40,033 bases of DNA, from positions 1-40,033 of IMG/VR virus record IMGVR_UViG_3300032282_005081; one strand, written 5' to 3'. This DNA comes from a virus. The notes beneath the pieces are model-generated. The model saw nothing but the letters and a program-made list of their open reading frames with translations. It was not told the origin of the DNA and searched no databases. This document shows, one piece after another, positions 1-40,033 of the stretch. Each line of letters begins with the position of its first letter. The stretch's first letter is position 1. The translations under genes and the position numbers were made by a program.

Positions 1-1542
1 AATAGCAGTTATACCGGTGTCAAAAACAAGGGTTTTTGATGAATCTTTAAGAACTGCTTTATCGTTTTCAAGAACAATATCTGCTCTAGCAGTGTCAGCA
101 ACAACTATACTTTTCACATTATCAGAAAAACTGTATCCTGAATTCATTCTGATATTGAACAAATAAATTGCATATTGTGCTGTTGAAACACCCTTTGTTC
201 CGCTGTAGAATTTTACAGCTTTTACATTTGCATAACCAATGGTTGTTCCCGCACCAGAACCAGTAATACCTTCTTTTTCTGAAAATGAATTTTGTGCAGT
301 ATCTTTTAATAATACTTCGGCCAAAGATTCATAATCAAAAGAACCTAAGAATTCGTCGCAAATTACATAATTGCCATAATTAGCAGAAACAATTTGATTT
401 TGGGCGTTTGATGTGGTAATAGCTCTTGAGGTTTCTACTTTAGACGTGCCAATTTTCTCAATACGATTTCCTCTGACATATGCAATGCCAGGAGAAACTT
501 CATAATAAAATGCTTGAGTGTTTGATTCGTGGGCAATTGTTTCAATTTGAAAAGGACGAATAACATAATCGCCTGATTCTTCATATGTTCTGTTTGAAAT
601 TTGTTGATTTAATGCATTATATGCTGGATCATTTTGTTGTTGTGTTGGTTGATTATTATCAAATTCAACAATAGAAAAGAAATTTATATTATTAGCAGCA
701 TCTGTTCTTGTTTTTGATACAAGAGTTGGAGTAAGTTTTAATCTATCGGCGCCTGGAGCATTCTCATTTGGATAACCAAGAGCATTATCGTTTAGAGATG
801 AATCGATATTTTCGTTGACAATACTTTCCGTTGTATCAAATCCAACAACATAACCAGCAACATTTGTGCTGAAATCTCTAACAGCAATTATTTGTGGTTC
901 TACTTTTGTGAAGAATCCTTTTTGGTAAATAATACCATCAGAAACTCCTATGCAATAAGCATATCCATTAGAAGTAAATGTTCCATTTGATGCAAGAGTT
1001 GATATAGAATCGGACAAATATGCAGAATTTAAAGAACCAAATTTATCTTGTGATGAATTATAGAAATAAAGAGTGTCGCCAGGAGAGAATTCACTAATAT
1101 CTGTATTTGATACAGAATTTGTACCAGTGGCAATATAATCAAAATAAATTCTGTTTGTGCTTGGAGCGTTTAATGCATTGCCGTCTTTTGCTATTTTAAT
1201 AACCGCTCTTACAGCATTGTTGCTGTCTGTTGAATTGGTTATTAGGTAAGTGTTATCAAAATCAGAGACAAAGGCATTTGTGTTTGTGTTGAAAGAATCT
1301 GCCAAACTGATATAGTGTGTATTTGGATAATATGTAATAGCCACACCATCAACAATCGACCCATCTTTAAATATATGATCACCAAATCTCTGAATTTGGT
1401 TTTGAAGGATGGTTTGAGATTGTGTTAATTCTCTGGCTTGAACAGCTCTAGAAGGACGAAATAAGACTCTATGAAATCTTTTTTCTTCGTCAAAATCATC
1501 GAAATATGGTGCAGTATTGAAATCTGTATTAAGAGAGGACAT
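1..1542 (-). CDS. DUF4815-family virion structural protein (3' end cut by window)
   Basis: The reading frame starts at the ATG at 1542 and stays open for 514 codons to the left edge of the window. The N-terminus (FDDFDEEKRFHRVLFRPSRA, then VQARELTQSQ and a QNQ..RFGDHIFKDGSIVDG stretch) has the pattern of the DUF4815 family, which is annotated as a structural protein in T4-like marine phages. The rest is rich in Asn, Ser and Thr and beta-prone, as baseplate or fibre proteins are. It follows the gp8-like gene by 12 nt, and a TATAAATA late promoter lies about 70 nt upstream inside that gene. Its exact place in the virion is unknown. The family call is from recognition, not alignment. Confidence 0.65.
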   Translation of the reverse strand, partial: MSSLNTDFNTAPYFDDFDEEKRFHRVLFRPSRAVQARELTQSQTILQNQIQRFGDHIFKDGSIVDGVAITYYPNTHYISLADSFNTNTNAFVSDFDNTYLITNSTDSNNAVRAVIKIAKDGNALNAPSTNRIYFDYIATGTNSVSNTDISEFSPGDTLYFYNSSQDKFGSLNSAYLSDSISTLASNGTFTSNGYAYCIGVSDGIIYQKGFFTKVEPQIIAVRDFSTNVAGYVVGFDTTESIVNENIDSSLNDNALGYPNENAPGADRLKLTPTLVSKTRTDAANNINFFSIVEFDNNQPTQQQNDPAYNALNQQISNRTYEESGDYVIRPFQIETIAHESNTQAFYYEVSPGIAYVRGNRIEKIGTSKVETSRAITTSNAQNQIVSANYGNYVICDEFLGSFDYESLAEVLLKDTAQNSFSEKEGITGSGAGTTIGYANVKAVKFYSGTKGVSTAQYAIYLFNIRMNSGYSFSDNVKSIVVADTARADIVLENDKAVLKDSSKTLVFDTGITAI

Positions 1543-1554
1543 GTAGTTTCCCTA

Positions 1555-3102
1555 TTAAACCTGAATAATAATTTTAAAAGACTCAGTTTGGGTGTTTGAT
1601 CTTGTTACATTATTTATATTCTCATAATAAAGAGGAATAACATCTTTGGCATAAATGTTTCCAAGGCTGTTAATATTTATGGTTCCTATGGAAGAACCAG
1701 AGCTATTTGCAATATATTCACCATTACTGAAATTTTTATCTCCTGTTATTCGAAGAATTGTGCTATTAGAGAATACAACTGTTCCTTTTGCTCCACTGGT
1801 AACACCACTTAAACTCTCACCAACGCTGAAAACATAACCAGAAGATAGATTTGCTTCCAAGACTTGTTTAAATGTGTTTGAAGAATATCTAGAACCTTTT
1901 GTATTATTAGCGTTTAAAACATAAGGATTTTTAATTAGTCCTATTTTATTATAAACGGTGTTGGATGGTATGGTATTGCTTTCATCTTTACTAAAATAGA
2001 AACCTATTCCTAGACCCTTAATATTCAATTCAGAGACAGGTGAAGAACCATGACCACCTGGAGGTGGAACAATTGCATATAAATTTGCACCAGAACCATA
2101 ACTTAAAGTAGCAATAGAAACATTTGCTCTGGAAATATTGGAACCAGAATCTAGAATAGTAATGCTTGAAATAGTATTTGTTGATGTGTTAACTACACTA
2201 TATGCTATTGGAGAAGTGCCATCAGTATTAAAAACTACTCTTGGTGAAATTAAATACTGTGTGACGTTAACTGTAATATTGTCAGTATTGGCCGCCGAAT
2301 CTAATGTCACCCATCTACCAGAAGAATTTGACGTATAAGAAGAAATATTTTTTAATTGAGATGTACTTGGAGAACCAGTATTATAAATGTATATAGAATT
2401 ATTATTATAGTAACCAAGAGTTTGTGGTTCTGATGAATCTATTTGTAACAATGTTGTATTTGATTTACTTTGTATTTTCAGACCAGATTGACTATATGTT
2501 TGGTATCCAGAACCACCATTAGCGACCACTACAACATCAATACCACTATAAGTTTTTGCAGTTGAAACAATTGTAGCATCAGGAAATACAGGGACATAAT
2601 CATTTGTTGCAAATTTTGTATAAGTTGCAGCAGAAATTGATGTAATATATCTCCATTTGTAACTATCAGCAGTCTGAAATGTTATAGCAGATGATCCACC
2701 GGTTGCTGGATTTGTTGTCGAATTTGCGCCGTTGTTATTGTCTATACATTTATAGATATAATGTTTTCCATCTGTGGGAGATGGTTCACATACAACGTAG
2801 AAATTATTGTTTGAATATAAAGTATTTGATGTATCAATGTAACGATCATATACGGTCCCAGAAGTCCAGACATTGTTTTCAATCATATATGCAAAATCAC
2901 CGGGTTTTAATTTTTTACCAAAAATCATTTGCCAATCATTGGTGAAATTTGCACTATAATCGTCATCAGTTGTTGTTGGAGGAGAACCAACATAAGCTAT
3001 TGGATTTGAAGCAAAAGCATAATATTGAGAAGTATTTGCTGTTACTGCATCAATAATTTCATCAATTAATACTTTTTTATAATTAGGTAAAACTTTTCCC
3101 AT
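1555..3102 (-). CDS. 8: gp8-like baseplate wedge protein
   Basis: This 515-residue protein resembles T4 gp8 (334 aa) at both ends. The N-terminal third has a DW..FGKKLKPGDFAYMI segment, a Tyr-Val-Cys/Tyr-Lys-Cys pair and a YKWRYITSIS motif, matching gp8's W..M...K, V.Y.CLD and Y.WEYLFEIP blocks. The C-terminus ends in an acidic and aromatic stretch with YYEN then QTESFKIIIQV, like gp8's YMENRPP...EEINILFTF. The middle is enlarged with beta-rich GGSGY-type sequence. In T4, gp8 is part of the baseplate wedge. It lies 1 nt after the fibre gene, so translation is probably coupled. The longer length is usual for marine-type homologues. Confidence 0.75.
   Translation of the reverse strand: MGKVLPNYKKVLIDEIIDAVTANTSQYYAFASNPIAYVGSPPTTTDDDYSANFTNDWQMIFGKKLKPGDFAYMIENNVWTSGTVYDRYIDTSNTLYSNNNFYVVCEPSPTDGKHYIYKCIDNNNGANSTTNPATGGSSAITFQTADSYKWRYITSISAATYTKFATNDYVPVFPDATIVSTAKTYSGIDVVVVANGGSGYQTYSQSGLKIQSKSNTTLLQIDSSEPQTLGYYNNNSIYIYNTGSPSTSQLKNISSYTSNSSGRWVTLDSAANTDNITVNVTQYLISPRVVFNTDGTSPIAYSVVNTSTNTISSITILDSGSNISRANVSIATLSYGSGANLYAIVPPPGGHGSSPVSELNIKGLGIGFYFSKDESNTIPSNTVYNKIGLIKNPYVLNANNTKGSRYSSNTFKQVLEANLSSGYVFSVGESLSGVTSGAKGTVVFSNSTILRITGDKNFSNGEYIANSSGSSIGTININSLGNIYAKDVIPLYYENINNVTRSNTQTESFKIIIQV
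1611..1618 (-). promoter_or_regulatory. T4-type late promoter box (TATAAATA), intragenic
   Basis: The minus strand reads TATAAATA exactly, the T4 late -10 consensus. It lies inside the 3' end of the gp8-like gene and about 70 nt upstream of the DUF4815 gene start, so it could add late transcription of that gene. Confidence 0.5.
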
Positions 3103-3103
3103 T

Positions 3104-4084
3104 TTATACGCCTATTGCCATCCAGTATACATTTGTTGAAGTTGTATTGGAAGTTCTTATTATTGCATGTGTAGTATTTGGAGCATATCCAGAAGCAATA
3201 TATGTTCCAGTTGCATTACTTGTTGTTTGAACATTGTATACAGTGGTAAATGCAGATGTGAATTGTGCATTTCCGTCTGAACTATTAGCAGAAATCCAAC
3301 CCCAATTCATTTTTATACCATTTGGAAGATATGTGTATCCATTAGCAGCTTTAGTTGATGATCCGAGCGTGAAAGTATTAGTAGATACAGTTAAATTTGC
3401 TCCAATAGTCATATTACCAGAAATATTTGCTGTACCTGTTACTGCTAATTTTGCATCTGGAGCGGTATTTGATATCCCCACATTTCCACCAGCAACAACA
3501 TAAATTGTTGTACCAATATTAGCTGTGTTGGTTGTTGTTGTTAAATTTGCAGAAGTTAAAGAACCACCGATAATAACATTACCAGAAACATTGGCTGTTC
3601 CAGATACTTGCAATTTAGCATTTGGCGCGGTATTAGATATTCCTACGTTACCCCCAGATACGACATACAATGTTGTCCCTATGGTAGTTGTATTAGTGGT
3701 TAATGTTAAATTCGCAGATGTTAAAACTCCACCAATGACAACATTACCAGAAATATTTGCTGTACCTGTTACTGCTAATTTCGCGTTTGGTGATGTATTA
3801 GCAATACCAACGTTACCAGAAGCATCAATTATAAAAGGCGTACTATCAGGATTTGCACTGTCTTCTACAACAAAAGAATTTCCCGCTCCTGTCTGTGTTA
3901 TACGAAATGCATCACTTGAAGAACTGACATTGACAATTACAGGAGCATTTATCGTATTACCAGAAATACCAATTGCATTATTAATGGTTAAGAAATTACC
4001 ATTGATCGTGGTAAATGCAGCTCTGATTGTGTCTCCTGTGCCGCTATCGGCTGAAGTCCCAATGTTTACGTTAGTAAAAGCCAT
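3104..4084 (-). CDS. Tail fibre/receptor-binding-type protein with three 55-residue repeats
   Basis: 326 residues. The N-terminus has the phage structural motif NIGTSADSGTGDTIRAAF..INGNF, common in fibre and baseplate-attachment proteins. Residues 91-145, 146-200 and 201-232 are near-identical repeats beginning NVGI.NT.P.AKL.V(T/S)GTAN.SGN. The last 75 residues (NGIKMNWGWI... to ...NVYWMAIGV) look like the gp53-like/H-type-lectin C-terminal tip domain found on other fibres. Known family members bind receptors. Binding here is inferred. It lies between the gp7-like and gp8-like wedge genes, a place compatible with a short fibre fixed to the baseplate. No chaperone or peptidase domain is visible. 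Confidence 0.65.
   Translation of the reverse strand: MAFTNVNIGTSADSGTGDTIRAAFTTINGNFLTINNAIGISGNTINAPVIVNVSSSSDAFRITQTGAGNSFVVEDSANPDSTPFIIDASGNVGIANTSPNAKLAVTGTANISGNVVIGGVLTSANLTLTTNTTTIGTTLYVVSGGNVGISNTAPNAKLQVSGTANVSGNVIIGGSLTSANLTTTTNTANIGTTIYVVAGGNVGISNTAPDAKLAVTGTANISGNMTIGANLTVSTNTFTLGSSTKAANGYTYLPNGIKMNWGWISANSSDGNAQFTSAFTTVYNVQTTSNATGTYIASGYAPNTTHAIIRTSNTTSTNVYWMAIGV
3389..3814 (-). repeat. In-frame 165-bp direct repeats within the fibre gene
   Basis: Two full copies and one partial copy of a 165-bp (55-codon) unit, with NVGI at residues 91, 146 and 201. Copies are very similar in protein and DNA, so recombination could change copy number and fibre length. Confidence 0.8.
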
Positions 4085-4095
4085 TAATATTTTCC

Positions 4096-6339
4096 TTAAA
4101 AGCTAATTGATGTTCTGTCTACTGTTATAGTTGTAACGTCTGCGGTTTTTACTGTCATATCAGAGGTTAAATACAAATTTGCAGTAGTGTCAGCAGTAGT
4201 AGTGTTATATAATACGTCTATAGTAGAATTTCCTGCGCTAATAGAATAGAATTGACCAAATAATTCAGTTCCCGCTGTATGAAATGTCTCGTATAAAATA
4301 TCTCTATAGGTATCTAAAGCTCTAGCAACTTTTATTTCATACGAATAATCTTGATAATAATAACTGTCTTGAATGTATTTATCAGAATTCAAGAAACTTC
4401 TTGTTGTTGACCAATAACCTCTACCTTTACCTACACCAGATTTTACAACCTTTCCAATGATTTCTGCGGCTGTATCCAATTCTTGTATTGATGCAGAAAA
4501 TACTGCTCCTGATCCAGTATTTGATTGTATTTTAATTGTAGGAACATCTAGATAACCTGAACCTGGATTTATCAAATTAATACTCGTAACTGATCCAGAA
4601 CCATTGACAGTTAAATTGGCAGTAGCGAATGTTGATGGCTCTCCACCAGATATTATAACTTTATCATTTGCAGTATAACCAGAACCTGCACTAATGATAG
4701 TTATATTATTAGAAATTGTTCCAAATAGATATGCATAAACAGTTTCGTTTTCTACATACCCTTTACCAGAATTAATTACACTTGTTGTGCTAACTACACT
4801 ATTACCTACCGATGGCAATCCGTAAATAATTTCGTTATTACCAGTTCCTTGACCATCAACTCGGTTTAATACGCCTTCATAGGTAGCAAAATTTGATTGT
4901 AAAATTATAGGTGCTGCTCTATGAACAGCAGAAGCAGTGGAATTTATAGTTGGTGGACCATAAAGAATTATTTGTGTAGAATTAGTTACAGTTCTAATAA
5001 CAGCCAATTCTTTTGTTGCTGAATTAGAAGTATTAGCTTGTAGAGCAATAACATCACCATTTGCAAAATATGAATCGAATATAGTGGAAGTACCAGTAAT
5101 CGTATTTGATGTTGTATTATAACTTATTGTTCCCGGTAAAGTATTTGATGCAACAGTTACAGATCTTACAAATATTGTTGCTGGATTTGTATAACCGTTA
5201 CCTGTTCTTATATTTGAAAGAGAACCTATAGAACCAAAAATACTATTTGTAAAAGACAATGTTGGACTTATAGTCGATCCTAAATTGGCTGATGTATTCC
5301 CTGGAAATCCGAAAGTTGTTGAATTTAACGTTAAATTAGCGTAATCACAGATCAAATCTGTATTATAAGAAATATATTGAGAAGATAGTCCAGAAGAAAC
5401 TTCGCCAGTTAAAGAACCAACAGTGAAAGATGCTCCACTTCCTGTTGTATCATTTCTGTAAATAAAAACATTAGCATTAGCTAGATAACCAAATCCACCA
5501 TTAATAATATTAAAATTTAAAGAACCATAACCTCTTGAGAGAGAAGTAATTTTCAAAATACCATCAACACCATAAGAAATAGTATTACCAGTTGTTGGAC
5601 TTGTGTGAGCAACCTTTATAAGATCACCCACAGCAAAATTCTGTCCACCATTAATAATATTCAAAGTATCCAAAGAACCAATAACTATTGGCGCTGTACT
5701 GAGAATTGTAGAATTGCTTTGATCACCATCTACGACTATTTTCTCATTTATTTCAAAATAAGAACCTTTGGGTGAAATATTTGAAATGTTTACAATATTA
5801 TATTTTGAATATCCAAAAGATTGATTGATTACACTTTCAATAACAGCTTGTGTGCCAGAAACCAAACCAATAATAGTTTTTCCAGCTTTTGATGGCAAAT
5901 AATCATTTTCAGAAACTTCCAAATATGTAGGTTCTTCCCATGTACCATCAGAAACTCTCAATACATCAACGCCAGGAAGATATACTTCTACGTCTTCATT
6001 ATAGATCAATTTAAAAAGAAGTCTATAACACTGAATTGTTCCTTTAGAACGATATACATCCAAAATATGTTTTAAAAGAAATCTTTTGTTTGCAATTACA
6101 TTAAAAGGTATTCCATATAGATATTTTTTCTGGAAATATTCCAAGAATGTTTCTAATGTGTTGTCAATATCTCTATAATCTAGAAGCCGTCTAGTTTCAT
6201 ATATAATTTGATTTTCTGTTTCCATCCATTCATAGTATGCTTTAACAAACAAAATAAAGTTTTCGCCTTCCTCAGCATAAAATCTGGGAAATTGATTTTG
6301 GATGAAATTTGATATATATTTTTCTGTTTGAAAAGCCAT
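4096..6339 (-). CDS. 7: gp7-like baseplate wedge protein
   Basis: 747 residues. The first 115 residues (FPRFYAEEGENFILFVKAYY, YRDIDNTL, FLLKHILDVYRSKGT, LLFKLIYNEDVEVY) line up with the segment of T4 gp7 (1032 aa) that reads FEAFCEAYIQYL... RFFESRSYDFYSTKG... FLFKVLYNEEVEI. The C-terminal block YIQDSYYYQDYSYEIKVARA resembles gp7's SRSYYVMKIKSNL region. The long N-terminal half of T4 gp7 is missing. A beta-rich insert with at least four I.NGG.GY or SGSGY repeats fills the middle instead. gp7 joins gp6, gp8, gp10, gp25 and gp53 in the baseplate wedge. Its start overlaps the gp6 stop by 1 nt. Confidence 0.7.
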   Translation of the reverse strand: MAFQTEKYISNFIQNQFPRFYAEEGENFILFVKAYYEWMETENQIIYETRRLLDYRDIDNTLETFLEYFQKKYLYGIPFNVIANKRFLLKHILDVYRSKGTIQCYRLLFKLIYNEDVEVYLPGVDVLRVSDGTWEEPTYLEVSENDYLPSKAGKTIIGLVSGTQAVIESVINQSFGYSKYNIVNISNISPKGSYFEINEKIVVDGDQSNSTILSTAPIVIGSLDTLNIINGGQNFAVGDLIKVAHTSPTTGNTISYGVDGILKITSLSRGYGSLNFNIINGGFGYLANANVFIYRNDTTGSGASFTVGSLTGEVSSGLSSQYISYNTDLICDYANLTLNSTTFGFPGNTSANLGSTISPTLSFTNSIFGSIGSLSNIRTGNGYTNPATIFVRSVTVASNTLPGTISYNTTSNTITGTSTIFDSYFANGDVIALQANTSNSATKELAVIRTVTNSTQIILYGPPTINSTASAVHRAAPIILQSNFATYEGVLNRVDGQGTGNNEIIYGLPSVGNSVVSTTSVINSGKGYVENETVYAYLFGTISNNITIISAGSGYTANDKVIISGGEPSTFATANLTVNGSGSVTSINLINPGSGYLDVPTIKIQSNTGSGAVFSASIQELDTAAEIIGKVVKSGVGKGRGYWSTTRSFLNSDKYIQDSYYYQDYSYEIKVARALDTYRDILYETFHTAGTELFGQFYSISAGNSTIDVLYNTTTADTTANLYLTSDMTVKTADVTTITVDRTSISF

Positions 6340-8156
6340 TAGTTTACAGTTTCTATTAGAGAAATTGATATATCATTGGAATCAAATAATAAAATTTTGT
6401 TTTGAGAAGCTATGATGTCTTTATTCTTTGGAACCATATACAAACTAATATAAGAGCTGTATTCAGAAACTTTTAATGAATTTATTATGACCTGTCCAGT
6501 AACATAGTCTATGCTTCCGATATTTGAATTTATCACAGTATCAATATCATTTATTGTTGTGTATACTTCAAGAACACCATCGTCGTTATCTCTTATATAT
6601 GAAAGTGGATATTCTGTGGAAGAGGAGTCAACATATGTGAAACTAGAAGAAGAAATGATAGATGTTGTATCGCTTGTTTGACCAGCTACTTTATGTCTAT
6701 GAGCGCCACTTTCATTGCCATAATTTATTTCATAGCTTGTTGGATAATATAATTCTGGTGTAATTCTTTTTATCATATAAACTTCTGTATCATTACTTGT
6801 GATACTTGCTTCTGTATTATCAATATGTGAAACAAATTTACTATATCTAAAATCACTACCAAACATACCTAGATGGTCATCACCAAATTGTAAAATTTGT
6901 TCTGAGAGCAAATTTTCTAACTCTGATTTACTTTTTGTTGTTAATGTCGCATCATATTGCACAATTGTGTTAATTTTACAATAAAAGTAATCTGGATCAC
7001 TTGTTATTACTCTATTTGGTAGAACAATATAATTTTGAAGATAATTTACTATATCATTTTTTAGGTTATCAGAAGCCACTGTTGAACCAGCCGGTTTTAT
7101 ACAAACTACAACTCTGCCATATAATTTTTCTGGCAATTGTTCACCACCGTAAATAATAACGTCGTCAATTTCACCACCAAATTGACTTAATATTAAAGAA
7201 GAATAGTCGTCAGAAGAAACTGCTCTTTGTTGAGTGGCAAAATATCTTGGCGCTCTTGTTCTTATAGATTCGATAGATTCTTTGATTGCACCACCAGAAG
7301 AATTAGAGGATACTGTTATGATACCAATTGTTGCTGTTCCACCATTAGGCAGTCCCAAATCATCAGAACAAACAAAACTAGAAACTCCATCAGCGTTTGG
7401 ACCAGCAGCTACTCTATATTCTATTGTTATGGTTGAAAGATTTAGTGGTTTTCTGCCAAATAAATCGTCGCCAAATATAATTTCATATTGATTGTTCTGA
7501 GAAGCTTGAAGAAAATATACTTCTGATGAAGAATTTAATCCAAAAAGAGTTTCAGCTTTGGAGAATGTAGTATTAGTTCCATTTTCGGTAACAGTGACTT
7601 TTATAGAACGATCATCCACATTATCATTAGTAATTAAAAATCTTTGTGTTTCCGCCAAATCATAATTCATTACATATGCATCTGTAAAATATACACCTTC
7701 GTAGACATTTAAACTAGAGACATTGAATGTTGAATTTGGTGAATTATAATAATATGTTTCACTTGTTGTGAATGTATAAGAACCGTTTGAATTAGTTCCA
7801 GAAAATTTAGTTCCCTTTGGAACAGTGAATGGTGAAGATATTCCACTGGTATCCACAGAAAAACTTATTGTTGCAATTGATGATTTATAGGATTGTGGAT
7901 TATAATTCAATTCTTTTGCGTGGGACACTACAGAATCGTATTTTTGCGCCGAATCCAAAAACATCTCAGATGCAATCATATTTAAATAAAATGCATTGAG
8001 ATATGAATTATAAGACATAACGTCGAGTAGGACGTTAATGTTCGATCCATTAAAATCATAGTCTTTAAAAACAGACTGAGAAGTTAAGTAGTTTTTAAAA
8101 TTTTGTTTTAGTGTATCAAAATCTAATGATGAAAGGACTAAAGAGCTATTTGCCAT
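6339..8156 (-). CDS. 6: gp6-like baseplate wedge protein
   Basis: 605 residues, close to T4 gp6 (660 aa). The N-terminus (LDFDTLKQNFKNYLTSQSVF, then GSNINVLLDVMSYNSYLNAF and a MIASEMFLDSAQ block) is the classic gp6/baseplate-J signature. The middle contains IETIRTRAP-like IESIRTRAPRYFATQQRAVS followed by DYSSLI..QFG, also typical of baseplate J proteins. gp6 dimers form the inner iris of the wedge and switch conformation during sheath contraction. It lies between gp25 and the gp7-like gene, with a stop/start junction to gp25 of no gap. Confidence 0.92.
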   Translation of the reverse strand: MANSSLVLSSLDFDTLKQNFKNYLTSQSVFKDYDFNGSNINVLLDVMSYNSYLNAFYLNMIASEMFLDSAQKYDSVVSHAKELNYNPQSYKSSIATISFSVDTSGISSPFTVPKGTKFSGTNSNGSYTFTTSETYYYNSPNSTFNVSSLNVYEGVYFTDAYVMNYDLAETQRFLITNDNVDDRSIKVTVTENGTNTTFSKAETLFGLNSSSEVYFLQASQNNQYEIIFGDDLFGRKPLNLSTITIEYRVAAGPNADGVSSFVCSDDLGLPNGGTATIGIITVSSNSSGGAIKESIESIRTRAPRYFATQQRAVSSDDYSSLILSQFGGEIDDVIIYGGEQLPEKLYGRVVVCIKPAGSTVASDNLKNDIVNYLQNYIVLPNRVITSDPDYFYCKINTIVQYDATLTTKSKSELENLLSEQILQFGDDHLGMFGSDFRYSKFVSHIDNTEASITSNDTEVYMIKRITPELYYPTSYEINYGNESGAHRHKVAGQTSDTTSIISSSSFTYVDSSSTEYPLSYIRDNDDGVLEVYTTINDIDTVINSNIGSIDYVTGQVIINSLKVSEYSSYISLYMVPKNKDIIASQNKILLFDSNDISISLIETVN

Positions 8157-8582
8157 CTATCGAACTCTTTTTAAAATTAAATTGACAGAAATTGGAGTCG
8201 GATTATTTATTAAACTGTATATTATATTTATTTGTATTTCATTTGGGTCGTAGGTGTCGAAGACAGAAACTTCTATGACGTAAGCTCTTGGCTCATTAAT
8301 TTCTAAAGTTTTTTGTATATGATAACGAATATCTTCCAAGATAGCATGATTATTATTCTCGAAAAGAAGATCGTTTACATGACAACCAATATATGGCTGG
8401 AAAGGTCTTTCACCAAAACTTGTTAATACCAAATTTTTTATAGATTGTGTTACTGCTTTTTCATTAGTAACTCTACCCAATTGATTACCAATAGGCGTTA
8501 CAGCAAAACTGTCCAAAAAATCCGAAAATTCTTCTATTTTTTGTCTGTTTCCAGAAATTGCTTCTGCTCTTGTTACAGCCAT
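8157..8582 (-). CDS. 25: gp25-like baseplate wedge protein
   Basis: 141 residues, near the T4 gp25 length of 132. It has the gp25/W family pattern: N-terminal SDFLDSFAVTPIGNQLGRV, then TNEKAVTQSIKNLVLTSFGE with RPFQPYIGC, and an IR..I...EPR..V...V....N.I.I.I.Y segment. The family is called lysozyme-like in databases, but it is structural: it ties gp6 to gp53 in the wedge and starts sheath assembly. It is followed directly by gp6. Confidence 0.93.
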   Translation of the reverse strand: MAVTRAEAISGNRQKIEEFSDFLDSFAVTPIGNQLGRVTNEKAVTQSIKNLVLTSFGERPFQPYIGCHVNDLLFENNNHAILEDIRYHIQKTLEINEPRAYVIEVSVFDTYDPNEIQINIIYSLINNPTPISVNLILKRVR

Positions 8583-8590
8583 TTTTATTC

Positions 8591-9394
8591 CTATCTAAAT
8601 GTAGTTGGAGGAGCAATACGACCACCACCTTGAATTTTTGTTGTCGTGCCTTGTGTTTTGATATCACCATCTGCATTAAGATTTACATAACCAGTGGAAT
8701 CAATTTGAACGCCATTTTGATCAATAGTTATTTTATTATTACCAACACTTAAAACTATTTTCATTGCACTTATAATTGTCAACTCATCACCAGAATATAT
8801 TTTTATTTTTTGTGCAATATTATAATCAAGATTACCACCTTGAACGTGATTTCCATAATCACCTTCAGTAATCATCATTCTATTACCAGTAACATGCATA
8901 ACAGTATCACCTTCATTACTTACATGAAGACTGCCTTGATTTACTGTTACTATATCTGATTTTGTTGAAGTATATACTTTACCATCAGTTTGATTTTGAA
9001 AACTTCCTTTTCCAGAACCTTCTATTGATTGACCAGCAACTCCTTGATATGCATTTCCCCCAGAAGAAAGACCTACGTCTTGTTTGAAAGCAGTATTTTT
9101 ATTACTCTGACCATATTCGGCAGAATTTCCGTCTGTGTTTCTACTTCCACCACCAGAAATATATGATCTTGATGAATTTTCCAAAGTATTTGTAAGACCA
9201 CCAGCCTCAACAATACTAAACGAACCATCGTGATTTACTGTCTCAACATAAGATTTATCTGGTTTTGATGGGTCTGCATATGTAATATTTCTATTACCAT
9301 TTCTTCCATTACTACCAGAATACCAAGGATATTCAGGAGAAGCCCTGTTATCATCATATGGAGCTTTGGGAGAAAGTTGATTTATTTCTGTCAT
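8591..9394 (-). CDS. Separate gp5-C-like tail spike (beta-helix) protein
   Basis: 267 residues. An N-terminal Gly/Asn/Ser-rich linker is followed by YVETVNHDGSFSIVEAGG, like T4 gp5's TGTYEEVSPSGRR. Next come short beta-strand repeats (VTVNQGSLHVSNEGDTVMHV, TITEGDYGNHVQGG, IKIYSGDELTI, ITIDQNGVQIDSTGYVNL) of the kind that form the triple-stranded beta-helix of gp5C and VgrG spikes. In T4 this is the C-terminal part of gp5, but here it is its own gene. Its start overlaps the stop of the preceding gene by 1 nt. Membrane piercing is known for the family and inferred here. Confidence 0.75.
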   Translation of the reverse strand: MTEINQLSPKAPYDDNRASPEYPWYSGSNGRNGNRNITYADPSKPDKSYVETVNHDGSFSIVEAGGLTNTLENSSRSYISGGGSRNTDGNSAEYGQSNKNTAFKQDVGLSSGGNAYQGVAGQSIEGSGKGSFQNQTDGKVYTSTKSDIVTVNQGSLHVSNEGDTVMHVTGNRMMITEGDYGNHVQGGNLDYNIAQKIKIYSGDELTIISAMKIVLSVGNNKITIDQNGVQIDSTGYVNLNADGDIKTQGTTTKIQGGGRIAPPTTFR

Positions 9395-10746
9395 TAACTA
9401 ATTCCTATAATTCTTAGAGTATTATAAGAAGAAGCTATGGCAGAAGCACTGTTTAATCCAGAAGCTTGCATTATTGTTGAGACAGCAGTTGCAGTTGTCA
9501 TAGTTGAAATTGATGATACCAATCCTGAAATATTTGAAAAATTTGCTATATTTCCTATGTTTACTATACTAGAAATACTCAGACCAGATATTAAATTATT
9601 TAAATTTGTTAATGATGAAGGTAAAGCAAACGCGGTATTTGTTGCTTGTTGCATTTTTTTAGCAAAGGCAATATTTTTATTAAATTTATCTAAAGTTTGT
9701 TGCACAGATGATTGTGAAAGAACAGATTGTGGTAGAAATTGATTTTTTGTCAAATTAGTTGCAACACCAACAACGCCCATGATATTATTTATCAAGGACA
9801 AATTGATTGATGCATTTTTTCCAAGAGATTTTTCCATACCTTGATTTTGTATGACTGTGTTTTGCTCTGATAAAGCATTGTTTATTATAGTCGTTGTCAA
9901 TGTATTAGATATTACATATGGCTCAAATGTTCTTGCAATTGCTTGCTCTGAATTTGACACAATTTCATCATCAGAAGTCTCAAATGGATTTTGATAACTA
10001 TATCTTTTACTGTAAACAAATACAGTTGAATCATCTGGATTTTGCCACTGAATATAGCCAGGATATGGGTCTGATTCTTGGTCATAATATTGTTGTATGT
10101 ACAAATCAGGAACATTTTCGTATGTATAAAGAGGAGATGGTACTATATCACCATAAGTTATTGGAGGAATAGTTCTTGATTGTATTCCTGTATCTCCACT
10201 GATCATTGCTTCTTGAATTATAGTAGCAAGAGAATTTTTTACCATATCTTGATATTCAGAGTTTATTTGATTTATTTTTCCAAAAGCAAGACATGTTTCA
10301 AATGCTAGTATTACTACTTCAAAACCATATTTTTCACATAGAATTCTCAATGCGCCAGTCAAAGCATCGTTTGTTTTTTCGTTATGAGAAGCAGTATCAT
10401 TTGAACTCATAACACCTCTTGCCATTTTCATTGCTTTGAACATTCCAGCAAGAATTTGAGATTTTCCAAGAGGATCGGCTTTTAACACTGCTTCTGGTAA
10501 TTTTAATTTTGGATCAACAGATGCAGTTGTTGGATTATCAGCATTAGGTGCTTTTATGCTTCTAATTGTTGCAAGTAGTTTTTGACCTTCATCTAAAATT
10601 GATTGAGGTTGTGTATATTTGTCATTTAATGATAGAAACGGTTTACCACTAGCCACGGCATTAAAAGGATTTTTATCAAATCCTGGTGTATCAACACCCT
10701 CTGTTCCAGGTTTATTTCTTTGCGTGTCTGGTTTATTTTCAGGCAC
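9394..10746 (-). CDS. gp5-middle-like baseplate hub protein (GTG start)
   Basis: 450 residues if started at the GTG at 10746. That GTG has an AGAGGAG Shine-Dalgarno 9 nt upstream and lies 5 nt before the TGA of the OB-fold gene, so the two are translationally coupled. The N-terminus is a Pro/Asn-rich linker like that after the OB fold in T4 gp5. No lysozyme motif is visible. The C-terminal 150 residues are rich in Ile, Ser, Asn and Leu and look helical and repetitive. Its place between the OB-fold and spike genes suggests that it is the central part of a split gp5. Function is inferred from position. A longer frame opens from a TTG at 10776, but its ribosome site is worse. Confidence 0.6.
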   Translation of the reverse strand: MPENKPDTQRNKPGTEGVDTPGFDKNPFNAVASGKPFLSLNDKYTQPQSILDEGQKLLATIRSIKAPNADNPTTASVDPKLKLPEAVLKADPLGKSQILAGMFKAMKMARGVMSSNDTASHNEKTNDALTGALRILCEKYGFEVVILAFETCLAFGKINQINSEYQDMVKNSLATIIQEAMISGDTGIQSRTIPPITYGDIVPSPLYTYENVPDLYIQQYYDQESDPYPGYIQWQNPDDSTVFVYSKRYSYQNPFETSDDEIVSNSEQAIARTFEPYVISNTLTTTIINNALSEQNTVIQNQGMEKSLGKNASINLSLINNIMGVVGVATNLTKNQFLPQSVLSQSSVQQTLDKFNKNIAFAKKMQQATNTAFALPSSLTNLNNLISGLSISSIVNIGNIANFSNISGLVSSISTMTTATAVSTIMQASGLNSASAIASSYNTLRIIGIS

Positions 10747-11029
10747 TTGGTAATGCTCCTCTTGAGAACGAACCAAATATTATAGGATATTGTTGTAAAC
10801 TATCATCCATATGATATCCTACAATCACTCTCGACCCAACTTCTAGTCCAACAGGGACTATACCAACCCTTCCAGTCGCGGCAGATGTTACTGGTTGTAA
10901 AGGTATTGCCCAAGGCAAATGATCGTCTTTAATATATTGTTCATCGTCTTGATAGTTATAAACTCTTACTTTTACTCTGCCTGATTTTAATGGGTCTTTT
11001 ATGTCTCTTACTTCTGCAATGTAAAACAT
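10739..11029 (-). CDS. 5: gp5 N-terminal OB-fold domain as a separate hub protein
   Basis: 96 residues matching the first domain of T4 gp5: FYIAEVRDIKDPLKSGRVKV resembles FFGVVEDRMDPLKLGRVRV, LPWAIPLQPVTSAATGRVG resembles LPWMSVIQPITSAA, and GSRVIVGYHMDD...PIIFGSF resembles the GTRVYGHFLD...GIVLGTY end. In T4 this domain docks onto gp27 in the hub. Here the protein stops just after it, without lysozyme or spike. Upstream, the gp27-like gene overlaps by 1 nt. Downstream, a GTG-start gene overlaps by 8 nt. Confidence 0.8.
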   Translation of the reverse strand: MFYIAEVRDIKDPLKSGRVKVRVYNYQDDEQYIKDDHLPWAIPLQPVTSAATGRVGIVPVGLEVGSRVIVGYHMDDSLQQYPIIFGSFSRGALPSA

Positions 11030-12255
11030 TAAAATTCGCCTTCTTTATTAGAAGCTTTTACAACTTTTAAAACCATTGTATATCTAGGATTTTGACCCAG
11101 AGGCTTCACTATATGTGTTATTCTTGTTACTAACGCCTTTCCATTAAATTGCGTTTCGTTTTTACCAGAAACACTCGGATCAGCCTTTTTTGGTATATTC
11201 AACTCAATCATCGAACCAAGTTTTATTTTAGGATTTCCATATACTTCTAAATCTCCGCTATTTTGTGTCAGAAGAGCTATAAATGCTGCTCTATTCTGCC
11301 TCGCTTCTGGAACTCTATTTGGGTTTCTATTGTTGGCATTATCGTTGATAGTTGTTATTTGAACTTCATGAGTTGTACTCGGAGCTTCTAATGATCTATT
11401 ACCATCAGCTGTGTAAAATTGTGGTTTTCTTGAATCTACCTTAGTAATATAATTAGTTGTCATATTAATTGATGCTTGTGCGCTTTTAGACAAAGGTCTA
11501 GAAGGTGTAAAAAAAGAATCATTGACATTGAACCAAATTATTGAATTTTGTCTATCTAAATCAGTAGAACCAGAACCAGAAAGAGTTGTGGTCTGTGATA
11601 ATTTTACAACAGGTGATTGTTTGAACAATTCTTCATATGTGGCAAATATAAATTTTCCTTTAGATTCATCGGTCTGAAAAAATGTAACAAAACACGATGA
11701 TTTATCTTTTGATGAAACGTGATCCATATTCAATTTTTTAAAAACTTGTAGGAAAGGTTCGTTCGAAAAAATCAATCTTCTCTGACCATCTGTAGGAGAT
11801 TTTATCTCAAAAGTTTTGTCTGTTTTAAGATATTTTTGATAAATCTGTTTAGTCATCTCAGATGTTTGTGTTTCAAAACTTTCTTGAATATAGTTTCCCT
11901 GAGAAGCCAAAATTTCTTGTAGACCTGCTCTTAAATCGTATTCTTTGGTATGCATAGCTTTATTCTCAAGAGAACCCTCTGTCAAATTCTTGTTTTGAAG
12001 AAGTTTCAAATCAAAATTTAATTTATCTTGTACAAACCCATCTATACCAAAAGTTAATTTCACATCTTCTTTGCCCGTTATTTTATATTTTCCTAATGCA
12101 TCACTATAGTCGTTCAATCTTACTTCAAGAATTGGACCAAGGGGGTTTAATATATCCTCATCTATTTTGAATCCAACAATACTCACCTGTGATGAATCTA
12201 AAGCATCCATACTTCCTATAGTAAATTTAGAAAATTTTATATCACCAACTGCCAT
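11029..12255 (-). CDS. 27: gp27-like baseplate hub protein
   Basis: 408 residues (T4 gp27 is 391). It lies immediately upstream of the gp5 OB-fold gene, the expected partner. The C-terminal quarter (RQNRAAFIALLTQNSGDLEVYGNPKIKLGSMIELNIPKKA, given here in parts: YGNPKIKLG and MIELNIPK) carries the phage hub/VgrG-like motif in which a beta-barrel domain ends with a length-scale G(N/D)P.I..G. LVTRITHIVKP...YTMVLKVVK follows. The hub trimer connects the tail tube to the gp5 spike. The call rests on C-terminal motifs plus gene order, since the N-terminal half is diverged. Confidence 0.7.
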   Translation of the reverse strand: MAVGDIKFSKFTIGSMDALDSSQVSIVGFKIDEDILNPLGPILEVRLNDYSDALGKYKITGKEDVKLTFGIDGFVQDKLNFDLKLLQNKNLTEGSLENKAMHTKEYDLRAGLQEILASQGNYIQESFETQTSEMTKQIYQKYLKTDKTFEIKSPTDGQRRLIFSNEPFLQVFKKLNMDHVSSKDKSSCFVTFFQTDESKGKFIFATYEELFKQSPVVKLSQTTTLSGSGSTDLDRQNSIIWFNVNDSFFTPSRPLSKSAQASINMTTNYITKVDSRKPQFYTADGNRSLEAPSTTHEVQITTINDNANNRNPNRVPEARQNRAAFIALLTQNSGDLEVYGNPKIKLGSMIELNIPKKADPSVSGKNETQFNGKALVTRITHIVKPLGQNPRYTMVLKVVKASNKEGEF

Positions 12256-12256
12256 T

Positions 12257-13120
12257 TTACTCTGCCATCAACGTTCTTAGATTTTCATATGTAATATCAG
12301 AATATGCTTTATCTAGAATAGTTAAAGATTTGAAGTATTCATTTCTTTCTGTCTCATAAGTAAAATAAGACACTTCTTTCCAATATACTTGTTCTTCTGC
12401 TGGTATATTAGTTGATACAACATTTATTGTTGAAGTTATACTTGTATTTACACCGCTCTCTAGACCATAAACATAACTGCCGCTCACATATGGTCCATCA
12501 TAATTACCAATAACATGTTGTAAATATAAAGTTCCGTTATTAGCAGCTACTACTTGACCAGCCGCTGTATTCGAACCAAAAACAACATGACAAAGCTCAT
12601 CATTAATAAATGATGTATTACTCACTTGATATGAAACAATTCTATTTGTATTTCTTTTCCAGTCTATTTTTTTTCTTGTATAAGAAGATATGGAACCACT
12701 TACAGAGTACAATGGCTCCCAATAATTCTGTTGAGATGCAGTTAAAGCATCATAAGCACTAACACTTATATCTTCTGATGAAACCCAATCATTAGCATAG
12801 TAAGAAATTTTGTTTATTGCATTATCCATTGAACCATATTTTGTTTTTACAAATTCTTCAAATTCATTATACTGAAGATACCACTCATAATATGGATCTG
12901 TTATTTTGTTTGACAGATAAATTATCCAGCTTTTATATGGATCTTCATAATAAGAGTTACTGAGTTGATCTGCTCTTTCATTGTCAGTTATCTCATAAGG
13001 ATAATAAACATATGGATTTTTTATAACTTTTTCCTGGACAACAACCCTTTTTGTTATGTCAACAACTTGATTATTGGAATAATTGATTATTGGAAATGTC
13101 TGAAAATATTTACTTGTCAT
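12257..13120 (-). CDS. 53: gp53-like baseplate wedge protein
   Basis: 287 residues (T4 gp53 is 196). It shows the gp53 pattern: F..FPIINYSNNQVVDITKR, YYPYEITDNERADQLSNSYY, then DPYKSWIIYLSNKITDPYYEW with FEEFVKTKYG. These match T4's YYIKGSPRPEELANAIYG, QLYWVLLMCND and YDPYYGW. The C-terminal extension has alternating Val/Ser/Asn strands. gp53 joins adjacent wedges to the hub. The ATG follows the gp48-like stop by 1 nt. Confidence 0.85.
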   Translation of the reverse strand: MTSKYFQTFPIINYSNNQVVDITKRVVVQEKVIKNPYVYYPYEITDNERADQLSNSYYEDPYKSWIIYLSNKITDPYYEWYLQYNEFEEFVKTKYGSMDNAINKISYYANDWVSSEDISVSAYDALTASQQNYWEPLYSVSGSISSYTRKKIDWKRNTNRIVSYQVSNTSFINDELCHVVFGSNTAAGQVVAANNGTLYLQHVIGNYDGPYVSGSYVYGLESGVNTSITSTINVVSTNIPAEEQVYWKEVSYFTYETERNEYFKSLTILDKAYSDITYENLRTLMAE

Positions 13121-13121
13121 T

Positions 13122-14048
13122 TTATTGTCCAGTTAATGGGTTTCTGGTCAAATTTGATATATTATTTAACCTTTGTGTTTCACTGGGAGAAAAGTAATAA
13201 CCAGCAGCCGCTCCAACAGCTCCTCCAATAACGGTTCCAATAGCTGCACCATATTTTCCTGGGAAAAATCCACCAGCGAAATTTCCAATAGCCGCTCCAG
13301 CTATTGCGCCGACCAAAGTTGCTGCGCTTCCTGTTGATTCTTCGTTAAACCAAACTTCAATTTCTTTTATTTGCATTGTTAGATTTATTACAGTTGGCAT
13401 CCCATCTTCGAAAAAAGATGGAGCTCCTGATCCTGTATAATCAATATTAATTGAAGAAATCACAGCTGGTTTAAATTTCATAATATTTGGGAAATATCCA
13501 CCAGATACAGAAATCATCACTTTATTTGGATATAACAAAAGAAGTCCAGAGCTTCTTGCTGGAAGCATATTTTTCTTAATAGTATCTAGTATCTGCAAAA
13601 GCTGACCAGCTTCTTTTTGATTTTTGGGTGTGAAAGACCAACTAAAAGAAAATTCTTTAAATGTTGGTTGTTTAAAAAGCATAATCAAATGAGGATTAAG
13701 AGCAATACCTGCAAAACTACCTGCTATAGCTGCGTTTGTACCTTGCAAACCCGCAGCAATGGCCGCTGCCTTTTCTCCACCTCCAGAAACCAAAGAAAGA
13801 CCAGCTGATGTACCAGAAACTGGTTCGTATATGACAGATTGTACGTCGTTTATCTTCTTAGGAAGCGGTAGTCTTAAACCACCATTAAACAGAGAAGTTG
13901 CTAAGTTAGATAATGTTGAACCTGTAACTCCCATTCCCGTATTTTTCTCAAATCTTAAAGTCATAAAGTATTCACCAAGATCTTCTGGAAAAGAAGTGGT
14001 TTGTGTTGGTCTTTTTCTATTTTGTGGAAAATTTGGTGGAAGAGCCAT
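13122..14048 (-). CDS. 48: gp48-like tail-tube cap/initiator protein
   Basis: 308 residues. The core reads FKQPTFKEFSFSWSFTPKNQKEA, LPARSSGLLLLYPNKVMISVSGG and ISSINIDYTGSGAPSFFEDGMPTVINLTMQIKEIEVW. This is the gp48/gp54 pattern in which one protomer has a tail-tube fold and starts the tube on the baseplate. The last 70 residues are Gly/Ala-rich with Gly-zipper repeats (GAIAGAAIGNFAGG, GTVIGGAVGAAAG), as in other tube-cap proteins. It is the first gene of the leftward late operon, 35 nt from a TATAAATA box. A separate gp54-like gene lies across the divergent promoter, so gp48 is the better name here. Confidence 0.8.
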   Translation of the reverse strand: MALPPNFPQNRKRPTQTTSFPEDLGEYFMTLRFEKNTGMGVTGSTLSNLATSLFNGGLRLPLPKKINDVQSVIYEPVSGTSAGLSLVSGGGEKAAAIAAGLQGTNAAIAGSFAGIALNPHLIMLFKQPTFKEFSFSWSFTPKNQKEAGQLLQILDTIKKNMLPARSSGLLLLYPNKVMISVSGGYFPNIMKFKPAVISSINIDYTGSGAPSFFEDGMPTVINLTMQIKEIEVWFNEESTGSAATLVGAIAGAAIGNFAGGFFPGKYGAAIGTVIGGAVGAAAGYYFSPSETQRLNNISNLTRNPLTGQ

Positions 14049-14063
14049 TTCCTGTCCTATTTT

Positions 14064-14090
14064 AATAAATATAACTTTGTATTATTTATA
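14064..14090. promoter_or_regulatory. Divergent late promoters between the two structural operons
   Basis: The minus strand has an exact TATAAATA (14083-14090), 35 nt before the gp48-like start. The plus strand has AATAAATA (14064-14071), a 7/8 match to the same late box, 31 nt before the gp4 start. The two boxes point away from each other within a 54-bp gap. They should serve all leftward and rightward structural genes in concert with gp33. Confidence 0.6.
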
Positions 14091-14102
14091 TCGAGAGAAG
14101 AA

Positions 14103-14546
14103 ATGGTGAAATATCAAGGATACTTTAAACCTCAAAACCCTAAAAAATACAAAGGTGATCCCACAAATATAGTTTATCGTTCTGGGTGGGAGTTAAAGCT
14201 TATGTTAGAATTAGATAAAGACAAATCTGTAGTCAGCTGGGGATCTGAAGAAATAATAATTCCATATCGTTCCCCGATTGACAACAGAATACACAGATAT
14301 TTTGTAGATTTCATTGTAACGAAAATAAATAGTGAAGGTAAAAAAGAAACTTCTTTGATAGAGATAAAACCGTTGAAAGAAACTGTTCCTCCACAATTAA
14401 AAGACAAGAAAAACAAGAGATATCTAACAGAAGTTACTAGATGGGGAATTAATGATGCAAAATGGAAAGCAGCTAAAGAATATTGTAAAGATAAAGGATG
14501 GCAGTTTCACATTTTTACAGAAAAAGAATTAAATATAAGGTGGTAA
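14103..14546 (+). CDS. 4: gp4-like head completion protein
   Basis: 147 residues, against 150 in T4 gp4. Conserved blocks run along the whole length: YQGYFKPQNPKKYKGDPTNIVYRS, W.SEEIIIPY.SPID...HRYFVDF, LIEIKP and RYLTEVTRWGINDAKWKAA..YC.D.GWQFHIFTEKEL. The W..S (E), YFVDF (D) and EIK residues form a PD-(D/E)xK-like set, and the family has a TnsA-like nuclease fold. gp4 acts on filled heads before tail joining. I chose the ATG at 14103, not upstream starts, because it follows GAGAGAAG and the family begins here. The stop abuts the next ATG. Confidence 0.93.
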   Translation: MVKYQGYFKPQNPKKYKGDPTNIVYRSGWELKLMLELDKDKSVVSWGSEEIIIPYRSPIDNRIHRYFVDFIVTKINSEGKKETSLIEIKPLKETVPPQLKDKKNKRYLTEVTRWGINDAKWKAAKEYCKDKGWQFHIFTEKELNIRW

Positions 14547-15104
14547 ATGGCTATCCAAACTCCAAATTTTAGAACCGCTAAAGAAGCAGCAGACTGGTAC
14601 ACATCTCAAATCCAAAATATCGGATCTCAAGGATTTTCGTTTTCCGAAGAAACTCAAAAAAATAAAAATTTCACCACAATAACGATCGGAAAAATGTTCT
14701 TGTTTGCTTATGACGCAAAATATAAAGACACTTTACCATTTTTTGATCAATTTCCTCTAGTAATACCCTTTGAATTTGTAAATCAAGGTTTTATGGGATT
14801 AAATTTACACTATTTGCCTCCTGGAGCCAGAGGGTCTCTTTTAGATGCTTTGGCCTCTACTATGAATAATGATAAATATAATGACACAACTATACTTCAA
14901 ATAAATTATCAGTTATTGAAGCAGTCTGCTAATGCGTTCTCAGGTTATGAAAACTGTGTAAAAAAATATCTTTTTGGTCATGTAAAAAGCCAATTAAAAT
15001 ATATTGATCCAAAAGATTGGGATAAAGTAGTTATGTTACCAATTCATAAATGGTATATAAATCCAAATTCGAAATATTCTTCAAAAGCCTCTCCTCCCTA
15101 CTAG
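14547..15104 (+). CDS. Conserved T4-like protein of unknown function next to gp4
   Basis: 185 residues. I recognise the central motif FAYDAKYKDTLPFFDQFPLV followed by F.N.GFMGLNLHYLPPGAR and LLDAL, which recurs in T4-like phages, but I do not know its function. The start codon directly follows the gp4 stop and the next gene is gp54-like, so it should be a late, virion-related protein. T4 places gene 2 (DNA end protector) beside gene 4. I see no motif that proves this is gp2, so that idea is position only. Confidence 0.6.
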   Translation: MAIQTPNFRTAKEAADWYTSQIQNIGSQGFSFSEETQKNKNFTTITIGKMFLFAYDAKYKDTLPFFDQFPLVIPFEFVNQGFMGLNLHYLPPGARGSLLDALASTMNNDKYNDTTILQINYQLLKQSANAFSGYENCVKKYLFGHVKSQLKYIDPKDWDKVVMLPIHKWYINPNSKYSSKASPPY

Positions 15105-15113
15105 GAAATACAA

Positions 15114-15800
15114 ATGCCTTTTAATATAAACAGCTTTAAAACAAATATTGTTGATTATGGTTATCTTCCAACAAACAAATTTGAATTGTTTTTGTCACCC
15201 CCCGCTATATTGAGAAATTCAAACATCAATACGCTTGGCACTGATGCTCCTGTTGAAAGAATAATCAAAAATCATCAATTCAGAATAAATCAAATAAGAG
15301 CTCCTGGAGTAAATCTTTCTGTTGTTGATAACGCTGTATATGGTATAGGCACAAATCAAAAATTCCCAGTCAATGCACAATTTAATGATATGTCTTTTGA
15401 AATTTTTTCCGATGGATATGGAGAAATTTGGCAATTTTGGCATAATTGGATAAACACAATTTTTGGATTTACCAGCACAACCAATGCTGCTACTGGTCAA
15501 GCAAATAAATTTGCCTCGTATACTGCAAAGTATAAGGACGAATATTCTACAACTATCCAATTGAGAATATATGACAATTTTGGAAATGATATACAAAATT
15601 TCAATTTTTTTGAGGCTTTTCCTATATCGTTAAGGGAAGTACCGTTATCATGGGGCGCGAGTAATGATATGATCAAATTAACTGTTGGTTTGACATATAA
15701 AGAACATACAATAGATGGTTCTTCAGTGACTAAAAATTTAAACACATTGAACAGTGGAGTTTCTTCAACTGGATTTACTTCAGAAATGGGCTATTTGTAA
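15114..15800 (+). CDS. 54: gp54-like tail-tube initiator protein
   Basis: 228 residues. The opening (FNINSFKTNIVDYGYLPTNK then FELFLSPP) resembles T4 gp54's YSLEEFNNQAINADFQRNNMFSCVF. The middle (IRAPGVNLSV... FPVNAQFNDMSFEIFSDGYG with IWQFWHNWI) and the end (FEAFPISLREVPLSWGASND with KLTVGLTYKEH) follow the tail-tube fold shared by gp19, gp48 and gp54. It lacks the C-terminal extension of T4 gp54 (320 aa). In T4, gp54 lays the first ring of the tube on gp48. A gp19-type tube protein is an alternative, but two tube-cap genes flanking the promoter favour gp54. Confidence 0.7.
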   Translation: MPFNINSFKTNIVDYGYLPTNKFELFLSPPAILRNSNINTLGTDAPVERIIKNHQFRINQIRAPGVNLSVVDNAVYGIGTNQKFPVNAQFNDMSFEIFSDGYGEIWQFWHNWINTIFGFTSTTNAATGQANKFASYTAKYKDEYSTTIQLRIYDNFGNDIQNFNFFEAFPISLREVPLSWGASNDMIKLTVGLTYKEHTIDGSSVTKNLNTLNSGVSSTGFTSEMGYL

Positions 15801-15821
15801 TATATTATTGGAGATTAAATA

Positions 15822-16532
15822 ATGTCTTTGCCGAAAATAAACTATCCTATCTATAATATCAAAATACCTTCTTTAAAGAAATCTTTTAAATTTAGACCTT
15901 TCCTAGTAAAAGAAGAAAAACTGTTGTTAATGGCTAAAGAATCTCAAAATTCTTCAGATATTTTGACAACAGTGAAACAAATTGTGAATAATTGTTGTCT
16001 AGACAAAATTTTTAATGTTGATAAATTAGCTTTATTTGATCTAGAATACATTTTCTTGAAATTAAGAGCTTTTTCTGTGAATAATATTGTAAATGTTTCT
16101 TATAAAGACGAAGAAGACGAGACATTTCACGATTTTGAAGTAAATTTAGAAAAAGTTGAAGTGGTTTTTCCGGAAAAAATTGAAAATAACATAAAAATAA
16201 CAAAAAATTCTGGTATTTTGATGAAATATCCACCAGCTTCGTTGTATGACGATAAAGAATTTTTATCTCTTGATAAAGATTTTCTTTTTGAGCTGATGAT
16301 AAGGTGTATTGATAAAATTTACGAGAATGATACAATTTATGAGAGTAAAGATTACAAAAAAGAAGAGCTCGGAGAGTTTTTAGAGAGTCTAGATTTGAAA
16401 GTTTTTGAACAAATACAATTATTTTTAATAAATATCCCAAAATTAAACTATGAATTAGAATATGTTAATAAAAAAGGAAATCCTAGAAAAATTGTGTTGA
16501 GCTCACTAAACGATTTTTTTACATGGCGCTGA
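15822..16532 (+). CDS. 26: gp26/T4_baseplate-family protein (hub assembly or tail chaperone)
   Basis: 236 residues, near T4 gp26 (208). The start (LPKINYPIYNIKIPSLKKSFKFRPFLVKEEK, seen as IKIPSL..SFKFRPF and LVKEEKLLL) is the mark of the T4_baseplate family. The rest alternates acidic helices and strands (FDLEYIFLKLRAFSV), and the last third has conserved Leu/Phe/Glu residues. T4 gp26 is needed for hub assembly and may not stay in the particle. The last codons GAT TTT TTT ACA TGG CGC TGA contain a T TTT TTT slip site, followed by an open -1 frame. This is the arrangement of tail-assembly chaperone pairs. Confidence 0.8.
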   Translation: MSLPKINYPIYNIKIPSLKKSFKFRPFLVKEEKLLLMAKESQNSSDILTTVKQIVNNCCLDKIFNVDKLALFDLEYIFLKLRAFSVNNIVNVSYKDEEDETFHDFEVNLEKVEVVFPEKIENNIKITKNSGILMKYPPASLYDDKEFLSLDKDFLFELMIRCIDKIYENDTIYESKDYKKEELGEFLESLDLKVFEQIQLFLINIPKLNYELEYVNKKGNPRKIVLSSLNDFFTWR

Positions 16533-16583
16533 GTCATAACAATCTAGAAAATTATTATAAAACAACATTTTCTATGGCTCAGC
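16514..16583 (+). promoter_or_regulatory. Candidate programmed -1 ribosomal frameshift signal
   Basis: Positions 16514-16520 are seven Ts placed as T_TTT_TTT in the gp26 frame. After a 7-nt spacer, GCTGAGTCAT (16528-16537) can pair with ATGGCTCAGC (16574-16583) as 10 bp with one G-U. The 36-nt loop could allow a pseudoknot. A -1 slip reads on through TAC ATG into the 59-codon gene and gives a 293-residue fusion (232-233 residues of gp26, Tyr, then 59). Confidence 0.65.
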
Positions 16584-16702
16584 ATCATAAATATTCTATT
16601 AGTGAAATAGAAAATCTTATTCCATTTGAAAGAGATTTGTATGTTGATATGTTACTAGATTATCTCAAAAAATTAGAAGAAGAAAAACAGAAGATCCAAT
16701 AA
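16523..16702 (+). CDS. Small protein overlapping gp26; probable frameshift partner
   Basis: 59 residues (MALSHNNLENYYKTTFSMAQ then HHKYSISEIENLIPFERDLY and VDMLLDYLKKLEEEKQKIQ). The SISEIENLIPFER..YVDMLL.YL core is the kind found at the C-terminus of phage tail chaperone extensions, for example S..E...M.P.ER.IY..ML. The frame is -1 relative to gp26 and open upstream of the ATG through the slip site. The ATG has no clear Shine-Dalgarno, which favours expression as a gp26 fusion. The stop overlaps the next ATG (TAATG). T4 gp51 might be the functional counterpart. That is a guess. Confidence 0.65.
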   Translation: MALSHNNLENYYKTTFSMAQHHKYSISEIENLIPFERDLYVDMLLDYLKKLEEEKQKIQ

Positions 16703-18705
16703 TGGCTGTACAACCAAATTTTTTAGATATTTTAAAAAGTAAAATAGATCCTGTTCGAGAACAGGGAACTAAAATATATTCTGAATTTAGAGAAGCAGCA
16801 AGAAAAAACGATAGCACAGTAGCTAATATTCTAAGAGACTTTCATACATTCGTTTCATCTTCAAAAAAACAAGATTCAGATACAAACGATAATGTTACAC
16901 AATTAGAAAATAAAATTTCAAATTTATCAAAGAATCAAGATAATATTTCTACACAATTAGAAAATTTGATAAAACAGCAACAAGAACTTAGCTTTAAACT
17001 ACAAAAAATAATTAAAATTCTTGATATTGATCCATCAGAAGAAACAGTTGGAAAGAAATTTTTATCTCATCTAAAAACTCTTTTTGAAGACAAAAGAGAA
17101 GGAAATTCAAATCTAATAGCTGCTGGACTTGGGGTAGCTTTGATTGGCGCCCAAGCAATGAGAGGAGGTGGTGGAGGAGGCGGAAGTGGCCCTAACACCC
17201 AACCGCCAGGAACACCAAAAGCAGAATCTGGCTCTGCAACAGAAGCATTACAATTCTTCATATCCAAAGGTTGGTCAAAAGAACAAGCAGCAGGGATAGT
17301 GGGTAATCTGCAGGCTGAATCTAATTTCAAAACTGACGCAGTTGGAGATAATGGGAAAGCATACGGTATTGCTCAATGGCATCCAGATAGACAACAAATA
17401 TTTGAGCGCCAATATGGTAAATCTATTAAAGAAGCTTCGTTTAAAGAGCAATTGGAATTCGTTGATTGGGAGCTCAATAACAATGAGAAAAAAGCTGGAA
17501 ATGCGATAAGAAACGCCAAAACCGCTGAAGAAGCAGCTTCTTTAACCGATCAACTATATGAAAGATCAAGCGGAGAACATAGACAAAAAAGAATTGATTT
17601 TGCCAAATCGTTAGTGGGAGATAATAATAATCAACAACAGTCCTCCCAAACTCAAGCTCCCGGACCCGGACCTACTGGTCAACAAGGTGCTACGTCACCA
17701 GAAGGAAAACAATCATCTGTTCCTTCTTTTGGCGCATCAACTCCCGGCGTTAATCCACAATCAAATATCACACCTTCTGTAGATTTAACTTCTGTAAGAT
17801 CGAAAAGTGGGAAATCCGCTCAAGTAGATGCTAAATCTGCACCACAATTCCAAGGATTCATAAACGATTTAGAAAATACTGGATATAAAATAGAAACTCT
17901 TGGTGGATATGCCAATAGACAAAATGTCAATGATCCAACCAAGAAAAGTGTTCATGCTTATGGTATGGCTATTGATATCAATTCTGAAAACAATCCTAAC
18001 AGAAGCACTAAAACAGATTTACCACCAGAAACAAACCAATTGGCTCAAAAATGGGGTCTTGGTTGGGGTATGAATTGGTCTTCCGTAAAAGACCCCATGC
18101 ATTTCTCTACTGATAAAGACGAGGGCGGTACTATGGGGAAAACTGCAACAGAAAATACCCGACCATCGCAGCAATCACAACAACAGGCTTCCGCCCCCGC
18201 GCCAATGCCAGCTATGTCGCCTTCAGAAGCTTTAAGAGAAGCAGGAATGGAAGGAGGGACTTTACAAAATGCTATGAGTCAAGCCTTTGGCCCCACCCAA
18301 CAACAATCCCCTACACCTTTCAGCCAACAACAACCATTTCAACAAAATATGATGATGAGAGGAGCGACTACAAATTTAATTGCTACCATTCTTAACAGTG
18401 TTATCGGAAACAGATTACCAGGAAATATGTTAAGAGATACTAGACCAACACAAATAGAAAATGCTGCTATAAGCTCGTTAATTCAGCCAGCAAATAGAAA
18501 CGAATTTGTCAGAAATTTACAACAACAACCAAATTTAGACCCTAACGACCAACGAAGTAATGCATTCATAAATGAAGGTCAAAGTGGGATGGATAGCAGA
18601 TTGTCTAAGTTTTTACAAGTAAATAATACAAATTGGACTTCAAGCCTTGCCTCGTATTATGGTTTACAGCAAGAAACCGGAGTAGCTTATAACGCTACTG
18701 GGTAA
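16702..18705 (+). CDS. Large tail hub protein with two peptidoglycan hydrolase domains
   Basis: 667 residues. Residues 60-110 are a heptad-like Gln/Asn/Leu coiled coil, and 155-161 a run of seven Gly. Residues 180-305 resemble the phage tail lysozyme family (GIVGNLQAESNFKTDAVGDN then YGIAQWHPDR), with E206 as the likely catalytic acid. Residues 360-475 are an M15/VanY-type peptidase (H418AYGMAID425I... D..H467F), with His, Asp and His as zinc ligands. Gln/Pro-rich linkers join the domains. T4 keeps its lysozyme inside gp5, but gp5 here has none, so this protein probably supplies wall digestion during injection. It is the last gene of the rightward operon. Confidence 0.8.
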   Translation: MAVQPNFLDILKSKIDPVREQGTKIYSEFREAARKNDSTVANILRDFHTFVSSSKKQDSDTNDNVTQLENKISNLSKNQDNISTQLENLIKQQQELSFKLQKIIKILDIDPSEETVGKKFLSHLKTLFEDKREGNSNLIAAGLGVALIGAQAMRGGGGGGGSGPNTQPPGTPKAESGSATEALQFFISKGWSKEQAAGIVGNLQAESNFKTDAVGDNGKAYGIAQWHPDRQQIFERQYGKSIKEASFKEQLEFVDWELNNNEKKAGNAIRNAKTAEEAASLTDQLYERSSGEHRQKRIDFAKSLVGDNNNQQQSSQTQAPGPGPTGQQGATSPEGKQSSVPSFGASTPGVNPQSNITPSVDLTSVRSKSGKSAQVDAKSAPQFQGFINDLENTGYKIETLGGYANRQNVNDPTKKSVHAYGMAIDINSENNPNRSTKTDLPPETNQLAQKWGLGWGMNWSSVKDPMHFSTDKDEGGTMGKTATENTRPSQQSQQQASAPAPMPAMSPSEALREAGMEGGTLQNAMSQAFGPTQQQSPTPFSQQQPFQQNMMMRGATTNLIATILNSVIGNRLPGNMLRDTRPTQIENAAISSLIQPANRNEFVRNLQQQPNLDPNDQRSNAFINEGQSGMDSRLSKFLQVNNTNWTSSLASYYGLQQETGVAYNATG

Positions 18706-18710
18706 AAATT

Positions 18711-18735
18711 AAGGGAGCCGAAGCTCCCTTTTTTT
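18711..18735. terminator. Bidirectional rho-independent terminator
   Basis: AAGGGAGC-CGAA-GCTCCCTT, an 8-bp stem with a tetraloop, is followed by seven Ts (counting the last two stem bases) on the plus strand and preceded by AAATT, giving AATTTTT on the minus strand. It separates the convergent tail hub gene and gp32. Confidence 0.9.
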
Positions 18736-19642
18736 ATTCTCTTGCTAGTTTCTTAAAATAGTCAAGAGTATCATCTTCTTCATCATCTCCACCAGCCATG
18801 GCTAGTTTTGGAGCAGGTTCGGAATTTAGACGAGGTTCTGGGGTCCATGGTAGCTCTTCTTCTTCAGCCCTACGAGAAGCTGAATTACGAGAAGCTGGAC
18901 CATCTTCTGCAAGAACTTTAGCGAGACGAGCTTTTAGCTCTTCGTAGCTCTTGAAGTTTGAAACGTCCAAAAACGCTTTCAGTGAATGTTCTTTTTTCCA
19001 GACTTCTTCCATCTTAGAATCATCTGCGAACAAACGACCAATTTTATCAAACTCTGAACGATCGTAATTGCGATATCCTTCGACATTACGAATCTTTAGT
19101 TTGAAATTTGCACCAGTCCAGAAATCAAATGGATTTACTGCTTCTTCGTCAGCAAATTGAGGATTCATGGCTTCGCTTAGTTTATCAAAGATTTTCTTTC
19201 CATATTTGAATAGAAAAACCTTACCTTCGTTGTCTGGATTAGCAGGGTCGCTAACAACATAGATGTTAGACACATAATGCAGACGACGTTTTTGCTTACG
19301 TGCAACTTCTTTGTCGGCTTCTGTTCCACTATTCCATAGCTTACCATTTAGCTCTGAGACTGGGTCTGGTTTGCCGATTGATGTTAGAGAATTCTCAATA
19401 TACCAACCACCTGGCCCTTGGAAACCATGATCCCAATAACGAATAAAGGGTAGGTCTTCTTCACCTGGAGGCGGAAGAAAGCGAATTACAGCAAAACCGT
19501 TACCGACTTTATCTACCGTTGGCGACCAAAAACGATCATCGCCCTTGCTTTCTTGATTTGTAGAAATCTTTGAAACTTCTGCATTGAGAACGTCTAGAGA
19601 CTTTTTACCAGACATCTGTTTTAGTTTTGAAAAATCAACCAT
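18734..19642 (-). CDS. 32: gp32 single-stranded DNA-binding protein
   Basis: 302 residues, as T4 gp32 (301). Order of domains: basic/Ser N-terminus for cooperativity (FSKLKQMSGKKSLDVL); OB-fold core (FWSPTVDKVGNGFAVIRFLP, RRLHYVSNIYVV, NEGKVFLFKYGKKIFDKL, NPFDFWTGANFKLKIRNVEG, YRNYDRSEF); acidic C-terminus (GGDDEEDDTLDYFK). The Cys ligands of the T4 zinc module are absent, as in marine T4-like homologues: that stretch reads LTSIGKPDPVSELNGKLWNS. gp32 coats DNA and organises replication, recombination and repair. It is preceded by a GGAG site and an unusual leader, and by gp59, its known partner. Confidence 0.95.
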   Translation of the reverse strand: MVDFSKLKQMSGKKSLDVLNAEVSKISTNQESKGDDRFWSPTVDKVGNGFAVIRFLPPPGEEDLPFIRYWDHGFQGPGGWYIENSLTSIGKPDPVSELNGKLWNSGTEADKEVARKQKRRLHYVSNIYVVSDPANPDNEGKVFLFKYGKKIFDKLSEAMNPQFADEEAVNPFDFWTGANFKLKIRNVEGYRNYDRSEFDKIGRLFADDSKMEEVWKKEHSLKAFLDVSNFKSYEELKARLAKVLAEDGPASRNSASRRAEEEELPWTPEPRLNSEPAPKLAMAGGDDEEDDTLDYFKKLARE

Positions 19643-19716
19643 ATGTATTCTCCGTATGTTTGTGTATGTTTGTGAATATGTTTATATAACTGTATGTTGG
19701 GAAACAATCCCAACAT
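19643..19716 (-). promoter_or_regulatory. gp32 leader: hairpin plus G-poor repeats, candidate autoregulatory operator
   Basis: On the minus strand a 9-bp perfect hairpin (19694-19716, ATGTTGGGA with a 5-nt loop) lies about 50 nt before the gp32 start. The stretch between them has almost no G and includes two tandem ACAAACATAC copies before GGAG. T4 gp32 represses its own translation by filming from a 5' pseudoknot along unstructured leader RNA, and the layout here is analogous. TTATATAAAC in the leader could also be a weak late box. Confidence 0.5.
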
Positions 19717-19730
19717 TATTTAGTATAGCT

Positions 19731-20309
19731 TTACTCAGTAAAATAGTCAAGACAAATTTTCTTCAATTTGTCCATATCTGATTTGATAAAAGGAGAATAT
19801 TTTTCAACCTTTGCGCTTATTGATTGCCATATCAAATCATATTCCATCTTTTTATCCCAATGTTTTTTAGCTCCTGAAAGAGATAGCAATAAACAAAGAG
19901 TCTCAAGAGAAATTTCTTTAGCTAGATATTGTTTAAGTAGGAACGGATGTTCATTGTTTGAAACAAAAAAGTTTTCGTTAAACTTATCCATCAATTTGTT
20001 CAAATCCTGTTTGAACATATATGTTATTGATTGTTGACGCTTCAACCAATTCGTATAAACCTTTTCCGCTTCTTCGCTATAGGCTAATTCTTTTATCCAA
20101 GCTTTTTCGTTTTCAGAAAGATTCGCGACAAGAAAATTATGAACATCAGAATGTTTTGCAAGTTTTTGGAAAAAGAATTTATCTTTTCGTTTTTCAAATC
20201 CATCAAAAGATGCTTTTGATTTCCCATTGTATTTGAAATAATCGTAATCCGGTCTGGTAAAATGGTTTTTGAGAGATATATATTCTTTATAACAGTCAAA
20301 TGGAGTCAT
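19731..20309 (-). CDS. 59: gp59-like helicase loader
   Basis: 192 residues (T4 gp59 is 217). The N-terminal half has FDCYKEYISLKNHFT...YDYFKYN and YEKRRDKYFFQKL-like GFEKRKDKFFFQKLAKH, then FLVANLSENEKAWI, matching T4's KYDVIKYN, QKRRDKYFFQKL and ISNLVANQDAWI. The C-terminal half keeps the FLLKQYLAKEISLETL block. gp59 loads the gp41 helicase onto gp32-coated DNA. The ATG overlaps the gp33 stop (ATGA), with AAGG 8 nt upstream. Confidence 0.92.
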   Translation of the reverse strand: MTPFDCYKEYISLKNHFTRPDYDYFKYNGKSKASFDGFEKRKDKFFFQKLAKHSDVHNFLVANLSENEKAWIKELAYSEEAEKVYTNWLKRQQSITYMFKQDLNKLMDKFNENFFVSNNEHPFLLKQYLAKEISLETLCLLLSLSGAKKHWDKKMEYDLIWQSISAKVEKYSPFIKSDMDKLKKICLDYFTE

Positions 20310-20521
20310 ATAGGCAACCTTGCTGTTTTTTTAAGAGCGTTTATGTTTTCGGCTTCCGATTCAATAATCGCTTTGATAGTTGGGTCTTTCTTAATCCAAT
20401 AAGCTGCAGTTTCAATCTCAATATTATCTTCTTGACAAATTTTCACAACTGCATCAATATACTCCATATTTTTTTCAGAGCAAAGTTTTATAACTCGTTC
20501 TACGAACTGGTTGTTATTCAT
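20306..20521 (-). CDS. 33: gp33-like late transcription coactivator
   Basis: 71 residues. The core MEYIDAVVKICQEDNIEIET then AAYWIKKDPTIKAIIESEAE and INALK is the pattern of the short gp33 proteins of marine T4-like phages (MSYLEA...E...I......L....K..IE.EA). T4 gp33 (112 aa) bridges RNA polymerase and the sliding clamp to activate late promoters. The extra N- and C-terminal parts are missing here. It overlaps the upstream membrane protein gene by 8 nt and gp59 by 4 nt. Confidence 0.8.
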   Translation of the reverse strand: MNNNQFVERVIKLCSEKNMEYIDAVVKICQEDNIEIETAAYWIKKDPTIKAIIESEAENINALKKTARLPI

Positions 20522-20726
20522 CAGATTTACTCATACCAAAGAAAAGATTTTTAGCTGCTCCGGCAAAAACATGAGAAGCTAAAATAGACACATAAATCAG
20601 AAAAAAAGTCAATATGTCTGGTCTATTTGACATTTTCCAAGCAAACACAGCAGGAAAAAGACTTATTACAAATAAGAGAGTCGCTAGAGTAATATCTCTT
20701 ACTTTTTCTGGTTGTTTTTGTTCCAT
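20514..20726 (-). CDS. Small two-span membrane protein
   Basis: 70 residues from the ATG at 20726, which has AAGGAAAG upstream. A longer frame from 20774 would run into the tRNA and has no ribosome site. Two hydrophobic stretches are visible: ITLATLLFVISLFPAVFAW and ILTFFLIYVSILASHVFAGA, joined by a short polar loop with MSNRPD. The C-terminus ends SKSDE. No family is recognised. It lies between tRNA-Ile and gp33. Confidence 0.7.
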   Translation of the reverse strand: MEQKQPEKVRDITLATLLFVISLFPAVFAWKMSNRPDILTFFLIYVSILASHVFAGAAKNLFFGMSKSDE

Positions 20727-20747
20727 TAATCTTTCCTTGATGAAAAT

Positions 20748-20841
20748 TGGTACCCCCACTCGGATTCGAACCAAGACCGCGCTCCAATCTAGAGCATACC
20801 ACGGTTATAAGCCGTGCGTTCTACCATTAAACTATGAGGGC
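20748..20841 (-). tRNA. tRNA with UAU anticodon (Ile, AUA codons), long variable arm
   Basis: 94 nt including an encoded CCA. Acceptor GCCCTCA pairs with TGGGGGT, with a G-U at the end. The D-arm is GTT/AAC with GG in the loop. The anticodon stem is CACGG/CCGTG with loop CTTATAA, so the anticodon is UAU. The T-arm is CTTGG-TTCGAAT-CCGAG. Between anticodon and T-arms there are 24 nt with a GCTC/GAGC hairpin, a class II-like variable arm not expected for tRNA-Ile. Confidence 0.8.
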
Positions 20842-20846
20842 GTATT

Positions 20847-21053
20847 TTAGTATGGCTTGACGTTCTTTAGCTGTTTATAGCTTTCATATGCTGCTCCAAG
20901 CAAAAAACTCATAAGCACAATCCATGAAAAACAAAACGCATAGATAATATATTCTGCGTCTACAAACGACAGGACATATGTCATAAATGATACAATTCCC
21001 GCGATAAGAAACAGAAATCCAAAACCCTTGAGTGTAGTCTTCACGTGTTTCAT
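20847..21053 (-). CDS. Small two-span membrane protein
   Basis: 68 residues (MKHVKTTLKGFGFLFLIAGI start). Two hydrophobic segments, about residues 11-31 (FGFLFLIAGIVSFMTYVLSF) and 36-57 (YIIYAFCFSWIVLMSFLLGA), are joined by a short acidic turn (VDAE). Basic residues at the N-terminus suggest the N-terminus is inside. No family recognised. It is packed between two tRNA genes, so it probably shares their transcript. Confidence 0.65.
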   Translation of the reverse strand: MKHVKTTLKGFGFLFLIAGIVSFMTYVLSFVDAEYIIYAFCFSWIVLMSFLLGAAYESYKQLKNVKPY

Positions 21054-21066
21054 TTTTTAACTCCTT

Positions 21067-21143
21067 TGGCGATCCCTGAAGGATTCGAACCTTCAACCTA
21101 CAGCTTAGAAGGCTGTTGCTCTGTCCGATTGAGCTAAGGGACC
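21067..21143 (-). tRNA. tRNA-Arg (UCU anticodon, AGA codons)
   Basis: 77 nt including an encoded CCA. Acceptor GGTCCCT pairs with AGGGATC, discriminator G. The D-arm is GCTC/GAGC, the anticodon stem ACAGC/GCTGT with loop CTTCTAA, and the T-arm GAAGG-TTCGAAT-CCTTC. All arms are well paired and the variable loop is of normal length. AGA is common in the AT-rich phage genes. Confidence 0.95.
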
Positions 21144-21149
21144 TAATTT

Positions 21150-22268
21150 TTATACCACTTTTAGAAGAATAGTATTTTCGTTTACCCTTTTGGCAAACGG
21201 AGCTTCTCCTTTGATTTCATCCATAAGTTTGCGTAGAACTATTTTACCTCCATTTAGCACTCGGTCAAGGTAATATTCAGTCTTACGTCCAATCTTTTTT
21301 GTCGCAGAAGTTTCTTCGTTATAGTTAACAATTGAAGAACGATTGATTTGCAATCCACCACGATCAATGGCTCTAAACACTGTAAGAGTTTTATACTTAG
21401 TATTAAACGCCCAAAGTTCTTGAGAACCAATGATTTTTTCAGGATTAACAGAAGCCAATTTGAGTTCTTTATCTTCTTTTTTAAAGACAAAATTCTTAAG
21501 CTTTTTATCAACAGAAATTGCCTTTGGTTTACGTACAGCACGAACCTTTTTCTCATTTGAACCATAGCGTTCGGCATCTTCTAGAATTTTGTTGAAGAAT
21601 AAAATGCGTTCTTCTAATTGCTTTTTGGTAAGATGAGAATATCCTTCAACAAGCTGTTCATCATCGCCTTCGTAAGCTCCAACAAGATCGGCGAGCCATG
21701 GCTGATACTTTGGAATGATAAAAGAAACATAAACTGAAGGAACTTCCTTTTTCTTTAACCATTCATAAAGATCAAATTCAAGCCCGTCATCAATCATGCC
21801 TTCGATCTCACAAAGAATATCATCAGAACGTTCGCGAATTTTCTGTTGAATATCAACACCCTTCTTAACCGGAGCTTCTTCCTCTGAGAAATCTTTAACT
21901 CTCTTAAGAGCTTCTTTGATGCTCTTTTCAAAGAAAGCGTAAGAACTGTCAGACAATTTAGCGCCACGCGAAGTCATTCGCGCAATCCAAGCTGCAATCT
22001 TTGGGTACCAAACATCAGAAACTTTGGCTAGTCTTTTTGCTTCCAAAGCACGATTGTTTTTGCGGAGATAATCTCCTAGATATTGCCTAGCTTCTTCGTC
22101 AGAAGCCATATAATTATACCAGGTCAGAGCCTTAGTATAATCCAAATCTTTTACTGGTCCATTGAAAATGGGCTCGTCACCAAGGTGCTTGCTGTTGATC
22201 AGGTAGGTTTCGCTCTTTGTTGTGCGAACCTTTCGTGTCTTTTTAGCGATAACTTGACGACGAGCCAT
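21150..22268 (-). CDS. Conserved phage protein of unknown function
   Basis: 372 residues from the ATG at 22268, which has GAAGGGA upstream. It has a basic N-terminus (ARRQVIAKKTRKVR), then a conserved phage motif (DYTKALTWYNYMASDEEARQ with YLGDYL), a long charged helical centre, and a basic-hydrophobic end (GRKTEYYLDRVLNGGKIVLR). I have seen the YTKALNWYNY-type start in other large phages, but no function is known. It has its own early promoter and is followed by the two tRNAs. Its transcript may run on through gp33-gp59-gp32. Confidence 0.75.
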   Translation of the reverse strand: MARRQVIAKKTRKVRTTKSETYLINSKHLGDEPIFNGPVKDLDYTKALTWYNYMASDEEARQYLGDYLRKNNRALEAKRLAKVSDVWYPKIAAWIARMTSRGAKLSDSSYAFFEKSIKEALKRVKDFSEEEAPVKKGVDIQQKIRERSDDILCEIEGMIDDGLEFDLYEWLKKKEVPSVYVSFIIPKYQPWLADLVGAYEGDDEQLVEGYSHLTKKQLEERILFFNKILEDAERYGSNEKKVRAVRKPKAISVDKKLKNFVFKKEDKELKLASVNPEKIIGSQELWAFNTKYKTLTVFRAIDRGGLQINRSSIVNYNEETSATKKIGRKTEYYLDRVLNGGKIVLRKLMDEIKGEAPFAKRVNENTILLKVV

Positions 22269-22294
22269 TTCAGTTCCCTTCAATTTATGGTAGT

Positions 22295-22323
22295 ATTATA
22301 CTATACACCAAGCCTAAAGTCAA
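22295..22323 (-). promoter_or_regulatory. Early sigma-70-like promoter
   Basis: TTGACT - 17 nt - TATAAT, upstream of the conserved protein gene at 22268. The TGA stop of the upstream DUF932 gene is part of the -35 box. Confidence 0.85.
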
Positions 22324-23279
22324 GCGGCTTCTGCCATCTCCACCGCCAATTCCAAAGCCTTAGTCTTAAGACCCTTGTTATAACCATACCAAGAAGAAGT
22401 AAGACGAGTATCAGCAGAACGCCCAGCGAGATGATCCGTAAGATACGTAACAGCGTTGAACGGTTGCCACCAGGTTCCCTGGGCGAACTCGGATCCAGGC
22501 TGGGTCTCAAGGATATCAAGAGCCATCTTTGCGTTCTTTGAGATTTCCTTGGTCTTGGTTTCATTAGCGCCAGAAACGGGGAAGATGCGCTTGAAGTAGT
22601 CAACAACATTTTCGCCAGTAGCACGCTTAGACCCAAGAAACTGAGCCATTTCCTTATACTTGGAAAGCTTGTCTGTGGCGATTCCAAGCATATCCTTAAC
22701 GTTGTCGGGATTAAACTCGCGACGATGAGAAATCTTCGCCATCCGTTCAACCTTGGAATTCAAGGAAAGAGTCAGAGTATTGTTACATACCACACGGATC
22801 GGCGTGAACCGAACGTCGGTGGAGAAGCCATACTTATGGAAGTTAGAAAAAAGCAAATAAGAGTCGATCCGATCGCCTTTGAAAAGCTCAAAGGATTCCT
22901 TGATCTTAGCCAACCCCCAGACGATCTGGCCGTCACGAAGAGAACCAGCAGTATGCATCTCCATATCGCCAGCAGTCACATACTCATTGAAGAAATCAAA
23001 GGCATCTGCATTCTGCACAGGATTCCAGTCGTCAGAAACGACATCAAGAATTTTGTCGTCCATAGAACGAACAAGAGCAGACTGGCCGATCCGAACCTGC
23101 TTTCCACCGACTTCGGCGTAAGCAGGAATCTTTTCGACTTCCCAATTCAGACCAGCCGCCTCGAGCATCTGCTCGGGAGTCAGGTCGGAGGGAACCTTCG
23201 TCCCCAGGCCATGCCAAGGAACATCGCCAGCGTAAGCCATCTGAGCCTTGCCATTGATCGTTTCAATCATATGAGCCAT
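22320..23279 (-). CDS. DUF932/LGT-type phage-plasmid protein
   Basis: 319 residues from the ATG at 23279, which follows AAGGAT. The N-terminus (MAHMIETINGKAQMAYAGDV, PWHGLGTKV) and the block TPIRVVCNNTLTLSL are characteristic of DUF932, a family widespread on phages and plasmids with no firm function. The end WQPFNAVTYLTDHLAGRS is also typical of the family. GC content is visibly higher than in the genes on either side, and rare AT-rich codons are fewer, so it may have entered from a different source. It forms a single-gene unit with its own promoter. Confidence 0.85.
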   Translation of the reverse strand: MAHMIETINGKAQMAYAGDVPWHGLGTKVPSDLTPEQMLEAAGLNWEVEKIPAYAEVGGKQVRIGQSALVRSMDDKILDVVSDDWNPVQNADAFDFFNEYVTAGDMEMHTAGSLRDGQIVWGLAKIKESFELFKGDRIDSYLLFSNFHKYGFSTDVRFTPIRVVCNNTLTLSLNSKVERMAKISHRREFNPDNVKDMLGIATDKLSKYKEMAQFLGSKRATGENVVDYFKRIFPVSGANETKTKEISKNAKMALDILETQPGSEFAQGTWWQPFNAVTYLTDHLAGRSADTRLTSSWYGYNKGLKTKALELAVEMAEAA

Positions 23280-23331
23280 TTTTTTATCCTTCACATTTGT
23301 CAGAGGACCATCCCCCAACCATCATGTAGAT

Positions 23332-23360
23332 AGTATACTTGTTTTAAACTACAAAGTCAA
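23332..23360 (-). promoter_or_regulatory. Early sigma-70-like promoter
   Basis: TTGACT - 17 nt - TATACT, about 50 nt before the DUF932 start. An A/T-rich GTG sequence lies just upstream of the -35 box, as at several other promoters in this window. Confidence 0.85.
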
Positions 23361-23379
23361 CACTTTTTTTCAAAAAAAT

Positions 23380-23535
23380 TCAAGAATTTTCTTTGATGGC
23401 TTTTTCTGCCGCTTTTTCAAGCGTATGAAGAATACCAATCTTTGCGAAAGCGACCATTGTCTCGTTATCCATATCAATAATCATTTTCGCAGAACCATCT
23501 TCTTGATCTACAATTTCAACGACGTCAAACTTCAT
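23380..23535 (-). CDS. Small acidic protein of unknown function
   Basis: 51 residues (MKFDVVEIVDQEDGSAKMII then DMDNETMVAFAKIGILHTLE and KAAEKAIKENS). A beta strand-turn-strand start and a C-terminal amphipathic helix are likely. The MV.FAKIGILHTLEKA end looks like short phage proteins of unknown role. It starts one base before the stop of the previous gene ends its frame (TAA then ATG), so it is the last gene of the operon that begins at the deaminase. Confidence 0.7.
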   Translation of the reverse strand: MKFDVVEIVDQEDGSAKMIIDMDNETMVAFAKIGILHTLEKAAEKAIKENS

Positions 23536-23727
23536 TTATTCATCTCTTTCCATAGTTGCAGCTTCTTTGACCAACTCAAGAAGATCAAGAAGATTTTCCG
23601 CCATAATTTTCGCCCTGGCCCATTCATCGTCAGATTTTTTACCAGTAATTTCCAGCATAAAACCGTTATCATAACGATAGATTGAAAAATTGTCGTCTAC
23701 TTTGTTTAGCTTTTCAGAAATTTTCAT
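23536..23727 (-). CDS. Small protein of unknown function
   Basis: 63 residues from the ATG at 23727, chosen because AAAGG lies 8 nt upstream. Earlier ATGs at 23742 and beyond overlap the transporter stop. Sequence MKISEKLNKVDDNFSIYRYD then GFMLEI and an acidic amphipathic helix (DEWARAKIMAENLLDLLELV). It looks like a small beta-hairpin plus helix protein. No family recognised. Confidence 0.65.
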   Translation of the reverse strand: MKISEKLNKVDDNFSIYRYDNGFMLEITGKKSDDEWARAKIMAENLLDLLELVKEAATMERDE

Positions 23728-23743
23728 TCTTTTACCTTTCATA

Positions 23744-24742
23744 TTAGAAACTCGCTCTTGCAATATATTCAAACGCAGCGCCAAGAAAAGCAGCAGCAGG
23801 AATTGTGAGAATCCAAGCTACAACAATCTCTTGTGCTTTTTTCCATTTTACTTTGGGGTCTGCTTGACTTGCGCCAACGCCCAAAATAGAACCAGTAATT
23901 GTATGTGTCGTGCTCACAGGAATTCCTAATGAGGAAGCCACAAACAACATTGTACCACCACCGACCTCTGCTGTCAATCCATTTTTTGGCTCTAGATGAG
24001 TCAATTTAAACCCAAGTGTTTGTACAATTCTCCAACCACCAGCCAGTGTACCAAGACCCATTGCAATAAAGCTAGCATAAATTGCCCAAATAGGAATAGC
24101 CGAACTTGTTGTAAGTACATTACCAGCAATAAGAATTAACCAAATAATACCTGCTGTTTTTTGTGCATCATTAGCGCCATGACCCATAGAATAAAATGCA
24201 CACGAAACAATTTGTCCATATTTAAAATATTTTTGTTGTGTTGGAGTTTCTGTAGGAAATACATTACGCATAATTGTATTGAGACCAGCACCAAGAATAA
24301 AGCCAATACAAGGAGAGGCGACAATAAAAATTAATGTTTTTGAGAGACCTTCCCAAAGAAGAATTGACATACCTGATTTAGCAACAGCAGCACCGACTAA
24401 ACCGCCAATAAGAGCATGACTTGAGCTTGTTGGAAGACCAAAATACCATGTAATAATATTCCATGATATAGCTCCTGACAGAGCACCAAAAAGTACATAA
24501 AGATCAACAGCAGAAGGGTTCACAATTCCTTTACCAATAGTCGCAGCAACAGTAAAGGTAATAAAAAACACCACGATAAAATTACTGGCGGCTGCTAGTG
24601 CGACCGCCTGTTTCGGAGTTAAGGTTTTTGTTGCAACAACAGTAGCAATAGAATTCGCTGCATCATGAAATCCATTTGTGAAATCAAAAATAAGTGCAAG
24701 GATAATCAATCCAATAACAGTAATAATTCCAGTTTCAATCAT
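23744..24742 (-). CDS. pit: PiT-family inorganic phosphate transporter
   Basis: 332 residues with about ten hydrophobic spans. Both PiT/PHO4 signature copies are intact: FTNGFHDAANSIATVV at about 21-36 and SMGHGANDAQKTAG at 185-198. The two paired motifs GLPTSSSHALIGG (102-114) and GIPVSTTHTITGS are also present. These are the features of a working low-affinity metal-phosphate:H+ (or Na+) symporter in the inner membrane. No frameshift or lost signature residue is seen. Phages more often carry pstS or phoH as phosphate genes, so a full permease is notable. It sits mid-operon, 6 nt after a small basic protein gene. Confidence 0.93.
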   Translation of the reverse strand: MIETGIITVIGLIILALIFDFTNGFHDAANSIATVVATKTLTPKQAVALAAASNFIVVFFITFTVAATIGKGIVNPSAVDLYVLFGALSGAISWNIITWYFGLPTSSSHALIGGLVGAAVAKSGMSILLWEGLSKTLIFIVASPCIGFILGAGLNTIMRNVFPTETPTQQKYFKYGQIVSCAFYSMGHGANDAQKTAGIIWLILIAGNVLTTSSAIPIWAIYASFIAMGLGTLAGGWRIVQTLGFKLTHLEPKNGLTAEVGGGTMLFVASSLGIPVSTTHTITGSILGVGASQADPKVKWKKAQEIVVAWILTIPAAAFLGAAFEYIARASF

Positions 24743-24748
24743 AATTTA

Positions 24749-24889
24749 TTATCTCTTTTTTACTTTAAAAGTATTTTTAAAAGTTTGAACTTTTTTCCAA
24801 GAAGAGTTTGCGGTTCGAATACAGAATGTAACTCCAGTTTTTCTTTGGATAAGCTTACCAGCTCCTGCTCTGATTTTCTTTCTGGCCAT
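24749..24889 (-). CDS. Small basic protein of unknown function
   Basis: 46 residues, about one third Lys/Arg (MARKKIRAGAGKLIQRKTGV, then TFCIRTANSSWKKVQTFKN). It could bind nucleic acid, as inferred from charge only. Its ATG overlaps the stop of the gene before it (TAATG), which argues that it is real and coupled. The stop lies 6 nt before the transporter start. Confidence 0.7.
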   Translation of the reverse strand: MARKKIRAGAGKLIQRKTGVTFCIRTANSSWKKVQTFKNTFKVKKR

Positions 24890-25089
24890 TACTGGCTAGA
24901 AAATTTATCTGTAAGCGTTGAACGGAAACACTCAGCAACAAATTCTTTTGTTGAGTCTTGACTACCAAGAATTCCTGAATTTACAAGATCTTTTGATACT
25001 TCACAATCTTTTTGATTGAGTGTTGTCAAAACAGCTTGAGGTACATAGTTATTAGGAGCAACAACTAGCCAAATAATCATATACCACAT
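24889..25089 (-). CDS. Small protein with N-terminal hydrophobic segment, probably exported
   Basis: 66 residues (MWYMIIWLVVAPNNYVPQAV start). The first 11 residues are very hydrophobic, then the chain is polar with two Cys (KDCEVS, AECFRS) that could form a disulphide outside the cytoplasm. GGAAG lies 4 nt before the ATG, just after the SGNH gene stop. Function unknown. Confidence 0.65.
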   Translation of the reverse strand: MWYMIIWLVVAPNNYVPQAVLTTLNQKDCEVSKDLVNSGILGSQDSTKEFVAECFRSTLTDKFSSQ

Positions 25090-25090
25090 A

Positions 25091-25483
25091 TTACTTCCAA
25101 TCTCTTACAATGTTTTTATAACCAGCGGGGTTTGGATGAACCTTATCTGGTCCAACATATGGTTTCACTTCAAGAACATTATCACCAAATGATTTTGCAA
25201 CTTTCTTTGCTGCCTCATTAGCTTTTTGATTATTTGCACTTAGAAGCCAAGTTACTTTACCAGTGATACGCTTACGCATAGTTGTCATATTCTGTTCTGA
25301 ATTGACATTAGCACCATCATTAGAGCCAATACTAATTAACACACGATTAGCCTTGACATCTTTTGTATAATTTTTTGCATAGGTCTGAGAAGAAATATTA
25401 CCAATTGCAATTCTCTGACATTGAGGAATATTTCGGCTTACTCCAACAGCGATACTATCGCCAACAATAGCACATTCTAGCAT
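25091..25483 (-). CDS. SGNH/GDSL-type hydrolase
   Basis: 130 residues. Catalytic blocks of the SGNH family are in order: GDSIAVG with Ser10, IGNIS with Gly28/Asn29, SIGSNDGAN with Asn55, and DKVHPN with Asp113 and His116. The protein is small for the family and has no signal peptide, so it acts in the cytoplasm or is released by lysis. Known SGNH enzymes remove acyl groups from sugars, lipids or peptides. The substrate here is unknown. It abuts the SpoU gene upstream, with no gap. Confidence 0.85.
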   Translation of the reverse strand: MLECAIVGDSIAVGVSRNIPQCQRIAIGNISSQTYAKNYTKDVKANRVLISIGSNDGANVNSEQNMTTMRKRITGKVTWLLSANNQKANEAAKKVAKSFGDNVLEVKPYVGPDKVHPNPAGYKNIVRDWK

Positions 25484-26044
25484 TTATTTTTTTCCTTTTT
25501 TTGAGATAAGTTTGGATGCAACCTTTTCAATTGAAATTGAAGCAGCAGAAGAAACATTAAGAGAGCGCATAACTCCATATTGAGGAATTGAATAAACAAC
25601 AGCGTCTTTTAGATATTCGGATGGAACACCATTTGATTCATTGCCAAAAATGAGACAGGGCTTCTTACCTCTATAGGGAAGAACGCTGATTTCATCAATT
25701 GGATAACCACCTTGTTCAATAAACACAGAATAATATCCTTGATTCCAGAGATACTCATCCAGTTCTTGTGGATTTGGTGTTCTATCAAGAAAATCAATAG
25801 GAATATAGTTCTGTGATCCAACGCATGAACGACGATCAAATCTATGTTCACCAATAACAAAAAACTTTTCGGCAGAGAAACAACAAGCAGTTCTTAGAAT
25901 AACACCGGTATTGAGAGAACCTTTAACATTAAAACAAGCAACAGAGAAAGGTAGTGCTGTGTTTTTATATAGTGTAACAAGATCAGAGAAATTCCATGTC
26001 TTGTATTCATCAATAACATTAAAAGATTCACATGTTTCCGACAT
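25484..26044 (-). CDS. SpoU/TrmH-family RNA 2'-O-methyltransferase
   Basis: 186 residues. All three SPOUT class SpoU motifs can be read: motif 1 NTGVILRTA (45-53), motif 2 CLIFGNESNGVP (130-141) with the Asn and Glu, and motif 3 YSIPQYGVMRSLNVSSAASI (151-170). These form the knotted S-adenosylmethionine site. Members methylate a ribose in tRNA or rRNA. The target here is unknown. It has a normal length for the stand-alone catalytic domain. It is in one operon with deaminase, SGNH and PiT genes, and the phage also carries tRNAs and RNA-repair genes. Confidence 0.92.
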   Translation of the reverse strand: MSETCESFNVIDEYKTWNFSDLVTLYKNTALPFSVACFNVKGSLNTGVILRTACCFSAEKFFVIGEHRFDRRSCVGSQNYIPIDFLDRTPNPQELDEYLWNQGYYSVFIEQGGYPIDEISVLPYRGKKPCLIFGNESNGVPSEYLKDAVVYSIPQYGVMRSLNVSSAASISIEKVASKLISKKGKK

Positions 26045-26046
26045 TA

Positions 26047-26286
26047 TTAATAATCCAATTCGTAGTATGCATCAACAACCGTACGTAGACTAGTCTCGAG
26101 ATTTTGATAAATCTCTTTATCCATAATCCCACAAAGAACCATATGATATTCAGCTTCGATTAGTTCTTCTTTACACATAGTAATATATTCACTTCTGTTT
26201 TCTGGTTCAATAATCATATTAGGTGATTTTAGTTCTTTCAACAATCTATTGTGTTGAAAATTGACTTCAACGACATTATCGTTCAT
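26047..26286 (-). CDS. Small acidic helical protein of unknown function
   Basis: 79 residues from the ATG at 26286, which has GGAG 8 nt upstream. The upstream in-frame GTG has no ribosome site. Sequence features: FQHNRLLKELKSPNMII, then YITMCKEELIEAEYHMVLCG and TSLRTVVDAYYELDY. It looks mostly alpha-helical. No family recognised. It lies 2 nt before the SpoU start. Confidence 0.65.
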   Translation of the reverse strand: MNDNVVEVNFQHNRLLKELKSPNMIIEPENRSEYITMCKEELIEAEYHMVLCGIMDKEIYQNLETSLRTVVDAYYELDY

Positions 26287-26330
26287 ATTTATCACTCCAC
26301 AATATCAAAATGACCATAGCGATCAAATCG

Positions 26331-26492
26331 CTATTCTTCTGTCAAAGTCATATGAGGTTTTAGATCAAGGAACAAATTTCTGAGATGTTTCTCCATTTGT
26401 TCAATTCGATCTGCGACTTCATTAAGTTTTTGTTCTGAATGTTTGTATGACATTTTTCTTAGAAAATCACATTCGCGATTAATATAACTCAT
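26331..26492 (-). CDS. Small helical protein of unknown function
   Basis: 53 residues (MSYINRECDFLRKMSYKHSE, then QKLNEVADRIEQMEKHLRNL). The second half has a heptad pattern that could form a short coiled coil. GGAGGAATA precedes the ATG, a very strong site, and the start is 8 nt after the deaminase stop. A small AGCGAT/ATCGCT hairpin follows its stop. Confidence 0.7.
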   Translation of the reverse strand: MSYINRECDFLRKMSYKHSEQKLNEVADRIEQMEKHLRNLFLDLKPHMTLTEE

Positions 26493-26500
26493 TATTCCTC

Positions 26501-26914
26501 CTAGAGTGTATCGTATCCACCATCATCACAAGAAAATACACATTTACGAATATCAAAGGTTGCAATCGCCCTCATACATCCAACACATGGCCTAGACAGC
26601 CCAAAGATAAAGTTTCTATTCTCCATATCATATTTGGCTCTGCAGATATAAAGCGTACACTTGCTGAGATCGTCTTTATCAAGATGCTTCAAAGCGTTCT
26701 TGATAGCATCGGTTTCTGCATGAAGAAAGATAGACTTGGAATTTTTACTGAATCGATTCTGAAATGGATGAGATTTCATCTGATTGGTACCAAATGAAAT
26801 GATCTCATTCCTATAGACAACGGCTGCAGCAATTCTCGCACTTGCAATAGGAGCAACGTCCTGTGCAAGCTTGAAGAGAATTCCAAGATACTTCTGATGT
26901 TTCACATTATTCAT
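26501..26914 (-). CDS. Zinc-dependent cytidine/deoxycytidylate deaminase-like protein
   Basis: 137 residues with the cytidine/dCMP deaminase site: H65-A-E67 (FLHAETDAI) and P109-C-x-x-C113 (RPCVGCMRAI). His, Cys and Cys bind zinc and Glu is the proton shuttle. A dCMP deaminase would feed dUMP for thymidylate synthesis, as T4 cd does. A base or RNA-editing deaminase cannot be excluded, because the extra dCMP-deaminase zinc site is not obvious. The start codon falls at the predicted transcription start, so the message is probably leaderless. It is the first gene of a ten-gene operon. Confidence 0.85.
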   Translation of the reverse strand: MNNVKHQKYLGILFKLAQDVAPIASARIAAAVVYRNEIISFGTNQMKSHPFQNRFSKNSKSIFLHAETDAIKNALKHLDKDDLSKCTLYICRAKYDMENRNFIFGLSRPCVGCMRAIATFDIRKCVFSCDDGGYDTL

Positions 26915-26920
26915 AGTATA

Positions 26921-26949
26921 ATTATACTACTACTTCATAGAGAAGTAAA
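26921..26949 (-). promoter_or_regulatory. Early promoter for the deaminase-PiT operon; leaderless start
   Basis: TTTACT - 17 nt - TATAAT, then only TATACT before the ATG. With the usual 6-nt gap between -10 and +1, transcription begins at the A of the start codon. No Shine-Dalgarno can fit. Confidence 0.75.
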
Positions 26950-26960
26950 GGGTTTTGTTG

Positions 26961-27509
26961 TTATGATCCAAAAAGCCAAATGCCCTGAGACATTAGAATA
27001 AGACCAACACCGAATACGCCAAACGATGACCAGAACAGAGCCATAGACACTGATAGTATAGAGGCAGAGAGTAGAACGATACTGAGCTGGAATGCTGTTG
27101 ATGCATAGCTGATCCATGGACTACGTTGTTTGGCAATATCTCTCTCGTGTTCCAGTTTCTTCGCTGCTGCAAACAGTTCTTTCTTACCTTCGCCAGTTTC
27201 TGGTTCTGACTCATATCTCGCAATGAGAGCAGCATGCTTGATCGGATCATCTACCTGATAAATGGTTTGTTTGATGCTCTTGGCCTGATAGAAGTTCCAG
27301 ATATCGTTTGCTTTGATCGTGTTGTTCAATACTGTACTGGATAATGAACCGGCAATGTATGTGTTAAATGCAAGGAATGCAGCAAAGACATTAATGACAA
27401 GACCTGCCTTGTCTTTGATCTTAGCTTCTCGTTCACTCCTAGAACCAGTCGGTGTTCCTTTTGGTTGCTTGTATATTAACTTTAGAATATTGTCTATTAA
27501 CGATCCCAT
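26961..27509 (-). CDS. DUF4337-like membrane protein
   Basis: 182 residues. The centre NDIWNFYQAKSIKQTIYQ is the hallmark of DUF4337 proteins. The order is a polar N-terminus, a hydrophobic segment (AGLVINVFAAFLAFNTYIAG, about 35-54), the signature, a charged helix (GKKELFAAAKKLEHERDIAK), then two hydrophobic spans (STAFQLSIVLLSASILSVSM and FGVFGVGLILMSQGIWLFGS). Function is unknown. A TATAAATA box lies about 55 nt upstream, so it may be expressed late. AGGAG precedes the ATG. Confidence 0.75.
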   Translation of the reverse strand: MGSLIDNILKLIYKQPKGTPTGSRSEREAKIKDKAGLVINVFAAFLAFNTYIAGSLSSTVLNNTIKANDIWNFYQAKSIKQTIYQVDDPIKHAALIARYESEPETGEGKKELFAAAKKLEHERDIAKQRSPWISYASTAFQLSIVLLSASILSVSMALFWSSFGVFGVGLILMSQGIWLFGS

Positions 27510-27565
27510 ATTGGTCTGCTCCTATAGAATACATGACCAATAAATCCAATCTCACAAAATAAAAA

Positions 27566-27751
27566 TTATTTATATTCCTTTACCCATATATGTTCTTGTA
27601 GAAGAAAGTCGTATATGTAGATGGTGTCGTATGTATCATAATCGCTCAGAGCAGATATCTTTGCATCGTTGATGGAATTGGTGCAATCTACCATATCAAA
27701 CATACCACCTTTTGGAGAATCTCTGTTGTATGAGAAAATACCATAGCGCAT
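27566..27751 (-). CDS. Small protein of unknown function
   Basis: 61 residues from the ATG at 27751, which has AGGAAAAAAC upstream. Sequence MRYGIFSYNRDSPKGGMFDM, then VDCTNSINDAKISALSDYDT and YIYDFLLQEHIWVKEYK. It looks like a small mixed alpha-beta protein. Longer versions run back through a homopolymer and repeat region and are unlikely. No family recognised. Confidence 0.6.
   Translation of the reverse strand: MRYGIFSYNRDSPKGGMFDMVDCTNSINDAKISALSDYDTYDTIYIYDFLLQEHIWVKEYK
27567..27574 (-). promoter_or_regulatory. T4-type late promoter box (TATAAATA)
   Basis: An exact TATAAATA on the minus strand at the 3' end of the 61-residue gene, 58 nt before the DUF4337 start. It is an isolated late box inside an otherwise early region. 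Confidence 0.6.
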
Positions 27752-27850
27752 TGTTTTTTCCTGGATGAACCTTTGGAGGCTTTTTTGCGTGCGAAAAAAT
27801 TTTTGAAACACGTTTTTTGAAAACACGTTTAGAATAAGGGGGGGGGGTTC

Positions 27851-27895
27851 TTCGCACTTTTTCGCACTTTTTCGCACTTTTTCGCACTTTTTCGC
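27851..27895. repeat. Tandem 10-bp repeat TTCGCACTTT
   Basis: Four perfect TTCGCACTTT copies and a partial fifth. A run of ten or more Gs lies just before it and CCCCCC-rich tracts follow, so the whole 27.78-28.01 kb stretch is low-complexity and non-coding. Confidence 0.9.
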
Positions 27896-27966
27896 GCGTT
27901 TTTGGTGGGGAATATATAACGCCCCCCACCTCCCCTAGCCGAAAAGTTTCGTAAAAAACAATACCC

Positions 27967-27994
27967 CCCCCCTTCAAAAAATTGCGAAGGGGGG
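27967..27994. terminator. Strong G/C hairpin, possible terminator
   Basis: CCCCCCTTC pairs with GAAGGGGGG over 9 bp with a 10-nt A/T-rich loop. On the plus strand CGAAAAAC follows. On the minus strand there is no clean U-run after it. It marks the left end of the high-GC island. Confidence 0.5.
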
Positions 27995-28012
27995 CGAAAA
28001 ACATAATTTCTT

Positions 28013-28267
28013 CTAAAACCAAGCAGCCCTTTCGACGACCTCAGCCTGACCGCCGTCCACGATCTTAAAGGTTTGCCACGCCGCAGCGAACCCCTGCTCT
28101 TCCTTTAGCTGCGCCTCAGCAGCCCCCAAATCGTCGAAGGACCACACCAGCGTCCAGAGGGTGTCAGGGTCGATCCCGTTGATCCGATAGGATGCCTTGT
28201 GCTCCGGAGGCAGCTCCTCGTGCTTCACGATCCGGTAGCGAGAGATCCGTTCCTTGTAGGTGTCCAT
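28013..28267 (-). CDS. Small phage protein of unknown function
   Basis: 84 residues from the ATG at 28267, which has GGAGGGCTGAGAGC upstream. It includes SYRINGIDPDTLWTLVWSFD and a LGAAEAQLKEE helix followed by FKIVDGGQAEVVERAAWF. The ikDgG...ER.aWF ending recurs in other phages, but no function is known. It directly follows a 77-residue gene in the same unit. Codons are GC-rich, unlike the genes to its left. Confidence 0.65.
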   Translation of the reverse strand: MDTYKERISRYRIVKHEELPPEHKASYRINGIDPDTLWTLVWSFDDLGAAEAQLKEEQGFAAAWQTFKIVDGGQAEVVERAAWF

Positions 28268-28271
28268 GCTC

Positions 28272-28505
28272 TCAGCCCTCCACCGAGTTGAGACGAGCCA
28301 GGCAGTCGTCACGGAAGCGAGTCAGGGAGTCGATGGCGTCCTGCATGCTACCCTTCTGACCGCACCGCTTGTCGACCGCGAACTTCAGGGCGACCTCGAG
28401 ACAGCCGATGTAGGCTTCCATGGTGTACTTCGTCTTGCGCGTCAGGATCAGGTTGAAGATCTCGTCCTGCAGTTCCTTGATGACGTCGAGCTTGGTGATG
28501 ATCAT
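28272..28505 (-). CDS. Small phage protein of unknown function
   Basis: 77 residues (MIITKLDVIKELQDEIFNLI then YTMEAYIGCLEVALKFAVDK and GSMQDAIDSLTRFRDDCLAR). It is mostly helical and has two Cys that are not in a metal motif. The ATG follows AGAGGTT. It is the first gene behind the promoter at 28534-28562. No family recognised. Confidence 0.65.
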   Translation of the reverse strand: MIITKLDVIKELQDEIFNLILTRKTKYTMEAYIGCLEVALKFAVDKRCGQKGSMQDAIDSLTRFRDDCLARLNSVEG

Positions 28506-28533
28506 TGGAAGAACCTCTTTTTTCTACTCAGGC

Positions 28534-28562
28534 ATTGTACCGTAGTCAGCGAGGAAAGTCAA
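28534..28562 (-). promoter_or_regulatory. Early sigma-70-like promoter
   Basis: TTGACT - 17 nt - TACAAT, 29 nt before the 77-residue gene. Confidence 0.8.
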
Positions 28563-28571
28563 GGATTTTTT

Positions 28572-28787
28572 TCACCTGCGGCGGTACCGGTAGGCGACCT
28601 CGGCAATCGCCGCCTCTTCGGCGAGGCGATTGTTCTCAGCCGGGCTGTAGTCGCCGAACTGAGCCAGCTTCTTGAGGGTGGAGAAGAAAGCCATCTCCGC
28701 GACCTTCGCGGCGGCGAGACGATTCTCGGGGCGGATCGTCATGATGAACTTGACCATGGAAGCGGGAGCGGCGGGGAGCTGGGCCAT
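28572..28787 (-). CDS. Small phage protein of unknown function
   Basis: 71 residues (MAQLPAAPASMVKFIMTIRP then ENRLAAAKVAEMAFFSTLKK and NNRLAEEAAIAEVAYRYRRR). A short hydrophobic start is followed by two Ala-rich helices and an Arg-rich tail. The ATG lies at the end of a 31-nt leader that is repeated word for word in front of another gene at 30731. No family recognised. Confidence 0.65.
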   Translation of the reverse strand: MAQLPAAPASMVKFIMTIRPENRLAAAKVAEMAFFSTLKKLAQFGDYSPAENNRLAEEAAIAEVAYRYRRR

Positions 28788-28815
28788 TTCAGAGTCCTCA
28801 TCGTTTCAGTAAGAG
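28785..28815 (-). repeat. 31-bp leader repeat, copy 1
   Basis: Identical to 30729-30759. It spans from the ATG through the ribosome site (GAGGAC) to just before the -10 box, so both genes share the same 5' untranslated region and start context. It ends CTCTGAAATG. Confidence 0.9.
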
Positions 28816-28816
28816 T

Positions 28817-28845
28817 AGTCTACCGCGATTCGACCCAGAAGTCAA
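28817..28845 (-). promoter_or_regulatory. Early sigma-70-like promoter
   Basis: TTGACT - 17 nt - TAGACT. The -35 box shares its TGA with the stop codon of the 64-residue gene upstream. Confidence 0.8.
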
Positions 28846-29036
28846 GGACGAAGTTGACTGCCAATGAAAATAATTACAACTGCTGCAGCTAGGGAGGCAT
28901 AGCCTGGTCCAGTCATTCCGACACCGATCATACCAGCGCCAGACCAGACCAGAGCTCCTGCCGACAGAGCCATTGAGACCATAGACAGTGCAACAGCTCG
29001 TCGGCAGCGACGGAAAGCGAGAGAAGGATGGAGCAT
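28842..29036 (-). CDS. Small membrane protein
   Basis: 64 residues. An Arg-rich start (FRRCRRAV) is followed by two hydrophobic segments: ALSMVSMALSAGALVWSGAG and GYASLAAAVVIIFIGSQLRP, with GMIGVGMTG between them. It has a GC-rich codon style. The ribosome site before the ATG is weak. Its stop codon lies in the -35 box of the next promoter. Upstream is a block of GGCC repeats at the end of the previous gene. Confidence 0.55.
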   Translation of the reverse strand: MLHPSLAFRRCRRAVALSMVSMALSAGALVWSGAGMIGVGMTGPGYASLAAAVVIIFIGSQLRP

Positions 29037-29052
29037 GATAGGTGATCCCGGC

Positions 29053-29379
29053 CTAGGCCGGCCGGCCGGCCGGGAACACGCCCGGCCCGCGACCGAAGAA
29101 GTCGCGGTACTCGCTGTCGCTCATCAGCTCTTCGCAGTAGGCAAACAGATCGCCTTCTTGAGTCAGATACCAGCGATTCTCACCACGCTTGTACACTGCG
29201 CGACCCATGACGCTATCCCAGGCGTCCCAGTACCACTCGGCGTCCGGACCCTCGCGGAGGATAGCGATATCGTCGTCGTCGGCCTCAAATCCCCACAGAG
29301 TCACGTCAAAATTCTCAACGAAATTCTGGGGGATGTACACGCCACGGGAGTCGGACAGGAGGATTTCGATGCCAGACAT
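29053..29379 (-). CDS. Conserved phage protein of unknown function
   Basis: 108 residues from the ATG at 29379, which has AAGGAACTCCTT upstream. It contains IEILLSDSRGVYIPQNFVEN, then EWYWDAWDSVMGRAVYK with WYLTQEGDLFAYCEELMSDS. The DAWD.V...A......W.L.Q.GDL.A pattern recurs in small phage proteins, but no activity is known. The last ten codons run through a GGCC repeat. It is the first gene behind a strong promoter. Confidence 0.7.
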   Translation of the reverse strand: MSGIEILLSDSRGVYIPQNFVENFDVTLWGFEADDDDIAILREGPDAEWYWDAWDSVMGRAVYKRGENRWYLTQEGDLFAYCEELMSDSEYRDFFGRGPGVFPAGRPA

Positions 29380-29406
29380 AAGGAGTTCCTTTGTTTTAAC
29401 AAGAAC

Positions 29407-29435
29407 AGTATAGCGCAGTCGGAGAGAGGAGTCAA
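29407..29435 (-). promoter_or_regulatory. Early sigma-70-like promoter
   Basis: TTGACT - 17 nt - TATACT, 28 nt before the 108-residue gene. Confidence 0.85.
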
Positions 29436-29475
29436 GCACTTTTTTGTGACGTCGAAAGAAAAAAGCGCACAGTCA

Positions 29476-29499
29476 GAGCGCCTATGGCCATAGGCGCTC
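29476..29499. terminator. Perfect 24-nt palindrome, probable terminator
   Basis: GAGCGCCTATGG and its exact reverse complement form a 24-nt perfect palindrome, 2 nt after the stop of the minus-strand 65-residue gene. A T-run (TTTTTT) follows on the minus strand after another 11 nt. A near-copy of it lies inside a coding region at 31282-31304. Confidence 0.6.
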
Positions 29500-29501
29500 C
29501 T

Positions 29502-29699
29502 TCAACGCTTACTAATACACGTGCCGTTGGTGCCGTTGTTGTATGTTGGCACCCAGCTGCCTCCGTTGTCGATACACTGCTTGAGTGTTTCGTAATACTG
29601 CTTGTTGTTTTCGCTTACAACATATGTGCAACCTGCAACTGTGCTGCCAACCATTATAACCATCGACAGCGCCGCAACAATTACTTGTGTAGTATTCAT
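29502..29699 (-). CDS. Small exported or membrane-anchored protein
   Basis: 65 residues from the ATG at 29699, which has GGAGGAGTGAC upstream. The N-terminus MNTTQVIVAALSMVIMVGST then VAGC fits a signal peptide, and the AGC could be a lipobox. Two further Cys follow (LKQCIDNGGSW, GTCISKR). It is the last gene of the unit that starts at 30731. Confidence 0.65.
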   Translation of the reverse strand: MNTTQVIVAALSMVIMVGSTVAGCTYVVSENNKQYYETLKQCIDNGGSWVPTYNNGTNGTCISKR

Positions 29700-29700
29700 G

Positions 29701-30012
29701 TCACTCCTCCACCACGATCCATTCATAGTCATAAGGCTCCATCACCGTCTCAGCGCCGTCATACTCGTCGATGCGGTACCGCTTGCCGGCAAGCTCCTTG
29801 ACGCGCAGGTCAGCAAACCTACCGCTAGCCTCTCCGCCCAACTTCTCCACCACAGCCACCAAGTCGGGATCGTGTCGCGGTAACTCACCATAACGGTAGT
29901 CGTCCGGATCAAATTCGATGCCCATGGCTTCCTTGAGAGCACTAAGCTCTGCAAGGGCTTTGGCAGACAGACCGAAACCACCGAAGCACGAATTGTACAC
30001 TACCTTAACCAT
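29701..30012 (-). CDS. Conserved phage/bacterial protein (YNxCFGGFGLS type)
   Basis: 103 residues from the ATG at 30012, which has AGGAAGG upstream. The start MVKVVYNSCFGGFGLSAKAL, then RHDPDLVAVVEKLGGEASGR and YRIDEYDGAETVMEP, is a known conserved family in phages and bacteria with unknown function. Both the N-terminal Cys-Phe-Gly-Gly-Phe and the IDEYDG.E motif are intact. Overlaps are minimal. Codons are GC-rich. Confidence 0.75.
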   Translation of the reverse strand: MVKVVYNSCFGGFGLSAKALAELSALKEAMGIEFDPDDYRYGELPRHDPDLVAVVEKLGGEASGRFADLRVKELAGKRYRIDEYDGAETVMEPYDYEWIVVEE

Positions 30013-30014
30013 CT

Positions 30015-30269
30015 TCAACCTTCCTGAGTTACATCAAAGCAATAGATCGCGCAGTCTGCAGCCAACACGCCGAACTGGGTTGCGTCGTGGTAGAGACTGA
30101 AGTATACGTCGTCCTCCACGTCTATACAGAAGCACTGACCATATACCTTGAGCATGTACCTGGTAAATTTATCTAGAGCCTTCTGGTCCTCCTCAGACAA
30201 GCCGCTCTCGTCACCGTTTACCAGAGCAGAAGCCCAGTGTATCGGGAGCTCGTACTTTTCCAGTTCCAT
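30015..30269 (-). CDS. Conserved phage protein of unknown function
   Basis: 84 residues from the ATG at 30269, which has GGAG 9 nt upstream and overlaps the stop of the preceding gene (TAATG). It contains YELPIHWASALVNGDESGLS then EEDQKALDKFTRYML and SLYHDATQFGVLAADC. The HWASALVN.DESGL.EE pattern is like short conserved phage proteins (DUF6926-like). The family name is uncertain and no function is known. Confidence 0.7.
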   Translation of the reverse strand: MELEKYELPIHWASALVNGDESGLSEEDQKALDKFTRYMLKVYGQCFCIDVEDDVYFSLYHDATQFGVLAADCAIYCFDVTQEG

Positions 30270-30496
30270 TACTGCAACTCCAAAGAAGTGTCGTACCACC
30301 GATCAGTCTCTGAGGGTTCATCCTCTTCTGAGGGTTCATCCTCATCCTCGGACTCGAAGAGGAAGTCGTTGACTTCCGCCATCCGCTTGACGTCTCGGTC
30401 CTCTAGCCAAGCCAGAGCAGCCGCAGCTACAATCTTGGGATCCAGGAATCCCTCGTCCATCAGTTCCAGCAGCTTGCAGGTATACTCGCGCTTCAT
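30269..30496 (-). CDS. Small acidic protein of unknown function
   Basis: 75 residues (MKREYTCKLLELMDEGFLDP then KIVAAAALAWLEDRDVKRMA). The C-terminal part is Glu/Asp/Ser-rich (EDEDEPSEEDEPSE), built from a short DNA duplication (GAGGGTTCATCCTC twice). The LDP..VA...L.WL.E.DV..M pattern resembles short phage proteins. It overlaps both neighbours by 1 nt. Confidence 0.65.
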   Translation of the reverse strand: MKREYTCKLLELMDEGFLDPKIVAAAALAWLEDRDVKRMAEVNDFLFESEDEDEPSEEDEPSETDRWYDTSLELQ

Positions 30497-30588
30497 TAGC
30501 GGATCACTCCCAGTGCGGCCAGGGAGAACACCCCAGCCGAGATGAAAACAATGACGAGAACCATTCCACGTTCAAAGATCGTATCCAT
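30496..30588 (-). CDS. Thirty-residue single-span membrane peptide
   Basis: 30 residues (MDTIFERGMVLVIVFISAGV then FSLAALGVIR) from the ATG at 30588, which has AGGAGGAGATGGTCTG upstream. The ATG overlaps the stop of the preceding gene (TGATG). One hydrophobic span takes up two thirds of it. Function unknown. Confidence 0.6.
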   Translation of the reverse strand: MDTIFERGMVLVIVFISAGVFSLAALGVIR

Positions 30589-30731
30589 CAGACCATCTCC
30601 TCCTGGGCTTCGAGGCTGAACTCGTAACGGTCGAGCCAGTCGTTGAAGTCGGCCAGGAACTGCAGTGCCTCGTCGTCGGAGACCTCGTAGCCAGCCATTG
30701 CATTCACCCACTCGCGATCCATCTGAGTCAT
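30588..30731 (-). CDS. Small acidic protein of unknown function
   Basis: 47 residues (MTQMDREWVNAMAGYEVSDD then EALQFLADFNDWLDRYEFSL and EAQEEMV). It looks like a short helical protein. Its leader is the second copy of the 31-nt repeat, and a strong promoter precedes it. It begins a six-gene unit that runs to the palindrome at 29476. Confidence 0.65.
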   Translation of the reverse strand: MTQMDREWVNAMAGYEVSDDEALQFLADFNDWLDRYEFSLEAQEEMV

Positions 30732-30759
30732 TTCAGAGTCCTCATCGTTTCAGTAAGAG
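30729..30759 (-). repeat. 31-bp leader repeat, copy 2
   Basis: Identical to 28785-28815, from ATG back to near the -10 box. See copy 1 for content. Confidence 0.9.
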
Positions 30760-30760
30760 C

Positions 30761-30789
30761 AGTATAGCGTAGTGGGTGGAGGAAGTCAA
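30761..30789 (-). promoter_or_regulatory. Early sigma-70-like promoter
   Basis: TTGACT - 17 nt - TATACT, 30 nt before the 47-residue gene. Confidence 0.85.
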
Positions 30790-30835
30790 CAACTATCTTA
30801 GCGAAAATCCAAAAAAGATGAAATAACGTCTCTCG

Positions 30836-30889
30836 TTGTGTTAGAGCTCGGTAAACGGGCAATGACCCGTCAATCGTCCTCTAACACAA
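30836..30889. other. Structured non-coding element, possible small RNA
   Basis: An 11-bp outer stem (TTGTGTTAGAG with CTCTAACACAA) encloses a 5-bp inner hairpin (ACGGG/CCCGT). It lies in a 260-nt gap between a terminator and the promoter at 30761. No reading frame fits. The strand of any transcript is not clear. Confidence 0.5.
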
Positions 30890-30906
30890 GCTCTCCCCTC
30901 GTCTCT

Positions 30907-30952
30907 AAAAAAAGTGAATCAGATCAAGGCTTTATACCCCGATCTGATTCGC
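30907..30952 (-). terminator. Rho-independent terminator
   Basis: On the minus strand, GCGAATCAGATC and GATCTGATTCAC pair over 12 bp (one G-U) around a 15-nt loop and are followed by seven Ts. It ends the single-gene unit at 30992. Confidence 0.9.
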
Positions 30953-30991
30953 TGAAATATGCTGTAAAATCAGTCGCTTAACAATTGCTTA

Positions 30992-31489
30992 TCAAATATC
31001 CACGCCCAGACCCTTAACTTCGTCGCGAGTCAGGAAGGTAGGATGGTCGTCGTCCATCCGAAATTCCTTCTTGGCCTTTTCGTCGTCTTCCTTCGTGGTG
31101 TCAACCACGCGACGAGTCTTGAGTTTCGCGGCGACTTCCCGCATGCGCTTCAGATTGGCTTCCTTGATGGCAGCGACCTCTTCAGCGGTCTTGATCGGCT
31201 TATCCGCCTTCGGTGCCTTCGGCGCCTTGACCTTTTCAGCCAGCTCGGGCGTCGCCAGACGCTTCACCGTCCGCTCGCGGGGAGCGCCTACGGCTATGGG
31301 CGCTTTCGCTACCGCGACGAGTGCGCCAGGGGCGACGCCTTCCTTCACGCACCAGCGATACCAGGTCTTGCCGTAGCCTGGCTTGCACGGGAGATCGCGT
31401 TCGATGATCGCGCACACTTCGAACATCGGCTTATCCTTGTTCGCGGTCATGAGAGCGATCACGCGAGACGTCTTGGTGTCCTTAGCCAT
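30992..31489 (-). CDS. Lys/Ala-rich phage protein of unknown function
   Basis: 165 residues from the ATG at 31489, which has AAGGGCTCTCCC upstream. The N-terminal 60 residues look folded (SRVIALMTANKDKPMFEVCA and GYGKTWYRWCVKEG), similar to small phage helical domains of the type that read DNA. The rest is Lys/Ala/Glu-rich and probably disordered (EKVKAPKAPKADKPIK). A GAGCGCCTA..GGGCGCT element codes part of the linker (APIAVGAPRER) and matches the palindrome at 29476. DNA or RNA binding is inferred from charge only. Confidence 0.65.
   Translation of the reverse strand: MAKDTKTSRVIALMTANKDKPMFEVCAIIERDLPCKPGYGKTWYRWCVKEGVAPGALVAVAKAPIAVGAPRERTVKRLATPELAEKVKAPKAPKADKPIKTAEEVAAIKEANLKRMREVAAKLKTRRVVDTTKEDDEKAKKEFRMDDDHPTFLTRDEVKGLGVDI
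31282..31304. repeat. Intragenic near-copy of the 24-nt palindrome
   Basis: GAGCGCCTACGGCTATGGGCGCT differs from 29476-29499 at a few positions, in phase with a coding sequence. Given here for comparison. It may be a small mobile hairpin. Confidence 0.5.
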
Positions 31490-31520
31490 TGGGAGAGCCC
31501 TTTCCGTTTCAACAAGATGG

Positions 31521-31549
31521 AGTATACTGGGGTTCAGAGGAGAAGTCAA
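31521..31549 (-). promoter_or_regulatory. Early sigma-70-like promoter
   Basis: TTGACT - 17 nt - TATACT, 32 nt before the 165-residue gene. Confidence 0.85.
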
Positions 31550-31564
31550 CACTTTTTTTGTGGG

Positions 31565-31717
31565 TCAGTCAAGATTTTTGTAATGTTGACTCGCCCACCG
31601 ATCAACAGCTATGATTTCGCGGTCGTACTGTTTCTGGTCGATCTCGCCTTTCATCAGGAGGGTATCCAGCCGGTCGACCCTCCGCTCAACAGCTGCCTCG
31701 ATCTGGTCTTCGGTCAT
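31565..31717 (-). CDS. Small charged helical protein
   Basis: 50 residues from the ATG at 31717, which has AGGAGTGGCGCTG upstream. Sequence MTEDQIEAAVERRVDRLDTL, then LMKGEIDQKQYDREIIAVDR. Residues 5-45 look like two helices with a turn (MKGEIDQKQYD), the style of small helical hairpins. The ATG overlaps the stop of the gene before it. Function unknown. Confidence 0.65.
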   Translation of the reverse strand: MTEDQIEAAVERRVDRLDTLLMKGEIDQKQYDREIIAVDRWASQHYKNLD

Positions 31718-31941
31718 CAGCGCCACTCCTTGTAATCTCCCGTCAGCCCGTTGTCCTCGTATCCGGCCATATATGCTTTCCATTCGAAGGAGCCGAATTC
31801 GGGCTTCACTATCTTAGACTGATGAGTCGCGCCGACGAAGTAGTGAGGAGAGGCAGCTCTCCGGTAGTATCTATCGGCCGACCCACGGTCGTAGGGTCCA
31901 CCATGTCGCTTGTCGTAGCTAGTAGACGCTAGTCGCTTCAT
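31717..31941 (-). CDS. Conserved small phage protein (YDRGSADxYY type)
   Basis: 74 residues from the ATG at 31941, which has GAGGAAACTGA upstream. HGGPYDRGSADRYYRRAASP with HYF, and later EWKAYMAGYEDN, is a motif I know from many phage and some bacterial proteins of about this size. The E..AY..GY end recalls ribosome modulation factor-like proteins. The function is not established. Confidence 0.75.
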   Translation of the reverse strand: MKRLASTSYDKRHGGPYDRGSADRYYRRAASPHYFVGATHQSKIVKPEFGSFEWKAYMAGYEDNGLTGDYKEWR

Positions 31942-31975
31942 TTCAGTTTCCTCGTTAGCGTTCATCGTAGTAGCA

Positions 31976-32005
31976 ATGCTACCTCAACCAAAGGCGAAAA
32001 GTCAA
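31976..32005 (-). promoter_or_regulatory. Early sigma-70-like promoter (weaker)
   Basis: TTGACT - 18 nt - TAGCAT, about 35 nt before the 74-residue gene. It is less perfect than its neighbours in both spacing and -10 box. Confidence 0.6.
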
Positions 32006-32008
32006 CAC

Positions 32009-32233
32009 CTAAATTACCTCCCCGTCAGAGAGCGTGAAAGTGATCTGGGAAACGTCACTATCAAAATCGTTCGGAACGAAATCGATTTCGTTACCGTCAA
32101 TAATAATGGTATACTCTTCGGTTCCGCCGATACGAGCGTTATCAGAAGCACCAGCGAAAGCCTCGCGGTCGTAGCAGTCAAGCTCCTTAAAGGTAACGCG
32201 GGAAACCAGCAGGAGAGCTTCGGTCGGGGTCAT
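32009..32233 (-). CDS. Small acidic protein of unknown function
   Basis: 74 residues (MTPTEALLLVSRVTFKELDC then YDREAFAGASDNARIGGTEE and IIIDGNEIDFVPNDFDSDVS). It is acidic and likely mixed helix and strand. The ATG follows AGAGGCTAAACG. A single-gene unit behind its own promoter. No family recognised. Confidence 0.65.
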   Translation of the reverse strand: MTPTEALLLVSRVTFKELDCYDREAFAGASDNARIGGTEEYTIIIDGNEIDFVPNDFDSDVSQITFTLSDGEVI

Positions 32234-32262
32234 CGTTTAGCCTCTATCGTTTCAACACAGGT

Positions 32263-32291
32263 ATTATACCGCGACCAGGGGGGGAAGTCAA
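32263..32291 (-). promoter_or_regulatory. Early sigma-70-like promoter
   Basis: TTGACT - 17 nt - TATAAT, 30 nt before the 74-residue gene at 32233. The spacer holds a run of seven Cs. Confidence 0.85.
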
Positions 32292-32300
32292 CACCTCATT

Positions 32301-32591
32301 TCACAAATCGGCATAAAAGATATCAGCGATTTCACGAGCCGAGAGGCAGTCACCGTGGTCAGGGTCACCGGACTCGGGATCAACTAATATGAGTAAATTT
32401 GTTAATAGGGGAGAATTTGCTCGCACGGCCACAATTTCATATTCATTGAAGCTGAAAATCCCGTCAGCCAGGCACTTATAGTCATTGGAGTCAAACGACT
32501 CCAGCGCCTCATCAGTTTTATAGTCAAAGACCTCACAGACGACCAGCTGGGCGTTCAGACGAGAGAACTTCACATAAACCGGACGAGCCAT
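32301..32591 (-). CDS. Small protein of unknown function
   Basis: 96 residues from the ATG at 32591, which has GGTGGTG upstream. It contains RPVYVKFSRLNAQLVVCEVF, DYKTDEALESFDSNDYKCLA and FSFNEYEIVAVRANSPLLT. A beta-rich half is followed by an acidic end. No family recognised. It closes the run of one-gene units at the right end of the high-GC island. Confidence 0.65.
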   Translation of the reverse strand: MARPVYVKFSRLNAQLVVCEVFDYKTDEALESFDSNDYKCLADGIFSFNEYEIVAVRANSPLLTNLLILVDPESGDPDHGDCLSAREIADIFYADL

Positions 32592-32623
32592 AGGATTCAC
32601 CACCATTCTTTTCAACGTTGCTG

Positions 32624-32652
32624 ATTATACCTGGATTGGGTCCCTAGGTCAA
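32624..32652 (-). promoter_or_regulatory. Early sigma-70-like promoter
   Basis: TTGACC - 17 nt - TATAAT, 33 nt before the 96-residue gene. It is the right-hand boundary of the island. Confidence 0.85.
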
Positions 32653-32770
32653 CACTTATCTTAAGAATATCGACTAATTTCCTTTCGTTCATACCGGGAG
32701 TGTCTTTTCATATATTTCGCTAGGAGGCTTCACTACGAAATATTATTTCGTCAAAAGGTGAAGATTGTTG

Positions 32771-32799
32771 TTGATTTTCACCCGCGATCGCGGTATACT
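32771..32799 (+). promoter_or_regulatory. Rightward promoter with palindromic spacer
   Basis: TTGATT - 17 nt - TATACT on the plus strand. The spacer contains the perfect 12-nt palindrome CCGCGATCGCGG (32782-32793), which could be an operator. No gene lies directly downstream, so the transcript may be non-coding. Confidence 0.7.
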
Positions 32800-32934
32800 A
32801 CCATCATGAGTCGCTCCCGGAGGACATTAAGACAAGGGTAGGCTGACCATAGTGTTCCGGGCACGAAACGAACTGAGGAAAAAACGAAACTGTTTTCGAA
32901 GCTTCGCGAAGGGTAGCCCCACACCCACCCTGGT

Positions 32935-32963
32935 ATTTTACCTGACTTTCAGTGAAAAGTCAA
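32935..32963 (-). promoter_or_regulatory. Leftward promoter facing the rightward one
   Basis: TTGACT - 17 nt - TAAAAT on the minus strand. The RNA would overlap the rightward transcript in antisense. A short CGAAA-ACAG-TTTCG hairpin with a T6 run lies about 40-55 nt after its start, which could end a tiny RNA. Confidence 0.65.
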
Positions 32964-33487
32964 GCCAAAAAAATGGAGGCGGAACAAAATAAATCTGTTG
33001 ACTTTTTCGGCCAGCTGAGGCAAGATTGATGCCTTCATTGCGGAGAACGAACCGGCGGCGGAAAGATACTACAAACGTTACCAACGAAACTGCAGTAGTT
33101 CGCAACGAAACCACAAAGGTTACCAACGAAATCTTTTCGTTCGTTCCAAAAATGGTTTCGAAGGGAAAGAATCGGTTTCGTATAGAACAAATTTGGTTTC
33201 CTTTAGAAGGATCTAGTTCCGTATAGAAGGATTTCGGATCGTTCGCAACGAGTCAGTTTCGTTTTTACAGAGTTTCGAAGCTCCGACAGAACGTTTTGGC
33301 TCGTTACCGAGATGTGCGGCACATCGACACAGCATCGATGCGCGACACATCGACACAGATACCAGAGACATCGAGCGACTAGCGGCAGCGACTAGCGGCT
33401 AACATCGCCCACATTTCTCTCCAGCGATTTAAAATCCCAATCAAAATCCCACATTTCAATAGTAAATTTCAATCGATAGCGAAGCGA

Positions 33488-33508
33488 CTAGCGTCTAGCG
33501 TCTAGCGT
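33488..33508. repeat. Tandem 7-bp repeat CTAGCGT
   Basis: Three perfect copies. The related GCGACTAGCG occurs four times between 33370 and 33500. Confidence 0.85.
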
Positions 33509-33554
33509 CAGCGATTGATGGAAGGTTGTCTTAGAGACGCAATAGCATCAAGAC

Positions 33555-33599
33555 AGACCAAAGGTCGACAGACCAAAGGTCGACAGACCAAAGGTCGAC
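33555..33599. repeat. Tandem 15-bp repeat AGACCAAAGGTCGAC
   Basis: Three perfect copies. Each contains the inverted repeat GACC-AAA-GGTC, so each copy could bind a dimeric protein or form a small hairpin. Confidence 0.9.
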
Positions 33600-33613
33600 C
33601 GACTGGTCCGAAA

Positions 33614-33708
33614 GTTGGTAACGAAGTTGGTAACGAAGTTGGTAACGAAGTTGTTCTAAGGATTGGTCAACCGACTGGTCCGAAGTTGGTAACGAAGTTG
33701 GTAACGAA
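33614..33708. repeat. 12-bp repeats GTTGGTAACGAA in two blocks
   Basis: Three tandem copies at 33614-33649 and two at 33685-33708. Each block is preceded by CCGACTGGTCCGAA, so the whole block is duplicated. Inverted forms (GTTACCAACGAA) occur at about 33077 and 33119. Confidence 0.9.
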
Positions 33709-33714
33709 GTTAAT

Positions 33715-34320
33715 CTACTTCTTCCCAGAATACAACATTTCAGCAGCAACATAGATTGTTATCTTAGCTGATTCTAGGTCTTCTGGTTGCTCTTTCCATC
33801 CAACAGTAATCTGACCAATGAACGTACTCGGATCAGGGGGAATGCTTATTCTGCATGTATAATTAATATTCTTATCTTTATATACAAACCCAATGAAGCT
33901 TTGTGGTTTGGTATATGCACCACATGGCATGTTGCCACCCATGAGAGAGATGACGTCTTTGTTGTTCTCTACATTCTTAGTAAACAGACCAACGTCATGA
34001 TCATCATATGTTCTGATTCTACCCTCATCTCTGATGAATAGGTATACCAGCTTCCTTGTGTTCAGTATAGGGTTTACCTCAAAGATTGCAACTAGATCAG
34101 CGTTGCCTCTCTTGACAATGAAGTTGGCTGCTTCCTCATACTTACCATTCATTCTTGGGAGTGCCTGTTGCGCTCTATACGACGCCATGAATGCATCCTT
34201 CTCAGTGTAAACAAACCACCCAGAAAGAAGCATAATACCCACAATGAACAAAACAAATAACCTAAACGGACTCTCGCCGACCCATGTTAATACTGAAAGT
34301 AATAGCTCCTTTACATTCAT
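33715..34320 (-). CDS. Membrane-anchored protein of the uptake operon
   Basis: 201 residues. Residues about 18-38 (SPFRLFVLFIVGIMLLSGWF) are one membrane span, and the remaining 160 residues should face the periplasm. They contain two Cys (MPCGAY, NYTCRIS) that could pair. No family recognised. The ATG overlaps the symporter stop (ATGA), so it is the third gene of a coupled operon. It may support the transporter or bind its partner protein, as inferred from context. Confidence 0.7.
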   Translation of the reverse strand: MNVKELLLSVLTWVGESPFRLFVLFIVGIMLLSGWFVYTEKDAFMASYRAQQALPRMNGKYEEAANFIVKRGNADLVAIFEVNPILNTRKLVYLFIRDEGRIRTYDDHDVGLFTKNVENNKDVISLMGGNMPCGAYTKPQSFIGFVYKDKNINYTCRISIPPDPSTFIGQITVGWKEQPEDLESAKITIYVAAEMLYSGKK

Positions 34321-35570
34321 GTATTCTCTTCCCTATCACAGACAAATGAACTCACAGCAACATTACCATATACATGAGAAGCAGTGCGAATCATATCCAT
34401 AATAGGGTCAACAACAATCATTAGAACAATAATGGCCTCGTGCGGGAGCATAAGCAAATCACACACAATAGAAACCGTGGCAACCGTCAATACACCAGTC
34501 GTTCCCGCCGAAGCAAGACCAGCAAGTACCGAACCAAATATAACAACAACAAATCCCCCCACTCCAAGACTTACTCCATAAACGTTGGCAATAAAAATCG
34601 TCGCCACAGCATAATACGCTATACTACCAATACGGTTTACCGTAAAAGAAAGCGGAACCATCAACTCTACCGCACCCTTGTTAAATCTAAGAGATGTCAA
34701 TGACTCCTGCGCATATGGAATACAAGCAAGAGAACTCCTAGATGATACTGCAACAATAAGCGTCTCCTTGACAGAACGAATAACACTCACAATAGAACTC
34801 TTGCTTCTAATAACAAGAACAGCAGTTGATACTAAAATAATAATCAAACCAACCAATGCCTGCTGGTAAATAAAATCAATCATCGTGAGGAATATACCAA
34901 CACCAACCTTTCCTACCTGAGATGATATCATTGCAAATAATGCAAATGGTAGAAAATAATTAAGAAACTTAAAGATCGCAATTGATGCCTCTTGGACTGC
35001 ACGAAGACAATCGACGATCATCTGCTGACCGGCATTCTTAACGAACCCAAGAGATATACCAAAGATCAAACAAAATATAACTACCTTCAGAGACTCTCCA
35101 CCATTCAAAGAGGAGAAAATGTTCTCGGGAATAAACTTGTTGAAAATAGCAAATGGGTCTGGCTTCCTTACCTCTGGCTGAGGACCAAATAATGTTACCT
35201 CAAGATCAGAAGCTCCCGAATCCTTTGAATTGATAATGTTACCAAATGACTCCATCTTTGATGATGATACGTCGCTCGGCATCAATGTAACTGTCACAAC
35301 ACCAATAGCAGAAGCGAGAATCATTGATGCAATAAATCCAACTATGATCTTCCTAATCATTCCTGCAGAATCTTCCTTCTGAAGGAGACTAACAACACCA
35401 ACAAGGATTGTTGCCAATAGAAAAGGAAGAACAACAACCTTCAATAAACTAAGATATACTGAACCAATAAACTCTAGGTCGGCTGATGCTGATGGATAAA
35501 ATACTCCCATCAATACACCAAAAATAATTGAGAGGAATATAGTGATTGGGTTAACGAGAATCTTCTTCAT
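34317..35570 (-). CDS. Dicarboxylate/amino acid:cation symporter (SDF family)
   Basis: 417 residues with at least eight hydrophobic spans. Features of the DctA/GltP family are seen in order: PFLLATILVGVVSLL (TM2), SSRSS at 276-280 in the HP1 hairpin, NRIGS at 312-316 in TM7 where NMDGT is usual, AGLASAGTTG at 350-359 in HP2, and DPIMDMIRTASHVYGN (388-403) in TM8. The TM8 Asp and Arg that help choose and bind the substrate are kept. The altered TM7 motif suggests that cation coupling or substrate differs from the usual types. It follows the binding-protein gene by 1 nt. Confidence 0.9.
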   Translation of the reverse strand: MKKILVNPITIFLSIIFGVLMGVFYPSASADLEFIGSVYLSLLKVVVLPFLLATILVGVVSLLQKEDSAGMIRKIIVGFIASMILASAIGVVTVTLMPSDVSSSKMESFGNIINSKDSGASDLEVTLFGPQPEVRKPDPFAIFNKFIPENIFSSLNGGESLKVVIFCLIFGISLGFVKNAGQQMIVDCLRAVQEASIAIFKFLNYFLPFALFAMISSQVGKVGVGIFLTMIDFIYQQALVGLIIILVSTAVLVIRSKSSIVSVIRSVKETLIVAVSSRSSLACIPYAQESLTSLRFNKGAVELMVPLSFTVNRIGSIAYYAVATIFIANVYGVSLGVGGFVVVIFGSVLAGLASAGTTGVLTVATVSIVCDLLMLPHEAIIVLMIVVDPIMDMIRTASHVYGNVAVSSFVCDREENT

Positions 35571-35571
35571 A

Positions 35572-36399
35572 TTAGATACCAGTCATGCTTCTATACATCG
35601 AAATCAGCTTGTTCACACTAATGTCGTTGTGGTTGTTCTTAATGATCATATCAACGATAGAAAGCAAATGAGTGCTCTTCCAATCAACACAAGCAGCAAT
35701 GTAATCAGAGGAATCGGAAATGATTACGGTCTTTGTTGCAAGAGATGCCTCTGGTCTCTCAAAAGCAATCTTCTTAATCTCCAAATCGTCTCTGAATCCA
35801 GCAGAATACTTTCCAGAAATAACACCATTAACAATGGTCCCCCAGTTCTTCTCTGGAACATATGTGGCCTTGGGGAAATTAATCCTTGCAAATGTATCAT
35901 ATGATGACCCGCCGATAAAGGCAATGCTGCCATCAAAATTCTTAATTACCTCATGAGGCTCCTTGCCGACAGATTTGGAAGATAACCAAACGCGATTGAT
36001 TACCATTGCTTGCTTGAGCTTTGCATAAGGAACAGAAAATCTCACTATGTTGGCTCTTGGACCAGTAATAGACAACTTTGAAATGCCAATGTTTGCCTTG
36101 TCTGACTTTACCTGATCAACAACATCTGAAAATGTCTTGGCGTCTCTACGAAACTCAATTGGAACATCTAACATCTTAGCCACAGCATGAGCAATAGAAA
36201 CGTCAACGCCAGCAAACGTGGAATCTTTCGGAAGGTTTCCATAGAAAGGAAGGTTGTCGAATGAAGTCATTGCAACAACTAACTTACCGTTCTTCTTTAT
36301 CTCTTCAATGTCAGGAGGAATAGAACTGTCAGACAAAGCAGGAAAGGATATTAAAGAAAAAGCGGAACCGGCAATAAAAGATCTCTTTGATATATTCAC
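35572..36399 (-). CDS. Periplasmic solute-binding protein (SBP_bac_3 type)
   Basis: 275 residues from a GTG at 36399, with AGAGGA upstream. An N-terminal signal (MNISKRSFIAGSAFSLISFP, cut near ALSDS) is followed by a typical family-3 amino-acid-binding fold: KLVVAMTSFDNLPFYG, FAGVDVSIAHAVAKML, VDQVKSDKANIGISK, NIVRFSVPYAKLKQAMV and GSIAFIGGSSYDTFA. Such proteins usually feed an ABC transporter, but no ABC genes are seen here. The next gene is a secondary symporter. The ligand is not known. Confidence 0.88.
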   Translation of the reverse strand: MNISKRSFIAGSAFSLISFPALSDSSIPPDIEEIKKNGKLVVAMTSFDNLPFYGNLPKDSTFAGVDVSIAHAVAKMLDVPIEFRRDAKTFSDVVDQVKSDKANIGISKLSITGPRANIVRFSVPYAKLKQAMVINRVWLSSKSVGKEPHEVIKNFDGSIAFIGGSSYDTFARINFPKATYVPEKNWGTIVNGVISGKYSAGFRDDLEIKKIAFERPEASLATKTVIISDSSDYIAACVDWKSTHLLSIVDMIIKNNHNDISVNKLISMYRSMTGI

Positions 36400-36429
36400 G
36401 TCAAAATCCTCTGTTTTATTTTTTATTAT

Positions 36430-36894
36430 TTAGAGTATGATAATCTCTTCAAATCCTTCTTCGCGAGTTGGCTCTTCGTAGTTCTTTGCCATACTTTCAA
36501 TGACATTATGAGGGATAATCTTACCAGGGCGATCAAGACGGCGAAGCCATTCTTCCTTGTTCTGCGGAGTAGTAACAACAACAGCGATCTTGCGATAATG
36601 CTTCGGAACAATAGACAGTTTACCCACACGAGACTTCTTGGTCAGGTTGGTCTGGTCAAGAACAACATTCATATTGTTTTGAAACGCCCAGGTGAGATGA
36701 ATGTTCATCTGCCTGGTTGCCTCCTTGATGTGTTCTTGAAACACCTCATTATACGTCTTGTTGTTAACCGATGCATATGCCTCAATCAGTGCATCAGTGG
36801 AACAATATGCATGATTCGTTGGCGAGATGTTTCTCGTCACCCACGTAGACTTACCCGAACCAGGAATTCCACACATCATAACATAATCAGGCAT
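36430..36894 (-). CDS. Polynucleotide 5'-kinase domain (PseT N-terminal-like)
   Basis: 154 residues from the ATG at 36894, which has GGAG 6 nt upstream and overlaps the ligase stop. Walker A is G9IPGSGKST17. Then come STDALIEAY, DQTNLTKKSR, and a lid-like RRLDRPGKIIPHNVIESMAK with PTREEGFEEI, matching the kinase half of T4 Pnkp. It phosphorylates 5' ends, probably of broken RNA. T4 has kinase and phosphatase in one 301-residue chain. Here the phosphatase is a separate gene beyond the ligase. Confidence 0.85.
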   Translation of the reverse strand: MPDYVMMCGIPGSGKSTWVTRNISPTNHAYCSTDALIEAYASVNNKTYNEVFQEHIKEATRQMNIHLTWAFQNNMNVVLDQTNLTKKSRVGKLSIVPKHYRKIAVVVTTPQNKEEWLRRLDRPGKIIPHNVIESMAKNYEEPTREEGFEEIIIL

Positions 36895-38056
36895 CAGTAG
36901 CTCCATAATTCCAGAAAGTCATTTCACCAAAGACCCAGCGTACAGAATCAATCTGTGTCTGAGTATTACACTTTTTCTTCAGCATGTCAAGCAGACAATC
37001 CCTCACGTTTTTGTCACCATCCCAACATGCAAAAATGATTTGACGGCGACCAGAATGAATAGCAGGAGCACGATTGATAGCAAAGTCACGACGATCAATT
37101 GATGATGCCTTATATTCATCCAAAAGAAACTGAATACGACGAACTTCATGATTGAAGTTATGCCAGAACTCCACCTCGAACCGTTCCAGACGAACTCGGT
37201 CCTCGTCGGGCAGCATAGCCTTGACGTCGTCGACCTCTCCATCGACGATCATCGCAATCACGTTCTTCTCCTGCGAGATCGAGTCCTTGGCACGATGACG
37301 AGTAACATACCAGTCAGACTTGACTTTTATCATATGCCCGTCATCGAAACGAATAATAAATCCTTCTGCTTCCTCTAGATCACGAGTGTGCTCAATCAAA
37401 TGATTCATATTTTGAATGCTGCCCTCAAACTGACGAACAACTTCAAATCGACCATTTACATTAAGAACCATATCCTCGTAATGCATATAATCACCAGATA
37501 CAGTATCACGAACAGCAATCAATACCAGACGATCTTCTGGATAATCAATTACAATCTTCTGCTTGCGCGAACACCATTCAAAAATGGGAGTCCACTGAAG
37601 GTCCATCATTTGCTTACAGAACTCATAGATAGCAGGATGATTAGCAACAAACACCTCTGCCTGCATAGATATTTCATTGATACCCATTTTGGTCGCAAAT
37701 CGAAGATCATCACCAACACGAATTGGTGTGATCATAGAACCATCTAGCTTCTCAAGAATGACGTGATGCTTACCCAAATCAATATGTCGATCTTGAGTTT
37801 CTTCACGTTCATTTACGTTGAAGAACTTATGCAAACGACGAGCCATGATTTTACCATCACGGTCAAACATCAGACCGCGACACTCACGCCGAATTGTGTC
37901 ATTAACAGTTTTGATTTCAGGAAACGTGTCAGGCATAGCCACAAGATAATTAACTACAAATCCCCAATCACGTTCTGCAATGATAAAGTCCGTCCTGCCT
38001 TCAATAGCAGGACGGACATCATCTAGGTGTAGAATAACAGGAAAACCATAGTTCAT
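36887..38056 (-). CDS. rnlA: RNA ligase 1-like protein (RnlA family)
   Basis: 389 residues (T4 Rnl1 is 374) from the ATG at 38056, which has GGAGGG 6 nt upstream. The nucleotidyl-transfer motif is EK103LDGS (motif I, Lys103 as the AMP acceptor). RGLMFDRDGKIMARRLHKFF lies upstream, IFEWCSRKQKIVIDY (motif III/IIIa) and EGFIIRFDDGHMIKVKSDWY (motif IV/V) follow. Rnl1 seals tRNA anticodon-loop breaks made by host anticodon nucleases. It is flanked by the kinase and phosphatase genes and has its own promoter. Confidence 0.92.
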   Translation of the reverse strand: MNYGFPVILHLDDVRPAIEGRTDFIIAERDWGFVVNYLVAMPDTFPEIKTVNDTIRRECRGLMFDRDGKIMARRLHKFFNVNEREETQDRHIDLGKHHVILEKLDGSMITPIRVGDDLRFATKMGINEISMQAEVFVANHPAIYEFCKQMMDLQWTPIFEWCSRKQKIVIDYPEDRLVLIAVRDTVSGDYMHYEDMVLNVNGRFEVVRQFEGSIQNMNHLIEHTRDLEEAEGFIIRFDDGHMIKVKSDWYVTRHRAKDSISQEKNVIAMIVDGEVDDVKAMLPDEDRVRLERFEVEFWHNFNHEVRRIQFLLDEYKASSIDRRDFAINRAPAIHSGRRQIIFACWDGDKNVRDCLLDMLKKKCNTQTQIDSVRWVFGEMTFWNYGATDA

Positions 38057-38081
38057 AGCCAACCCTCCAATTTATAGACAT

Positions 38082-38110
38082 AGTATACCTGGGTTGACTC
38101 GAAAAGTCAA
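38082..38110 (-). promoter_or_regulatory. Early sigma-70-like promoter for RNA ligase
   Basis: TTGACT - 17 nt - TATACT. The -35 box is part of the TTGACT-CGAA-AAGTCAA inverted repeat. It drives ligase, kinase and possibly the uptake operon behind them. Confidence 0.85.
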
Positions 38111-38138
38111 TCCCTTTCATGTATTTCCCTTTTTTGTA

Positions 38139-38582
38139 TTAAAACTCCTCATCATGTTGGTTGACATCAAACACAAATATGCCATTCTCAACCCACATTC
38201 TCTTTACTCGTTTGCGGTCTTCGAACGCCATTGTTGGATTATAGCCGTCTTGACGAATTTTGTCAAGTAGTTCTTTTTTGATGATGGGGTCATCACGATA
38301 ATCTCCATCACTTCTCATATAAAGAGGTCCATCAATACCTACATGCTTTTTAATCCAGGCTTGAGTTACCTCTCTATTTTCTTCTGTTCTGCCTGAACAA
38401 AAGATGATAGTGTCGCCAGACGAATTGACAAGCCTACGAATTATAGTAATAGTAGATTCGATTGGCTTGTCGTTTTCCAGACCAGAATAGAATGCTTTCC
38501 AATTCTTTGGCTTGCTCTTGAGCCAATGACGACGATGCTCTAGGTCAGCAATGGTTCCATCTATGTCACACAAAATATCCAC
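38139..38582 (-). CDS. Polynucleotide 3'-phosphatase domain (PseT C-terminal-like, HAD)
   Basis: 147 residues. The HAD motif I is D3xDGTxAD (CDIDGTIAD), motif II is FCSGR (T/S position), and AFEDRKRVKRMWVENGI is like the DDR...V.MWR.GL box of T4 Pnkp. RSDGDYRDDPIIKKELL is the acidic middle. It removes 3' phosphates or 2',3'-cyclic phosphates before sealing. It lies upstream of the ligase. In T4 this domain is fused behind the kinase. A free HAD polyphosphatase is possible, but the RNA-repair neighbourhood argues for 3' end repair. Confidence 0.85.
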   Translation of the reverse strand: MDILCDIDGTIADLEHRRHWLKSKPKNWKAFYSGLENDKPIESTITIIRRLVNSSGDTIIFCSGRTEENREVTQAWIKKHVGIDGPLYMRSDGDYRDDPIIKKELLDKIRQDGYNPTMAFEDRKRVKRMWVENGIFVFDVNQHDEEF

Positions 38583-38583
38583 A

Positions 38584-38781
38584 TCACACCACTCTAAAAG
38601 CTGAGAACCTCACATATGGACGAGGATTTTCAATCATCGCATATGTTTCTTCTCTTGTTCCAAAGGCTCTATTTTTAACAACAAAAGCCTTTTCATTTGT
38701 TCCCCATGGGGTATTCACAAACTTTTCAATACCAGTTGGTGCTGGTAGAGCTTGCTTGACTTCTTTGTTTGACTTATCCAT
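38584..38781 (-). CDS. Small protein of unknown function
   Basis: 65 residues from the ATG at 38781, which has AAGGGG upstream. Sequence MDKSNKEVKQALPAPTGIEK then FVNTPWGTNEKAFVVKNRAF and YAMIENPRPYVRFSAFRVV. It is basic, with conserved-looking aromatic residues. It lies 2 nt after the gene upstream and ends 1 nt before the phosphatase start. No family recognised. Confidence 0.6.
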   Translation of the reverse strand: MDKSNKEVKQALPAPTGIEKFVNTPWGTNEKAFVVKNRAFGTREETYAMIENPRPYVRFSAFRVV

Positions 38782-38783
38782 AA

Positions 38784-39137
38784 TCAACCCCTTCTCATTC
38801 GAGCAATGTCAGATGCAGCTTCCTTCGTTCGAATAGGCTGCATACAAGATTTGTGAAGAACAGCAACACCAATGATCTCACGACCAGTGTATTTGTTTTC
38901 ATTACGCTTTAGTCCAGTTGGTCCAATACCAGACAGATCGGGCTTTTCGATACGTGAAACAGGAACAGAGAATTTAACATCAGCCCTGTTGCCCTTTGTC
39001 TTGGTTCTAGACTTAATCTGTGAAGGATGAACGCCGTTCTTGATCAACCAAGCCTCGTGTTCTGCGACAGCAGAGCTAGAAACTTTCTTGGTATTTGACT
39101 TACCGTTGTTGTTGAAATAAGCAGGAAGAAGAGACAT
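38784..39137 (-). CDS. Conserved phage protein of unknown function
   Basis: 117 residues. LPAYFNNN at the start, AVAEHEAWLIKNGVHPSQIK, and the end YTGREIIGVAVLHKSCMQPI then EAASDIARMRRG are a pattern shared by many tailed-phage early proteins (HEAWL...GV.P.Q...; KSN..P......A.DIA.MRR). Function unknown. It is the second gene of the rightmost early group. Confidence 0.8.
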   Translation of the reverse strand: MSLLPAYFNNNGKSNTKKVSSSAVAEHEAWLIKNGVHPSQIKSRTKTKGNRADVKFSVPVSRIEKPDLSGIGPTGLKRNENKYTGREIIGVAVLHKSCMQPIRTKEAASDIARMRRG

Positions 39138-39153
39138 GTTCGCCCTCTCTATC

Positions 39154-39342
39154 TCAATCTTTGGTCAAAGGAACGCAGGACGCGGAAAACCTACCATAAG
39201 CAACAATATCTTTTTTCTGTTTATATAATTCTGCTTGCACAGCGGCACATGCCTTTTCAGAGGGCATCACAGTGACAGAATAGGTTCCATACTGTTGTGC
39301 TGTGTTGAAAGCCAACACCAGAGCGAATGCTTGTTCAATCAT
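39154..39342 (-). CDS. Small probably exported protein
   Basis: 62 residues from the ATG at 39342, which has GGAGAAAC upstream. The N-terminus MIEQAFALVLAFNTAQQYGT looks like a short signal peptide. The remainder has two Cys (KACAAVQ, SASCVPL) that may form a disulphide. Similar small exported proteins are at 24889 and 29502. It overlaps the upstream gene by 8 nt. Confidence 0.6.
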   Translation of the reverse strand: MIEQAFALVLAFNTAQQYGTYSVTVMPSEKACAAVQAELYKQKKDIVAYGRFSASCVPLTKD

Positions 39343-39550
39343 TTTGTTTCTCCATGTTCGACACACACCAAGACTTCTTCACACCAAAATCATACCATTC
39401 ACCCTGTGAAATAACTTCGATGCCCATTTCAGCCAGAACACGAAGCAGTGTTTCTTCACGATCAAGTGTCTTGATTGGTTCAATTTCTTTAGGATGTTCG
39501 ACCGATCCAATCCATGCACCCATACTGGTGCGGTCAAGAATAATTTTCAT
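39335..39550 (-). CDS. Small protein of unknown function
   Basis: 71 residues from the ATG at 39550, which has AAAGGAAAAAC upstream. Sequence MKIILDRTSMGAWIGSVEHP then TLDREETLLRVLAEMGIEVI and WYDFGVKKSWCVSNMEK. It looks like a small alpha-beta protein (strand, helix, strand). No family recognised. Earlier starts run into the promoter. Confidence 0.65.
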   Translation of the reverse strand: MKIILDRTSMGAWIGSVEHPKEIEPIKTLDREETLLRVLAEMGIEVISQGEWYDFGVKKSWCVSNMEKQND

Positions 39551-39590
39551 TTTGTTTTTCCTTTCATAAAGTGCTTCCTCCCCGCCGTGG

Positions 39591-39618
39591 TACATATAGC
39601 TTACTTGAGTAGGGTCAA
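39591..39618 (-). promoter_or_regulatory. Probable early promoter (weak)
   Basis: TTGACC - 16 nt - TATGTA, about 45 nt before the 71-residue gene. Both boxes are poorer than in the other promoters. Confidence 0.5.
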
Positions 39619-39750
39619 CAACCAATTATTGTGCGGACTTCTACCGCCTCTTATAAACCTTCCATCCACTGACACAGGGAAGACTATCGTGCTGCCAACG
39701 CCAGTTTGGTAGACTGGAACCACTCTACTGCCAGTCAGGCAGTTTCTCAT
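39601..39750 (-). CDS. Possible small protein, uncertain
   Basis: 49 residues (MRNCLTGSRVVPVYQTGVGS then TIVFPVSVDGRFIRGGRSPH). The composition looks protein-like, but GGAGG touches the ATG with no spacing and the 3' end covers the promoter at 39591. It may be real or a chance frame. Confidence 0.3.
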   Translation of the reverse strand: MRNCLTGSRVVPVYQTGVGSTIVFPVSVDGRFIRGGRSPHNNWLLTLLK

Positions 39751-39817
39751 CCTCCGAGTCAGAGTAGCCGATGACAAGTCGGCGCGTCTCTAATTGTTCT
39801 CCTGTTTGATGGAGCCT

Positions 39818-39846
39818 ATTATACAGTAGTCGTCTCAGGAAGGCAA
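39818..39846 (-). promoter_or_regulatory. Early sigma-70-like promoter
   Basis: TTGCCT - 17 nt - TATAAT. The -10 box includes the TAA stop of the 38-residue gene. An AGGAG lies about 20 nt past the start, but no standard start codon follows it. Confidence 0.75.
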
Positions 39847-39935
39847 GAGAAATTTTGTTTCTTGAGAATATAATATTCTTGAACCAAAACCTCAAAAGTA
39901 TCAAAAGCCTTTTGAAACTTCCAAACTGTGTTCAT
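39819..39935 (-). CDS. Very small protein of unknown function
   Basis: 38 residues (MNTVWKFQKAFDTFEVLVQE then YYILKKQNFSCLPETTTV). Its ATG overlaps the stop of the upstream gene (TGATG), which argues for coupled translation. Its end lies inside the -10 box of the promoter at 39818. No family recognised. Confidence 0.5.
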   Translation of the reverse strand: MNTVWKFQKAFDTFEVLVQEYYILKKQNFSCLPETTTV

Positions 39936-40033
39936 CACTTGAAAACCTTTACGAGCAGTGGACCAAATCGAAACATACGATACTCATTGCCTCCGTTGAA
40001 CATGATCACGTTCCAGTGAAATGGACCACCATA
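39935..40033 (-). CDS. 3' end of a gene cut by the window edge
   Basis: The last 32 codons (YGGPFHWNVIMFNGGNEYRM then FRFGPLLVKVFK) of a minus-strand gene that begins outside the window. The composition looks coding and the stop overlaps the next ATG. The family cannot be told from this piece. Confidence 0.6.
   Translation of the reverse strand, partial: YGGPFHWNVIMFNGGNEYRMFRFGPLLVKVFK

Follow-up and report, generated by a model that had tools for sequence, protein, structure and literature searches.

A recurrent phage cassette pairs an amino-acid-binding protein and an SDF-family transporter with a T4 holin T homologue: a possible route to lysis control

Why would a phage encode a periplasmic binding protein, a membrane transporter and a one-span membrane protein as three tightly coupled genes? 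The question is raised by IMG/VR virus record IMGVR_UViG_3300032282_005081, whose 40,033 nucleotides make up the whole stretch of DNA analysed here (designated as the window). The record encodes T4-type baseplate wedge proteins, a DNA end protector, RNA ligase 1 and polynucleotide kinase, and it is part of a T4-like phage; an origin of the window as a bacterial fragment is ruled out by these T4-type genes. An initial annotation, made from the sequence alone, had placed three tightly coupled ORFs at 33715–36399; the ORFs proved to be intact and their coordinates exactly as claimed. The features of the locus are as follows.

35572–36399, minus strand: type-3 solute-binding protein of 275 aa with an N-terminal signal sequence (SBP; GTG start; PF00497, 53 bits)
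34317–35570, minus strand: SDF-family (GltPh/DctA fold) membrane transporter of 417 aa (SDF; PF00375, 218 bits)
33715–34320, minus strand: T4-holin-T-like one-span protein of 201 aa (TM201; from an AF2 model, Foldseek and hhalign)
33483–33711, no strand assigned: short tandem-repeat arrays with 7-, 15- and 12-nt units, immediately 3' of TM201

In the window, SBP and SDF are separated by 1 nt, and SDF and TM201 share a 4-nt ATGA overlap. The family assignments of the initial annotation held, with SBP_bac_3 at 53 bits (cut-off 26.4) and SDF at 218 bits over 401 residues (cut-off 27.9), and so did its description of the third product as a one-span protein of 201 aa with an outer domain, the AF2 model of which consists of one TM helix and a periplasmic domain. 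HMMER found no Pfam family for TM201. Relatives of all three proteins are present in PHROGs, and each is filed under 'unknown function'. Beside the cassette, several short tandem-repeat arrays span 33071–33711 and separate it from a block at 28000–32000 with a GC content of 0.50–0.57, compared with about 0.33 to the left and 0.40–0.44 to the right; this block is possibly a foreign insert or an assembly join.

Whether the three genes belong together was examined with the SDF protein as a query against IMG/VR, which gave 73 loci (62–74% identity) on contigs of up to 524 kb. SBP lies upstream of SDF in 68/68 phage loci with room, and TM201 lies downstream of SDF in 67/67; because some contigs are near-duplicates, the counts over the 73 loci are not all independent. 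The order SBP-SDF-TM201 is thus found in all of the 73 related contigs that have room, and this recurrent order rules out an arrangement by chance. The gaps between SBP and SDF are mostly −4 to +21 nt, in most loci SDF and TM201 have overlapping frames (exact starts are uncertain), and the genes flanking the cassette vary from locus to locus. Strong purifying selection on SBP, SDF and TM201 is indicated by median dN/dS values of 0.07–0.09 among 46 distinct protein sets. In the same sets, the distance matrices correlate at 0.94 for SBP-SDF, 0.74 for SBP-TM201 and 0.72 for SDF-TM201, with permutation maxima of about 0.4. In the literature searched, which concerned phage racemase, symporter and holin combinations, no phage cassette of this make-up is described; what is new is the combination, each of its components (a T-type holin, an SDF protein, an SBP and a racemase) being of a known kind.

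Two further observations were made on these contigs. The 524-kb contig IMGVR_UViG_3300027749_002876 (G001) carries two different cassette copies, L013 and L072, and since L013 appears indistinguishable from the copy that the 171-kb contig of L014 carries, G001 may be a join of two phage genomes. Directly 3' of the cassette in L043–L047, a porin-like gene of the Gram-negative type was recognised by eye (e.g., L047:7629–8534), which is possibly host-derived.

In most relatives, the cassette has a fourth member, namely a racemase of the Asp/Glu/cysteate type, which lies 3' of TM201, mostly directly, in 55 of the 63 phage loci with room. A scan for the racemase only gave 67 new loci, and TM201 is upstream in 64 of them. 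The protein scores 133 bits with PF01177, 168 with TIGR00035 asp_race (cut-off 93) and 212 with the CuyB cysteate racemase model (cut-off 190); its catalytic cysteines, C82 and C192, are invariant in 12 relatives, and it shows no sign of export. In the window, the tandem repeats occupy the position where the racemase gene sits in most relatives, and a PF01177 match is absent from the whole 40 kb of the record, itself a fragment. The racemase is also missing in L002, L003, L007, L016, L024, L025, L052 and L059, whole contigs included, these being fragments as well.

The identity of the third protein is central to the function of the cassette. In phage T4, the moment at which the infected cell bursts is decided by the holin. 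T4 holin T begins with an amphipathic helix, which makes the hole, and further comprises a single TM, a bridge helix and a periplasmic domain with a regulatory role; RI is the secreted periplasmic partner of T (PMC12162936, PMC11413866, PMC8385771). TM201 is a distant homologue of this protein, as judged from profiles and a predicted structure. Its AF2 model (pLDDT 88) has helices H3–15 and H18–53, the latter being the TM that continues as a long helix, and then a mixed alpha/beta domain, so that it displays the topology of a T holin: a short N-terminal helix, a single TM, a bridge helix and a periplasmic globular domain (cf. PMC12162936). The periplasmic domain is GAF-like, and C133 and C156 within it are invariant. 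In the PDB, Foldseek matched the model best to T-RI complexes (6psk, 6px4 and 6pxe), namely to the T4 holin T periplasmic domain within them (E 1.4e-5 for 6psk_T; TM 0.64–0.68 on target for the T-RI matches), and T-RI complexes hold ranks 1, 2, 3, 5 and 7; GAF domains come next with similar scores, and the BFVD matches include proteins named holin or T holin. When the TM201 family was aligned by hhalign with T holins of T4-, T5- and Vibrio-type phages, the match (Prob 96.1%, P 3.4e-9) was colinear over 191 columns, covering the whole length, and all reversed, column-shuffled and unrelated controls gave 1.5% or less.

Sequence identity between TM201 and T is about 14–17%. The T-holin HMM phrog_860 gave marginal results with single TM201 proteins (E 0.035 in one member), hhalign against the single T4 T sequence gave 1.5%, and a direct HMM search with TM201 gave no match among PDB sequences and Pfam. 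The identity of TM201 was thus settled by diverse profiles and the fold search, not by single-sequence searches. As to the residues F22 and R34, which are essential on the cytoplasmic side of holin T, the TM helix starts with a basic residue (R/K20) in 77/77 TM201 sequences, and F22 has no clear counterpart. A canonical T holin (phrog_860) was not found in 16 whole cassette contigs, which carries little weight since these are fragments.

The genomic context of TM201 relatives points in the same direction. The nearest stand-alone relatives (43–45% identical) occur without SBP, SDF or racemase. Lysis genes around them were called from clusters with identified representatives: among 27 loci with downstream ORFs, a PF11351 3TM holin is next to the TM201 relative in 19, and an endolysin is nearby in 24 (17 of peptidase M15, 6 of GH108 and 1 of GH19). 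In Vibrio phage IKEMa6-1, the TM201 relative overlaps a lysozyme gene, whereas Cronobacter phage S13 and Citrobacter phage Ci1 each have a distant relative on its own. Several cassette contigs carry a second TM201 paralogue, which may be the true holin there. In MW202825, L125, L126 and L127, the paralogue overlaps a gene for a protein of 90–114 residues with a signal-like N-terminus. Small cysteine-containing, probably secreted proteins overlapping TM201-paralogue genes are encoded at the following positions.

L125:4646–4990
L126:4602–4946
L127:4621–4902
L076:9570–9842

No PHROGs or Pfam family was found for these small proteins; inspection by eye makes them candidate RI-like antiholins, which would form a T/RI-like pairing with the paralogue.

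SBP is of the amino-acid type, judging from its residues and modelled fold. The best PDB matches of its AF2 model (pLDDT 86) are amino-acid-binding proteins, R115 (in ITxxR) and D204 (in RDD/RDE) are invariant in 22 relatives, and the arginine aligns with that of AbpA/ArgBP. We take R115 and D204 to be the residues that hold the amino-acid ligand. Genes for an ABC permease or ATPase are absent from the neighbourhood in the window, and by inspection none recurs among cassette neighbours; with no such gene alongside, a binding-protein-dependent secondary transporter is plausible. The PDB matches of the SDF profile are aspartate/glutamate transporters. With respect to the symporter residues, the loss of which the initial annotation had considered, the outcome is divided: in a motif table with E. 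coli GltP and DctA, the TM8 substrate motif D..DM.RT is kept as in GltP within a full-length PF00375 fold, whereas N(M/L)DG in TM7 is replaced with NRIG in the window. The position of the TM7 Asp is I, L or V in aligned phage SDF relatives, and bacterial SBP-linked SDFs have LLRIG or a similar sequence there. Given the loss of this aspartate, ordinary cation symport by SDF seems doubtful. A D to N change in TM8 was also considered as a lost Na+ site and was rejected, because E. coli GltP and DctA share the N.

When genome contigs were scanned with a profile of the phage SDFs, a single bacterial locus was recovered, and the genome search was then widened. SDFs of the phage-cassette subfamily are rare: with the thresholds applied, they occur in about 1% of genomes. 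SBP is upstream in all examined bacterial loci with an SDF of this subfamily, and TM201 is absent from all bacterial SBP-SDF pairs examined. The SBP-SDF part is therefore not phage-specific, since such pairs are also found in bacterial chromosomes. In several Burkholderiales (L097, L098, L100, L291 and L292), the set SBP-SDF-racemase-SDF2 lies inside type VI secretion clusters marked by VgrG, TssK/VasE, DotU, ClpV and DUF4280; L099 has the same type VI secretion cluster set without the racemase. T6SS-b of Paraburkholderia phymatum carries SBP-SDF-racemase-SDF2 (Bphy_5989–5992), for which its authors suggested a sensing role (PMC8356804); among the literature searched, this was the sole account of the cellular module. 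The shared set would fit a module that alters D-amino acids in the periplasm and thereby makes peptidoglycan resistant to lysis that is premature or due to superinfection, but the racemase lacks a sign of export, SBP is a binding protein and the cassette contains no wall-editing enzyme, and we consider such envelope protection highly improbable.

Two other bacterial loci are of a different kind. In a lake Burkholderiales MAG (L090:8284–13227), a second set, SBP-SDF-SDF, adjoins the phage-like SBP-SDF pair and sits beside a gene for a cyclic-nucleotide-gated MscS-type channel. At L289:3067–5533, an SBP-SDF pair lies within an apparent ATP synthase operon in a small genome (about 0.9 Mb).

The initial annotation had proposed a hybrid transporter in which TM201 serves as a scaffold, or a third subunit like DctQ of TRAP, docking SBP on SDF. 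The pairing of SBP with SDF stands, since the two are adjacent in the phage and checked bacterial loci and co-vary closely (r 0.94). The role given to TM201 does not: although the three genes are strictly linked in phages and the periplasmic domain of TM201 could bind SBP, bacterial pairs do without TM201, both profile and fold show it to be homologous to T4 holin T, and the stand-alone relatives closest to it reside in transporter-free lysis cassettes. We regard a scaffold as very improbable. The occurrence of SBP-SDF(-racemase) in bacteria without TM201, and of TM201 relatives in phages without SBP-SDF, means instead that the cassette joins two modules, and the fact that they are so strictly linked in phages suggests control of TM201 by the amino-acid module.

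The main rival to control of lysis is a nutrient operon with a lysis gene as its passenger. SBP and SDF would import an acidic amino acid, often in the D-form, the racemase would yield the usable enantiomer, and the product would feed phage protein and nucleotide synthesis, with TM201 merely co-travelling in a late operon. Bacterial SBP-SDF pairs are widespread without TM201, the racemase is adjacent in phages and some bacteria, the ligand residues of SBP are intact and the TM8 substrate residues of SDF are kept, all of which suit uptake. The altered TM7 motif speaks against ordinary ion-coupled uptake, and TM201 overlaps or nearly overlaps SDF in every complete phage locus despite differing flanks, which is unlike a passenger, as this should sometimes be lost or moved. 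We judge this rival to be rather unlikely, yet to deserve serious consideration.

Our preferred reading, held tentatively and at somewhat less than an even chance, is that the three genes are the central part of a phage cassette for lysis control, SBP-SDF-TM201(-racemase), in which a periplasmic amino acid gates lysis. TM201 would be the T4-holin-T-type membrane protein, with its GAF-like periplasmic domain as the regulatory part, and SBP would be a soluble periplasmic amino-acid receptor from the same operon, taking the place of the secreted antiholin RI of T4. SDF would carry the same amino acid, probably aspartate-, glutamate- or cysteate-like, over the inner membrane, and in cassettes with a racemase this enzyme would interconvert its enantiomers in the cytoplasm. 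Lysing neighbours, starvation, or the racemase and transporter that the phage itself encodes might set the periplasmic level of the amino acid; a change in this level would alter the state of SBP, which would hold or release TM201, and the hole for endolysin exit would thereby be triggered or delayed. The genes with their order and conservation, the relationship of TM201 to holin T, the amino-acid-type SBP and the racemase are observed; in this scheme, we infer the contact between SBP and TM201, the ligand identity, the direction of transport and the sign of control. Several points count against lysis control: single TM201 proteins match the T-holin HMM marginally, the second TM201 paralogue of several contigs may be the true holin, the presence of SBP-SDF(-racemase) in bacteria without a holin implies that its primary job may be transport, the co-evolution of SBP with SDF (0.94) is tighter than that of either with TM201 (0.72–0.74), and the racemase is missing from the window and eight other loci with room.

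A bolder form of lysis control, in which an acidic amino acid (perhaps in the D-form) is made by the racemase, moved by SDF and sensed in the periplasm by SBP, which acts directly on the T-type holin, is unlikely in our estimation; if true, it would provide the first case of a holin gated by a ligand, as well as a new form of phage communication or environment sensing. Still less probable is a signal between cells, whereby D-Asp or D-Glu from the racemase exits via an uncoupled SDF and is sensed by the SBP of neighbours, delaying or synchronising lysis. Parts resembling a synthase, a transporter, a receptor and an effector do lie within one operon, both catalytic cysteines of the racemase are invariant and the lost TM7 Asp fits a non-concentrative flux, but the idea is without precedent, and in the window and the eight other loci lacking the racemase the signal must come from elsewhere.

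What feeds into T4-type holins is a long-standing question, and RI, believed to be a sensor of periplasmic DNA, is to our knowledge the only well-studied input. Here, dozens of phages keep a homologue of holin T locked to a complete module for amino-acid binding, transport and racemisation. If SBP controls TM201, a defined small molecule could serve to read and switch lysis timing, and the presence of the same module in type VI secretion clusters suggests that one sensing/transport unit may serve two cell-puncturing machines. The SDF proteins, always with a binding protein and without the usual coupling aspartate, also point to an unrecognised transporter class.

The cassette resembles several known systems in part. 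As in T4 T/RI, a protein with the topology and periplasmic fold of T is encoded alongside a secreted periplasmic protein; unlike in T4, a transporter and a racemase are added, and the secreted partner is not RI or a homologue of it but an amino-acid-binding protein of the SBP_bac_3 family and fold. The lysis cassettes L178–L207 (TM201-like protein, GTA_holin_3TM, endolysin) share a TM201 homologue at 43–45% identity, whereas SBP, SDF and racemase are all absent from them. The phage SDF has the full-length fold of GltPh and of E. coli GltP and DctA, together with TM8 D..DM.RT as in GltP, but differs in its obligate SBP gene neighbour and in NRIG in place of TM7 N(M/L)DG. TRAP and TTT systems likewise combine a binding protein with a secondary membrane transporter, whereas the membrane part here is SDF (PF00375, GltPh fold), not DctM/DctQ or TctA/TctB. 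The T6SS-b set of P. phymatum has SBP, SDF and an Asp/Glu racemase in the same order as the phage cassette, but it lies in a type VI secretion cluster, includes a second SDF gene and lacks TM201 (PMC8356804).
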